Positions 1-64,000 of a DNA stretch of 64,000 bases are shown in pieces (position 1 is the first letter of the stretch; every line of letters begins with the position of its first letter). The notes under the pieces are model-generated. The model saw nothing but the letters and a program-made list of their open reading frames with translations. It was not told where the DNA came from and did no database searches. The stretch covers positions 930,001-994,000 of the forward strand of contig JAKSGN010000007.1 in assembly GCA_024180945.1 (NCBI GenBank). The letters are read 5' to 3'. The position numbers and the translations under genes were made by a program. The stretch is from Macrophomina tecta. Its lineage: Eukaryota > Ascomycota > Dothideomycetes > Botryosphaeriales > Botryosphaeriaceae.

Positions 1-401
1 CAACCTATAGTGTACCACTAGCAAATACTGATGGAACATAAGCTCAGTCGTCACCTGATCTGTTTCACGATTTGTAATTATCAGGATAAAAGCTTCTCAT
101 GATTATAAGTGTAAACTAGGACAACCAACTATCAATTCATTCGTTTAATCCAAAGTCCCACCTCTTGCAACATCAATACATGATAGTGGGGAGGGTACAT
201 GAGGTGATGATGGTGACTTGGTGGTGTGATGCTAAAAGTATAAAACTGGTGGCTGAAAAGATACGAATGACGGCAATCCGTAACGGCAATGGTGGTGATG
301 GTTGACACCTTCTTAGCTACCTACTTTTTGGTTCAAGTCCGACAGCATCCACAACCTTAATCTTATTAAATGATGAGATCTTATTGACAAGTCAGGAGTG
401 T
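1..401. other. No gene recognised
   Basis: No convincing coding frame, RNA gene or transposon end was recognised here. Base composition is ordinary and not visibly RIP-mutated. The stretch ends at an inverted-repeat cluster. Confidence 0.5.
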
Positions 402-469
402 GTAGAGTGGGTAGCTCTACCCACCTCTCCTCTACTCTACCCGGGTAGAGTGGGTAGAGCTCCCTCTAC
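402..469. repeat. Nested inverted-repeat cluster
   Basis: The 12-mer TAGAGTGGGTAG occurs at 403-414 and 446-457, and its complement-like CTACCCAC and CTCTACCC lie between and beside the copies. This gives a hairpin (GTGGGTAG/CTACCCAC) and a perfect palindrome CTCTACCCGGGTAGAG at 435-450. The cluster sits exactly where the FunK1 fragment stops being kinase-like, so it may be a transposon end or excision scar. No matching second end was found. Confidence 0.6.
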
Positions 470-478
470 AATGCCCAA

Positions 479-668
479 GTATGGCGACTTGTCTCCATGG
501 CGATACGCCTTCCAGCAGGTCGTCGCCCGACCGACAACGCATGGGGGCCCGCGTGATTACTTCATCCAAAACAAGGCGCTCTGTTCTGTTGTTGCGCTTG
601 ATTTCGATCCACCGCTTGCCGCTCGCTTCTAAAATGGTCGGATCGAATCCGAGCTGCTCTTTATCCAT
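479..668 (-). pseudogene. FunK1-type protein kinase, N-terminal fragment with frameshift
   Basis: The minus strand starts with an ATG at 668 and reads MDKEQLGFDPTI, then an IEI.RN segment, then LVLDEVITRAP. This is the characteristic N-terminus of fungal FunK1 family kinases. After TRAP an extra base (near 543) shifts the frame; reading on in the next frame gives VGRATTCWKAYRHGD, the family continuation. Similarity ends near 479, at the inverted-repeat cluster, so the kinase core is missing. The fragment cannot be an active kinase. Its start codon abuts the NLR-type fragment on the other strand, with the two coding stretches meeting back to back around 668. Family recognition is from memory of the conserved N-terminal motifs; no search was run. 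Confidence 0.75.
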
Positions 669-1327
669 CAGCGGCAGATCTGCTCCCGCTGATGGTCATG
701 TTCGATAACCAAGGGATCCCCGAGCGGCTACTTTACGAAGGGAGAAGCCAGATACAGTTCAATGATGTGGTAGAACCACTTACGAGTTTCTCCCTCGTCC
801 GGCTGCAAGTACAAACGGAATCCTTCGAGATGCACAGTCTAGTGCAACTAGCAACAGTGAAGTGGCTAGAGCAAAACGAGAAATTAGGCACGTGGCGAAA
901 GAAGTCACTAGAGATTATTGCCATGGAATTTCCAAATGGAGACCACGAGTCATGGCCACTTTGCCAACTTCTTTTTCCGCACGTAAGAAAGGTTCTTAGA
1001 CACACTTCTAAAGGCCAGGACCGAACTTCGGATTGGAGAAATATTGCTCATAAGGCAGGGTGTTACATGCTGCATATAGGGGGCTACGGAGCAGCGGAAG
1101 AGCTTTTTAAGCAAGTGGTGGAGACGAGAAAGAGGGTGCTCGGGCAGGAGCATCCAGGTACGCTTACAGGTATGGCCAACCTCGCATGGACGCTTAGATC
1201 GCAGAATACTGTTGAGGCTATTCAGCTAATGCAAAGATGTAGCTGTTTACGAGAGGAATTCTTAGGAAAGAGCCATCCGGATACGATATCCTCGTAATCA
1301 ACACTAGAAGATTAGCGTTTAGCATAA
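668..1327 (+). pseudogene. NLR-type protein C-terminus with TPR repeats (truncated)
   Basis: Reading from 668 gives SAADLLPLM, FDNQGIPERLL, then an MHSLVQLATVKWLE segment, the usual region after the NB-ARC or NACHT module of fungal NLR-like proteins. It is followed by kinesin-light-chain-type TPRs: AEELFKQVVETRKRVLGQEH, and a last repeat with CLREEFLGKSHPDTISS. The nucleotide-binding part is absent. The first stop (TAA 1295-1297) and a second (TAG 1313-1315) look like C-to-T and G-to-A changes; beyond them the frame continues with STLED and RLA to a natural-looking TAA at 1325-1327. So it is both 5'-truncated and terminally mutated. Family proteins act in non-self recognition; this copy is a remnant. 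Confidence 0.72.
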
Positions 1328-1598
1328 GAGCAAGATCTCTCGGTTCGTAACCTGAATAGAGTAAATCAAATATCCAAAAAGACACTACCTAAAATTGTTA
1401 GGCAAAAATCTTGCCCAGTCTACAGATAGAAAGCCTAATAGGCCCTACACTATCGACACATAATTAAAAACTACAGCACTTCCTGTCAGTGAAGTTATCA
1501 TAGATCCTGACATGTTGCCGTTGCACGTAGAGCTACTACTCTACACATATCAAGTGCGTAGAAATACGCAAATGCTCTAATCTTAGATAGCTACTATT
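1328..1598. other. No gene recognised
   Basis: Spacer between the NLR-type remnant and the convergent Myb/SANT-like pseudogene. It holds no recognised feature. Confidence 0.4.
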
Positions 1599-2828
1599 CT
1601 ATGACTGACGAGACTTGCGCTGCAACGTCGAATACCGAGTGCGGACCGAGCCAGGCGTTCGCATCGGAAACTAACGGACTATCCAGCACCATAGCCTTCC
1701 GGCTTTAACCCATTGGCAAAGTGTACGGTCGTCTTCCTCAGACCAACGTTGATTTTTAGCCGAGAATTGCTCTTCTGACTCATCATCAGAGAGATTTATT
1801 ATATTCTCATCCGCGCTCGCATTCTCCAATTCTTGATTAGACAAGTCGTCTTCCGGACAAGTGCCCACAGGGAACACCTTGGGCTCAGTCCGCACTATTC
1901 CCGCCAACAGCCAATTCGTTGGGCCAAGTTACTTTACAATCACGTTATCCAGTCCATTAGGATTCTCGAGACAAGCTACGGGTCTATGGCCGTCTCCTAG
2001 ATATATAAGGGCTTAAACGCTGGCCAAATCAGGAAGAATGCAAAACAGAAAAGAAAGGTCCGGAGATATCGATTATATACACAAATCTCTTGCGGCTTTC
2101 CATGTAGCTCGTTGAGATGCATCGGCAGACGGAGTTTACATCGCAGCCAGGCGACTAAGAGACGTTTTCGACGCGCTTAACCCTTTTAGGACCAGCGACC
2201 CGTATATCGCGCGCCCAAACCGCCCATCAGCGCATTCTTCTAGGGCCATAGTACGGCTTACAGATTCTTCTAGACGAAGTATTCTACCAGAATTACGAAT
2301 CTTGCGGCACTCCTAAAAGGCTTATTAAACCTGTGGCTCTCGCCCTGGCGTCTGCAGGTTGTTGGTCTTTTGCCGAGAGACTTTGAAAACTATATCGCGT
2401 GACTGCGTTCGATGGATAAAAACACCTCTTACAAGAGACCCGACGCTACTTCGGCCCTTTCTACGTTCTCTAGGTCTTCTATCGATGGCGAAGGAGACCG
2501 GCTCGCTGCGATCGAGTAGATAATCTTTCTCACCACGCATACAACGTCCTTGCACTTGTACAGTGCCTTCGGACGTAGCAGAGTCCGGGCTAGCGGATAG
2601 CAAAGACGAAGGCTCGACGCTTCTCTCTACATAAGAGCGTTTTCTGCGCTTTCTAAACCTTTGGCTAGAATAGTATAGAGAACTAACGTCGGATGTGTCC
2701 GCGTCAAGGTCGCTTTGGCTCAACGATCTGCTACGGCTGCTCCCTCCCGAGCGCGGCGATAGAGCAGGATCGTGTGTCTCAATCGGGGCGTCGAATAGAT
2801 AGTCAAACTCAGCTCCATCACTCTCCAT
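1599..2828 (-). pseudogene. RIP-type pseudogene with C-terminal Myb/SANT-like domain
   Basis: One minus-strand frame runs from the ATG at 2828 to a TAG at 1599-1601, about 410 codons. It is broken only by stops that C-to-T or G-to-A changes would make. The N-terminal ~165 residues are rich in Ser, Arg and Asp and look disordered. Near the C-terminus there is an acidic NLSDDESEEQ stretch, then RWSEEDDRTL, WVKAG, then (through one TAG) F.MRTPGSVRTRYSTL. The Trp/acidic start, RTP-S-VR-R helix and spacing fit a Myb/SANT DNA-binding domain, so a nuclear role is likely for the parent gene. The bracketing segment VIVKQLGPTNWLLAGIV is well conserved in character but I cannot name the family. An upstream open frame (2829-3390) may be the true 5' part. 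Confidence 0.6.
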
Positions 2829-3390
2829 TAGACGGGGGGATGGAGCTTTTTACTATAATTCAGGGATTCGCTAAGTAGACGACGGATTTCCGCTCCGCTA
2901 CCGATCGTCTGGATTCTCAGAACATATTAGTCACTAATGACCTCCCATGTTCTGCGACGAAATTGTTATGCAGTTTCCGTACCTTAAGCTGCAGTTTCTT
3001 CGCTAGCATTAGATAACACTCGTCCTTCAGCAAAGGCATCAACCGTTACACCTCTCCCGCATTCAACCTGGTCTGCTGCACCTAAGGCTTGTCAAAATAT
3101 ATCGCCTTGATCGTTGAGCTGCTCCATAACAAACCGTGAGTCTCGAAGCATGTGTCATCGGCCATGGCCGTCGTTGGTCCTCTCGAGACCGATCCAGACG
3201 GCTCTATAGTCTCTCGTGGTGCATTAGTCGCCACAGAGTTGACTAAAGAAGCCTCGACGCCGGTCGCTTCATCATCTCCAGTAGCTCGCGCCGGGACGGA
3301 CTTGTGAATTGTCTTAGGCCCGCTGTAGTGCACGAACCTAACCGGACTTTGAGTGCGTGGCGGAAAGAAGAGTGTAGAAGAAGTCGCCAT
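2829..3390 (-). pseudogene. Possible 5' part of the Myb/SANT-like pseudogene
   Basis: A minus-strand frame starts at an ATG at 3390 (MATSSTLFFPPRTQSPV) and stays open, apart from three or four stops, to about 2830. It includes a helical stretch CYLMLAKKLQLKVRKLHNNF. It is in a different frame from the downstream 1599-2828 frame, so joining them needs an intron or an indel near 2830-2880. One stop is TGA, which would come from CGA. A competing open frame at 3243-3539 on the same strand overlaps it, so the exact coding frame is uncertain. No family was recognised. Confidence 0.35.
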
Positions 3391-4199
3391 TTTTCTAATA
3401 ATATTCTTCTGGCCTCCGGTACAGCGCGGTAAATCGCGTCCTTAAATAGGCCTCGTCCTCGAGCGAGCACAGGCGACAGCGCCCTTAGCAGCACCATTTT
3501 TCCATCCTCTTTCACATGCTCATCTATTCGGCCTTTCAACTGCCGCCCCTTCCAGTTCGTGATCCCTGGAGCTGCATAAATGCCGCAATAGCTAACGTAC
3601 GTGGCTCAGACTCATGAGCCACCAGATTATCGGGTCCAAAAGGTCCCTCCAAATCGGATGGCCGCGGACTGTTCTCTACCAACACGATCACAACCGTGCC
3701 GCATAAGACACCGCCCCTAGTCATACAGTCAGATGGACGAAAAAATTGGTCGCCTACGAACCGAAATAATACCTAGGAGATGTAAGGCACCAACACTGTA
3801 ACCGTGCGCAATGATCATCGTCAACCGTCGGGAGAAGTACAACGTGATGACGAAAGGTGCAACAGAGCATCAAATCCGACGTCTAGAATACAATCTTCTT
3901 AGGAGCATACAGCTAAGATAGATCCTCGAAGGCAACAGAAAACCTAAGATAGTAAGATAATACAGCGTTATCCTCAATCCCTCGGGCTACAGTCCAGCCA
4001 AGGAATTCCATTTTTCGCGCAGGCTGTTCGACTCGATGCAGAAACCGGCAAGGCTCATACCGGCATCTAGACATAGTCTCCTAAGCACAGCCCCCCTTTT
4101 CTCCCCCGATTAATACTTCCCTTAGAGGCAGGTGACATTAAAAGGACCGGCCGCTCGAATAATTCTAATAACTTTAGCGCATGTAGTAATCCTACTGTC
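3391..4199. other. No supported gene
   Basis: Short overlapping open frames exist on the minus strand (for example 3536-3724), but none has a recognisable domain or consistent frame. The region is mildly rich in TA, consistent with old mutation. Confidence 0.35.
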
Positions 4200-4690
4200 T
4201 CGGCCGTTTCCTACATAAAGGCTGTGCAGAAAAAAGTTTCTAAAGGCTAAGAGAAGGCTAACGACATTTTAAGAACGCTAAATTACTATAAATAGTCAGC
4301 GATCATGCTGCAAGCGGCTAAGAAGCTAAAAAGTACCCGGACGACATTAATATGACTGTGACGATAATAAGAGTCAATGCAGATCAGAAACGACAGAAAT
4401 TAGCTCACTAACACGCCATATAATCCGATATAAGCTCTGGAACGATCCCTACCGTGGAAAGAGGCATCGTGGCTCCTTCCTGGCGAATTATTCGACAGAC
4501 TCGAGGCAGAATTGCGGCTCGTTAACCCAAAATCAGCAATTCTGCCCAGGAACTAAGGGCAAGAAGGCCAAGAGCGAGGGAAAGTAAGGCTACAGCGGGC
4601 GTGCGAAGATTTGGAAGGAATTAACTACTAAACGGCGCGGCGAAGCGCTAGACGAGGATAGAGCGTCGTGGCGGTCTAAAGGATCGGGGA
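4200..4690 (+). pseudogene. Decayed coding-like stretch, unknown
   Basis: The plus strand reads in one frame through segments such as KAVQKKVSKG, SAIMLQAAKKLKSTRT and WLLPGELFDRLEAELRLVN, interrupted by TAA/TAG codons that fit CAG or TGG losses. The Lys- and Leu-rich helical character looks like a former protein. The family is not recognised, and chance open frames cannot be excluded. Confidence 0.25.
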
Positions 4691-5089
4691 GTTGCAGAAA
4701 ATGCCTTAGTGAGCGGCCTTGAAAGCGCAGGGGGGGGTCGGGGTCGCAGCGGCACGGTCGTCGTAGTAGAAGAAGGTGGTGGACGGGATCGTTAAAACAG
4801 CGAGGGAAGGCCGCCTTTTTATGCTGCGCGGTCGTGATGGGGTCTTGGCACCGACAAGGGTGGCCAATCGAAGGCGCCTTTCCACGAAGGGTGCCCTCAA
4901 CTTCCTAATGCGTGTGGGCCGTCCGCACATTAACTAGATTAAGATAAGCTAGCTAGTAATCTACTATAATCTAACTAAATACCCTATATATATAGACTAT
5001 ACTTATTTATAGTAGATAGAACCCTCGTAGTTAACTTATTAATTAATTTATATTTTAATCTTATATATAAAATCTTTTCTATCTATCGT

Positions 5090-5254
5090 AATGGCTTCTA
5101 GAAAGCCTAAGCTACTTAATAATATACCTAATCTTTCTAGAAAGAGTAATAGTATAATACTATTACTATTTTCTAAACTTATTAAAAAGTAATATTTTAT
5201 TTAATAAGATTTAATTTTAGAGCCTTTCTCTTCTTATAAAAATAGTAGTTAAAG
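5090..5254 (-). mobile_element. Gypsy-B-like remnant, leader and gag start
   Basis: Read on the minus strand, this stretch matches the leader of the full gypsy element B just after its 5' LTR (53278-53390). Shared features are the TTAACCACCATCCTTATAAG-like region and, further in, the TTTAGAAAACAGCAATAG-like stretch, here with the C/G positions turned to T/A. It is heavily RIP-mutated and truncated on its left. Its LTR lies to the right, split by the LTR-M insertion. Confidence 0.55.
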
Positions 5255-5266
5255 AATAATAAGTAG

Positions 5267-6420
5267 TATAAAGTACTAAGACTTAAATAGAGAATTACTA
5301 AGCTATATTATAAATAATAAAGCCTAGTAAGTAGTTAGAAGAAGATAATTCTCTAAGAAAAAAATAAATAAAAGATTTAATAAAGAAGAATAAAAAAGAA
5401 GATAAAAATAAAAAATAAAACTTTTATTAGCTTATATTTTATATATAAATATTACGTATCTTAAAGAGTAAAACTATAGTACTATCTAGAGCTTTTTATA
5501 TATACTTATTTCTTATATAAGTAGATTATTCTAGATATACTATATTAGAAATCTAATAAGGGTAATTTATAAAAAAAAAAATTCTAATTCTAATTTTTAT
5601 TTATTTTATATAATTTTTATATTATAATAACTTGTTAAATATTAATAAGTAAGCTTATATAAGCATAGCTTATTAATATATTACCTTAGGTATTAGAATA
5701 CTACTTAAGGTATATAACGAATATACCTCGGAGTTATAGCAGTGGCAAACTGCGGTGGTAAACCACGGTAGCAAACTGAGGTGGCAAAATTTGCCACTCC
5801 ACTTCACTGACTAATAACTAAACGGGTATAGCCCCTACTAAAATTCCTTTTATACATTATAAAAGTTCAATCATTTCCAGTTATTACGATATAAAAATTA
5901 TGTAAAACGGATAAGGATTGGGGCTAGAATCTTATTTATAAATCACCCTCGTTGGATTTCTAATACAGTATATCTAGAAGGATCTACTTATAAGGAATAA
6001 GTGTACATAAGGAGCTCTAGATAGCACCGTAGTTTCGTTCTTTTGAGACGCGCAATACTAATAAACGGGATATAAGCTAATAAAAGCTTTACTCTATCTT
6101 TTACCTCCCTTCTTGTCTTTCTTTATTAAATCTCCTACCTACTTCTCTCTTAGAGAGTTATCTCCTTCCGACTGCTTACTAGGCTGTATTATTTATAATA
6201 TAGCTTAGTAATCCTCCACCCAAGCCTTAGCGCTTTATAAGTAGGGGCTATACCTATTTAGTTATTAGTTAGTAAAGTAGGATAGTATATTTTACTACTA
6301 TAGTTTGCCATCGCTATAACTCCTAGATATATTTATTTTATACCTTAGATAGTATTCTAATACCTAAGGTAATATATTAATAAGCTATACTTATATAAGC
6401 TTACTTATTAATATTTAATA
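5267..6420 (-). mobile_element. LTR-M copy 0 (reverse), interrupted by LTR-M copy 1
   Basis: The two outer parts, 5267-5632 and 6240-6420, together make a reverse copy of the ~607-bp LTR defined best at 50170-50778. The first part starts TATAAAGTACTAAG (TGTAAAGCGCTAAG in the better copy) and the last ends ATTAATATTTAATA. About 50 bp is missing where the second copy is inserted. The flanks AGTAG (5262-5266) and AGAGG (6421-6425) fit a mutated AGCGG target duplication inside a gypsy-B-type LTR. The apparent long terminal inverted repeats of the composite come from this head-to-head nesting. Confidence 0.6.
5633..6239 (+). mobile_element. LTR-M copy 1 (solo, nested)
   Basis: Starts TGTTAAATATTAATAAG and ends AGCGCTTTATA (CA mutated to TA). 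Compared with the intact copy at 50170-50778 it is colinear over its whole length. Near its 5' end it has an imperfect palindrome around ACCTTAGGTATTAGAATACT and four GTGGCAAACTG-like units. No internal retrotransposon genes are present, so it is a solo LTR. No clear 5-bp duplication remains because the flanking copy is deleted at the junction. Confidence 0.6.
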
Positions 6421-6851
6421 AGAGGGCCTCTATCTCTAAAAATCTAAATACTAAAGAGAAAGAAAACCTATTAAAGAATTTTCTTAAGTAAATATAAGAA
6501 AAGAGTAAAAGTAAATTAAATATATAATAAAACTAAGTACTATATATAAAGATTATATTACTAATAAAGTCTAAATTCTATTATTAAAGTTAACTATAGA
6601 GGTTAAAGCTATCTAAGAAGTATAGTTTATATATAAGTAAAAAAGTATATATAATCTAGTATAGCCGTCTATCGCCGTAGTTTTTATAGGCGATAGTAGC
6701 CCTATATCACCCGGACTCTTATAGACGATAGGTAGGTTAGATGGGTTAGTTATATACTTATAGTCACGTGGTAACTCTCCCTGCCTAATACTTCCTAATT
6801 TTCTTTCTTTTCGACTTTTCTTATCTCTACTGTGGAGGCTGCGCCGTAACA
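6421..6851 (-). mobile_element. Gypsy-B-family LTR (reverse), split by LTR-M
   Basis: The reverse complement reads from TGTTACGGCGCAGCC (right end, 6837-6851) to the GGCAGAGGCC-like motif at the left, as in the element B LTRs (52809-53277, 60076-60544). A dozen bases of its left end lie on the other side of LTR-M copy 0 (about 5255-5266). The right end keeps unmutated CG and CA dinucleotides while the rest is RIP-mutated. Confidence 0.65.
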
Positions 6852-7056
6852 AGAGACTAAGAGGGTAGCTCAGCAGGCAGAGAAAGTAGGGCAACTAGGC
6901 ACACAACGAGCACTGCTAACATGCAGCAACTGCCATAAAAAAGGATATAAAAGAACTCAGTGTCCTCTGCAATAGCTAGCAGCTTTTGTATGTATCTACT
7001 ACTCAAAAAAGCCGTCGCGATTTTGGTGGGGTAACCGGATGAGTGGTAGAACACGT
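6852..7056 (+). mobile_element. pogo element P0, 3' end with transposase tail and TIR
   Basis: The plus strand reads TKRVAQQAEKVGQ, then CSNCHKKGYKRTQC and a stop near 6975. This is a CX2CX4(H>Y)X4C zinc knuckle, the same C-terminal module as in the transposases of P1 and P2. Downstream the sequence ends ...GGTAGAACACGT followed by TA (7057-7058), the ACGT-tipped inverted repeat seen in P1-P3. The 5' part of the element is missing beyond the LTR at 6851. So this is a truncated fourth pogo-like copy, with the knuckle His changed to Tyr (CAT to TAT). Confidence 0.65.
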
Positions 7057-7058
7057 TA

Positions 7059-7384
7059 AATGAGATTTATTATAACTTCGTGACTCGAATTACGGAATTA
7101 TCCGCCGATGATGCATCCGCTGATGCCTCCACATTCCGCGTGCATAAGGCAGGATAGCCCATTCCCCGCAACCCAACCTAATGCTAGTTTACCGACGTTT
7201 TTGAGGCTTGCGCAGTACGAACTAATTCTAGCTAGTGCCCAACCAAGGCAAGCAATCGGCTTCCATCCCGGAGTTAGGGGCAGTTCAGCTGTTGCCGATC
7301 CGAACGCCAGATCCGTCGAGCTGATGTTCCTCAAATCTCTCATCGGTAGCATTAATTATTCAGGGTCAAGCTACTATCCAGATC
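7059..7384. other. No supported gene; overlapping open frames
   Basis: Opposed open frames cover 7098-7401 on both strands, with no recognisable domain, and they are cut by the MITE at 7387. Composition is ordinary. I cannot assign a function. Confidence 0.35.
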
Positions 7385-7386
7385 TA

Positions 7387-7614
7387 CCACACGGGTTTTA
7401 AAAGTATTTTGTTTTCGCGCTAGCTAGGGGGTAATTAGGCCGTCCACTCTGAGATGCCTACACACAGCTAATTTACTGGTACAACAACATAGATCTTAGG
7501 AATACAGGTGTAATTCTTATTGTTCCAGGCCCTAAAGCTATTTTAGCGGTTGGAGCAGGGGCTTAGTAGCCCCGCACGTTAGCGCGAAAACAAAATACTT
7601 TTGAAACCCTGTGG
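7387..7614. mobile_element. 228-bp MITE with TA target duplication
   Basis: The left end (7387-7424, CCACACGGGTTTTAAAAG...) and the right end (7577-7614, ...CTTTTGAAACCCTGTGG) are inverted copies sharing the block AGTATTTTGTTTTCGCGC. The element is flanked by TA at 7385-7386 and 7615-7616, as for Tc1/mariner-type elements. There is no coding capacity. The left TIR differs from the right by changes that include C to T and one extra C. Confidence 0.7.
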
Positions 7615-7616
7615 TA

Positions 7617-8340
7617 CTGTCTAGGCTGTGGCTTACGCTAGCAACCCGCTTATCAGAGGACTCTGTAAGCTGTTCTGGACAGAGTTTATAATCTTTCTTC
7701 TCCGCATCCAGCGGGCTGTATTGGCACTGCTATGTCTTAGTCATGGGTGTTGAAACCGTTGCAGAATAGACGCTGATACTTAAGGAGTGCGAATGCGAAA
7801 TTTCTCCCTTTGCGCGATTCAAGTCTCTACATCAGTTCCAATAATTGGTAACGTTATTAGATTGACCATATGGCCTGTTGTTCGTGTCGACGGAAGTTTC
7901 CGTACCGCTAAAATTGCGGTGGTGGTGGTTAAGTGTTATAAGGGGGGGTGCGGGTACTAGCGCGCGCCACTGCGCTGAAGAATCTAGTATGAGGATATAT
8001 GAGAATTAGCAGTTGTCCATACAAAATTTATCAGTGCAGTGGCGTGCGCTACCTATCCGTTAATAACCCCCCTAAGGGTTCCAAGTCATGCACCCCAGAT
8101 CTCGCTATGCATTCTGAATCTCGCGAAAGCCCAAAATCGGATGTCAATGTCAAGGCCAATGAAACCCCTCCAGGCAATCGCACGATCCCTGCACAAAGAT
8201 TTCCCACGGCAGGAAGCTGATTTCGCAGAGACACTCCTGCAGCCATGGGCTGAGTAACGACTCATGGCTGATCCAATTATCGGTCAGTGTATCGATTTGA
8301 ATTCTCAACATGTGAACTCTTCAGAAGCCACCTTCTCCCT
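7617..8340. other. No gene recognised
   Basis: This normal-composition spacer contains short open frames (7999-8257) on both strands with no domain signal. It probably includes the upstream region of the rhodopsin-like gene. Confidence 0.35.
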
Positions 8341-8350
8341 CTAAATAGAG

Positions 8351-8474
8351 CCAATCTTGTTGCCGTACATGTGCTAACTAGCTGATAAGAGGCTCGCAAG
8401 TCACGCAAGCCTTACCAACTGAAGCTCTCCATGTTTACTGTCTTCATTCCTTTCCCTCGTTCCTATATTATACA
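8351..8474 (+). promoter_or_regulatory. Possible promoter of the rhodopsin-like gene
   Basis: A CCAAT box at 8351-8355 and a TATATTATAC stretch near 8464 precede the start codon at 8501. These are weak consensus matches only. Confidence 0.25.
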
Positions 8475-8500
8475 CAAAAGTTGCTCGCTTATTCACACAC

Positions 8501-9593
8501 ATGGGCTCCAGACACAACCCTCACGGCGACGAGGCCGTGAGTATTTCCATCGGATTTACCGTAGCTGGGAACCTCGTCGTTCTCCTCCGCCTTTACTGTC
8601 GAATATTCCTTGTCCGTTTTCTAGGGACCGAAGACTGGTGCATTACGGTTGCCATGCTTTGCTCAACTGCCTTTACAATTCTCGTTAAAGTCCAAGCTGA
8701 TGCTGGGCTAGGAGTGCACGAATGGGAATTGACGCAAGAAGAGCTTCTCAAACCGCTCAAGGTTAGATGATCAGACCGCACTGGCGATTACCGTGGGAAG
8801 TCGTTATTAATAGGCCTAGGCTTTTTACGCGAGTCTTATATTTTACAACATGACCTTTGCATTCGTAAAGGCCTCATTTCTATTCCAATATAACCGCCTA
8901 TTCGTCGGAAATAGAACACGCAGGACTATCTACATCGTCGGTGCGATCATACTACTTTTTAGCATAGAGACCGTCGTCGTCTCAGTGTTCATGTGTGTAC
9001 CGATTAAAAAGTTCTGGGTCCCGTCACTCCCGGGCTTCTGCGTTGACAAGAGGGCTCTGTGGTTCACAAACTCATCACTGCACATCGTCACCGATATTAC
9101 CATCATTATACTTCCTATGCCTGACCTCAGGCACTTGAACCTACCCCGGCGCCAGAAAATCGCGCTCTTACTCGTCTTTGCTTTCGGCTTCTTCGCTTGC
9201 GTAACAAGCATCATCCGCCTAAACACACTTATCGAGGTCAGCAGCGGCAAGGATCTAACGCACGATAATGCCAAAACCGCGACGTGGAGTGTTGGGGAGC
9301 TGAACATAAGTCTAATTTGCGCATGTTTGCCGGTTCTTCGTCCGCTTTTGGCTCACCTTGTACCGCAACTCCTGCACACATCAACTCGTTCGCGCAGTGA
9401 AGGCCCGATAGAGTTATCTCGACCGAGCCGGCGGACAGTAACTACGAACGAACGGACGTCCCATTCTGAACTGAAGTCGACTGACGACTACGACACGAAT
9501 CAAGCATTCAGAATGGCAAGCGATGATCAACTTCCACTAAGTAAATGTTGGACTACCGAGAGGTCCATGGAAGGAGATGAAGGATCCTGTTAG
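8501..9593 (+). CDS. Fungal rhodopsin-like (SAT5/PTH11-type) integral membrane protein
   Basis: Two exons, 8501-8761 and 8820-9593, encode 344 residues. The intron 8762-8819 (58 bp, GTTAGA...CCTAG) is phase 0 and restores the family segment KPLKAFYASLIFYNMTFA. Exon 1 has the N-terminal helix GFTVAGNLVVLLRLYCRIF and EDWCITVAM; exon 2 has LFQYNRLF, a Cys-containing loop VPIKKFW...FCVDKR, DITIIILPMPDLRHLNLP, and the late AKTATWSVGELNISLICACLP segment. About seven membrane helices are visible, followed by a polar tail of roughly 80 residues. Members of the fungal rhodopsin-fold domain family include PTH11-like receptor candidates, but the ligand is unknown. The frame has no RIP stops and is the only ordinary intact host gene in the window, ending about 100 bp before the AT-rich block. 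Confidence 0.85.
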
Positions 9594-9701
9594 AAGAAGT
9601 GTAGTGACGGCTTAATCAATGATAAAAGAATCAATTGGAATGAGTTAGCATGGTGTTCGAGGAGGGCGGCCGTGGACTGGCCTTAAAAGAAATAATAAAA
9701 T

Positions 9702-9757
9702 ACGCTTTCTATACTATAAGCTAGTAGTGCTACTAGCTTATAGTATAGAAAATGCGT
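9702..9757. repeat. 56-nt near-perfect hairpin at the edge of the AT-rich block
   Basis: The arm 9702-9727 (ending CTATAAGCTAGTAG) pairs with 9730-9757 (starting CTACTAGCTTATAG), leaving a two-base loop and a two-base bulge. It lies about 110 bp after the rhodopsin-like stop codon, where RIP-type composition starts. It could be a transposon-end palindrome, the terminus of the copia remnant beside it, or a hairpin RNA. Confidence 0.6.
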
Positions 9758-9879
9758 AAGTAATATTTAGGTAATAACTATAAATACTAGAAAGATTAGG
9801 GAAGACTTATACCTACTTAGATATAAGTCCTCTATTAGCTTAAGTAGGCTATAAGGATTGCGCCTCATCTTATAAAATA

Positions 9880-10200
9880 ATATAAATAAATAAATGCTAA
9901 TTATAGAGTAAGGAAAGTCTAATAGCCGTAATAAAATAAGTATACTTCTAGCGAGATAGGGCTTTAGTAAGACTATCTACTAATATTACTACTATAGATA
10001 TTTACTAAAGATAAATATTATCTACTTAGGCTTTCTAGCATAGCTAATAGTAGTATATATCTATTAGATTTAGTAGTAATACTATTAATTAAGAATAAGT
10101 AGTATAAGATATAAAAAAATACTTAGAAAAGTTCTCTTATTAGTCCTCTTCTATAACTAAGCTAAAGTTTATTATATATATATATATAATATTTTAATAC
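9880..10200 (-). pseudogene. Ty1/copia polyprotein C-terminus (RNase H end), RIP-degraded
   Basis: The minus strand reads, through TAG/TAA stops, LNLIDIYYY, VDNIYL, ISIVVILVDSLTKALSR and KYTYFITAIRLSL. The order 'IDI-x-YYxL', 'I-L...', 'M/IL-VD-LTKAL...K' is that of the end of copia RNase H, where ADSLTK or ADGLTK is diagnostic. The upstream part of the element is missing: the remnant runs into LTR-M copy 2 at 10205. Only this C-terminal piece is visible, so family assignment rests on one motif block. Confidence 0.6.
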
Positions 10201-10204
10201 ACCC

Positions 10205-10816
10205 TGTTAAATATTAATAAGTAAGCTTATATAAGCGTAGCTTATTAATATATTACTATAGGTATTAGAATACTACCTAAGGTATATAATAAATATACCC
10301 CGGAGTTATAGCAGTGGCAAACTGCGGTGGCAAACTATAGTAATAAACTAAGGTAGCAAAATTTGCTACCCTACTTTACTAACTAATAACTAAACGGGTA
10401 TAGCCCCTACTAAAATTCCTTTTATATATTATAAAAGTTCAATCATTTCCAATTATTATAATATAAAAATTATATAAAACGAATAAGAATTAGGGCTAGA
10501 ATCTTATTTCTTATAAATTACCCTTATTAGATCTCTAATATGGTATATCTAGAAGAATCTACTTATATAAGAAATAAGTATATATAAGAAGCTCTAGATA
10601 GTACCGTAGTTTTATTCTAAGAGGCGCGTAATACTAATAAATAAAATATAAGCTAATAAAAGCTTTATTTTATATTTTTATCTCTTCTCTTATTTTTCTT
10701 TATTAAATCTCCTATTTACTTTTCTTTTAGAGAATTTTCTCCTTCCGACTACTTACTAGGCTATATTATTTATAATATAGTTTAGTAATTCTCTACCCAA
10801 GCCTTAGCGCTTTATA
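10205..10816 (+). mobile_element. LTR-M copy 2
   Basis: Starts TGTTAAATATTAATAAG and ends CGCTTTATA, colinear with the copies at 5633-6239 and 50170-50778 (reverse). It is strongly RIP-mutated: the GTGGCAAACTG units are partly turned into A/T-rich versions. The flanks CACCC and GATTA do not match, so it may be the remaining LTR of a rearranged element. Confidence 0.6.
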
Positions 10817-11179
10817 GATTATAAGCCCGGAGGACTAAAAGAGATAAACTACTCTAGAAGAAAGTACTATCTATATTAGTAATATAATTACCGAAAATAG
10901 AAACTACTCTATTCTTTAATAGGTACTTATAGTCTATAAAGTCCCTACCTAGCCGTACCTAAGTAATTAGGGTAAATACGATTACTAGTAGTATAAAATC
11001 CCTAAGAAAACCTACTAGCAATAGATATTTACTAATAGGCATTAACGTTATAAGAATATTAACTTAGTATAGTTAATATAAGTCTTATAGTGCGTCTCCT
11101 ACCTATTAAAGAAATTAAATATTTAAAAGAAAAGAGAAGAAATTTATAAGAAACCCCTAAAACTTCTAAAAGACTATAG
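10817..11179. other. AT-rich RIP-mutated DNA, origin unknown
   Basis: Both strands are dense in TAG/TAA. No family was recognised; a retroelement interior is likely from the context. Confidence 0.4.
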
Positions 11180-11864
11180 ACTTTATATAATAAGTAGGCC
11201 TCTACCTCTAAGAATCTAAATACTAAAGAGAGAGAAAACCTATTAAGAGGATTTTTCTTAAGTAGGTATAAGAAGAGGGTAAGAGCAAGTTAAATACGTA
11301 ATAAGACTAAGTACTACGTATAAAGACTATATTACTAATAGAGTCTAAGTTCTATTATTAAAGTTAACTATAAAGGTTAAAGCTATCTAAGGAGTATAGT
11401 TTATATATAAGTAGAAAAGTATATATAATCTAGTAGTACTATTATAAGCCTAGCTCTAGAGGGCTTAAAGTAAGCCGGTATAAGCCCGGCTTATAAGGGC
11501 TTAATAGGTCTATTCTTAGATACTTACGTACTAAGCTATATAATTTTCTTTTTTCTTTAGAATTTTCTATAGAACGTTTCTTTCTTTCTTATTTTTTATA
11601 CTATAGAGGCTACGCTATAATACTTTATTTAAATCTTTAGAGTTTATTATAAAGATCTAAGCCTACTAGAACCTTCTAAAAGGCCTAGAGTATATTATTC
11701 TAAGTTCTAGTCCTAAGGAAACTTAAGAATAATAAGTTATTAATTATATTTAGCCTTAGAATACCTAGACCTAAAGACTAAAATATTTATTTTAAGCCAA
11801 ATCTAAGTCCGTTATAAATAAGACTTCGGTATTACTTAGTACTATTATAAGGCTTATATTTTAC
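11180..11864 (-). mobile_element. Gypsy-B-family 3' LTR remnant plus 3' internal stub
   Basis: 11180-11629 is a reverse LTR starting with the GGCCTCTACCTCTAAGAATC-type end and finishing near GGCTACGCTATAATAC, the mutated TGTTACGGCGCAGCC tip. After it comes a decayed polypurine-side stub. The equivalent region of the next block is at 20045-20764, and both end at the same point where the palindrome satellite starts. That suggests the LTR stub and satellite were duplicated together. Confidence 0.55.
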
Positions 11865-12093
11865 CTAATACTACTATTAGAAGAATAAATATCTAATTTC
11901 TTATTAAAATAGCGGGTCTTAGCGCTCTTTACTTAGAAATTAGGTACCTAATTCTTATTATAAAATTTTTAAATTTACTTAGACGGGAGTATAGAATATC
12001 TTAACTATTCTATCTAGAGTACTTTATTACGCGACGAAAACGCCTTATATATAGTAATTTAAAAGAAAATTTACTTATATAAAAAAAGTAGTA
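11865..12093. repeat. Palindrome-rich satellite, copy 1, left part
   Basis: Begins ACCTAATACTACTATTAG and contains a decayed palindrome TTTATTACGCGACGAAA near 12025 followed by AAATTTACTT. It is interrupted by pogo P1 at a TA. The uninterrupted equivalent is 20765-21000 in block 2. Confidence 0.6.
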
Positions 12094-13946
12094 ACGTGTT
12101 TCACCACCGAGCCGTCCAAACCACCGAGCCGTCCACTTCCTCACCAACATCACACTTTGAACTCAAGTTATTCAACACAACACAAAAATTTCAATAAACT
12201 AGTAGCGATCCTAGATTACTCAGTACCTGTTACCTCCTCTGTACAAGTCCGTCTGTTGTGCCCGGTCTTGCCGCAGTTCCCACAGCGCCGTTGAGCCCCC
12301 TGCGCGCCCTCTGCGCGAGCCTTCTTAGAGGGCTGTTCGCTGCCCTCTGCCCCCCCAGCGCCCTGAGGATTAGATAGCTGACCGCCGTCTACCATTGTTA
12401 GCGTGCCCCGATTCTGTACGTACTTTCTTTTACGCTGTTTCTTCTTGTTTGCGGCCTCTGTGGCCCTTTGAAGGGCAGAGAGTTCGTCGCGTACTAACAC
12501 AGCAGAGTGCACCATGAATGACGCGCCTTTTACGAGCGATTGAAGCGATCCACGCGCCTCTGTAGGTGAGGAGCTGCAATACTGCCTTATCTGCTGATAA
12601 AGTAGCCTTGATTGGGCCTCTAATTCGCGCATATTGCTGGGCGTTTTGGATTCCCATGGGACAGCCTCTGGTGCAGGCGGTGTAGGCGTACGAAGCCTGA
12701 CATCAACCTTCGATAACACAACCTGCGGGTCGAGCGGCACCAAGCCAGCTCCTCGGAAGCTTGCACAGATATTCTCCTTTGTGAACACCTTGTAATAAGC
12801 CGCCTTGTACGCCTGTATAAAGGCTGGTTTGTCGATTTTTGTGGCCATCAAGCGCGCCAAGCCTGAGATCTAAGAGCGGTACGCCCGCTTTAACGGCGAG
12901 AAAATGCCCACATCAAGCGGCTGCAGGAGGTGCGACGAATGCGACGGCATACAGACGGTAATAATCTTCTCCTCCTTGCACAGATCCTAGAACTCAATTA
13001 AGTTATAGCTCTCGTGGCCGTCGATTATGAGCAGCCGGTACACCCCCACAGTACGCGACTTTATATGCGCGTTAAAGTGCTCTAACCACTTCACTCCAAG
13101 CTCATTTATCGTCCAGCCGTTGGCGCTGACAGCAACAACCCAGTCCTCCATGCCAGAGGTGTCTTCGTACCAAGTGTTAATGTGGTTCTTGCCGGCGAAG
13201 ATCGTAAAGGGTGGGATCGTCCAACCGAGCGCGCTAATCGCGTTAATAACTAAAGTCCACTCGCGATTGCCTGGCTAGATAAATTTTCGTTTTCCGCGCC
13301 TTTCAGAGCCTGTAATAACTAGCAGAGAGCCTATTACGCCCATCATAAAGCCAGTTTCATCAAAGTTGTACGTATCCTCGTCTAGGATACCGTACTTCTC
13401 CTTCACAGAGCGAACGAGGTCGAACTACCGCTCGATAACCACTGGGTCCTCGTTTAAGGCTCGCTGGCGATCGTACGCGCGAGTCCAGCACGTTTTGAGC
13501 TCATCTCTGCGGCTGATGAACCTGTCTGGCTAGTTCTTGCCCACGGTACCCCCGTCGCGCTCTGCCAGCAATTTGTTGGCCATATCACGTAGTATATCCT
13601 TGGAGGGCGGAAACCCTCTCGAATCCAGGTCCAGTATACGCTCGACAATCGCGCCTTCTTCATGTTTGGTAAGCTTCTTGCCGTTAGGCACAGCTTCTAC
13701 GCGTGGTATGGCACCTGCGCGTCGGTCGCGTACGGTTGATCGGGGAGCAAGGTACTCGCGACAGGTAGCTCTTTCGCTGTGCGACGCGTGGGTATCAATA
13801 GATTGGATAGCAAGGTTAATATACTGAGTTTTCTGGGATGATTTCATAGCGTTGTGGTGATGCATCGTGTTGAGTTTTCATCCGATGCGTTTTTGGTGAG
13901 GAAGTGGACGGCTCGGTGGTTTGGACGGCTCGGTGGTGAAACACGT
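12094..13946 (-). mobile_element. pogo-like DNA transposon P1
   Basis: 1853 bp, with 54-bp terminal inverted repeats (12094-12147 and 13893-13946) that start ACGTGTTTCACC and contain two copies of CCACCGAGCCGTCCA. It is flanked by TA (12092-12093, 13947-13948). The empty site is visible in block 2 near 21010 (AGTAGTAGTTCC). It has higher GC content than the surrounding satellite and only light RIP, so it arrived later than the satellite decayed. Confidence 0.85.
12216..13865 (-). pseudogene. P1 transposase (DDE, pogo type), five in-frame TAG stops
   Basis: A single minus-strand frame of 550 codons, the same length as the intact P2 protein, is broken by five TAG codons (13530-13532, then near 13425, 13276, 12990 and 12870). 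All are explained by CAG or TGG changes. Visible parts are an N-terminal DNA-binding helix region with DLDSRGFPPSKD, the catalytic core with YNFDETGF (first Asp), LLIIDGHESYN (second Asp; the usual His of DGHxSH is Tyr here), SSHLLQPLDVG (third Asp), FRGAGLVPLDP, a basic KKKQRKRK stretch, and a C-terminal zinc knuckle CGNCGKTGHNRRTC. Transposase cuts at the TIRs and inserts at TA. This copy cannot encode a full protein but could be mobilised in trans. Confidence 0.8.
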
Positions 13947-13948
13947 TA

Positions 13949-15480
13949 GTTCTTATTATTACTTTAAAGAGAAGGAAGTAGAAAGTATTTTATTACGCGA
14001 TAAAATATTTAATAACTAATAAAGATAAATTTATTTAGATAAAAAAAATAGCGGTTATTTTTTCTCTCTTACTAAGAATACTTCATCGCGTAATAAAATA
14101 TTTGACGTATAAAAAAAAATTTACTTAGATAAAAAAAAAGTAGTAGTCTACATTATTACTAAAAAAAAATATTTTATCGTATAATAAAATATTCTATATA
14201 TTTAGAGAAAAATTTATTTAAATAAAAAGAGTAGCTATTCTTATTCTTACTAAAAAAATATTTAGTTATATAATAAAATATTCTACGTATATAAGTTAGA
14301 GAAAAATTTACTTAAATAAAAAAAATAGTAGTTTTTATTATTACTAGATATAGTTTATTACGTAACGAAATATTTAATTCTATAAGTTAAATAAAACTTT
14401 GCTTATTTAAAAATATAGATAATATAAGTTATAGCTATAAAGGATATTTCGTCGTATAATAAAAATATTTAGTTATATAATATTTATATTTTATCACAAA
14501 ATAAAAGCTCGAAGAATAGAAAATATATAAATAAAGTAGTATATATTTTATAACTACATAGCTTTACTAGCTTATAAAGAGCACGCGGTCTATATATATT
14601 ATATAATTAAAGCTAAGACGTGTATATTTATTTATCTAAGATAATATTAGGCTTAGTATTTTAGTAGATATTACCCTCTACTTTTATTCTAATACTACTA
14701 TTAGAAGAATAGGTATCTAATTTTTTACTAAAATATCGAGTCTTAGCACTCTTCGCTTAGGAATTAGGTACTTAATTCTCGTTATAAAATTTTTAAATTT
14801 ACTTAGATAGGAGTATAGAGTATCTTAACTACTCTATTCTAGAGTACTTCGTCACGCGATAAAATATTTAATATATAAAAAAGAAAATTTACTTAAATAA
14901 AAAAAATAGTAGTCTACGCTATTACTAAAAAAGTATTTTATTATATAATAAAATATTCTACGTATTTAGAGAAAATTTTACTTAGATAAGAAGAGTAACT
15001 ATCTTTATTCTTACTAAAAGAAGAGAGAAGGGAAAAAAATATTTAGTTATACGATAAAATATTCTATATATATAAGTTAGAAAAAAATTTATTTAGATAA
15101 AAAGAGTAGTAGTCCTTATTATTGCTAGGCGTAGTTTATCGCGCGATAAAATATTTAATTCTATAAGTTAAACAAAACTTTACTTATTTAAAAAATATAA
15201 ATAATATAAGTTATAGCCACGAAGAGTATTTCGTCGCGCAATAAAAATACTTAGTTATATAATATTTATATTTTATTATAAAATAAAAGCTCGAAGAGTA
15301 GAAAATATATAAATAAAGTAGTATATATCTTATAACTACGTAGCTTTACTAGCTTATAAAGAGTATATAGTCTATATATATTATATAATTAAAGCTAAGA
15401 TATATGCATTTATTTATCTAAGATAATATTAGGCTTAGTATTTTAGTAGATATCGTTCTTTATTTTCTTTCTATTAATAT
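13949..15480. repeat. Palindrome-rich satellite, copy 1, right part and tandem second unit
   Basis: The stretch holds about fifteen decayed copies of TTTCGTCGCGCGACGAAA spaced roughly 80-115 bp, each near an AAATTTACTTA(G/A)AT core and AGAGTAG. A second start of the ~900-bp unit (ACTACTATTAGAAGAATAGG) is at about 14690, so block 1 has two units where block 2 has one. The sequence is more RIP-mutated than block 2. Confidence 0.6.
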
Positions 15481-17559
15481 ATTCTACTTAATACTAATTA
15501 CTAATATAATAACTAACTTACTTTTAATCTTTTTTTTTCTACTACCGTGCTCTAGTTGCTAGTAGCTATGATATTTTATTAAATATAAGAAATATCTATA
15601 ATAGATATAGTACTATAGCACTACGCGCGATGATTAAACGTATAATACGTTAATAGTTAAACGTATAACACGACGATAGGCTAAGTATATATAGTATAAA
15701 CTTATCGCCCTCGCCGCTAGATAAAACCGGTAGCGGCGCGGTTATTAGCTAGTATAGATAGACCTTAAGAGTAATACTAGAGTAATATATATATACTAAA
15801 AAGTAGATTTAAGTAAAGACTTAACCGCTAAGATTTTATTATATATTTCTAAGACGCTAAGCTAGAATATACTTAGATAAAAACTTCTAGAATTAAAGAA
15901 AATAAGAAATAAATTCTATTAGTTTCTTATATCTTTTTTATTTTTTATCTATCTTCTTCTTTTTAGTCTTATTTCTATTAATATAGTAGGGGAAATAAGA
16001 AGTCTTTAGCACTAAAAAAATAAGCGCGAGATTATAAAGTATATACTTAAAGTATATCTAGAAATTTATATGTATTATATTAAATATAGCTATAAAATTA
16101 GATAGCTTACTTCTACCGCGTAATATATAATAGAACTATATAGCTTTATAAAACTACTTTAAGTAATATACCACCGCTAAATATTACATTCTTAGTCTAG
16201 AAAGAGACTTTACGAAAGCTACTTTTAAATATTATTTTTTAAAAGCGTTTAAAAATGTTACATTAAAAAAGAAGCTTAACTTTCTTTAATAAAACTATAA
16301 AAGACCCGCTCTTTAAGATCTAACTCTTAATTCTTCTAGACTAAGAAAGACTTTTATAGATTTTAAAAAATCTTTAGAGGTGATTATTTTCTTTATTTAA
16401 AAACTTCGTCGCTAAAAAATATAAAGATACTTTAGAACCTAAAAAAGTAGAAGTAAAATATTACTAGCGGGATTAAAGACTATTTATTATATAAAAAAAT
16501 TATATACTACTAAAAATAGTATATAATAATATATATAAATAAAACTAAATTTACCTATATAAGATTAGATATATTTATAAAAATATAAAGAGTATTATAT
16601 TATATAATAAAATATATATAATAAGATATATATATATAATATATAAAGAAAACTAAATTTATTTATATAAGATTAGCTATATTTATATAAGTATAGAAAG
16701 TATTTTATTATGTAATAAAATATATAATAAGATATATATATATAATATAGCCGTAATACGTAATGATCTACTTAGAGAAAATAAAGATAGATAAATCTTT
16801 ATTATAGAGAAGTATAAAAGAAAAAAAAATATTAACGCTAGCCTATTATTAGTACCTTCGCTACGCGATTTAAACTAATTAACTATTTAGAAGTACTTAT
16901 ACTTAATCTATAAAACTTAACTTATTTAGGCTAGGTATAGCTTCTAAACTTCTAATTCTTTTATACTACGGAAGTTATTAGACTTAAAAATTATACTAGA
17001 CTAGATTAATTTTACGCTAGCGTTAATAATTATTTACTATAATAGCGTTATATAGTAGTAGAAATAAAGAGTAAAAGCTAAGAAATACTAAATTAACTCT
17101 AAATTTATTTACGTGAAAAAATATATTTTTGTAGTAGTTCTAGAAAGTATTTTATCGCGCGATAAAATATATAGATAAGGCTATGCTTTATAACTAAGTA
17201 AATTTTATTATGCGATTAAATAGAGTTAATTATATATAGATAGAAATATAACTTATATAGTAGGCCTATAATACTACTTATTAGAAAAATATACTATATA
17301 AAGTAGAATAGCTAGTTATATAAAATATATATTAGCTAGATATTCTTTCTATAGTATAGTCTTCTATTTATTACTTTACTCTTACTATAAGTCTTTTAAA
17401 GCTAACTTAGCGAAATAGCTTTTTTTATTCTATTATTTTACTACCTAGCCTAGCGCTAGTATATAAGTAGATAACTTTCTACTCTACTCTTATTTAGAAC
17501 GAGAAGCGAATAATTCTTATTTATAAGCTCTATAAATATGCGATTAATGCTAGATAGTT
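15481..17559. other. Block 1 leader, RIP-degraded, possible former coding sequence
   Basis: Colinear with 21760-23203 and 32408-33010 in block 2. Long frames broken only by TAA/TAG suggest part of it was coding, but no domain was recognised. A perfect palindrome ATTTTATCGCGCGATAAAAT lies near 17152. Confidence 0.4.
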
Positions 17560-19905
17560 CTTTATATATAGTTATCTAAGAAATATATATGGGTTTAATA
17601 TTTCGTCCTAGCCCTAGCTCGTATTTAATTACGTTTAAGAGGCTACCTTAACTTATTAAAACTATAAAAAGTTTCTAGCCGTATATGCTAAGGGGTACTA
17701 CTTTTAGCTTAAGATTACTAATAGTTTTAAGTATATATTTATAAATAGCTATGGCTATATCTATACTAAAATTAGTACTATTAAGTACTATCTTAATAAG
17801 TACGGCGTAATAAGAGCTAATATAGTATTATTCTTTATGCCTATTATAGTATCTACGCTATTTAGCTAGGTCTAGCTAGGGTTTTTCGAGGTTATTATTT
17901 CGGAGAAAGACGCTATTAATAGTAGAAATAGTTTTTTTAAGTACTACTAGATCTTTCGCTAGGCCTACTTAGAATTCTAGAAAAAATAGGCTATTTTAAT
18001 TAGTATAGTACTAGAGGTATCTTTAGAGAATAATATTAATATTTAGCTTTTCTATACTAGCTAGCCATATTATTTCGCGAATAAGTATATAGATAAGTTA
18101 TTTACCCTTATAAGTATAAAGAATACTAATAATAATAAGATATTTTTTAGTAACTTTCTTACTAAGTATACTTAATCTTAGCTACTATAGCTTTTATTTA
18201 AGATACTATAGTTACTAACTATCTATTACTATATCTTTAATAGCCTTACGCTAGCTAAGAGAAACTTTACGCTATTAAATAAAATCTAAGATTATAGTAT
18301 TACGTACTACTTAAATTAATAGATATTTTTTTTTATCTTTCTTCTTTAGATCTTTATAGACTAGCGCGGGCTTAAAATAATAAATAGTAATAGCTTTTAG
18401 GCCTTAGTTATCGCGCTTTAAAATAGACTTTTTCTTAGCGCTACTAGCGAAGCTATTAACGTAGAAAAATAAATCTAAAGAGTTCTTAATTAAATTATCT
18501 ATTAAATCGTATACTAGAATATTTACTAAAGTAAATAGTAAAGCCCGCTTTTTATATACCTAGCTATTACTATTTATAAGCCTAAGAATAAGCGCTAGAG
18601 AAATACTACTAAGTTTAGAGATTTTATATCTAGTTTAATTTATAGTATTCGCCTCTTCGCCCTTAATAACTATATTAGTATACTACCTAGGTATCTTTTC
18701 TTCGCGCTAGCTGACAGGCTACTACGTAAAAACTAGATGCTATAGTAAGTTAAGGCCTATACGTCGCGAATAACCTTATATAAAATATCTATTATATTTA
18801 ACGCTATCTATATACTTTAGATATTTACTAAGACTATCTTATAGAGCTTCTACTAAGCTTTTCTTATATACTAGAAGCTTAGGTTTAAGAAGCTAATTTT
18901 TAAAAGCTAGTCTATTAAGCTACTATCGCTTTTATATATAATATAGTCTATTATTACCCGGCTAGAGAAAAGCGTAATAGCGCTAGTATTTAAGAGTAGT
19001 GTAGAATTATAAACGTATCTCTAGTTAAGAAACTCTATACTCTTTAAGAATAATTTTAACTTTAGCGCCTAGGGCTTTAACTTTATAAATTTAGACTAGA
19101 ACTAGTATTTTTATAATAGCTATCTTCGCGTCTTTTACTAGGCTAAGAGCTATAGTGAAGATAAGCGCCTAGTTTTTTACTTTTTTAGTAGCGATAGCTC
19201 CCTCGAAGTCTCTAAAGCGGACGTCTAGGCCTACTATAAGACTATAAAGTGGTTTATTTTAAGTCTAGGCGTTACTATATATTTAATCTATGGCCTCTTC
19301 GCTAGGGTATTTAAGAACTACTTACTTAAGGCGATAAATTCTATATAAAGTTAGTAAAATATATATATATACTAGAACTATATACTAGCTATCTTTAGTT
19401 ATAATAAGACTGACTTAATAAAGAATTAGCTAAAAATTATTATAAGAGCGCTTTTAACTAATCTCTCTCGTATTATTATTACGTATCTAGCTAACATTAG
19501 GCTGTTTCTTAAAGATATATACGCGATTTTATTTCTAGAGTATATAAAAGAGAAGTATATTAGCCTCTTTTAAACTCTAGCCACGCCTATTATAGCTATA
19601 TAGCTAGTGAACGCCTTAGAATAAACTATATATTTTTATCTCGATATAGAGTTAAAGATTAGAGACTAGTAGTATATTACTATTACTATTAAAAAAAAGT
19701 ATATCTATAAGTATTTAGCCGTTATAGCTAATAAGAATAATATAGTTAATACTATTATAGCTAGCTACTCGCGGCCTATTAAGAACTAATACTACGCTAT
19801 TAGCTTTAATAATCTAATAGGGCTTAATAGTAGAATACTTAGGATATTTACGCTAATAAGCTATCTATAGCACGGGCTTTTTAAAATTAATAATATAGAT
19901 ATAGA
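17560..19905 (+). pseudogene. N-terminal half of giant RecQ-helicase-type gene, block 1 copy
   Basis: Colinear with 33010-33415 plus 43397-45376 in block 2, where the frame is better kept. It carries a decayed zinc-finger-like segment (GYIYTKISTI...LNKY, Tyr where Cys is expected), a helical middle and the block 'YLTYG-PAR', which I associate with the N-terminal part of large fungal (telomere-linked type) RecQ helicases. Stops are almost all TAA/TAG. The helicase half is absent: similarity ends near 20005, before a gypsy LTR. It is a dead partial copy. Confidence 0.45.
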
Positions 19906-20044
19906 ATAAATATTTTTTTATTTTATTAATTATTTATAAAATTCTAATACTATAATTTAGTTATATACTAAGCTAGATTTTTAACTCTATTTTTATAATA
20001 TTTTTAGTTTTTCTTTTTCTCTTCTTTCTTTTTCTTTAATATAA

Positions 20045-20764
20045 CGAGCGGGCCTCTGCCTCTAAGAATCTAAATACTAAAAAGAAAGAAAACCTATTAA
20101 AGAATTTTCTTAAATAGATATAAGAAGAGAGTAAAAGTAAGTTAAATATATAATAAAATTAAGTACTACGTACGAAGGCCGTATTACTAATAATATACTA
20201 AATTATTATTAAAGTTAACTATAAAGGTTAAAGCTATCTAAAGAGTATAGTTTATATATAGATAGAAAAGTATCTATAATCTAGTATTACTAGATATCGC
20301 CGTGGCTATACTAGGCGACTATTACTCTATATAGTCTAGGCTCTTAAGGGCGATATATAGGTCTATAAAAAAAGATTATATACTAAGCTATATAATACGA
20401 TTTTTTTAAATAGAGTCTCTTTTAAAGCTTTTCTATCTTTCTTTCTATACTCCCGTAAAGGCTATACTATAATACTATTTTCCCCTTTAGAGATCTTTAG
20501 CCTAAAGATTCTTTTATTTATATATATCTTTCTATAGACCTCTTATCTTTCTTTCTCTATCTATAAGTTTTTATTATAATTTTAAAACGTTTCTATTCTA
20601 ATAATTCCGAGGTTATTTCTTATTTAACTAAGTAATATTATTCTACTCTTTCTTATAAATAATAACTTTACGATATTCTTTTAAATAGGGTAGAGATAGT
20701 TTTCTATACTAACTATTTAGAGTACGAGTCTAAATATATAGTATTACTAAATAATTCTAAGGTC
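20045..20764 (-). mobile_element. Gypsy-B-family 3' LTR remnant between the two satellite blocks
   Basis: Begins CGAGCGGGCCTCTGCCTCTA (LTR 3' end, reverse) and runs to GGCTATACTATAATAC near 20470, followed by a polypurine stub and a piece equivalent to the antisense-frame leader of the gypsy elements. The same arrangement precedes block 1 at 11180-11864. Confidence 0.55.
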
Positions 20765-21760
20765 TACGCGGCTTACCTAATACTACTATTAGGAGAATAA
20801 GTACTTAATTTCTTACTAAAACGCCGGGTCTTAGCGCCTCTTCGCTTAGAAATCGGGTACCCGATTCTCGTCGCGAAATTTTTAAATTTACTCGAACGGG
20901 AGCGTAGAGCGCCTTAACTACTCTATTCTAGGGTACTTCGTCGCGCGACGAAAATGCCTTATGCACCATAATTTAAAAGAAAATTTACTTATATAGAAAA
21001 GAGTAGTAGTTCCTACTATTACTCCGAAGAAGAAAAGGGGGGAGAAAAAAGTATTTTATTACGCGATAAAATATTTAGCGACTAATAAAGATAAATTTAC
21101 TTAGACGAGAAGAATAGTAGTTATTTTTCCCCTCGCTAAGAGTACTTCGTCGTGCGATAAAATATTCGACGCGCAAGAAAGAAAATTTACTTAAATAAAA
21201 AGAGAATAGTAGTCTACGCTATCGCTAGGGGGGTATTTCGTCGCGCGACGAAATATTCTACGTATCTAGAGAAAAATTTATTTAAACGAAAAGAGTAGCT
21301 ATCTTTACCCTCGCTAGAAAGAAAAGGGAAAGGAGAAAATATTTAGTCACGTAATAAAATATTCTATGTATATAAGTTAAAGAAAAATTTACTTAGATAA
21401 AAAGAGTAGTAGTCCTTATCGTCGCCGGGCGTAGTTCGTCGCGCGATAAAATATTTAATTCTACAAGTTAGACGAAACTTCGCTTACCTAAAAATATAGA
21501 TAATATAAGTTATAGCCGCGAAGAATATTTTATCGCGCGACGAAAATACTTAGTTATATAATATTTATATTTTGTCGCAAAATAAAAGCTCGAAGGGTAA
21601 AAAATATATAGGTAAAGCGGTATATATCTTACGACTATATAGCTTTACTAGCTTATAAAGAGCGCGTAGCCTATATATATTATATAATTAAAGCTAAGAT
21701 GTGTGCATTTATTTATCTAAGATAATATTAGGCTTAGCGTTTTAGTAGATATCGCCCTCT
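20765..21760. repeat. Palindrome-rich satellite, copy 2
   Basis: Uninterrupted, less mutated copy. Palindromes TTCGTCGCGCGACGAA and variants lie near 20937, 21055, 21145, 21235, 21345, 21425 and 21525, about 80-115 bp apart, each associated with an AAATTTACTT core. The palindrome keeps CG dinucleotides while surrounding bases vary. Confidence 0.7.
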
Positions 21761-23203
21761 ACTTTCTTTCTATTAGTACGTTCTACCTAATACTAATTAC
21801 TAATATAATAACTAACTTACTTTTAATCTCTTTTTTTTTACTACCACGCTCTAGTTGCTAGTAGCTACGATATTTTATTAAATATAAGAAACGCCTATAA
21901 TAGATATAGCGCTATAGCGCTACGTGCAATAATTAAATATATAACACGTCGATAGTTAAATGCACGATACGATAGCAGGCTAAGTACGTATAGCGCGAAC
22001 TTATCGCCCTCGCCGCTAGACGAAACCGGTAGCGGCGTAGTTATTAGCTAGTATAGATAGATCTTAAGAGTAATACTAGAGTAATATATATACTAAAGAG
22101 TAGGTTTAAGTAAAGACTTAACCGCCGAGGTTCTATTATATATTTCTAAGACGCTAAGCTAGAATGTACTTAGGTAAAAACTTCTAGAATTAAAGAAGAT
22201 AAGAAATAAATTCTATTAACCCCTCGTCTTTCTCTTTTTCTACTTCTTATCTATCTTCTTCTTCTTAGTCTCGTTCCTACCGGCGTAGTAGGGGAAATAA
22301 GAAGTCTTTAGCACTAAAAAGATAAGCGCGAGATTATAGAGTATATACTTAAAGTATATCTAGGGATTTATACGCGTTATATTAGATATAGATATAGAAG
22401 TAGATAGCTTACTCCTACTACGTAATATATAGTAGAACTATATAGCTCTATAGAACTACTTTAAGTAGTATATCGCCGCTAAGTATTATATTCTTAGTCT
22501 AGGGAGAGACCCTACGGAAGCTACTTTCGAGTATTATTTCTCGAAAGCGTTTAAAAACGTTACGTTAAGAAGGGGGCTTAACTTTCTTTAACGAGACTAT
22601 AAGAGGCCTACTCTTTAAAATCTAACTTCTAATTCCTTCTAGACTAAGAAAGACTTCTATAGGTTCTAAAAAGCCTTTAGAGGCGATTATTTTCTCTATC
22701 TAGAAATTTCGCCGCTAAGAAATATAAAGGTGCCTTAGAATCTAAAAGAGTAGAAGTAGAATATTACTAGTAGAATTAAAGACTATTTATTATATAAAGA
22801 AATTATATACTACTAAGAATAATATATAATAATATATATAAATAAAACTAAATTTACCTATATAAGATTAGATATATCCGTAAAAGTATAGAGAGTATTT
22901 TATTATATAACGAAATATATATAGTAAGATATATATATATAATATATAAAGAAAACTAAATTTACCTATATAAGATTAGCTATATTTGTATAAGTATAGA
23001 AAGTATTTTATCACATAATAAAATATATAGTAAGACATATATATATAATATAGCCGTAATACGTAACGACCTACCTAGAGAAAGTAAAGATAGGTAAATC
23101 CTTATTAAAGAAAAGTATAAAAGAAAAAAAAAAAAGAAAAAAAAGAAAAAAATATTAACGCTAGCCTACTATTAGTACCCTTACTACGCGATTTAAACTA
23201 ATT
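21761..23203. other. Block 2 leader, degraded
   Basis: Equivalent to 15481-16890 in block 1. Plus-strand frames with only TAA/TAG breaks are visible at 22260-22800 (for example LRKLLSSIISRKRLKTLR), but no family was recognised. It is cut at 23204 by the solo LTR. Confidence 0.4.
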
Positions 23204-23208
23204 GACTA

Positions 23209-24004
23209 TGTTACGAACCCCCGGGGACAAGGGCTTTATGACCCCGCGGGCTGGGAGCCCGCACGGGAAAAGGCACCGCAGGGGCCAGAAACCCTCACGG
23301 GCAGCAGAGCCGCACGACCAAGGCGCCCGCACGGGAAAACCAGCCTCAAGGGAGGACGGCGCGTACGGACCCAGGCTAGGCAACAACAGAAGCCCACACG
23401 GGAACGACGCCCACGCGGCGCAGCGACACACCAAGGGCAGAATCCCGCAGGGGAAGAATCAGTCACGGAAGTACGCTTGGCCAAACCGGGTAGTAAGTAC
23501 AGGAGTATACACCCTTGCCAAGGGCAGGAGATGGAACCCGGGAAACCGACTTTCGAGCACGAAGAACGAACAAGAGAAAGGCGGACATATCGTCCGCTCA
23601 TCAAGGAAGAAGTCGGATTCCGGAAAACGGGCATTAGCGCCCAAGTCACGTGGGGCCCACCAGGCCCACTCGAGGATCAGAAGCCTTGGCACTGATCCAA
23701 CTCTCAGATTGATCCAACACCACGACTGATCCAACAGTCGTCCTGATCCCCAGATTGTCATAGCTTTCCTACAGTATATAGAACACACTCATTAGGTAGT
23801 ACTTTGGCCTTCGTGGTCAACTCAAGATTCCAATACAGACTTATTGGAGGTAACAAGCCTGACGCGCACCGCGCACCGACCTGTCACGTGATCGCTACCC
23901 ATCGTTCCAATCCTTTACCCTTCTCTTGTCCTTCAAGGTAAACCTTACCGCTACCTGACCCTGCTAGGCGACTCCGAAGCCTAGTGGAAGAGGCCGCCGT
24001 TACA
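23209..24004 (+). mobile_element. Solo LTR of gypsy family A, unmutated
   Basis: 796 bp, starting TGTTACGAACCC and ending GCCGCCGTTACA, with the perfect 5-bp duplication GACTA at 23204-23208 and 24005-24009. The unoccupied site is seen in block 1 near 16890. It is GC-rich and keeps CA/TG dinucleotides, unlike everything around it, so it is the youngest insertion of family A here. The long open frames inside it are by-products of its composition, not genes. Confidence 0.9.
23258..23453. promoter_or_regulatory. Evenly spaced CCCGCACGGG palindromes in LTR-A
   Basis: CCCGCACGGG occurs at 23258-23267 and 23326-23335, with close variants CCCACACGGG (23393-23402) and CCCGCAGGGG (23444-23453), plus CCCTCACGGG at 23292. 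The main sites are 68, 67 and 51 bp apart. Each contains CCG-NN-CGG, an everted pair of the triplets bound by Zn2Cys6 regulators. A role is inferred from the pattern only. Confidence 0.5.
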
Positions 24005-24111
24005 GACTATTTAGAAGTACTTATATCTAATCTATAGGGCTTAACTTATCTAGGCTAGGTATTGTTACGAACCCCAGGGCACAAGGGCTTTATGACCCCA
24101 CGGGCAGAAAG

Positions 24112-24319
24112 CCCGCACGGGAAAAGGCACTACAAGGGCCAGAAACCCATAAGAACGGCAGAGCCGCACCACTAGTACGCCCGCACGGGAAAACCAGCCC
24201 CAAGGGAAGACGGCGCGTACGGGCCTAGGCAAGGCAGCAATGGAAGCCCGCACGGGAACGACGCCCACGCGGCATAGCAAGACCACGGGAACACCAACTA
24301 GGTTAAACTCCCGCAGGGG
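24112..24319. promoter_or_regulatory. Palindrome series in the A1 5' LTR
   Basis: CCCGCACGGG at 24112-24121, 24180-24189 and 24247-24256, and CCCGCAGGGG at 24310-24319, spaced 68, 67 and 63 bp. The same series sits in the 3' LTR from about 31673, next to the antisense reading frame. The sites survive in a LTR where many other bases have been mutated. Confidence 0.5.
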
Positions 24320-24955
24320 AAGAACGCCCATAAGGAAGAAATTACGAATCCCGAAAACCGGCTTCGGGCTAAGAGGAACGGACGGGATAAAGTCAGATAA
24401 CTTATACGGTCTAAGGGACGATGGTCTAGCGGTAGAATACTCTCTTAACCGATATAGAAGTCGGATTCTAGGAAACGGGCTTTAGCGCCCGAGTTATATA
24501 GGACCCACAGGGCCCACCTGGATTAATCTAATCTAAGATCAACAATCTAATACTATTAATCCAGCTGCTTTAATCTAGCTGTATCGATTTAGATTGCTAT
24601 AATTCTTCTATAGTATATAGATATACTTATTAGATAGTACTTTAACCTTTATGGTTAACTTAAAGTTCTAATATAACTCTATTAGAGGTAACAAGCCTGA
24701 CGCACACCACGTACCGATATATCACGTGATTACTACCGTTATTTTAATCCTTTACCCTTCTCTTGTTCTTTAAGGTAAACCCTTTAGCTACCTAACCCTG
24801 CTAGGCGATTCCAAAGCCTAGTAAAAGAGGCCGCCGTTATACTTTAACTACTATTCTTGCAAGGGAAGGCAGTTCCGAGGAGAAGAATACTTAATAATAA
24901 GGTAGTATTACCCGACGCTTGACGCTAACTAAGCAACATAATAAACGACGTCGAT

Positions 24956-26090
24956 ATGAATAATAACGGTCCCCTATAGCTAACTATAACCGACCTCTTT
25001 CAGGTTATTTAAGATATGCAAGGCCAGATCGGCGAACTACGTGGATAACTCTAGGAGTAGACTAACGAGAACACCTAGCTCCATCGACAAATAGGCGAAC
25101 TTCGCAACCAAGCTATTCCAATAACCCCTACCCCAGTATCTATTTATACTCCGGTATTAATAACAACTCAACCTCCTAATAGAAGCACGAAGACGGCTAA
25201 GCTAGACCTATTCTATAATAACCGAAAAAAGCTCTAGACCTTTCTCTTATAACTTAATCTATACTTCTTCTTTAACTCCAGAGACTTCCCCACTGACGAT
25301 AAAAAGGTAATGTTCGCAGCCATCTATCTCCGCGATATTGCGGTATAGTGGTTTGAGCCCTACCTTAGAGACCGAATGGAGAAAGAACTAGAGGCACGTA
25401 AGGAAGATACTAAGAAAGTCTTTAGTAGCTATAAGTACTTTATGACTTAAATTAAGTAAAGCTTTAGAGACCTCGACGAGGTTAATAAGGCCCGACGAGC
25501 CGTTATGAATATCTACTAGAAGACCTTAGTAGCGGACTATACTATAGAATTCTAGAAGGCCGTAGCGTATCTAGACGACTGGTCCGACCGCGCCCTTATA
25601 AACTACTACTACCGAGGACTTAAGGAAAGGGTCAAAGACCAACTTATGATATAAGACGATTCTAAGACCCTAGACGAGCTTATTAAGCTAGCTATTAAAT
25701 GCGATAACCGCCTCTTCGAGCGCTAATCTGAGAAGTATAAGGTAAGCTACGGAGCTAATACTTCGCGCCTAGCGCGCCCCAGACACACTTAGGAAGGAGG
25801 AGATGCTATAGAGCTAGATAATATTAACCGCCGGAACGACCCACCTAAAAAGGATAACTACTATAGGGGAAAGAACAACGGCTATAAGGGAAAACGACGC
25901 AAAGAATAGATCCTAGAGTAAAAATAAAGGTTCGAAAAAGGACTATGCGTCTACTGCGGTAAGACTTGGGAAAAGACACACTACTGCCTTAAGAAGGATA
26001 AATAAGTCTCGGCCACGACGTAAGAACCGGAAAGCCGAGAAGTCTCTATGGTTACTAAGCAAGAAAACCCCTTCGCCGAATTTAATAAGC
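24956..26090 (+). pseudogene. Gypsy A1 Gag
   Basis: From the ATG at 24956 the frame shows a coiled-coil-like start (QGQIGELRG, RQIGELRNQ), a retrotransposon-Gag capsid region (WFEPYLRDRMEKELEAR, YLDDWSDRALINYYYRGLKE) and a zinc knuckle CVYCGKTWEKTHYC in which the usual Gly-His is changed to Trp-Glu-Lys-Thr-His spacing. Capsid and nucleocapsid functions are expected for virus-like particle assembly and RNA packaging. TAG and TAA codons replace Gln and Trp codons throughout, so it is dead. It continues in frame into pol. Confidence 0.75.
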
Positions 26091-26989
26091 GATGCGAAAA
26101 AAGCTAGAGCCCCGAGCATTAAAAGCTTAGCTAGACAGCCTACTACGACGATAACTATACTACCTACTAGAGCGATAAGGACGCTATAGGCTGGTACCCT
26201 AAGGAGCTACGATACGTTAATGCGACCCTAAGAATGGAGGAAGAGCTTATTGAAGCCTTTCCTAACGATAAGGACCTAGTCGACAGCGATACGGGGGAAC
26301 TATACGATAGTACCCTAGAGTTAAGCACGACCGACAACGAGCGGTGGTAGGACGAAGCCACGCTTATGAGAATAACCGAATACCTGACCCGATACGGAGA
26401 GACACGCCGCGTTACCGATAGCCTAGAGCCTACGGTTACCTGGATTCTAGGCCCTATAATTGACCTCGGGACGCAGTAATACAAGGTGCAGTAAGGAAAG
26501 GTATACGCACGCGTATGGTAAGACGATACCTGGAATCCCTGGAAAGAATTACTACTCGAGACGGCCGACGAACTCGCATCTTGGCTAGAAGACGAGGCAA
26601 GGGGGGCACGACGACGGTAAGACCTATAATATCTTTATAATATGGCCTACACCCTCTGTTAGTACGGTATAGTAACTAGGAACAGGGGTACCTTATAATA
26701 GATACCCTACGAAAAATACGATATGCCTATCTTCTAGTATTAGGTCCGAAACGGGTGGATCTACTAGAAACGACTAATTAAACGCGGTAGATGGACGTAA
26801 TGGAAAGATACCCTAATCCTAGTTAACGAATGGGACGAATATATTCGTTGTGAAATGACGGGACGACCTATGTTAAAAAACTAGACGGCTCCCCTAGATA
26901 GGGACCCTAGGAGGGGCCGTTAGATAGGTCCCTTAACTAGGTTATACGTATAGTAAATGGAATTATACCTACCGGATTAAACCTATACC

Positions 26990-29900
26990 GACTTTTATAT
27001 ATTCTAGTTATATTCTGCGGGAAAAAGGTAATGGCTATGATCGATAGCGGCGTATAGGGCGTATTCGTCGACCCTAAGTTTATCGTTAAGAACTAACTAT
27101 CCTGGTAAGCCAAGGATTATTCTTATCGGCTAAGTACGGTAGACGGCTCCCTAGCGGAATACGGAAATGGCTGGATACGAATTAAGATAGGGGAAGCACC
27201 CCTTACCGTCGGAAATCACCGAGAACGAATTAACCTCGACGTAATGATAATCCCCGGACACGATATTATCCTAGGGATATTATGGCTAAAGACTCACGAG
27301 CCATATATTAGCTGGAGAATAGAGACTATTACGTTTCCTAACGAATACTATAGACGCTACCTCGCAACGGTAAGAAGAAGCTAATAGAGCTAGAAGAAAG
27401 CGCTAGAGCCTAAGAGCTAGAGCGGAACCTCTGAGCCGAGATAACGGGATAATAACGTACCCGTAGATATTAAGACTATTAGCTATCGAGCGCTGAAACT
27501 CATAATAAGACGAGGAGAAAAGGCCTATACGGTTTACGTGAAACCTAGTAAAGACACCGAGCAAAAGACTCTTACTCGTACGACACGGGGCCTTACAGAC
27601 AAGGATAAGGATAGCCTAAAGCTAGTCGGAGGAGACTATCCCCAGAGGCTTAATAGACGATACGGCTACCCGGATAAAGTGGGTACTAGTCCCCTCGGGT
27701 ATAAGAGCTATAATAATAAAGGCATTTCGGTAGCTGAGGTTAGCGCAGACTTTAGCGGAATTATAAGGCCTACTACGAATAAATTAGCACCTATACCGGA
27801 ATTAGAAATAGTCCTATAGGAGTTCTGGGATATATCGAGAATATTCTAAGAAAGAGGCAAAGGACAACTACTAGAGCATTAGCTATAGGATTATAAGATA
27901 CCCTTACTCCCGGGAATATAATCTACTTTTAAGCCTATTTACTTCTTGTCTAAGACAGAGGCCGAAGCATTACGGGAATATATCGATAAAAACCTAGAAC
28001 GAGGATATATACGATTCTTATAGTCGCCGGTAGGATACCCTATCCTGTTCGTTCTAAAAAAGAATGGTAAGCTCCGCCTCTACGTCGACTATAGACAGCT
28101 AAATAATATTACGGTAAAAAACCGATATCTATTACCTCGTATCGACGAATTATAGGATAAGCTTCGCAACGCTAAGTTCTTTACGAAACTAGACCTCCGA
28201 GAAGGTTACCACCTAGTCCGTATTAAGAAAGGAGAAGAATAGAAGACGGCGTTCCGAACGCGATTTAGATATTACGAGTATACAGTAATGCCTTTCGGGC
28301 TTACTAACGTACTAACTACCTTCTAGAGCTTAGTTAACGATACTCTACGTCCATATTTAGATGTATTCGCCTTGGCTTACCTGGATGATATCCTGATATA
28401 CTCGGAGACGCTCGAGGAATATACCGAGCACGTAAGAAAAGTTCTAAAGGCCTTAGACGAGCGAAACCTCTAAGTAGCCCTAGAAAAGAGCGAATAGTAC
28501 ATATAAAGGATAGAATACCTAGGATTTATTATTACTCTAGGACATATCGGCATGGACGATAGGAAACTAGACGTAATCAGAGGCTAGCCGATACCGCGAA
28601 CTATTAAAGAAGTGTAATTCTTCCTTAGATTTGCTAACTTTTACCGGAAGTTTATTATGAACTACGCTAAAATAGCGGCACCTATAACTAATATTACTAA
28701 GAAGGAATATGGGTTTATATAGGGAGAAAGATAGCAACGAGCATTCGACTTACTAAAGTGGATGTTTATAGAAGTACTAGTTCTAGGACTCTATAACCCG
28801 GATCTGCCGATTACGGTAGAAACCGACGCTTTAGACTACGCTATAGGAGCCGTGCTTAGTTAGTTAGACGAAGAAGGTAGACTGTACCCTATTGCCTACT
28901 ACTTAAGAAAAATAATACCTGCCGAAAAGAACTACGACGTCCACGATAAAGAACTCTTAGCTATAGTCACGGCTTTTAAAGAATAGAGATACTACCTCGA
29001 AGGCGCTAAGCACTAGGTTATAGTCTACTACGACTATAAGAACCTCTCGCACTTCACTACTACTAAGGAATTGAACCGTCGACAGGTTCGGTGGGCTGAG
29101 GAGCTAGCGTTCTATAATATAAAGATTACCTATAGAAAGGGATCTAAGAATGCTCGCGTAGACGCGCTGAGCAGACGAGCCGACTATATCGAAGAAAAGC
29201 TAGGTCTATAACCTATAATACTCGACACGTAGGAGGACGGGTCTTTTATACCCGCTAGCCGTAGCCGCTAGATCACAGCTATTTATAGCCTAGGATAAAC
29301 GTGGCTTAAAGAAGGACTAGACGACTCGCTTACCCCGGTTAGACTATTTGCCCCAGCGATACGCCTCGAAGGCAACGAATGGGAGTAGAGGATCCGAGAA
29401 GCCTACGTAGATAACGTAATGGCTTAAGAAATCGGAGAACTCGACAACGACCCCCAAGTAACTAGAAACGTAGATAGTATAATTCTATTTTTAGGATTAG
29501 TCTACGTTCCGGTTAAACTACGGGAAGAGCTCGTAAAAGATATATACGAAGCCCTAGCACACGGTTATTAAGGAATAGACAAGACGATAGAGCGAATTAC
29601 GAGAAGCTACTACTTTCTAGGGCTTAGAAGAATCGTCTAACGGATAGTCTCGTAATACGACCTTTGCATTAGAAGTAAGGCCGCGAGGTATACACCCTAC
29701 GAACTACTTAGCCACTACCGGTACCGAAGCGCCCTTAGTAATCCATCTCGCTAGACTTTATTACGGACCTACCTAAGTTAGAAGAACCGCTTACTAAGGT
29801 TAAGTATAACTCGATCCTAGTTATCGTTGATAGAATAATAAAGTACGTATACTACTTACTATATCTTAAGACGGCAAATGCGGAAGAACTCGCCTATACG

Positions 29901-30847
29901 TTTCTTAGAATAATTCTTAGTAATTACGGGTTACTAGAAGAGCTCGTGTTAGATAGAGATCGGCTATTTATATTCTAATTCTAGTAGACTCTTACCCGCT
30001 AGCTTAGAGCTAAGCACAAGCTCTTAACTATAGCACACCCTTAAATAGACGGATAGACAGAACGGACGAATTAGACGCTAGAATAATATCTACGCTACTA
30101 CCTTAACTACGCGTAAGATAACTAGGTTGAGCTACTACCGCTTATATAGTTCGCGTATAATAGCTCGAAAGCGTTAGCTATATAAGAATCCCCATTCTAC
30201 GCTAACTACGGTTATAAGCTCATAGCTTATAAAGAGCTAATACTAAGCGAATTCCTAGCCTAAAAAGGAATCCTTAAAGCAGACTAGCTAAAGGCACTCT
30301 ACGAATAACTATACCTAGACCTCGAGTTCGTAGCCCTATAAATGGGCAGATACTACAATAGACGGTACTAGGAGGCACCAAAGCTAAAGAAAGGGGACAA
30401 AGTTTACTTCCTTAGAAAAAATATTAAGACAAAACGGCCAAACAATAAATTAGACTTTAAGAAAATCGGACCGTTCGAAATTGAAGAATAGATTAGAAAG
30501 GTTAATTTCCGCCTTAGATTACCAAACACTATGCGGATATACCCTATATTTCACGTCTTACTCCTCGAACTGGCACCGGAAAACGCCACGCCATTACGCT
30601 AAACGGAAGAAATGCTACCGGAAAATCCAAACGCCGACGAAAATATAAACTAGGACGTGGAATAGGTCTTAGATAGCGGCTATATTAACGGTTAGTTCCG
30701 ATACCTCCTTAAATGGAAAGGAGACTGGGATAATACCTAGAAACTACCGGAACTATGCGACTGTTAAGAACTTATTAATAAGTTCTATCGCTGAAACCTA
30801 GATCGACTAACACCGCCGACTCGTCGTATACGAAGGACCCGAAATTA
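26990..30847 (+). pseudogene. Gypsy A1 Pol: protease, RT, RNase H, integrase, chromodomain
   Basis: In order: protease active site DSG (27043-27051, MIDSGV); reverse transcriptase with [30 protein letters not shown] and the catalytic YLDD (28378-28389); RNase H (AYYLRK, DKELLAIV); integrase with an N-terminal zinc-binding region (29560-29690) and a core starting SLDFITDLPK (about 29753); and a C-terminal chromodomain (VLDSGYI, FRYLLKWKGDWDNT, about 30655-30750). Chromodomains steer chromovirus insertion to heterochromatin, which fits the location. A one-base deletion near 29709 shifts the frame just before the integrase core, and many TAG/TAA stops are present. It cannot be expressed intact. 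Confidence 0.85.
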
Positions 30848-30873
30848 AAATTAATAAACGGGGACAACCGCGC

Positions 30874-31518
30874 CTAATTAACTAGACTGGAGCCCTCGGG
30901 AGGCGTAGAACCCGAACCAACGCTAGGAGACCTAATAGACTGGAACGACTCCACAACGATATCAGCTGAGGCATCGCTACGTAAACGCTTCGACGATCGC
31001 TCCTCCTTAGTATTTTTAGGGTTAGAGGTATTCCTAGCCTCTAACGCTTCTAACTTTCTAAGCACATCGATCGCGTCCGACTTACGCTGTAATATTAGGG
31101 TAGCACGACGCTTAAGTAACTCCTACTGTTTTTTGGTACGAGAAAGACTAGAGGCCGCCTTTTAAAGCTAATTCTCGAAAGTAGCGCGTTCCGAGCGCGC
31201 CTTGTCTAAGGCACGACGAAGACGCTTAACTAGAGAAAGGGTTAGTAGACTAGCAAAACCACTAAAGAAGAACTAATAATTAGAGTTCTTAAGGCCGCTA
31301 GTATTATAACTAGCGCGCCCGGTACGGCAACATTCGCTATAACGAGAAAAACCTAAGGCCACCCGGTATATTACCTTAGGCTTCTTAGTCTTTTGCTGGG
31401 CGTTTAGAAGCAAACACTGCGAATAAGAAACAAATATCGCGATACCTAGTAAATTAATCTTCGCACCTAGAGACTTACGCTTAGTCTTCTATAAATCGCG
31501 CTTTCGTTTCGGAGGCAT
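30874..31518 (-). pseudogene. Antisense Cys-rich/coiled-coil frame of gypsy A1
   Basis: A minus-strand frame starts at ATG 31518 (MPPKRKRDL), about 105 bp from the 3' LTR, and ends at TAG 30874-30876, 27 bp after the end of pol, tail to tail. It has 215 codons with five TAG/TAA breaks. It contains two clusters of Cys or of Tyr where TGT/TGC to TAT/TAC would have removed Cys (YSQCLLLNA, then SRYSECCRTGRASY), a basic and helical middle (KRLRRALDKARSERATFEN), and a tail with SIRSPSVGSGSTPPEG ending LVN. The same tail occurs in A2. Element B has a frame at the same place with a perfect Zn2Cys6 spacing. So it looks like an element-encoded DNA-binding or regulatory protein; function is inferred. 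Confidence 0.65.
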
Positions 31519-33009
31519 GGTGGGAGGCTTATAGTAGAAAAAGAAAACAAGAAAACGAAGAAAGCCTAAGATATAAACGAATAAATAAATCTTCGGGCCG
31601 AAGATCCTTAAGAGGGGGGATAGTATTACGAACCCCAGGGCACAAGGACTTTATAACCCCACGGGCAGAAAGCCCGCACGGGAAAAGGCACCGCAAGGGC
31701 TAGAAACCTATAAGGACGGCAGAGCCGCACTACTAGTACGCCCGTACGGGAAAACCAGCCCCAAGGGAAGACGGCGCGTACGGGCCTAGGTAAGGTAGTA
31801 ATAGAAGCCCGCACGGGAATAACGCCCACGCGGCATAGTAAGACCACGGGAACACTAACTAGGTTAAACTCCCGTAGGGGAAGAACGCCCACAAGGGAGA
31901 AATTACGGATTCCGGAAACTAGCTTCGGGCTAAGAGGAACGGACGGGATAAAGTCGGATAACTTATACAGTCTAAGGGACGATGGTCTGGCGGTAGAATA
32001 CTCCCTTAACTAATATAGAAGTCGGATTCCAGGAAACGGGCTTTAGCGCCCGAGTTACGTGGGACCTATAGGGCCCACCTGGATTAACCTAATCTAAGAT
32101 TAACGATCTAATACTATTGATCCAGCTGCTTTAATCTAGCTATATCGATCTAGATTGCTATAATTCTCCTATAGTATATAGATACACTTATTAGATAGTA
32201 CTTTAACCTTTATAGTTAACTTAAAGTTCCAATACAACCCTATTGGAGGTAATAAGCCTAACGCGCACCGCGCACCGATATATTACGTAATTACTATCGT
32301 TGTTCTAATTCTTTACCCTTCTCTTATTCTTTAAGGTAAACCCTTTAGCTACCTGACCCTGCTAGGCGATTCCAAAGCCTAGTGGAAGAGGCCGCCGTTA
32401 TAGGTATAGCTCTTAAACTTCTAATTCTTTTATACTACGGGGGTTATTAGACTTAAGAGTTATACTAGACTAAACTAATTTTACGCTAGCGTCGATAATC
32501 GTTTGCCGCAATAGCGTTATATAGTAGTAGAAATAAAGAGTAAGAGCTAAGAAATACTAAATTAACTCTAAATTTACCTACGCGGAAAAATATATTTCTA
32601 TAGTAGTCCCGGGGAGTATTTTATCGCGCGATAAAATATATAGGTAAAGCTATGCTTTATAACTAAGTAAATTTCGTCGTACGATCAAATAGAGTTAATC
32701 GTGCATAGATAGAAATACGACTTATATAGTAGACCTATAATACTACTTATTAGAAAAATATACTATATAAAGTAGAATAGCTAGTTATATAAGATATATA
32801 TTAGCTAGACGTTCTTTCTATAGTATAGCCTTCTATTTACTACTTCGCTCTTACTATAAGTCTTCTAGAGCTAACTTAGCGGGATAGCTCTTTCTACTCT
32901 ATTACCCTACCGCCTAGCCTAGCGCTAGCGTATAAGTAGGTAACTTCCTACCCTACCCTTATTTAGAACGAGGAGTAGATAATTCTTATTTATAAGCCCT
33001 ATAAATACG

Positions 33010-33415
33010 CGATTAATGCTAGGTAGTTCTCCGTACGTAGTTATCTAAGAAATATATATAGGTTTAATATTCTACCCTAGCCCTAGCTCGTATCCGATCG
33101 CATCTAAAAGGCTACCTTAACCTATTAAGACTATAAAAAGTTCCTAGCCGTATATACTAAGGGGTACTACCCCTAGCTTAAAGTTACTAATAGCTTTAAG
33201 TATATATTTATAGATGGCTACGGTTATATCTATACTAAGATTAGTACTATCGAGCACCACCTTAATAAGTATAGCGTAATGAGAGCTAATACGACGTTAT
33301 TCTTCGCGTCTATTACGGTATCTACGCTATTTAGCTAGGTCCGGCCGGGGTTTTTCGAAGTCGTCGTCCCGGAGGAAAACGCTATTAATAGTAGAAGTAG
33401 TTTTTTATAACAGCA
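33010..33415 (+). pseudogene. RecQ-type giant gene, N-terminal piece a (block 2)
   Basis: The frame reads YAINAR, then FLAVYTKGYYP, KVTNSFKYIFIDGYGYIYTK, ISTIEHHLNKYSV, VRPGFFEVVVPEENAINSR. Tyr residues at K-YIFID and GY-YTK fit mutated Cys of a C2H2-like finger with His in EHHLNKY. It is interrupted at 33411 by gypsy A2 and resumes at 43397. Equivalent to 17575-17935 in block 1. Confidence 0.45.
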
Positions 33416-34240
33416 GCCTCTTTTACTAGGCTTCGGAGTTACCTAGTAGGGTTAGATAGTGGTAAGGTTTACCTTAAAGAATAAAAGAAGGGTAAAAGAT
33501 TAGAATAATAAATAGTAGTTATATAATAGGTTAGTACGCGGTGCGCGTTAGGCTTATTACCTCTAATAAGTCTATATTAGAATCTTAAGTTAACCACGAA
33601 GGTTAAAGTACTATCTAATAAGTATACCTATATACTATAGAAAAGCTATAATAATCTAGATCTATATAGATTAGATCTTTAGGGTTTAGATCTATAAGCC
33701 TTAGATCTATATAGATCTAAGGTGGACCTTAGTAGGTCCTACGTAACTTAGGCACTAAGGCCTATTTTCCGAAACCCGACTTCTACCCTAATAAGCGAAC
33801 GATATATTTAATATTCTCTTTATTCATTTCTTATATCCGAAGTCGGTTTCCTAGATCTATATTCTTTTCCTATAGGTATCTTTCCCCTACGGGAACTTAG
33901 TCCTGCTATTCTCCCGGGTAGTCGCTATACTACGTGGGCGTCGTTCCCGTACGGGCTTCTATTACTACCTAGCTTAGGGCTATACGCGCCGTCTTCCCTT
34001 AAGGCTAGTTTTTCCGTACGGGCGTTCCGGCCGTATAGCTCTACTACCCGTAAGGGTTTTTAGTCTCTACGGTGCCTTTTCCCGTGCGGGCTTTCTACCC
34101 GTGGGGTTATAAAGCCCTTATTCTCTAGGGTTCGTAATACTATCCCCCCCCCTTAAGGATCTTCGGCCTAAAGATTTATTCGTGGGCTTTATATCTTTAG
34201 GTCCTACCCTTCTTCTTTCTTTTCTTATAAGTTTTCTACT

Positions 34241-34909
34241 ATATTATCTAAATCCCGAAAGCGTAAGCGTCCTGCCTAGCGTGCTAAATATTTAGTTCTA
34301 GGCGATAAGATTAATCGAGACGGTTTCGCGATATCTCTTCTTTATTCTTCTTATCTTCTTACTAACGCTAGTAAAGACGAGTTAGATCCTTCTTTTATAT
34401 CTTATAAGATAGATAGGGTTTACGCCTATTATAGAAAGTATACTCGCTAGGGAAAATCTACTTATAATACTAGTAGTTTAGATAATTCTAATTATAAGTT
34501 TTTCCTTTCTAGTCTACCTCTTATCTAACTATCTCTCTTAGTTCTCCGCGTTCATTAGGCCTTATTAAAGGTCGAGCGGGACAAGTAGAAGGCGCGTTAA
34601 GAGTTACGTACTTCTATAGCTCGTTTAGACCGTGTGGAAAAGCAACGGGAACTATTACGTCGCCGGGCTAACCTAATAATTTCCCAGAAGGTTTAGACGG
34701 TAGAGGAGCTTAAAGAGCTAGATCGTCTTAAGTCGGCTCGCGAGGCTAGAGAGCCCGTTAACCCTAAAAATACCGAGGCGGGGAGATCGTTAAAGCGTTT
34801 ACGTGGCGAGGCCTTAGCTAATACCGCTACGGGTCTATTCTAGTCTATTAGGTCTCCTGGGGCTGGCTCTAGTGCTACGCCGTCCGAGGGTTTCGAGCTA
34901 GTAAATTAG
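34241..34909 (+). pseudogene. Antisense Cys-rich/coiled-coil frame of gypsy A2
   Basis: Lies in the same place as the A1 antisense frame, about 100 bp from the 3' LTR, reading away from it. One frame of 223 codons ends GFELVN-TAG at 34907-34909; the start codon appears as ATA (ATG mutated). It contains YSSYLLTNASK and VYAYYRKYTR, where Tyr codons stand at expected Cys positions, GKSTYNTSSLDNSNY (compare ASYNTSGLKNSNY in A1), a charged helical segment (LDRVEKQRELLRRRANL, EELKELDRLKSAREARE), NPKNTEAGRSLKRLR and SIRSPGAGSSATPSEG. Conservation with A1 of protein-like features in a frame antisense to the element argues that it was once a real gene. Confidence 0.65.
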
Positions 34910-34949
34910 GTGCGGTAGTCTTCGTTTCCTAACTTTAATTTTAGGTCCT

Positions 34950-37900
34950 TTATATATAACGAGTCGGCGGTATTAGTCGATCTAGGTTTCGGCAATAGAA
35001 CTTATTAATAAGTTCTTAATAATCGTAGAGTTCTGGTAGTTTCTAGATATTATCCTAGTCTCCCTTCTATTTAAGGAGATATCTAAATTAACTATTAATA
35101 TAGCTACTATCTAGGACTTATTCTACGTTCTAGTCTTTATTTTTATCGGTGTCTAGATTTTCTGGTATAATTTCCTCTATTTAGCGTAGTAGTGTAGCGT
35201 CTTAAGGTGCTAGTTTAAGTAGGGCGATATAAAATACTAGGTATATCCATATAGTATCTAGTAATTTAAGGCAGAAATTAACCTTTCCGATTTATTCTTC
35301 GATTTCGAAGAAACCGACTTTTTTAAAGTCTAATTTTTTACTTAGTCGGTCGTTCTTTTTTCGTTTAAAATTTTTACTAAGGAGATAAACTTTATTCTTT
35401 CTTTTAAGCTTTAGTGCCTCCTAGTACCGTCTATTATAATATTTACCTATTTATAGGGCTACGAATTCGAGGTCTAGGTATAGTTATACGTAGAGTGCCT
35501 TTAGCTAGTCTACTTTAAGGATTTCTTTTTAGGCTAATAACTCGCTTAGTATCGGATATCTATAGACTATTAGCTCGTACCCGTAGTTAGCGTAGAACGG
35601 GGATTCTTATATAGCGGATGCCTTAGAGCTATTATACGCGAACTATACGAGCGGTAGTAGCTCTACCTAATTATCTTACGCGTAGTTAAGGTAGTAGCGT
35701 AGATATTATTCTAGCGTCTAATTCGTCCGTTCCGTCTATCCATCTATCTAAGGGTGCACCGTAGTTAAGAGCTTATATTTAGCTCTAAGCTATCGAGTAA
35801 GGCTTTACTAAAATTAGAATATAAATAGTCGATTCTTATCTAATACGAGCTCTTCTAGTAACCCGTAATTACTAAAAATTATTCTTAGGAATATATAGGC
35901 GAGTTCTTCCGTATTTACTAATTTAAGGTATAGCAAGTAGTATACGTACTTTATTATTCTATTAATAATAACTAGGATCGAGTTATACTTAACCTTAGTA
36001 AGCGGTTCTCTTAACTTAGATAGGTCCGTAATAAAGTCTAGCGAGATAGATTACTAAGGGTACTTTAGTACCGGTAGTAGCTAAAGTAATTCGTAAGGTA
36101 TATATCTCGCGGCCTTACTTCTAATATAAAGGTCGTATTATAAGATTACCCGTTAAACGGTTCTTCTAAGCCCTAGAAAATAGTAGCTTCTTATAATTCG
36201 CTCTACTATCTTATCTATTCCTTAATAACCGTGTACTAGGGCTTCGTATATATCTTTTACGAGCTCTTCCCGTAATTTAACTAGGACGTAGACTAATCCT
36301 AAAAATAGAATTATACCGTCTACGTTTTTAGTTACTTAGGGGTCGTTTTCGAGTTCTCCGATTTCTTAAGCTATTATATTATCTACGTAGGCTTCTTGGA
36401 TCTTACGCTCCTATTCATTACTTTCGAGGCATATTACTAAGGCGAGTAGTTTAACTAGAATAAGCGAGTTATCTAGTCCTTCTTAGAGCTATATCTATTC
36501 GATACTATAAATAGCGGTGATCTAGCGGCTACGGCTAGCGGGTATAAAAGACCCGTCTTCCTACGTATTAAGTATTGTAGGTTATAGACCTAGCTTTTCT
36601 TCGATATAGTCGGCTCGTCTACTTAGCGCGTCTACGCGAGCGTTTTTAGATTCCTTTCTATAGATAATCTTTATATCGTATAACGCTAGTTCTTCGGCCT
36701 ATCTAACCTATCGTCAATTTAATTCCTTAGTAGTAGTGAAGTGCGATAGGTTCTTATAGTTATAGTATACTATAATTTAGTATTTAGCCCCTTCGAGGTA
36801 GTATCTCTACTCTTTAAAGGCCGTAATAATAGCTAGGAGCTTCTTATTGTAGACGTCGTAATTCTTCTCAGGGCCTATTATCTTTCTTAAATAGAAGGTG
36901 ATGGGGTATAGTCTACCTTACTCGTCTAGCTAGCTAAGAACTACTCCTATAGCGTAGTCGGAGGCATTAGTTTCGACTGTAATAAGTAGATCGGGGTTAT
37001 AGATACTTAAAACCGGGGCCTTCGTAAATATACGTTTTAGTAAGTTAAAGGCTATTTATTACCTTTCTCTTTATACGAACCTATATTTCTTTTTTATTAG
37101 GTCTATAAGAGATATAGACACCTTCGCGTAGTTTAGAATAAACTTCCGGTAAAAGTTAGTAAATCCTAGAAAAGATTACACTTCTTTAATGGTCTTTAGC
37201 GTGGGCTAGTCTCTTATAGCGTCTAGTTTTTTATCGTCCATACTAATATATCTAGGGGTAATAATAAACCCGAGGTATTCTATCTTCTACGTGTACTATT
37301 CGCTCTTTTCCGGGGCTACTTAGAGGTTTCGTTTATCTAATACCTATAGGACTTTTCTTATATACTCGGTATATTCCTCGAGCGTCTCCGAGTATATTAG
37401 GATATTATCCAGGTAAGCCAAAGCGAATATATCTAAATACGGACGTAGTATATTATTAACTAAGCTCTAGAAGGTAGCTAGTATGTTAGTAAGCCTAAAG
37501 GGTATTACTATATACTCGTAGTATCTAAATCTTATTTAAAACGCCGTTTTCTATTCTTTACCTTCTTTAATACGGACTAGGTGGTAGCCTTCTCTAAGGT
37601 TTAGCTTAGTAAAATACTTAGCGTTACGGAGTTTATCTTATAGCTCGTCGGTACGAGGTAAGGAGTACCGGTTTTTAACGATAATATCGTTTAGTTGTCT
37701 ATAGTTAATACAAAGGCGTAGTTTACTATTTTTCTTTAGAATAAATAGAATAGAATAACTAGCTGGTAATAATAACGGGTGTATATATCCTCGTTTTAGA
37801 TTCTTTTTAATATACTTTCTTAAGGCCTCTGCCTCTTTCTCTAAAAGCGAGTATATAGGCTTAAACGCGGGTTACGTTCCGGGTATTAGGGGTATCTCGT

Positions 37901-39176
37901 AGTCCTATAGTTTATATTCTAGTAATTATCCTTTACCTCTTTCCTAGAATAGTCGTTAAAGGTCCTAGAATTCTTATAGAACGGTTTTTAGTTCCGGTAT
38001 TAGTACTAATTTATCTATAGTAGGCCTTATAATTCCGCTAAGGTCTATGTTATCCTTAACTACCGAAATACCTCGTTTAACGATGTCTATCTATCCGTAA
38101 GCGGATGGGTCGTATTTTCTACGAATCCTCTAGGGGCAGTCTTCTCCGACTAGCTTTAAAATGTCGTTATCCTCCTAGCGGAGGCCCCTTATTATATAAG
38201 CTAGGATTTTCTACTCGTATTCTAGACTTATTTTAACGAAGATTATATATACCTTTTCTTCTTAGTTTCTCATGCGGTTTAATGCGTTTATTAAGATTTC
38301 CTAGATATCTATAGGGTCTTTCTTAACCGTCGGTGTCCTTCTAGCGGTTACTAGATATCTAGCGTATTTCTCGTTCGGAAAGATAACTATCCTTTTCTTT
38401 TATTAAATATACGGTTCGTGAGTTTCAAACTATGGGATTCCTAGGATAATATCGTATCCTAGTATAGAGATTACGTCGAGCGTAATCTTCTCTATATATT
38501 TTCTAATAGTAAGCTTTACGGGTTTTATTTCGACTCTAATTTATTCTTTATCATATAAGGCGGCTAACCCGTCTACTATTTTTAACGAGTAGGGATAGTC
38601 TTTCCTCGTAAGTTAAATATTATTTTAGGTGGCGAAGACGTAGCTAATAAAATTACCTTCTATTCCGCTATCGAGTATAGCTATCGCGGTTCGCCCATAG
38701 ATAGTTACTAGTATCCTAAGAACTTTTTCTAAGGTGCGTATATTATTCGATATACATAAAACCTAGTTAAGAAACCTATCTAACGGCCCCTTCTAGGATC
38801 CCTAACTAGAAAGGCCGTTTAGTTTTTTAATAAGTAGCGGCTTACTATCTTCTTATAAAAGTAGAAGTTCTAGTCCTCCGCCGGGATCGATAATTTCTTT
38901 TACTATATCTAGTATCCGCGCCTAATGCGGCATCGCCAGCTAATCCGGTCGTTATAGACCTAGTATTTAAAGGTAGGTATAGCGTATTTCTTTTTCGGGA
39001 CCTATTATAGGGTATTTTATACCCTAGTTACTATTCCGTGTATACCGAGGGTGAGCGCTATATTTCGTAAGTGCGCGAGGTCTCGTTACTACTATACTCC
39101 CTAGGCCTCGCTTTCGAGCCAGGTCGCTACTTCGTCGGCTAAGGCGAGGGATAATTTCTTCTAGGAGTACTATATA
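34950..39176 (-). pseudogene. Gypsy A2 Pol
   Basis: Minus-strand equivalent of A1 pol: chromodomain near 34950-35100, integrase, RNase H around 36700-36900, RT with YLDN (37404-37415) in place of YLDD, and protease near 38630-38700. It is riddled with TAG/TAA stops and is inactive by loss of a catalytic Asp as well. Confidence 0.7.
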
Positions 39177-41026
39177 ACGTATCCCACAAGCGAGCGTGCC
39201 ACATAAGCGAGTGTGCCACCTTACCAAACCCAACCCACTTTAAGTACAAATAACTCTGCAACGTCCTGCAAAATCGACTATTTCTAATAGGTACGCTATT
39301 CTACAGTAGTTTCCGCACCTTTTTGACATGTACGAGAATTATGTCCAGTTTCGCCGCACTGCCCACATCGCCGTCGTTTTCTCGCTGGCCCCTCCGATTG
39401 CGCACCACTTTGGCGCGTTTCCCGCGAAATCTGTTGGTTAACAGCAGCTCCATCGATTAAATACTGCCCCTCCTGAACCGTAAGAGTCCCTCGCTTCTGA
39501 ATCCGCTTTTTCTGCCGCTTTTTACGTCGCGTTGCGGCCTCGTTTGCCTTTTGAAGATTCGCGACTTCCGCCTGCAGAAGAACAGCCGAATGCGCCATCA
39601 TTTGAGCCCCCTTAGCAAGCTGGTTCAGCGCATCGTTGATTGGCGTTGGTGAGCTGTTCTGATGCTTTGCAATCCGGTTCCTAATAAGCTCAGTCTGAGA
39701 GGCTAATTCAGCTGGGTTGTGCGGTGTTTGAGCGTCCCAAGTTATGGCCTCTGCCTGCGGGCGTGTCGGCGTCCGAAGCTTGACATCGAGCTTGGAAATC
39801 ACGGCCTCTGGATCGAGCGGGACCAGTCCTGCGCCTCGGAACCCGCCTACGATATTCTGCTGCGTAAATGCGGCTTCGAACGCCGTTTTGAACGCAGGCA
39901 GAAACTCGAGCTTCGTGATGTGGTTGATGTGAGATCGCATCAGCTCTTCAACCTGCTTTCCGTACGCCTTCTTGAGAGGCGCAAAACAGCCTACATCGAG
40001 CGGCTGGAGGAGATGCGATGAATGCGCAGGCATGAAGAGCGTGATGATCTTGCGTTCCTGGCAGAACGCGTCGAATTCGGCCGAATTGTGGCTCGCGTGG
40101 CCGTCAAGAATCAGAAGTCGCCATGCTCCAGTTGTGCGATCCTTTGTGTGCTTTTCGAAGTGCTGCAGCCACTGCAGACCAAGCTCGTTCGTCGTCCAGC
40201 CGTTTTCGCTTAATGCGATGACCCAATTGCCTGGTACGTCGTCGCTGTACCAAGCAGAAAGGTGGTGTTGTCCCTTGAAAATCACGAACGGCGGAATCGC
40301 CCAGCCCTCGGCGTTGACTCCCTGGATCACCGTAACCCACTCGCGATTGCCTGGCTGGACTGATTTGGGTCGAGCGCGTCGCTCCAATGCTGTGACAACC
40401 ATTCCGGCTGCAATCATGCCCATGAGGAAGCCGGCTTCATCGAAGTTGTAGATGTCACCGTTCACGATCCCATACTTCGTGATAGTGTTCTGGACGAGCT
40501 GAAACCATTGCGTGATAAGCTCTGGGTCCTCGCATTTAGCTCGCTGATAGTCATACTTTCGATTCAGACGTGTTTTTAGCTCGGGAGTCCGTCTTACGAA
40601 GTTGGAGGGCCAGTTCTTGCCAACGGTACCTCCGGCGCGGTCGGCGAGTAGCTTATTTGCCATACCTTCAACAGCACTTAATCGCGGCGGAAATCCTCGC
40701 GAATCTAGATCGAGGACACGTTTGACAAGAACTGATTCCTCGATATTAGTAAGCTTTCGAGAGTTGGGCGTGCAATCGCGTCGAGAAGGAATCCTGTCGC
40801 GTCGTCGCTTAAGGGTCATCCGATTAACGTTAAACGTCTTTGCAGCGAGCCGATTGCTTTGAATTTGGCCTTGATCGATAGCTTGCTTCGCTAAAGCTAT
40901 CTGAGCTTCATGTAAGATGGATTGAGCGTGGGTTGGCTGATGCATTGTTGGTTGAAGCTAGGGTGTCGCGTTTTCTTGGTTGGGTGGCACACTCGCTTGT
41001 GTGGCACGCTCGCTTGTGGGATACGT
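39177..41026 (-). mobile_element. pogo-like DNA transposon P2, apparently intact
   Basis: 1850 bp, with 44-bp inverted repeats (39177-39220 and 40983-41026, one mismatch) starting ACGTATCCCACAAGCG and containing two copies of an ACAAGCGAG(C/T)GTGCCA unit. Flanked by TA at 39175-39176 and 41027-41028. It sits within the gag-pol of gypsy A2. It shows no RIP stops although the host element is full of them, so it inserted after A2 was mutated. Confidence 0.9.
39296..40945 (-). CDS. P2 transposase, pogo-type DDE, full-length
   Basis: An uninterrupted 549-residue frame. Residues 1-60 form an HTH-like N-terminal DNA-binding part; 60-125 with TNIEESVLVKRVLDLDSRGF and NWPSNFVRRTPEL is the CENP-B/Tc5-type HTH; the DDE core has D169 (YNFDEAGF), D281 (LLILDGHASHN) and D317 (HLLQPLDVG), 35 residues between the last two (DD35D, as in pogo). 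Then FRGAGLVPLDPEAV, a helical, basic segment 455-490 (RRKKRQKKRIQKRG), and a C-terminal CCHC knuckle C527, C530, H535, C540 (CGQCGETGHNSRTC). It would cut at the TIRs and insert at TA, in the nucleus. P1 and P3 proteins are colinear. GC content and codon use differ sharply from the AT-rich surroundings. It is probably still active or very recently was. Confidence 0.9.
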   Translation of the reverse strand: MHQPTHAQSILHEAQIALAKQAIDQGQIQSNRLAAKTFNVNRMTLKRRRDRIPSRRDCTPNSRKLTNIEESVLVKRVLDLDSRGFPPRLSAVEGMANKLLADRAGGTVGKNWPSNFVRRTPELKTRLNRKYDYQRAKCEDPELITQWFQLVQNTITKYGIVNGDIYNFDEAGFLMGMIAAGMVVTALERRARPKSVQPGNREWVTVIQGVNAEGWAIPPFVIFKGQHHLSAWYSDDVPGNWVIALSENGWTTNELGLQWLQHFEKHTKDRTTGAWRLLILDGHASHNSAEFDAFCQERKIITLFMPAHSSHLLQPLDVGCFAPLKKAYGKQVEELMRSHINHITKLEFLPAFKTAFEAAFTQQNIVGGFRGAGLVPLDPEAVISKLDVKLRTPTRPQAEAITWDAQTPHNPAELASQTELIRNRIAKHQNSSPTPINDALNQLAKGAQMMAHSAVLLQAEVANLQKANEAATRRKKRQKKRIQKRGTLTVQEGQYLIDGAAVNQQISRETRQSGAQSEGPARKRRRCGQCGETGHNSRTCQKGAETTVE

Positions 41027-41028
41027 TA

Positions 41029-42662
41029 CCGTCTTTATAGAATCGAGAGCTAAGCTTCCCGTTCTTTACCTAGTATTACTAAGGTAGTAGGTCTATTCTT
41101 AGTCTAGGGGTCCAGTTAATTATAGGGGCGAGGCTAGCTTTAACGCGCCTCATGTCTTTGTATCTATTTAGGTATTCCGTAATTCGGTTAAGTATAGCTT
41201 AGTCTTACTATTACTCTGTATTCCCTACTTCGCTAGATTCGGGTGTACTATCGTAGAGTTTATCTATATTACTATCGACTAGCTCGTCGTCGTAGGAAAA
41301 GTCATCGATTAGGTCATCGATTTCTAGTACTTCCTTATTACGTGTAGCTAGGTTCAGCTACCGCGGCTTAGAGAAATACTACCCGGTGGCCTATTTATCG
41401 CTCTAATAGGTCGTGTAGTTATTATCGTAGTAGGCGGTCTAGCTTATAGCCGCGTGATTAACTTCTTTACTTAGGATAGACGCGGAGCGGGGTTCCTCTT
41501 CTTCTTAAGTAGCGACGGCGGTAGTCTTACTAGTTTTATTTTGTTATAGATAGCGATACCGGGGGTTCTACTTATCTCCGTAGTAGATATAAAGTTCTTT
41601 ATTAAAGCGTTCTATTTCTTACTCTATCTACTAGCGTCGAGGTTGTCTCTCGCACTTATTATCTTTATCACTTCGTTAAGCGGCGTCTAGTTCTATAGCG
41701 TCGCCTCTTTCTTACGTATAGCATGGTCGCGAGGGGCGCGAAGTATTAGCTCCGTAGTTCCCCTTATATTTTTCTAATTAGCGCTTAAAGAGGCGGTTAT
41801 CGCATTTAATAGCTAGCTTAATAAGCTCGTCTAGGGTCTTAGGGTCGTTTTATATTATAAGTTAGTCTTTGACCCTCTCCTTAAGTCCTCGGTAGTAGTA
41901 GTCTATAAGGGCGCGGTCGGACTAATCGTCTAGGTACGCGGCAGCCTTTTAGAACTCTATAGTATAGTCTACTACTAAGGTCTTCTAGTAGATGTTTATA
42001 ACGGCTCGTCGGGCCTTATTAACTTTATTTAGGTCTCCGAAGCTCTACTTAATCTAAGTTATAAAGTACTTATAGCTACTAAAGACCTTCTTAGTATTCT
42101 CCTTACGTGTCTCTAGTTCTTTCTCTATTCGGTCTCTAAGGTAGGGCTCGAACCACTATACTGCAGTATCGCGGAGGTAGGTAGTAGCGAATATTATCTT
42201 TTTATCGTCTATAGAGAAGTCTCTAGAGTTAAAGAAGAAGTATAGATCGAGTTATAAAAGAAAGATTTAAAGCTTCTTTTAATTACCGTAGAATAGATCT
42301 AGTTTAGCCGTCTTTATACTTCTATTAGGGGATTAAGTCGCTATAGATATCGGAGCGTATACTAGCGCCGGAGTATAGGCCGCTAGAATAGCTTAGTTAC
42401 GAAGTTCGCCTATCTATTAGTAGAGCTAGGTATTCTCGTTAGTTTACTCCTAGAGTTATCCGCGAAGTTCGCCGATCTAGCCTTACATATTTTAGATAAC
42501 CTAAAAGAGGTCGGCCATAGTTGGCTATAGAAAACTATTATTATTTATATCTACGTCGTTTATTATATTGCTTAGTTAGCGTTAAGTATTAGGTAATACT
42601 ATCTTATCGTTAAGTATTTCTCTCCTCGGGACTGCCTTCTCTTATAAGAATAGTAGTTAAAG
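41029..42662 (-). pseudogene. Gypsy A2 Gag and leader
   Basis: Minus-strand Gag equivalent to A1 24956-26090, degraded by TAG/TAA. The leader between Gag and the 5' LTR (42560-42662) matches the A1 leader (GGAAGGCAGTTCCGAGGAG-like). P2 interrupts the element just downstream of Gag. Confidence 0.6.
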
Positions 42663-43396
42663 TATAATAACGGCCTCTTCTACTAGGCTTCGAAGTCACC
42701 TAGTAGAGTTAAGTAGCGGTAAGGTTTACCTTAAAAAATAAGAGAAGGGTAAAGGATTAAAATAATAGATAGCGGTTACGTAATAGGTTAGTATGCGGTG
42801 CGCGTTAGGCTTATTACCTCTAATAAGTCTATATTAAAATCTTAAGTTAACTACGAAGGTTAAAGTACTATCTAATAAGTATATCTATATACTATAGAAA
42901 AGCTATAATAATCTAGATCTATATAGATTAGATCTTTAGGGTTTAGATCTATAAGTCTTAGATCTATACAGATCTAAGATGGACCTTAGTAAGTTCTACG
43001 TAACTTAGGCGCTAAGGCTTATTTTCCGGAACCCGACTTCTATCCTAATAAGCGGACGATATATTCGATATTCTCTTTATTCGTCCCTTATATCCGAAGT
43101 CAGTTTTTTAGATCTATACCCTTCCCCTATAGATATCTTTCCCCTACGGGAACTTAGTCCTACTATTCTCCCGGGTAGTCGCTATACTACGCGGGCGTCG
43201 TTCCCGTGCGGGCTTCTATTACTACCTAGCTCGGGGCCGTACGCGCCGTCTTTTCTTAAGGCTAGTTTTCCCGTACGGGCGTTCCGGCCGTACGGCTCTA
43301 CTACCCGTAAGGATTCTTAGTCTCTATGGTGCCTTTTCCCGTGCGGGCTTCCTACTCGTAGGGTTATAAAGCCCTTGTCCTCTAGGGTTCGTAATA

Positions 43397-45376
43397 TTTT
43401 TCTAAGCGCTACTAGACCTTTCGCCAGACCTACTCGAAATTCTAGAGAGAGTAGGCTATTTTAATTAATACGGCGCTAAAGATACCTTTAGAGAATAACG
43501 TTAGTATCTAGCTTTTCTATACTAGCTAGCCGCATTATTTTACGAGTAGGCGTATAGATAAGTTATTTGCCCTTACGAGTATAGAGAATACTAATAATAG
43601 TAAGGTATTCTTTAGCGACTTCCTCGCTAAGTATATTTAATTTTAGCTACTACGGCTTTCGTTCGAGATACTATAGTTACCGACTACCTATTACTACGTC
43701 TTTAATAGTCTTACGCCGGCCGAGAGGAACTTTATGTCACTAGGCAAAATCTAAGATTATAGTATTATATACTACTCGAATTAATAGACGTCTTTTTTTA
43801 TCTTTCTCCTTCGGACCTCCACGAACTAGCGCGGGCTCGGGATAATAAATAGTAAGAGCTTCTAGGCCCTAGTTACCGCGCTCTAAAATAGACTTCTCCT
43901 CGGCACTACCGGCGGAGCTACCGATGTAGAGAAGCGGACCTAGAGAGTCCTTAATTAAATTACCTATTAGATCGTATATTAAAATATCTACTAGAGTAAG
44001 TAGCAGAGCCTACTCTTTATATACCTAGCTATTACCGCCTACGAGCCTAAGAATAAGCGCTAGAGAAACGCCGCCGAGTTTAGAGACCTTACGCCCGGTC
44101 TAATCTATAGTATTTACCTCTTCGCCCTTAATAACTACGTTAGTACGCTACTCGGGCACCCCCCCTTCGCGCCAGCTAACGGGCCGCCGCGCAAAGGCTA
44201 GACGCTATAGTAAGTCGAGGCCTACGCGTCGCGAATAATCTCGTATAGAACGCCTACTATATTCGACGCTATCTATACGCTTTAGATATTTACTAAGACT
44301 ATCTTATAGAGCTTCTACTAAGCTTTCCTCGTATACTAGGAGCTCGGATTCGAGGAGCTAATTTTAAAGGCCGGCCTATTAAGCTACTGTTACTTTCGTA
44401 TATAATATAGTCCATTATCGCCCGGCTAGAGAAGAGCGTGACGGCGTTAGCGTTTAAAAGTAGTATAGAGTCGTAGACGTATCTTTAGTTAAGAAACCCT
44501 ATACTCTTTAAGAACGATTTTAACTTTAGTACCCGGGGCTTTAACTTTATAAATTTAGGCTAGAACTAGCGTCTTTACGACGGCTACCTCCGTGTCTTTC
44601 GCTAGGCTAAGAGCTATAGTAAGGATGAGCGCCTAGCCTTCTACTCTCTCGATAGCGACGGCTCCCTCGGAGTCTCTAAAGCGGGCACCTAGGCCTACTA
44701 TAAGGCCGTAGAGCGGTTCGTTTTAAGCCTAGGCGTCGCTATATATTTAACCTACGGCCTCCCCGCTAGGGCATCCGAGGACTACTCGCTTAAGGTGGTG
44801 AATTCCATATAAAGTTAGCGGAACGTATATATATACTAAAACTACGTACTAGCTATCTTTAGTTATAATAAGACCGACTCGACAAAGAATTAGCTAAAGA
44901 TTATTGTAAAAGCACTTCTAACTAATCTCTCTCGCGTTATTATTACGTATCTAGCTAACGTTAGGCTGTTTCTCGAAGGTATATACGCGATTCTATACCC
45001 GGAGTATGCGAAAGAAGAGTATACCGGCCTCTTTTAAACCCCGGCTATATCTATTACGGCCGTGCGGCTAGCGGACGTCTTAGGGTAAACCACGTAGTTT
45101 TACCTCGGCACGGAGTTAAAGATTAGAGACTAGTAGCACGTCACTATTACTATTAAGAAGAAGTATATCCGCGAGTATTTAGCCGTTATAGCTAACGAGG
45201 ACGATATAGTTAATACTATTATAGCTAGCTACTCGCGGCCTATCGAGGACCGATGCTACGCTATTAGCTCTAACGATCTAACGGGGTTTAATAGTAGAAT
45301 ACTTAGGGCGTTTACACTAGTAAGCCACCTATAGCACGGGCTTTTTAGAATTAATAATATAGATATAGGGTAAATA
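43397..45376 (+). pseudogene. RecQ-type giant gene, N-terminal piece b (block 2)
   Basis: Resumes after gypsy A2. The frame, broken by TAA/TAG only, includes IPLENNVSI, RRIDKLFALTSIENTNN, FFSDFLAKY, NSLTPAERNFMSLGK, then LLGTTGGATDVEKR, AITAYEPKNKR and later, in another frame, VERFVLSLGVAIYLTYGLP, EGIYAILYPEYAKEEY, KKKYIREYLAV and NDLTGFNSRILRAF. The order 'L...YLTYG-PAR..E' followed by a long helical part precedes the helicase core in large fungal RecQ-type (telomere-linked) helicases as I remember them. The change of frame near 44390 implies an intron or indel. The naming is an inference supported by the helicase domains directly downstream. Confidence 0.5.
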
Positions 45377-45471
45377 TTTTTTTACTTTATTAATTATTTA
45401 TAAAACCCCAACACCACGATTTAGTTATGTACTAAGCTAGATTTTTAACCCTATCCTTGCAATATTTTTAG

Positions 45472-45488
45472 CCCCCCCCCCCCCCCCC
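45472..45488 (+). repeat. 17-base poly(C) run
   Basis: Uninterrupted C run in the linker between the N-terminal and helicase parts, in otherwise AT-rich DNA. Block 1 has TTTTTC at the corresponding point (about 20000). Length could be a sequencing or assembly artefact. Confidence 0.8.
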
Positions 45489-45789
45489 TGACTATAAGTT
45501 ACTCCACTTCGGAAATTAGCTTAATATTTTTAACCCCCCTACGATATTTATAACCCCTTCCCACGCGGATATTTTACTTATATATTTTAATCTTTTCTTC
45601 TCTTACCCTCCTTTCTCTTCTCTATAATTCCTATAATAAGCGCTGCTTATTAGGCTGGCTTATATAGACTATACTTCGTCGCGTAATAAAATACCTCCCT
45701 AAACTATTATCTTACAGAAGAATCTACGTATATATTAGTACTAATATATTAATAGGGTATTAAATAACTATATAACTACTTAGGTAGGC

Positions 45790-48000
45790 GAGGCCTATAG
45801 TACGATAAAGAGGATTAGAATCGGCGTAAATACTATAATTATATCCGACTTATTCGACTCTGCTCTTAGCACGGTAGTAAAATTAGAGCAAGAGCCGAAG
45901 CGGCCCTAGCTACTATATTCCCACGTTAAGACGGAGGAGGAGCAACCGGTAGAAATATTAGAAGAGTAGATCCAAAACGGACTAGCCGAGCTTTATAGCT
46001 TTAGGGCCTAGTTCCGAGACGGGCAGCTAGACGCTATTAAGTAAGTAATAACGGCGTAGTAGAATTACGTTATCGTGTTTTCTACTAGCGTGGGTAAAAC
46101 ATCTATTACTACCGTATCTACCCTAGTTAATAAGGGCTTCTATACGATTATAGTAGTGCCTTTCCTAGCCTTAAAGAACGAGCTCAGGTAGAGGCTAGTA
46201 CGGGTGGGCCTATAAACTACTAACTTCTAGCTAGACTAAATAAACGAAATTAAAGACTTTATCTTAGTAACCCTAGAGGCCTCTATTACGCCGGTCTTTA
46301 GCACGTTCTTCTCGCGGCTGGCGAGCAACGGGCTCATACGGCAGATTATTATGGACGAGGCGCATATCTATAGCTTTAACTATTTATAGAGGGATGCGCT
46401 GCTGCGTATAGACTAGCTACTACATCTAGCCCGAAAGCTACCGGCTAGCCGCGGGCCCCGCCCGTTTAGTATCGTTTTTATATCCGGCTCGCTTCCGCTA
46501 TACGCAGAGGCGGGCCTTTTTTAAACCTTTTAAATTCTAAGGGCGCGGGCTTCGACGGTTAGGCGGCCCTATACCCGTAAGGGCATCTCCTATCGATTCG
46601 CCCGCGTAGAATAGGCCGAGTAGCTAGCCCTTATCTATAAGATAGCCGCCGAGCAGCGCACTCTTAACGCCCGTACCGCGATCTTCGTCCGCTCACGCGC
46701 CCGGGCAGAGGGGCTGGCCGGTGAGCTAAAGGAGTTTAAGGCCTAGCCCTACCACTCGACCCTACCGCTCGAAGAGCGCCGGCTCACGGTAGAGCTATTT
46801 ACGGATGGGAAGTATAGCATCGTAGTCGCTACGCCTAGCTTCGGAGTCGGCATTAACGTTAAAGAACTAACGACCGCCATCTTCGCCTTTGGCGGCGCCT
46901 ATAGCATAATCGATCTCGTCCAGCAAAGCGGCAGACTGGCCCGCGAGCCCGGCGAGTTCGGGACCGCGCTCTACCTCTACGGCGAGTGCGACGTCGAGGA
47001 GCTCTCGAAAGCCCCTAACGCTAGCGTAGCGAACACGGCCGCGCTAGCTAACGTATTAACGACTAAAGCGTGCCGGCTTATAACGATTAGCTCGTTTATC
47101 GACGGCGTTAGTAATACGGTTTACTAGTCCGTATTCGCTGCGTGCGATAACTACGCGAGGGACCGGCTAGTAGCGACGGCAGAAGTAACGCTCACCCCGC
47201 CTATTACGCGCGAGTTCGTGGCAGACTCGGCCCCGGTGGCCTCGACGCCCGGCGAGCTAGATCCCCCGAGCTCTCCGCCGCCCGAAACGTGCAATAAGTC
47301 GCCGGCGGTCGAGATTCCAGCAACGGCCACGCCGGTGCGGACGCCAGTAGAAGTAGGCGTAGACGCCTACTAGCGTAGTTATATAGCCTCGTCGGCGTCG
47401 TCCGTTATACGAGCTAGCCCTACCGGTAACGCGGCCCTCGCGAGCTAGTCGCCGGCCTCGCCATAAAGAGCCTTAGAGTTAAGGCTTAAGTCTCTACTAA
47501 ACCGCCTACGCCTAGACGTCAGGTGCATCCCATGCACGATTAACCGATACCCTAGCGCGAACGCCTACGTAACGCCTAATTACACCGTCTATAGCCTCCC
47601 GCCCAACAGCGCGGTATAGAGACTACGGGACGCCCTACGCGCTAAGCTAAGAAGCGCCCCCGGCTACGCGCATTAGGCCTGTCTTCTTCCGTAGAAAGTG
47701 CACCCGAATAGCTTTAGCGTGCGGGCGGGTCAGAGCTACGGCTTAGACGGTATCGTACTTTTAGTCGTTTCTACCGTACTCCTCTCTACCGACCCGCGGT
47801 ACGGGGGCGCTTTTAGCGGCTTCGGTATCTAGATAGTACGCCCGTCCGCCGCGCCGACCCTAGACTTGCGCTTAACCCTCGAGCCGATCGCCTAGGTGCA
47901 GTACGACACCGTACGCAAAACGGGCGATTTGGGTATTATATAGCTAGTAGTAGCCATCCTAGAAGCTTGTGTCACGTAGACTTTATAGACCGCGATAACT
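45790..48000 (+). pseudogene. RecQ-like superfamily 2 helicase, RIP-type pseudogene
   Basis: In a single frame (through 45931) the helicase motifs are clear: FRDGQLDAI (motif 0), STSVGKTS (motif I, altered P-loop), VVPFLALKNEL (Ia), IIMDEAH (II), ISGSLP (III), TAIFVRSRARAEGLA (IV), IVVATPSFGVGIN (V) and LVQQSGRLARE (VI). Downstream are SSFIDGVSNTVY, a Pro/Ser-rich linker, and a Cys/His-like module CIPCTINRYP with YAH and ACLLP. About thirty codons read TAG or TAA where Gln or Trp is expected. A 3'-5' DNA-unwinding role is known for RecQ proteins; large versions of this kind are often subtelomeric in fungi. GC content rises to near normal at 46600-47500, so decay is uneven. It lies right after the N-terminal pieces and before the tandem array. 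Confidence 0.75.
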
Positions 48001-48047
48001 AAATTAACCTATTATTACGTAGACGCTAGCCCGTGGCATCTATACAC

Positions 48048-48490
48048 TTCGTCGCGCGACGAAAGTTTATTAAGTAGGTAACTAATGCTAGTTAAATTTA
48101 CTTATCTAGAAGTCGTTATTCTACTAGAGGCTAGTAATTATATAGTATAGTAGCTCGAGTGCTAAAGTAGACTTACTGCAGCCAGGCACTCTAGTATACA
48201 ACAAAAGTTTATTAAGTAGGTAACTAATACTAGTTAAATTTACTTATCTAAAAGCCGGGCAGTCTGCTAGAGGCTAGTAATTATATAGTATAGTAGCTCG
48301 AGTGCTAAAGTAAACTTACTATAGCCAGGCACTTCGTCGCGCGATAAGAGATTATTAAGTAAGTAACTAATACTAGTTAAATTTACTTACCTAGAAGCCG
48401 GGCATTCTACTAGAGGCTAGTAATTATATAGTATAGTAGCTCGAGTACGAAAGTAGACTTACTACAACTAGGTACTTCGTCACGCGATAA
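48048..48490. repeat. ~140-bp tandem repeat, three units
   Basis: Units start near 48048, 48190 and 48331 with ACTTCGTCGCGCGACGAAAG or a decayed form, then TTATTAAGTAGGTAACTAAT, CTAGTTAAATTTACTTA, CTAGAGGCTAGTAATTATA and CTAAAGTAGACTTACT. The palindrome and the AAATTTACTTA core are the same as in the satellite at 20765-21600. Confidence 0.75.
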
Positions 48491-49175
48491 AATATCTAGG
48501 CTTTCGCCAGGAGGTATTAGTATAGGGTATAATAGAGTAATATACTTTATATCTACTTCTTTACACAATACGTGGTCGATATCTACGGCACTAAAGAAAG
48601 TATATAACTAGGGTAGATTATTAATACCGACTTGCTAGCTGAATATTGCGCGAGTCTAAACGTTAGACACCTATAGCGCTAGTATAGCGCAGTATTTATT
48701 CTCTTCTTTAACGAGATAGCGGATCTCGTCATATATGATAAGTATAAGTCGGGCCTAAATATTAAATCGCCGGGTTAGATAGTCTATAGAGACAATAAGA
48801 AGATAAAGAATAGTCGATACTAAAGAATTAGATAGCCTAGTTAATATAAGATATTATAAAGCTACTCTTAGTTAGATAGTGTTTAGTTAATACTTTAGTA
48901 ATACTAGCGCCTAGTATAGGAATACGAGGCTTCTCTTACTTAGTAAAATCCTCTAGTTTATTAAAGATAAATAATTCTATATCTTCCCGCTAGAAACTTC
49001 TTTTCTAAAGCGCTTTTCTTAAAGTTTTTTTATCTTTAGTCTCCCGGTAGAGCTTAGATATAGTTGCGGTCGTCTACGCTTTAGTTAAGCTTAGATTAAA
49101 TTATCTAAGTAAGGTCGAAGTAAACTTAAGACTAGCTCCGTAAATACAGCTATAATTAAAAACCTTAGTACCGTT
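48491..49175 (+). pseudogene. Coding-like spacer splitting the tandem array
   Basis: One plus-strand frame, interrupted only by TAG/TAA, includes INTDLLAEYCASLNVRHL, FNEIADLVIYDKY and YRDNKKIKNSRY. It looks like a piece of a former gene. No family is recognised; it might be a displaced part of the helicase gene. Confidence 0.35.
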
Positions 49176-49860
49176 TATTTGCGCGACGAAAGTTTATTAA
49201 GTAGGTAACTAATACTAGTTAAATTTACTTACCTAGAAGCCGTTAGTCTACTAGAGGCTAGTAATTATATAGTATAGTAGTACGAGTGCTAAAGTAGACT
49301 TACTACAGCTAGGTACTTTAGCGCGTAACAAAAGTTTATTAAGTAGATAACTAATACTAGTTAAATTTACTTACCTAGAAGTCGTTATTCTACTAGAGGC
49401 TAGTAATTATATAGTATAGTAGCTCGAGTGCGAAAGTAGACTTACTATAGCTAGGCACTTCGTCGCACGACGAAAGTTTATTAAGTAAGTAACTAATACT
49501 AGTAGCTTAAGTGCTAAAGTAGACTTACTATAGCTAGATACTTCGTCGCGTGACGAAAGTTTATTAAGTAAGTAACTAATACTAGTTAAATTTACTTACC
49601 TAGAAGTTATTATTCTACTAGAGGCTAGTAATTATATAGTATAGTAGCTCAAGTATAAAAGTAGACTTACTATAGCTAGGTACTTCGTCGCGCGATAAAA
49701 GTTTATAAAGTTAGTAATCTATATTAGTTAAATTTACTTACCTAGAAGCCGGGCATTCTACTAGAAGCTAGTAATTATATAATATAGTAGCTTAAGTACT
49801 AAAATAGATATATTTTAGTAGAATATTTCGTCGCACGATAAAAATATTCTACTAGAGCAG
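49176..49860. repeat. ~140-bp tandem repeat, five units
   Basis: Units start near 49180, 49320, 49460, 49545 and 49683; the third is shortened by about 55 bp. The same unit as at 48048-48490, each opened by the TTCGTCGCGCGACGAA palindrome or a decayed form. After the last unit a partial palindrome (ATTTCGTCGCACGATAAAAA) closes the array. Confidence 0.75.
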
Positions 49861-50169
49861 TAAGTTATATACTACTAGCTAGGTAAACTTCGGAAGTTAA
49901 TTAATTAAAACTAATTTAGATCTTTTTAACTTTCGTAAATACTCACTTTTCTTTCTTATTATTAACTACGATTACAACTACTTAATAATCTTAACTCTAT
50001 TACTTCTCTACTCTTTCTCTTCTAAAAGCCTCTATTTTATAGCGTTCTATGTAGCGGTAAGCTATTATTTTCTACTCGTCTACCCTTATATATAGGGCTA
50101 GCCTAGCGCCGCGCTTTTTAGCGCGTCGCTAGCGCGGCGATTAGTAGTTTTCTAAAGCGGTAGCCTTCT
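49861..50169. other. No gene recognised; GC-rich hairpin
   Basis: AT-rich except for an inverted repeat CGCCGCGCT / AGCGCGGCG near 50107-50140. Nothing else was recognised. Confidence 0.4.
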
Positions 50170-50778
50170 TGTAAAGCGCTAAGGCTTAAGTAGAGGATTA
50201 CTAAGCTATATTATAAATAATACAGCCTAGTAAGCAGTCGGAAGGAGATAACTCTCTAAGAGAGAAGTAGATAGGAGATTTAATAAAGAAAGATAAGAGG
50301 GGAGGTAAAAGATAGAGTAAAGCTTTTATTAGCTTATATCCCGTTTATTAGTATTGCGCGTCTCTAAGAACGAAACTACGGTGCTATCTAGAGCTCCTTA
50401 TATATACTTATTCCTTATAAGTAGATCCTTCTAGATATACTATATTAGAAATCCAACGAGGGTGATTTATAAGAAATAAGATTCTAGCCCCAATCCTTAT
50501 CCGTTTTACATAATTTTTATATCGTAATAACTGGAAATGATTGAACTTTTATAATGTATAAAAGGAATTTTAGTAGGGGCTATACCCGTTTAGTTATTAG
50601 TTAGTGAAGTGGAGTGGCGAATTTTGCCACCTCAGTTTGCTACCGTGGTTTGCCACCGCAGTTTGCCACTGCTATAACTCTGAGGTATATTCGTTATATA
50701 CCTTAGGTAGTATTTTAATACCTAAGGTAATATATTAATAAGCTACGCTTATATAAGCTTACTTATTAATATTTAACA
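50170..50778 (-). mobile_element. Solo LTR-M copy 3 with perfect target duplication
   Basis: 609 bp. Read in reverse it starts TGTTAAATATTAATAAG and ends AGCGCTTTACA (TG...CA). Flanked by CTTCT at 50165-50169 and 50779-50783. This copy proves that the repeat is a solo LTR and not a long-TIR transposon. The GTGGCAAACTG units (here as CAGTTTGCCAC, 50625-50680) are least mutated in this copy. Its parent retroelement is not in the window. Confidence 0.85.
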
Positions 50779-50783
50779 CTTCT

Positions 50784-50945
50784 AATTCGCTTAGATTTTT
50801 TATCGTACGACTAAATACGCCTAGCTACTACCTAGCCTAGCTTAGCCCTAGATACTACTAACCCTACTAGAGAGCCTTACTACTAACCCTATAAAATTTT
50901 TCGTCGCGCGACTAAATACCCTCTAATTATTACTATAACTACTAC
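50784..50945. repeat. Palindrome-bearing segment before P3
   Basis: Two decayed palindromes are joined to CTAAATAC: near 50803 (TTATCGTACGACTAAATACG) and near 50900 (TTCGTCGCGCGACTAAATAC). This is the same type of unit as in the short tandem array at 60750-60990 on the far side of P3 and gypsy B. Confidence 0.5.
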
Positions 50946-50947
50946 TA

Positions 50948-52808
50948 ACGTACTTCATAAGCGAATTAGTCACATAAGCGAATTAGTCGCATATGCCAAG
51001 ACCCCCACTAAACATCTCACCCATCTATCCTCATCGCCACCATGCCCGTAATTTCGAAGATCCAAGACTGTACGCGAGAAGAAAGAATCGACTACGCTAT
51101 ACACGCGTTACGAAACAACCAAATCTCAAGCATTAAAGAAGCGTCGCGTGTATATCACGTAAATTACGAAACACTTCGACGCCGCCTCCAAGGTCACCCT
51201 CCACGCGCCGAAACCGTCGCAAACGGCAGAAACCTTGACGACGATAAAGAACAGACATTAAACGAGTGGATATTAGATCTTACTGCCTGCGGTTATCCCC
51301 CTCGCAAGTGGATGGTCGAAGACACAGCCAATATGCTACGTCGACTACGGGATAAGCCACCGGTCGGTAAATATTGGGTGGACAACTACGTTAAACGTAC
51401 CCCTAAAGTGCGAATTGCATAGAGCAAGAAATACGACTACTAAAGAGCAAAACAGGAGGATCCTAAGGTAATTAATAAGTATTTTCGGCTCCTTAAGAAT
51501 ATAGCGAACAAGCATAGCATCCAAGATAACGATATCTATAATATAAACGAGATAGGCTTCCTAAGAGGTAATATTAGTACAGCCAAAGTTATAACGGCAG
51601 CAGATGGCCCTAAATACTACATTCAGCCTAGCGATCGTGACTAGATAACGGTTATTAAGTGCATAAACGCAGCCAAACGCCGTATACTAGCCATGGTTAT
51701 CGCTAAAGGGAAGGTGTTCCAGAACATCTAGTTTAGTAAGGACGCAGGCCTTCCAGATAACTAGATAATCGCCTATAGCGAAACCGGATAGTCTAATAAC
51801 AGATTAGACTATATATAGCTTACAGAGATGTTTAATCCTTATACAAAGCAACACACTAAAGGCATCAAACGACTCCTTATTATAGATAGACATAGCAGCC
51901 ACTATTTAGAGCCATTCGAGACTTATATAAGTAAAAACAACATTATCCCATTATAGCTACCCTCACATTCTTCGCATATCCTACAACCATTGGATGTCGC
52001 TTGCTTTAGCGCGGTTAAGAGGCGCTATCGTCGAGGGATAGAGATGTTGGCCCGTAATAGCCAGAACCACGTTAATATGGACGACTTTCTTTAAATCTAC
52101 GCTGCTGCTCGTCTTAAAGCGCTAAGTAACAGTAATATTAAAAGCGCCTTTAGAGCTACCGGCATTTTTCCATTTAATCCTATGGAGGTGCTTAATAGAT
52201 TAGGTGCGATCAACGTTCTATTACCGCCCGCCGAGCCCTGTTCTTCCTTAACGAATTCGGTGACCAATACACCCAAAACGGTGCGCTAGATTGAGAAGCA
52301 GCAGAGAGCTATAAGACGTCGACAATATAAGCTTAAATAACGATCCGCGTTACCTACGATAGTGGCAATAAAAAAAATAGCAAAGAGTGCTAAGTTAGCG
52401 TTACAAGCGACAGCAATCATAGTAGAGCAACTCGAGCGTGCGCAGGCTCGCAATACGAAAGTAGTTAAAAAGCGCAATATTAAAGTTAAGTATATTACTT
52501 AAAGAGAGAGTCTTACACTTAAAGAGATAGTTAAGCTATCATAGAAGCCTATAGCACCTCTAGAAGCTGCTTAAAGTGAGGATAGTAATACGACACCGAA
52601 GGCTTCAAGTCGAGCTCCGTACCGCTGCAGGAGGTGTATATTAACTAGGTATAACTTAAGAACTTGCCCAGCACTCAAGAACCGTTACGCAATATAATTA
52701 TTATATAAAATTAGCTGGTAGTGTTATAATGTAAGAAGATAGTAGTGTTGTCCGTGGTACTAAGAAATACCCGACTAATTCGCTTATACGACTAATTCGC
52801 TTATAAAG
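50948..52808 (+). mobile_element. pogo-like DNA transposon P3, 3' TIR split by gypsy B
   Basis: The 5' end starts ACGTACTTCATAAGCG and contains two ATAAGCGAATTAGTC units; the 3' end mirrors it (GACTAATTCGCTTATA twice). TA precedes it at 50946-50947. Its last five bases, TACGT, lie at 60550-60554, followed by TA at 60555-60556, because gypsy B inserted in the 3' TIR. Without that insertion it is 1866 bp, as long as P1 and P2. Confidence 0.85.
51042..52697 (+). pseudogene. P3 transposase, RIP-inactivated
   Basis: A 552-codon frame with about fourteen TAG/TAA stops; the first 126 codons are open (MPVISKIQDCTREERIDYAI). Colinear with P2: HTH region (EASRVYHVNYETLRRRLQG), TACGYPPRKWMVEDTANML, core with YNINEIGF (first catalytic Asp codon GAC now AAC), LLIIDRHSSH (Gly of DGH changed to Arg), SSHILQPLDVA (third Asp kept), FRATGIFPFNP, and a damaged C-terminal knuckle RCRRC...LRTC. 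So both nonsense and active-site changes inactivate it. The N-terminus and TIR differ from P1 and P2, making it a distinct family. Confidence 0.8.
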
Positions 52809-53439
52809 TATTACGGCGCAGCCTTCACAGGGTAGGGGACAGGCGGAATAAGAAAATAAAGCGGGGCGCAGATACGCGCCGCAGAAAGATCCACAAAAAG
52901 AGTTACGTAAATTATGTAACGCCAAGCATTAATCTATATACTCTCGCCTAGGCAAACACAGATTAAACAGATTAAACCTCTTTAATCCCTATAATCTGTT
53001 CTTTACAGAAACAGATTAATAAGATTAATACTAGATTATAGACCTTTCCTACGAGTATATAAACTATACTCCTTAGATAGCCTTAACCTTCGTGGTTAAC
53101 TTTAATAATAGAATTTAGACTCTATTAGTAACACGGCCTTCGCACGTAGTACTTAGTCTTATCGCGTATTTGACTTACTCTTACCCTCTTCTTATACCCA
53201 CTTAAGAAAAACCCCCTTAATAGGTTTTCTCCCTCTTTGGTGTTTAGATCCTTAGAGGCAGAGGCCCGCTCGTTACACTTTAACCACCATCCTTATAAGG
53301 AGAGGAAGGCTCTAAGATTAAGTCTTATTAGGTAAGATATTACCCCCTAACGAGTTTAGAAAACAGCAATAGCACTAGGATCTTAGATAGAGGTCGACCT
53401 GGCCGAGGGTTACGTTTAGGATGCCTAGGGGCTAGCTTA

Positions 53440-54440
53440 GCCCGCACAGCAAACGAAGCCCACTAGAGCTAAGCTCTTATAGCTTATCGAGGAGCTAAAG
53501 ACTTAGAATGCTCGACTATTCGAGTATATAACAAAGCGGAGCGCTACTAAGGTTAAAGTAGCGGCACCCGAGAAGTTCGATAGGGATAGAAAGAAGCTCT
53601 AATTATTCCTACTTTAGATAAAATGTTACCTCTAGTTTAACTAAGTATAGTTCGATAATAACGCCGAAGCGGTGCTCTTCGCATTAACCTATCTTAGAGA
53701 AACGGTAGAGGTATAGATAGAACTATACCTTCGCGACTACTTAGCCAACGAATACTCTCTCGAGAAAAGACGAGAAAAGACTAAAAAAATCTTCAATACC
53801 TATACGGGATTTATAGACAACCTTAAGGCTACTTTTAATAATTAAGACGAAGTCCGCAAAGCCTCTAACGATATTATAACCGTTAAATAACTAGAATCTA
53901 TAGCTATCTACGTAACTAAGTTCTAGTAGCTTACAGCCTACCTTAAATAGTTAGACGAGACTTTCCGCGACCTCTTCTATAAAGGCCTAAAGGAAGAAGT
54001 TAAGAAGAATATAATTACCTACGAATACCCGTCTACCTTTTAAAAGATAGTAGACCTTACATCTTAGATCGACGGTCGTATATACGAATAGAAGATAGGT
54101 TTCCGATAAGCTAATACCTCGAAGCCTCGCCGAGAAAGAATAACCCTTAAAGGCGGAGACGCTATAGCCCTCGACGCGGCTAATAGATAGGATTCTAAGA
54201 AGAGTAATAATAATAGTCGAAATAGTAATAAAAAGCCCAAAGAACCTAACCTAAACTAGATAGACAAATAGAAATAGCGCTATAAGAATCGACTCTATAT
54301 TATCTATAATAGTAATAAGTACTTCTCTTCTAAGTACCCGTAGAACCCTCGCAATAAGAAAAACGAAAAGTAGACCTTAAGCGCTTAACACGAAGTATCG
54401 GTTATATCCCGCCAAGATAACTATAATACGCTATACTAGA
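53440..54440 (+). pseudogene. Gypsy B Gag
   Basis: The frame shows VAAPEKFDRDRKKL, LRDYLANEYSLEKRREKT, GFIDNLKATFNN, FRDLFYKGLKEEV and a decayed knuckle in which Cys codons read Tyr (RLYIIYNSNKYFSSKYP). The order fits retrotransposon Gag with a C-terminal nucleocapsid knuckle. Many TAG/TAA; inactive. Confidence 0.65.
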
Positions 54441-55289
54441 TAGCCTACTACGACGATAACTACCAGATACACTAAAGTAGCAAAGACATATCGAAATAGT
54501 ACCCCTACGAACCTCGATAATTCGGTATAATAACTAGGAACGAAGAAGTCATCGAGACCGACGATATTATTAATAGCTTTTCCTTAGACGAAGAGCTCGT
54601 AAATAGCGAGACCGGAGAACTATACGACTTAACGAATAGCGAAGTAGAAGCTATATCGGACCCTATAGCTCTTCCGAAACTCGAGCGCCTTATAGCTAAG
54701 TATAGAATTAGCGCAGGAATAACGAACGAGAACGATTAACTCGCCTAGGTAATCTAGATTCCCCACGAGAGAGGATTGGCCCTTACGGTACTATAGATAT
54801 AGTGCCAAGGGACCCTCTAGAAAACCCGTATCGAGCAAGATAGAAAGAAGTACGAACTTATTATTATAAAGAAAACCGCGCTCGTAATACTTTATTATTA
54901 AGAAATAACTACTTAATAGTAAGTAAACTACGACTCCCTCCAAGAATTAGTAAGGATTCTTTACTAACACGGCACGGCAACTATCCAGAACTACATGCTT
55001 TATTAGATACCGAACGAGAAACTTAATATACCTACTTTCCGATACTAGGTGTGAAAGGACATAGTCTACTAGCGAAAATAGTTACGCACTAATAAATAGA
55101 CTAACTAGAAGTAAGTATACCTCTAAGTTAACGAATAGAAAGACTATATATATAGTAAAGTCTACGGCTATCTAAAGCTAAAAAACTAGACGGCCCTACG
55201 GCATTAAAATCGACCTAGGGGCCATAGTCTAGGTCCCTTTATATAGTATCATGCACATCGGAAACGGAAACTCTTACCAGAAAGAAACT

Positions 55290-58200
55290 TTAGAAATAAT
55301 TTAAGATTACCGGAGTCCTACGAGGACGCACGATCTCGATACTAGTCGACAATAAATTAAGCGGAGACTTTATCTATAACGAACTAGTATAAGAATTAAA
55401 TATCCCTTATTAAAAAAAGAAAGAACCCTACTCTCTTAGCGGGTTTAATAGACGAAACGCCGACTATAAGAAAAAATAGATATGTATTAAAATAAAAGAA
55501 GTCTTACTAGAAATTAACGGATATACTAATTAGATTACCCTTAATATCTAAAGAATCCCGGGACACGACGTTATTCTTAGAATACCTTAGCTTAGGACTC
55601 GCAACCCCCTTATTAACTAGGCGAGCGATATACTCTTTCTACGATAGAATATTTAGGACATTATCGAAAACCCCGAGAGTAGTTATAAGAATATTAAATA
55701 AGAACTACTAGATATCTTCTAAGAATATATCTTTAGTATAAAACGGGAAGTAGCTAGTGTAAGGCCTAAATATAGTAACTATATAGGCGACTCCGATAGT
55801 AGTATAAGTTAGAACCAGAACTGCGACGTAGAGAGCGAAGCCTCCTTAGTAAAATATAACCCTATTATAGGAATAAGCCCTACTAAGCGAAACGATACCC
55901 TTAAATCATTAAAAGAAACGCAAGACTTAAACAATAGCGTAAGGCCTAGTAACGGTAGTATTAACGGCAACCTTAAGAAAGGCCTAAAATAGGACTAGAA
56001 CTATAGCGTGCGAAACGCCGCCTCCTTAATAAAATACAGCGCCTTAAGCGAAGTAAGCCCTACTAAGTTAAGTATTCCCGAAAATCAGATACAACTCTTA
56101 TTACGAAGAACTACGCGGAGAAAGCGTAAGGCTAAGAGTAAGGCTTCGCGGAAGTAATTAGTAGCCCTAGAACCTCCCGTAGACGTATAAATAATCTTAA
56201 GAGAGGTATTTAGGCGTATATAACGCTAAGAATAATAGGTCTACCTTATATATATTAAACCCTCACCGGCGGTGCAATAAAGAGCACTAGCCAGGGCCCA
56301 ACGGAAAAGGCTAAGGAATAAGAACTATCTAACTCCTATCGAAGAAGACGATCCTATAAGGATTAAGAGAGAACAATACGGTAGTTTAGAGATATAGTAG
56401 TAACTATAAGGAACGTCTCTAATACCCGAAATAGAAATGGTACCTAAAGAGTATTAGGACTTAGTTACCGTTTACTAAGAAAGAGGAAAGGGAGACTTAC
56501 CTAAATATTAACTATAGAACCACGAGATTCCGCTTAAGCTAGGAACGAAACCGGCTTATAAGCCTATCTACTTCTTATCGAAAAAGGAAATAGAGGCTTT
56601 AAAGAAATACATCGAGAAGAATCTCGAACGAGGATATATTCGGCTATTAACGTTATTAGCCGAATACCCGATCCTCTTCGTCCCTAAGAAAAATAGCAAG
56701 TTACGCCTCTACATCAACTATTAACAACTTAACAATATTACGATTAAGAACTAATACCCACTTCTACGTATCGACGAGCTCTAGAACAAGTTAAGAAATG
56801 CGAAGTACTTTATAAAACTAAACCTTAGGAACGGATATTACCTAGTTAGGATTAAAGAAGGGAAAAATAGAAGATAGCCTTTAGAATGAGGCTAAGACTC
56901 TACGAGTATACGGTAATACTATTCGGGCTTACTAACGCGCTAGCAACCTTTTAGTCGCTCGTTAATAACACGCTACGCGAATACTTAGATATCTTCTATC
57001 TAGCTTACCTCGACGATATCCTTATCTTCTCAGAAACACTCGAGGAACATAAGAAGTATATTAAAAAAGTCCTAGAAACCCTCTAATCTAAGAACCTAAC
57101 CATCGCACCCGATAAGTACGAATAGTACGTACAAAGAACAGAATTCTTAGGCTTTATTATTACTCCCGGATATATCGGTATAGACGACTCGAAACTAGAT
57201 TCTATTAAAGAATAGCTAGTACTAAAGACGATTAAGAAAGTATAGTTCTTTCTTAGATTTATAAACTTCTATAAAAAGTTTATCTAGAACTACTTAAAGA
57301 TTACAGAACCTTTAACGCGACTTACTTAGAAGAAGTATAGCTTCTAATAGAGAGACGATTAGTAGTAAGCCTTCGATTCGCTAAAACGAATATTTTACGA
57401 AGCACCCGTCTTAGGAATATATGACCCCGATAAACTAATCGAAGTAGAAACTAATACGTTAGGATTCGCTCTAGGAGTATATCTTAGCTAGCCTAACGAT
57501 AAAGGTAGATAGCATCCGATCGCGTTCTACTTAAGAAAGTTCACCCCGGCAGAGCTTAACTACGATACTTATAATAAGAAGCTCTTAGCCATCGTCTTAG
57601 TATTTAAATACTAGAGACACTACCTAGAAGAAGCCGACTAACAGGTAATAGTATATTATGACTATTAGAATCTTACGCGCTTTACTACGACTAAGAAACT
57701 AAACCGACGATAGGTTTACTAGTTATAAGAATTAGCATCCTACAATTTTAAGATTACGTATAGAAAAGGTGTAGATAACGCCGCCGCTAACGCGCTTAGT
57801 AGGAGGGTAGACTATATAAAAGATAAAATCGAGCCGCAACCTATAATATTATAGTAGATAAGCGATAAATCGCTTACCCTTACTAAATAGTCTTTTCTAA
57901 TACTTCGCATCGAGTTAAACCCGTAGTATTAGAAGATCCGAGAAGTATACGCTTAGAACTCTTTCGCGTAGGAACTTTTAGCGCTTAAGGACGACCCGCG
58001 TATTACTTAAGATAGAAAAGAAACGCTTCTCTTTAAAGAATTAATCTATATCCCAATAAGACTACGAGAAGCACTCGTTAAGAATATATACGTAGCACCC
58101 GCGCATAGATATTAGGGCATCGATAGAACGACCGAGAGGATTACGTAAAACTTCTACTTTCCGGGATTACGAAAGACGGTCTAGCGTATAGTTTCGTAAT

Positions 58201-59395
58201 ACGACCTTTATATTCGAAGTAAAGCCGCAATACACGCTTCGTATAGATAACTATAACCCCTAGAAGTTCTAGAACGACTATAGTAATAGATTACGCTAGA
58301 CTTTATTATAAAACTACCTAGGTCTAGGAACCTAATTATAGGAGTTAAGTACGACTCGATCCTAGTCTTTATTAATAGACTTATAAAGTACGCACTCTTT
58401 TTACCCTACTTAGAGGTATCGAATATAGAATAGCTAGCCTATACGTTTCTCCAATATATCTTCGCGGATCGCGGAATGCCGGAAGTATTAGTCTCGGATA
58501 GAAATAAGCTAATAAGATTAGAATTTTAGTAAACACTTACGCGCTAGCTTAGAGCAAAGAATAAACTCTCTATAACGGCATACGCGTAAACCGACGGCTA
58601 GATAGAACGGATAAATCGGACTCTCGAATAATATCTCCGCTATTACATTAACTATCTATAGGATAACTAGGCTATATAGCTACCTATGGCATAATTCGCC
58701 TATAACAGCGCCAAATAAGAGTTAACTAACGTATCCCCGTTCTTTACTAACTATGGGTTTGAACTAGACGCGTATAGAGAAGCTATTCTAAGTAGAAAAT
58801 TAGCCTAGAAAGGCGTCCTTAAGGCCGAGCAGCTAAGAGGATTATATAAAGCTATTAGTCTCGACCTCGAATACGTACGAATTATAATATCTAAATACTA
58901 TAATAGACGGCACTAGGCGGCACTAAACCTTAAAAGGGAGGATAAAGTATACCTCCTTATAAAGAATATTAAATTAAAGCGACCGAGCGATAAATTAGAT
59001 TTTAAGAAAATCGGTCTATTTAAAATTGCAGAAAAACTTAGAGAAGTTACGTATCGACTTAAATTACCTAATATATAAATAAACTCTACCTTTTACGTAG
59101 TATTGCTCGAGCTAGCACTAGAAAACGCCACCATCCTAGAAACTTAAGAAGAAATTATACCAGAAAACCCTAATACCGAAGAAACCTAGTACCTAGTTAA
59201 GAAGATTCTAGACTATAAGCGGTTCGGACGTTAGCTTAAATATCTCGTTAAATAGAAAGAATACGGGAACGAGGATAACCAGTAGGTATCTAAGAACAAT
59301 ATACATCCAGATCTCGTTACAGAGTTCTATCGCCAGAACCCTAACCTCCCGCGAAAACGGAGTCGCCCTAGAAAGACGAATCCATCCACAACTTA
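55290..59395 (+). pseudogene. Gypsy B Pol
   Basis: Protease region near 55340 (ILVDN in place of a DSG/DTG site), RT with LRLYINY, LFGLTNALATF and catalytic YLDD at 57006-57017, RNase H (FYLRKFTPAELNYDT, KKLLAIVL), integrase with a zinc-binding start (about 58100-58240) and core (DFIIKLP), and a chromodomain (YLVKKILDYKRFGR...LKYLVK, about 59190-59250). The frame ends near 59395. Stops are TAG/TAA, and a short frameshift lies near 56868. Reverse transcription and integration into heterochromatin are the expected roles; the copy is dead. Confidence 0.75.
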
Positions 59396-60009
59396 GCCCT
59401 AGACGGAAACGCAATCCCAGCCACCGAATTAGGCGGAGGACCTCCAGAGCTCGAGGAACCCTTAACTACAAAAGAACTCGGGGAACGCTCCGGAGTCGGC
59501 ACGTCTTCGCTAGCTACACGTCGCCTATCGCGATCCTCCTTTTCGAGTCTTTCTAACTCCTCGATAGACGTTAGCTCGCGATTAAATATCTTCTTACGCT
59601 TCTCGTTTATTAAACTCAGCTGCTTGCGTAACCGCCGCGTACGGGCGCGCGCCGCTACCTTAGTATCTTCCGCCTCCTCTAGCTACCTCTCTAGCCGCTC
59701 TATCTCCGCGTACATCTTATCCCCTACATAAGTCAGCCAGAGAAACCACTAGAAGAAAAAAAACCTACACTCCCCACGCGTTACTACTAAGTCGCACTTG
59801 CGATTCTTCTGCAAACAACGACTGCACTTCCCGGAGTCCACGCTTATAAAACACTTAGAACCCGACGACCGACACGCGCTACAAGAAGAAGGCATCTCTC
59901 GACATTTATACGAAATAGATTCCGCCAGGGTTCGTCGACGCTCGGTGGAATCAGCAGCAGTCCTAGCCATCGTTAGTACATAACGTACGCGACCGGAAAA
60001 CACGGGCAC
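59368..60009 (-). pseudogene. Antisense Zn2Cys6 plus coiled-coil frame of gypsy B
   Basis: The minus-strand frame runs from ATG 60009 (or ATG 59970, MARTAADST) to TAG 59368-59370, 214 codons, with two TAG breaks. It overlaps the end of pol tail to tail by about 28 bp and starts 67 bp from the 3' LTR. It contains CSACRSSGSKC, then eight residues, then CSRCLQKNRKC: spacing CX2CX6CX8CX2CX6C, exactly that of the fungal Zn2Cys6 (GAL4-type) binuclear cluster. It continues with a basic and charged helical region (RTRRLRKQLSLINEKRKK, SIEELERLEKEDRDRRR), typical for dimerisation, and a Ser/Pro-rich tail. A DNA-binding regulator is inferred; antisense position equals that in gypsy A1 and A2. Confidence 0.7.
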
Positions 60010-60556
60010 ACGAGGACTTTATACCCACCAAGTCACGGAATTCTTCGGGCCGAAGAACCCTAGAAGGGGGGATAGTATTACGGCGCAGCCTTTATAGGGT
60101 AGGGGACAAGCGGAATAAGAGAATAAAGCGGGGCGCAAATACGCGCCGCAGAAAGATCCATAGAAAGAGTTATGTAAATCACGTAACGCTAAGCATTAAT
60201 CTATATGCTCTCGCCTGGGCAAACATAGATTAAATAGATTAAACCTCTTTAATCCCTATAATCTATCCTCCACAGAAACAGATTAATAAAATTAATACTA
60301 GATTATAGACCTTTCCTACGAGTATATAAACTATACTTCTTAGATAGCCTTAACCTTCGTAGTCAACTTCAACAATAGAATTTAGACTCTATTGGTAACA
60401 CGGCCTTCGCATATAGTACTTAGTCTTATCGCGTATTCGACTTACTCTTACCCTCTTCTTATACCTACTTAAGGAAAACTCCCTCGATAGGTTTTCTCCC
60501 TCTTTAGTGTTTAGATCCTTAGAGGCAGAGGCCCGCTCGTTATATAAAGTACGTTA

Positions 60557-60749
60557 CCACATATATTTTATTACGCGATAAAATACTATATAAGATTAGG
60601 GCCTTATCTACTTATTTAGATAAAACTATAGCGTAGAAGTTAAATTAACTACTTACTTAACGATACCCTTCTACTTTTAACTCTAAGTTATAGTTATATT
60701 TCGTCGCGTAATAAAATATACCCCCCCTCTACTACTAACTATTTTTTTA
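60557..60749. repeat. Block 2 flank resumed, decayed palindromes
   Basis: After the P3 target TA the host sequence continues with ATTTTATTACGCGATAAAAT near 60575 and TTTCGTCGCGTAATAAAAT near 60698, decayed forms of the 18-bp palindrome. No gene was recognised. Confidence 0.5.
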
Positions 60750-61000
60750 TTTATTTTATTATATAACTAAATACTTTTTTTCTAACTACTAGTTCCTTTT
60801 TTAGTTTATTTTATTACGTAACTAAATACTCTTCTTCTAACTAATAGTTCTTTTTTTTAGTCTATTTTATCGCGTAACTAAATACTTTTCTTCTAATTAC
60901 TAGTCTTCTTTTTAGTCTATTTTATCGCGCGACTAAATATCCTTCTCTTAATTACTAGTCTTTCTACTATTAAATTTCGTCGCGCGATTAAATACGCTAT
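60750..61000. repeat. ~55-bp tandem repeat with palindrome half-sites
   Basis: Five units, near 60753, 60809, 60866, 60918 and 60974, read (T/C)TTTATCGCGCGACTAAATAC followed by CTTCTAACTACTAGT. The better units keep TTTCGTCGCGCGA; the others carry T/A at the same positions. Confidence 0.65.
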
Positions 61001-61049
61001 TAAATAAGAAGTTAAGTGCTAACTTATTTTTATATAGACTATATCTCCT

Positions 61050-64000
61050 AAGAAGAATAATAACCTCTATAAGAAATATCTTAGCTATAAAAACCTTCTC
61101 TATATCTAAGTTAATACTATACTTTATCTAAAGTTTTTTCTTTATCTAGTCTATTCTATTTATTTTATTCTAGTTAAGGGCAAGGAGGGTATATTTATAA
61201 ATATATCTAAGCTAGCCGGCCTCCTTCGGTTAGTAAATACCGAGATACTTACTAAGCTCCTCTAGCTATTTAATATTAAGCGTATCCTTAACTCGTATAT
61301 TAGCGACGATAAGAACTAGTTCTATATTAATATAAAGAAGGGTAGGTCGCACTTAACTAACTTTAACTATACTAAGGTTATAAATTTATTCTTTACAGGG
61401 CCTATCGATATCTACGCCGAGTATTTTAACTATCTACTTAAGAATACTCTCTACGTCTCGAAGTAGCTTAACTACGCTAAGAATATTATAGCCCGAACTA
61501 TAGATAACGGCACTAAGATCTTCTAGAGTATAGTTAACTACGTTATCTACGCCTAGTATATTTACCTCTTACTATCTAAGAATCTAATAAATATTTTCGC
61601 GGACTCTAAGAACGTCTAATACCCGCTAATTTCTAGTTCTAAATTAGTCTATAACTCTAATAACGTCTTCTACGCCTACTTACTCCTGCACTACGTTATG
61701 CGCGTAGATAGGGGAAAGGATACCTATAGATAGGCTACTATTCTATACTAGTATATCTACTAGAATACTAACGACGCCTCTACTCTACTGCCCTATACCG
61801 ACTACCTAAAGCTTAGCGTCTAGACTAGCGGCGGCGCATCTAATAACCCCTAGACGGCCACGGTAGACCCCGCTACGCCCGAGGCTAAAAAGCTTAGTAG
61901 TACTTCTATATTTAAAGTCGTCTAAGGCTATACTAATACTACGTAGCTAATTAGCCGGTTAAAGAAGGGGTCGCGTAATCTAAGTATTAGAAAGATAGTA
62001 GAGAAGCTTATTAATAAGCGCATAGATAATCTATATAAAGACTTAGAGAAGAATACTTTAGCTATTCTAAAGTCTAGTAATAGTATTATAGTACTCGAGA
62101 GGGTCTTTAAGAACGACCCGCGTAATAATACGTACCTTAAGTAGCTATTTAACCCCTCCCTAGCCCTATCTAAGCCTAGCGAAAAATACTAGTATAAGAC
62201 TTTTAGCCCTCCCTCCTTAAAAGTTAATCTATCTATTCTAAGCGAGCTACTCGCGTTCGTAAAGAGAAAGACCGAGGCCGAGAACCTAGTAAAGAGTAGT
62301 AGGCCGGGAGCTACTAATAGCGAGAAGTAGTAGAAGATAGCGGGTAATGCGGTAGATTAGTAGATATCGGTATTCTAGAAGACTAAGTCGGCTATAGCCT
62401 CGTTACCTAAGAAGCTAAGATATATAAATATCTATACTAAGCTAGGCCTCGACCCTAAAAATTTAATAGTTAATGTTAGGGCGAACGACTATAGCGGTAG
62501 TTCTAGTAAGGCCTTTTATAAGTTCTAGCCTTATTAGGTTACTAACGTTGCCTAGTTACGCTAAAGAAAGGAGTTATAGAAGAAAAGCTCTATTCTATTT
62601 AATAATCCTAGCCTAGGTAAAATTCTAATATCTATAGCCTATCTCGCTAACGTCGGCTAACGCGCCTTTAAAGTTCCTAACGACCCTTATCTTTTCTAGC
62701 TAATTGTTATCTCTACTAGCCTTCTAATAAACTAGTATAAGAAGTTTAAAGCGATCTATAAGACGTCTAGCGATATTAGATTTCGTATTATCGGCTAGTC
62801 CGGCTTTAAGAAAGACGATTCCCGCTAATAGATATTTACTATAATAACGAACATCGTTAAGGGCCTAGCTAGACTATACTCGTAAGGCTATCTCGACGAT
62901 CTTAACCCTAGCCGCTTATCTATCGCCCGGATATTTATCGTCTGCTCGTATAATATATTTAGTATATATATAACTAAGAATAGCTTCCTACTCGACTACT
63001 ATAAGGGAGCGCGCGAGGCTATTAATATACTATAAAAGATACACGCTAGTGCCGCTAAGAGTAAAAAAAAGATAAATAATAAGTCGGCTACGCCGTCTAA
63101 GCCGATAGAGGTTTAGACTAACCCTACTAACGAGCTAGACGAAGACTAGATAGAGAAGCTACTAAAAAGTAAAAAATTTATAAGTTATTTCTTTCTTCTC
63201 TTTTTCTCTCTTTCTTTTTTCTCTAGAATTATATCTAGCTAGCGTATTTTATCTTATAACGAAATTTTATTCTATAACTAAATACCTTTACCTACTATAT
63301 ACTATATATATTTCATTATATAATTAACTACTATATCTATAATTTTTTTCTTCTTTTCTCTCTCTCTCTCTCTCTCTTCTTCTCCTTCTCCTCGCGTAAT
63401 TAATATAGAAGACACTAACTAATCGCGTTATATAGAACGTTATACGCACTCTAAGGCCGCTTCTCGCGCTTATTAAAGATAGGCGGCAGGTGCTCTATTC
63501 TCCGAAAAAGAGCGCTAATAAGAAAAAGAAGAATAAGTATAACTAGATTCTTCGCGGTATATTTAATACGGTTCTACTCGACGAGGCCTATTCTATTAAG
63601 AACGTTAAGTTAACCTAGTTCGCGTCTATTAACAGCCTAGAGACCTAGCGGTATATCTTTAACACGGCTACTCCCGTTCTTAATAAGGCTAAGAACCTTA
63701 TCGCCTATCTAAGACTAATTAAGCCCGACTTTATCCGCTTTCTAGAGTAAGACTTTAGTACGATAGAGAAATAGAGAGAGAACTACTATGGTAAGCTCTA
63801 TAATGGCGATATCGATATAGTCTTTTTTATAGCCTTTAAGACGCTACTCTCTAGCGGCTAGATCTCCGACGGCGATACGGCTACTATTATAAATCGAATC
63901 CTAGACACGATCTAGCTAAAGCGTAGTATAGTAATACCGATAGACTTAGAAAATAAAAAGATATTTAGACTAAGCGATAGCGTCGCGCCCTACGTCGTTA
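61050..64000 (+). pseudogene. SNF2-type ATPase pseudogene, runs off the window
   Basis: A plus-strand frame with TAG/TAA breaks begins near 61190 (KLAGLLRLVNTEILTKLL). A charged N-terminal part is followed by the ATPase start: NNPSLGKILISIAYLA at 62601-62648, where GLGKT of motif I has been changed to SLGKI, then LIVISTSLLIN (Ia) and IARIFIVCSYN. After a non-coding-looking stretch at 63180-63400 the frame resumes with GIFNTVLLDEAYSIKNVKL (motif II, DEAH with His to Tyr) and IFNTATPVLNKAKNLIAYL (motif III, TATP). The gap with a frame change may be an intron or an insertion; it contains TTATAACGAAATTTTATTC, a decayed palindrome. Homologues are Swi2/Snf2-type remodelling or repair ATPases of the fungal kind. 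The C-terminal helicase part would lie beyond 64000. Confidence 0.6.
63357..63380 (+). repeat. CT dinucleotide microsatellite
   Basis: A run of about eleven CT units in a pyrimidine-rich tract just before the SNF2 motif II section. It would fit a polypyrimidine tract before an acceptor site, or a simple repeat. Confidence 0.7.

What the first reader, a model, noticed from the sequence alone, without database searches (positions are those of the whole stretch)
59368..60009. Gypsy retrotransposon carries an antisense Zn2Cys6 gene
Between pol and the 3' LTR of element B the opposite strand encodes CX2CX6CX8CX2CX6C followed by a charged helical region, the layout of fungal Zn2Cys6 transcription factors. 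A frame at the same place and orientation exists in A1 (30874-31518) and A2 (34241-34909), each over 210 codons with only RIP-type stops. A DNA-binding protein encoded antisense in a chromovirus would be an element-borne regulator. I do not know of a described system of this kind, but cannot check.
Basis: partly seen in the sequence, partly recalled or inferred. Interest (0 to 1): 0.82.

Follow-up and report, generated by a model that had tools for sequence, protein, structure and literature searches.

The report
Zinc-cluster gene antisense to retrotransposon pol
Several families of a fungal jumping element carry, on the strand opposite their main gene, a conserved intron-containing gene that looks like a small fungal gene-switch protein, which suggests that these elements bring along their own regulator.

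Summary
The window lies in a 54 Mb fungal genome with RIP-like damage. The frame in element B is a damaged copy of a gene found in many Gypsy/chromodomain elements there. Eight families with stop-free copies carry it (four in whole elements with 99.6-100% identical LTR pairs): exon 1 with six invariant Cys, a 44-49 nt phase-1 intron at one position, exon 2 with a long coiled coil and acidic tail. In 28 of 28 family pairs the antisense third codon position changes most and dN/dS is below 1 (0.26-0.81). A model of a homologue matches Lac9, Leu3 and Gal4 zinc clusters, though weakly, and the PF00172 scores printed stay below cutoff. An antisense gene (brtn) is known in Botrytis Boty, so this is a new variant of a known kind. 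Expression, binding and regulation are untested; an element-borne autoregulator is my best inference.

The parts
52807..53275 (+). 5' LTR of element B (edges within a few bases)
   Evidence: 92.5% identical over 469 nt to the 3' LTR
60074..60542 (+). 3' LTR of element B (edges within a few bases)
   Evidence: PPT AAGGGGGG just before it
59186..59340 (+). end of pol: chromodomain, approximate, damaged in B
   Evidence: homologous stretch of intact family I matches PF00385, E 8.5e-11; B sense frame; coordinates by eye
59769..59970 (-). antisense gene, exon 1 (basic N-terminus and zinc cluster)
59794..59883 (-). CX2CX6CX8CX2CX6C cluster
   Evidence: coordinates by arithmetic; all six Cys invariant in families I-VIII
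59724..59768 (-). 45-nt spliceosomal-type intron, phase 1, GTAGGT...CTGAC...TAG
   Evidence: same position and phase in families I-VIII
59317..59723 (-). antisense gene, exon 2 (coiled coil, acidic tail); three in-frame TAG in this copy
   Evidence: end by arithmetic from its stop list; matches family I to 59320
60017..60023 (-). TATAAAG, 53 nt before the antisense ATG
   Evidence: TATA in 8 of 9 families
60041..60057 (.). 17-bp palindrome TTCTTCGG-C-CCGAAGAA (CGG-N-CCG core)
30776..31518 (-). copy of the gene in element A1 (family IV-like, Cys lost); end approximate
   Evidence: palindrome at 31592
34259..35005 (+). copy of the gene in element A2 (family II-like, Cys lost); span of the tblastn match
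20576..20779 (+). remnant of exon 1 of the gene, family VI-like
   Evidence: tblastn 53% over 68 aa, E 2.6e-18

Best explanation
The finding is a damaged copy of a genuine third gene of a group of fungal Ty3/Gypsy chromodomain retrotransposons. It is encoded on the strand opposite the 3' end of pol, starts about 100 nt from the 3' LTR, and carries one small intron. The intron is on the wrong strand to be spliced from the sense genomic RNA and so can survive transposition. The protein (211-260 aa in the intact families) has a Zn2Cys6-type cluster, a long coiled coil for dimerisation and an acidic, aromatic C-terminus: a minimal fungal transcription-factor layout. Most likely it is made from its own promoter (TATA) beside the 3' LTR and binds, as a dimer, the CGG-N-CCG palindrome just upstream of that TATA, controlling its own antisense transcription in trans across many copies. 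In families II-IV it may also act on CGG-N9-CCG units in the LTR. Shown: gene, intron position, codon constraint, conserved Cys, pol overlap, palindrome symmetry, a weak fold match of a homologue. Inferred: transcription, splicing, zinc and DNA binding, target sites, regulation.
For: Near-identical sets of 5, 5, 5 and 3 copies (families I-IV); LTR pairs 99.8, 100, 99.6 and 100% identical in the one copy of each fetched whole. Phase-1 intron of 44-49 nt with GT..AG in 8 of 8 families; a public Macrophomina phaseolina gene model (P0020, MPH_02168) and the single-ORF protein P0008 have the exons joined at this junction. Six Cys invariant in 8 of 8. Codon position 3 most variable in 28 of 28 pairs, dN/dS 0.26-0.81; the pol frame over exon 2 has ratios 0.56-1.59 and lower aa identity than the antisense frame in 28 of 28. 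Homologues in Botryosphaeria, Aplosporella, Zopfia (UniRef label Zn(2)-C6 fungal-typ...), a Watsoniomyces MAG. AF2 model of P0014: pLDDT 84.9, a short helix at each CXXC, then one 81-residue helix; VIA: 1cld, 2er8, 1d66 at rmsd 1.5, 1.1, 1.9 over 32-34 residues. 17-bp palindrome whose outer 3 bp are symmetric in five sequence versions; TATA 4-14 nt after it in 8 of 9 families. CGG-N9-CCG 5, 4 and 3 times in the LTRs of II, III, IV against 0.34-0.42 in shuffles. C-terminal 45 aa net charge -4 to -8 with 3-6 aromatics.
Confidence: 0.62

Rival explanations
1. The gene is real and makes a zinc-cluster protein, but the palindrome is a cis element of the retrotransposon life cycle (hairpin or plus-strand priming next to the PPT), and the protein acts elsewhere, for example on the LTR, host promoters, chromatin or in integration.
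For: The palindrome lies 6-8 nt from the PPT in 9 of 9 families, and 14 of 15 listed genomic sites adjoin a PPT/LTR start. Palindrome arms can also pair in the sense RNA. The LTRs of II-IV hold CGG-N9-CCG units.
Against: CGG inverted repeats are the half-site type of zinc clusters (recalled), and TATA follows in 8 of 9 families. Among the 14 PPT-linked loci none was shown to lack the gene: 10 match by tblastn, 2 by eye, L063 and L070 unsettled.
Confidence: 0.28
2. The antisense transcript works as RNA (double-stranded RNA, silencing or copy-number control); the protein is secondary.
For: Antisense RNA roles are discussed for plant elements (PMC7264820, passages).
Against: Codon-level constraint, conserved Cys and intron phase across families.
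Confidence: 0.05
3. Shadow frame: the antisense ORF is only a by-product of constraint on pol.
For: pol is open over the same DNA in 8 of 8 families.
Against: Most differences fall on antisense position 3, which is pol position 2 in exon 2 (register); pol-frame ratios lie around 1; exon 1 and exon 2 are joined by a proper intron; homologues in other fungi.
Confidence: 0.02
4. A host zinc-cluster gene fragment captured once, recently, by one element.
For: The genome is rich in Zn2Cys6 genes (149 matches listed, 150 of 323 candidates scored).
Against: Same place, strand and intron in 8 families; many copies.
Confidence: 0.03

Closest known systems
brtn, antisense gene of Boty-like Gypsy elements of Botrytis cinerea (Zhao et al. 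2011, Virology 417:248; paper not held, seen as citation and in passages of PMC8365987, PMC7264820, PMC4227169, PMC5987419)
   Same: Fungal Gypsy element (with chromodomain) with an antisense gene at the 3' end; a Monilinia transcript resembles both truncated Pol and BRTN.
   Different: None of the passages seen reports a zinc cluster, an intron, a pol overlap or a promoter palindrome. I had no BRTN sequence to compare, so homology is open.
Plant aORF-3R genes: Grande gene23, RIRE2, Retand TRP28 antisense ORFs, PvRetro13 (PMC7264820, passages and one section; PMC11963269, passages)
   Same: Antisense gene at the pol-3'LTR end, conserved in most copies, suspected nuclear or DNA-binding regulator.
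   Different: Other domains (TRP28, SMC), plants, described as located between pol and the 3' LTR rather than opposite pol.
HTLV-1 HBZ and other antisense retroviral genes (named in PMC11963269 and PMC7264820; details recalled)
   Same: Spliced antisense gene near the 3' LTR that encodes a DNA-binding-type nuclear regulator.
   Different: bZIP, promoter inside the 3' LTR, animal retrovirus; no homology suggested.
Gal4-type Zn2Cys6 transcription factors (PF00172)
   Same: Cys spacing (in B, I, V-VIII), predicted two-helix cluster, following coiled coil, acidic C-terminus.
   Different: Tiny, element-borne, no middle regulatory domain found by Pfam, printed scores below the PF00172 cutoff, expanded first loop in families II-IV.

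Membership tests
Zn2Cys6 binuclear cluster (PF00172) | six Cys in CX2CX6CX5-12CX2CX6-8C (spacing recalled) | tested here: met
   Met in B and families I, V, VI, VII, VIII. Not met in II, III, IV, whose first loop is 11, 11 and 15 residues.
Zn2Cys6 binuclear cluster (PF00172) | profile score over the gathering cutoff of 21 bits | tested here: not met
   11.8, 12.7 and 13.9 bits where printed; best E 6.4e-4 among 28 homologues, its bits not printed; none of the nine family loci is among the 149 places listed in the own-genome scan (150 of 323 candidates scored). So it is not filed as a formal PF00172 member.
Zn2Cys6 binuclear cluster (PF00172) | fold: two short helices on a two-metal cluster | tested here: inconclusive
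Zn2Cys6 binuclear cluster (PF00172) | binds two Zn and DNA | not testable with these tools
   none
antisense additional gene of LTR retrotransposons (aORF-3R) | antisense to gag-pol, 3' part, in many copies of a family | tested here: met
antisense additional gene of LTR retrotransposons (aORF-3R) | lies between pol and the 3' LTR | tested here: not met
   pol frame open through the gene and into the LTR in families I-IV; pol register open to the LTR edge in 8 of 8, the register of V-VIII being assumed
brtn of Boty | sequence homology to BRTN | not tested
   no BRTN sequence reached; paper not held
host element: Ty3/Gypsy chromovirus | LTRs, gag, pol with chromodomain after integrase | tested here: met
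   PF00385 E 8.5e-11, Tf2-1-like SH3 and integrase p58 C-terminal matches in family I; LTR pairs and gag/pol frames in I-IV. RT was not scanned.

The most novel reading that the evidence does not exclude
A widespread group of ascomycete chromoviruses encodes its own Gal4-like, intron-containing transcription factor wholly antisense to and overlapping pol. The factor binds a CGG-N-CCG palindrome at its own promoter whose arms covary between families, and in families II-IV also CGG-N9-CCG arrays in the LTR, so that each copy joins a trans-acting regulatory circuit comparable in logic to HBZ. pol is kept stop-free opposite the gene, perhaps so that its stop codon lies near the RNA 3' end.
Probability: 0.4. 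Interest if true: 0.88.

Novelty: new variant of a known kind. Interest (0 to 1): 0.74.

Why it matters
If right, a fungal retrotransposon group carries a transcription factor of a major host class, in very compressed form: two genes on opposite strands of one stretch, one of them spliced. It would give the antisense genes of LTR elements (brtn, Grande, Retand), whose function the sources seen call unknown, a concrete biochemical activity and concrete candidate binding sites to test. It also warns annotators that small 'Zn(2)-C6' hypothetical proteins in fungal genomes can be transposon genes.

Tried and rejected
Shadow ORF of pol: rejected by codon-position, frame-ratio and intron tests. Recent one-off capture of a host gene: rejected. 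Relatives in viral contigs and genome contigs: none found. PDB by sequence: only a coiled-coil hit for the whole family; for the Cys region three weak hits, E 0.073-0.59, two of them fungal zinc-cluster proteins (CBF3 subunit B, ethanol regulon factor) and one unrelated. Fold search of the family III type: no zinc-cluster hit, so that subgroup is unconfirmed. CGG-N1-CCG in LTRs: one core in the family I LTR without matching arms, none in II-IV; CGG-N9-CCG is enriched in II-IV (300 shuffles each: reached by 0, 0 and 2) but not in I or V, kept as a lead only. Literature: ten searches listed no paper that by title or abstract start describes a zinc-cluster antisense gene in a retrotransposon. Most subscription papers are not held, and I saw only listings plus passages or one section of five papers. 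The RNA secondary-structure tools were not used on the palindrome. Not counted as having the gene by tblastn: 5 of 15 palindrome loci (L059, L063, L068, L069, L070); L059 and L069 I judged damaged gene copies by eye, L068 is not PPT-linked, L063, L070 and L077 stayed unsettled. The exact palindrome core is missing in 11 of the 57 loci L001-L057.

Full report
Setting. The window is G000:C7:930001-994000 of a 54.1 Mb, 37-contig assembly. Its nearest named protein relatives include several hypothetical proteins of Macrophomina phaseolina MS6, so I take it for a Botryosphaeriaceae fungus; the species is not confirmed. GC falls to 19-32% in several repeat stretches, as RIP would leave them; RIP itself was not measured.

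The minus strand at 59368-60009 reads an exact CX2CX6CX8CX2CX6C. The gene is not one frame but two exons: ATG at 59970, exon 1 to 59769, a 45-nt intron 59768-59724 (GTAGGT...CTGAC...TAG), exon 2 to 59317 (end by arithmetic). B carries three TAG in exon 2 before its natural end. A1 and A2 are copies of the same gene, IV-like and II-like, but their Cys are gone.

Intact relatives. Searching the own genome with the B protein gave 64 matched pieces, including five stop-free, identical pairs of exon pieces. With A2 it gave 150 scored matches out of 381 candidates, including further sets without stops outside the intron. Fetching showed four families in whole elements. Family I: 7.8 kb, LTRs 99.8% identical, five copies identical over 1.8 kb, one of them (L012) in two pieces. 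Families II, III and IV: LTRs 100, 99.6 and 100% identical, with five, five and three near-identical copies. Four more families (V = L065, VI = L073, VII = L074, VIII = L075) have stop-free genes. L076 is a ninth, apparently intronless type with in-frame stops.

Gene structure. In 8 of 8 families an intron of 44-49 nt, phase 1, at the homologous place, with GT..AG ends, gives a full protein; for V-VIII a scan of candidate sites gave one solution each. Outside support: a public M. phaseolina gene model (P0020) and a single-ORF database protein (P0008) have the exons joined there. Against: the Aplosporella model P0021 joins differently and skips the cluster. P0011, P0012 and P0044 read through a stretch at that place. 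Whether P0008 is a spliced transcript or an intronless gene is unknown. Proteins are 211-260 aa.

Constraint. All six Cys are invariant in the 8 families. In 28 of 28 pairs antisense codon position 3 differs most (pooled 2519, 2408, 3331), and NG86 dN/dS is 0.26-0.81. Cautions: dS is high in many pairs; the C-terminal third of II-IV is much more alike than the rest; NG86 ignores the overlap. Over exon 2, pol position 2 faces antisense position 3 (from the register). The pol-frame ratio is 0.56-1.59, below the antisense ratio in 1 of 28 pairs (VII-VIII); pol-frame identity is below antisense identity in 28 of 28 (ungapped blocks starting in exon 2).

The pol overlap. In families I-IV the pol frame, with a chromodomain in family I (PF00385, E 8.5e-11), has no stop until well inside the LTR. 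From the LTR edge to the antisense stop (775-925 nt) the pol register has 0 stops in 8 of 8 families against 5-13 in each other sense frame. For V-VIII the register is assumed from I-IV. Given the antisense proteins and their codon use, 0 stops over exon 2 has a chance of 0.006-0.088 per family; the families are related, so these are not independent. I conclude that pol is kept open opposite the gene although its amino acids there drift. A reason could be keeping the pol stop near the RNA end (inference).

Promoter region. Between the PPT and the ATG each of 9 family representatives has a palindrome TTCGG-S-CCGAA that extends by three symmetric base pairs. Five arm versions (ATC/GAT, TCC/GGA, TTC/GAA, ACT/AGT, ACC/GGT) keep symmetry; the next two bases out are not consistently symmetric. 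Arms are broken in 4 PPT-linked loci (L008, L019, L022, L027), all of them copies with stops. Of loci L001-L057, 46 have exactly one core and 11 none. The layout is PPT, 6-8 nt, palindrome, 4-14 nt, TATA (8 of 9 families; single-base shuffles 3-15% each; family VII has TATTTC), 51-59 nt, ATG. The genome has 226 such 11-mers against 48 for the reversed control. Of the 15 loci cut out (contigs C1-C3, not random), 14 adjoin a PPT/LTR start and 10 have an antisense gene by tblastn; two more do by eye. Each of the four whole elements has the core once. CGG inverted repeats are a usual kind of Zn2Cys6 site (recalled). This makes autoregulation my leading mechanism, with a PPT-linked role as the main rival.

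A lead in the LTR. CGG-N9-CCG occurs 5, 4 and 3 times in the LTRs of II, III and IV, where shuffles give 0.34-0.42 (reached by 0, 0 and 2 of 300), and only 1, 2 and 1 times in the 6.7-6.8 kb internal regions. Most sites lie 39-191 nt from the LTR start as CACGG-N9-CCGCA-like units. They are absent from family I and from 489 nt of the family V LTR, are partly the same sites in the three related LTRs, and some step by 17 nt, so duplication could explain them. If bound, they would link the protein to the sense promoter in II-IV.

Spread. Homologues occur in Botryosphaeria dothidea, Aplosporella prunicola, Zopfia rhizophila (label 'Zn(2)-C6 fungal-typ...'), a Watsoniomyces MAG and many unnamed contigs (candidate lists capped in 33 and 39). 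Their genomic context could not be seen.

What is known. Antisense genes near the 3' LTR are known in plants (Grande, RIRE2, Retand; PMC7264820, PMC11963269) and in the fungus Botrytis (brtn in Boty; citation and passages). The passages seen report no zinc cluster. I therefore rate this a new variant of a known kind. The surprising parts are a host-type zinc-cluster factor, a conserved intron, a complete pol overlap and a palindrome with covarying arms.

Noticed in passing
L039 (C13:94501-103500) and L040 (C5:969501-978500): Families III and IV have gag frames of equal length with the same ends, yet clearly different antisense genes, as if 3' parts were exchanged between families; not aligned in full.
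   Followed up: partly
L009-L013 and L038-L050: Near-identical element copies without stops in their coding exons in a genome whose other copies are full of TAG/TAA stops: these copies look recent and undamaged.
   Followed up: partly
L076 (C8:15660-17050): A ninth, apparently intronless antisense gene with its own palindrome arms (ACC/GGT) and TATAAAG only 4 nt behind it.
   Followed up: partly
LTRs of L038, L039, L040, 39-191 nt from the LTR start: Arrays of CGG-N9-CCG units, enriched over shuffles, in the LTRs of families II-IV only among the five LTRs looked at.
   Followed up: partly
window 20576-20779: Remnant of a family VI-like antisense exon 1 in another, AT-rich repeat of the window.
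   Followed up: no
L077 (C5:66560-68000): PPT of another LTR type with a palindrome of yet another arm version (GCT/AGC, one core base off in this copy); antisense gene not detected by tblastn.
   Followed up: no
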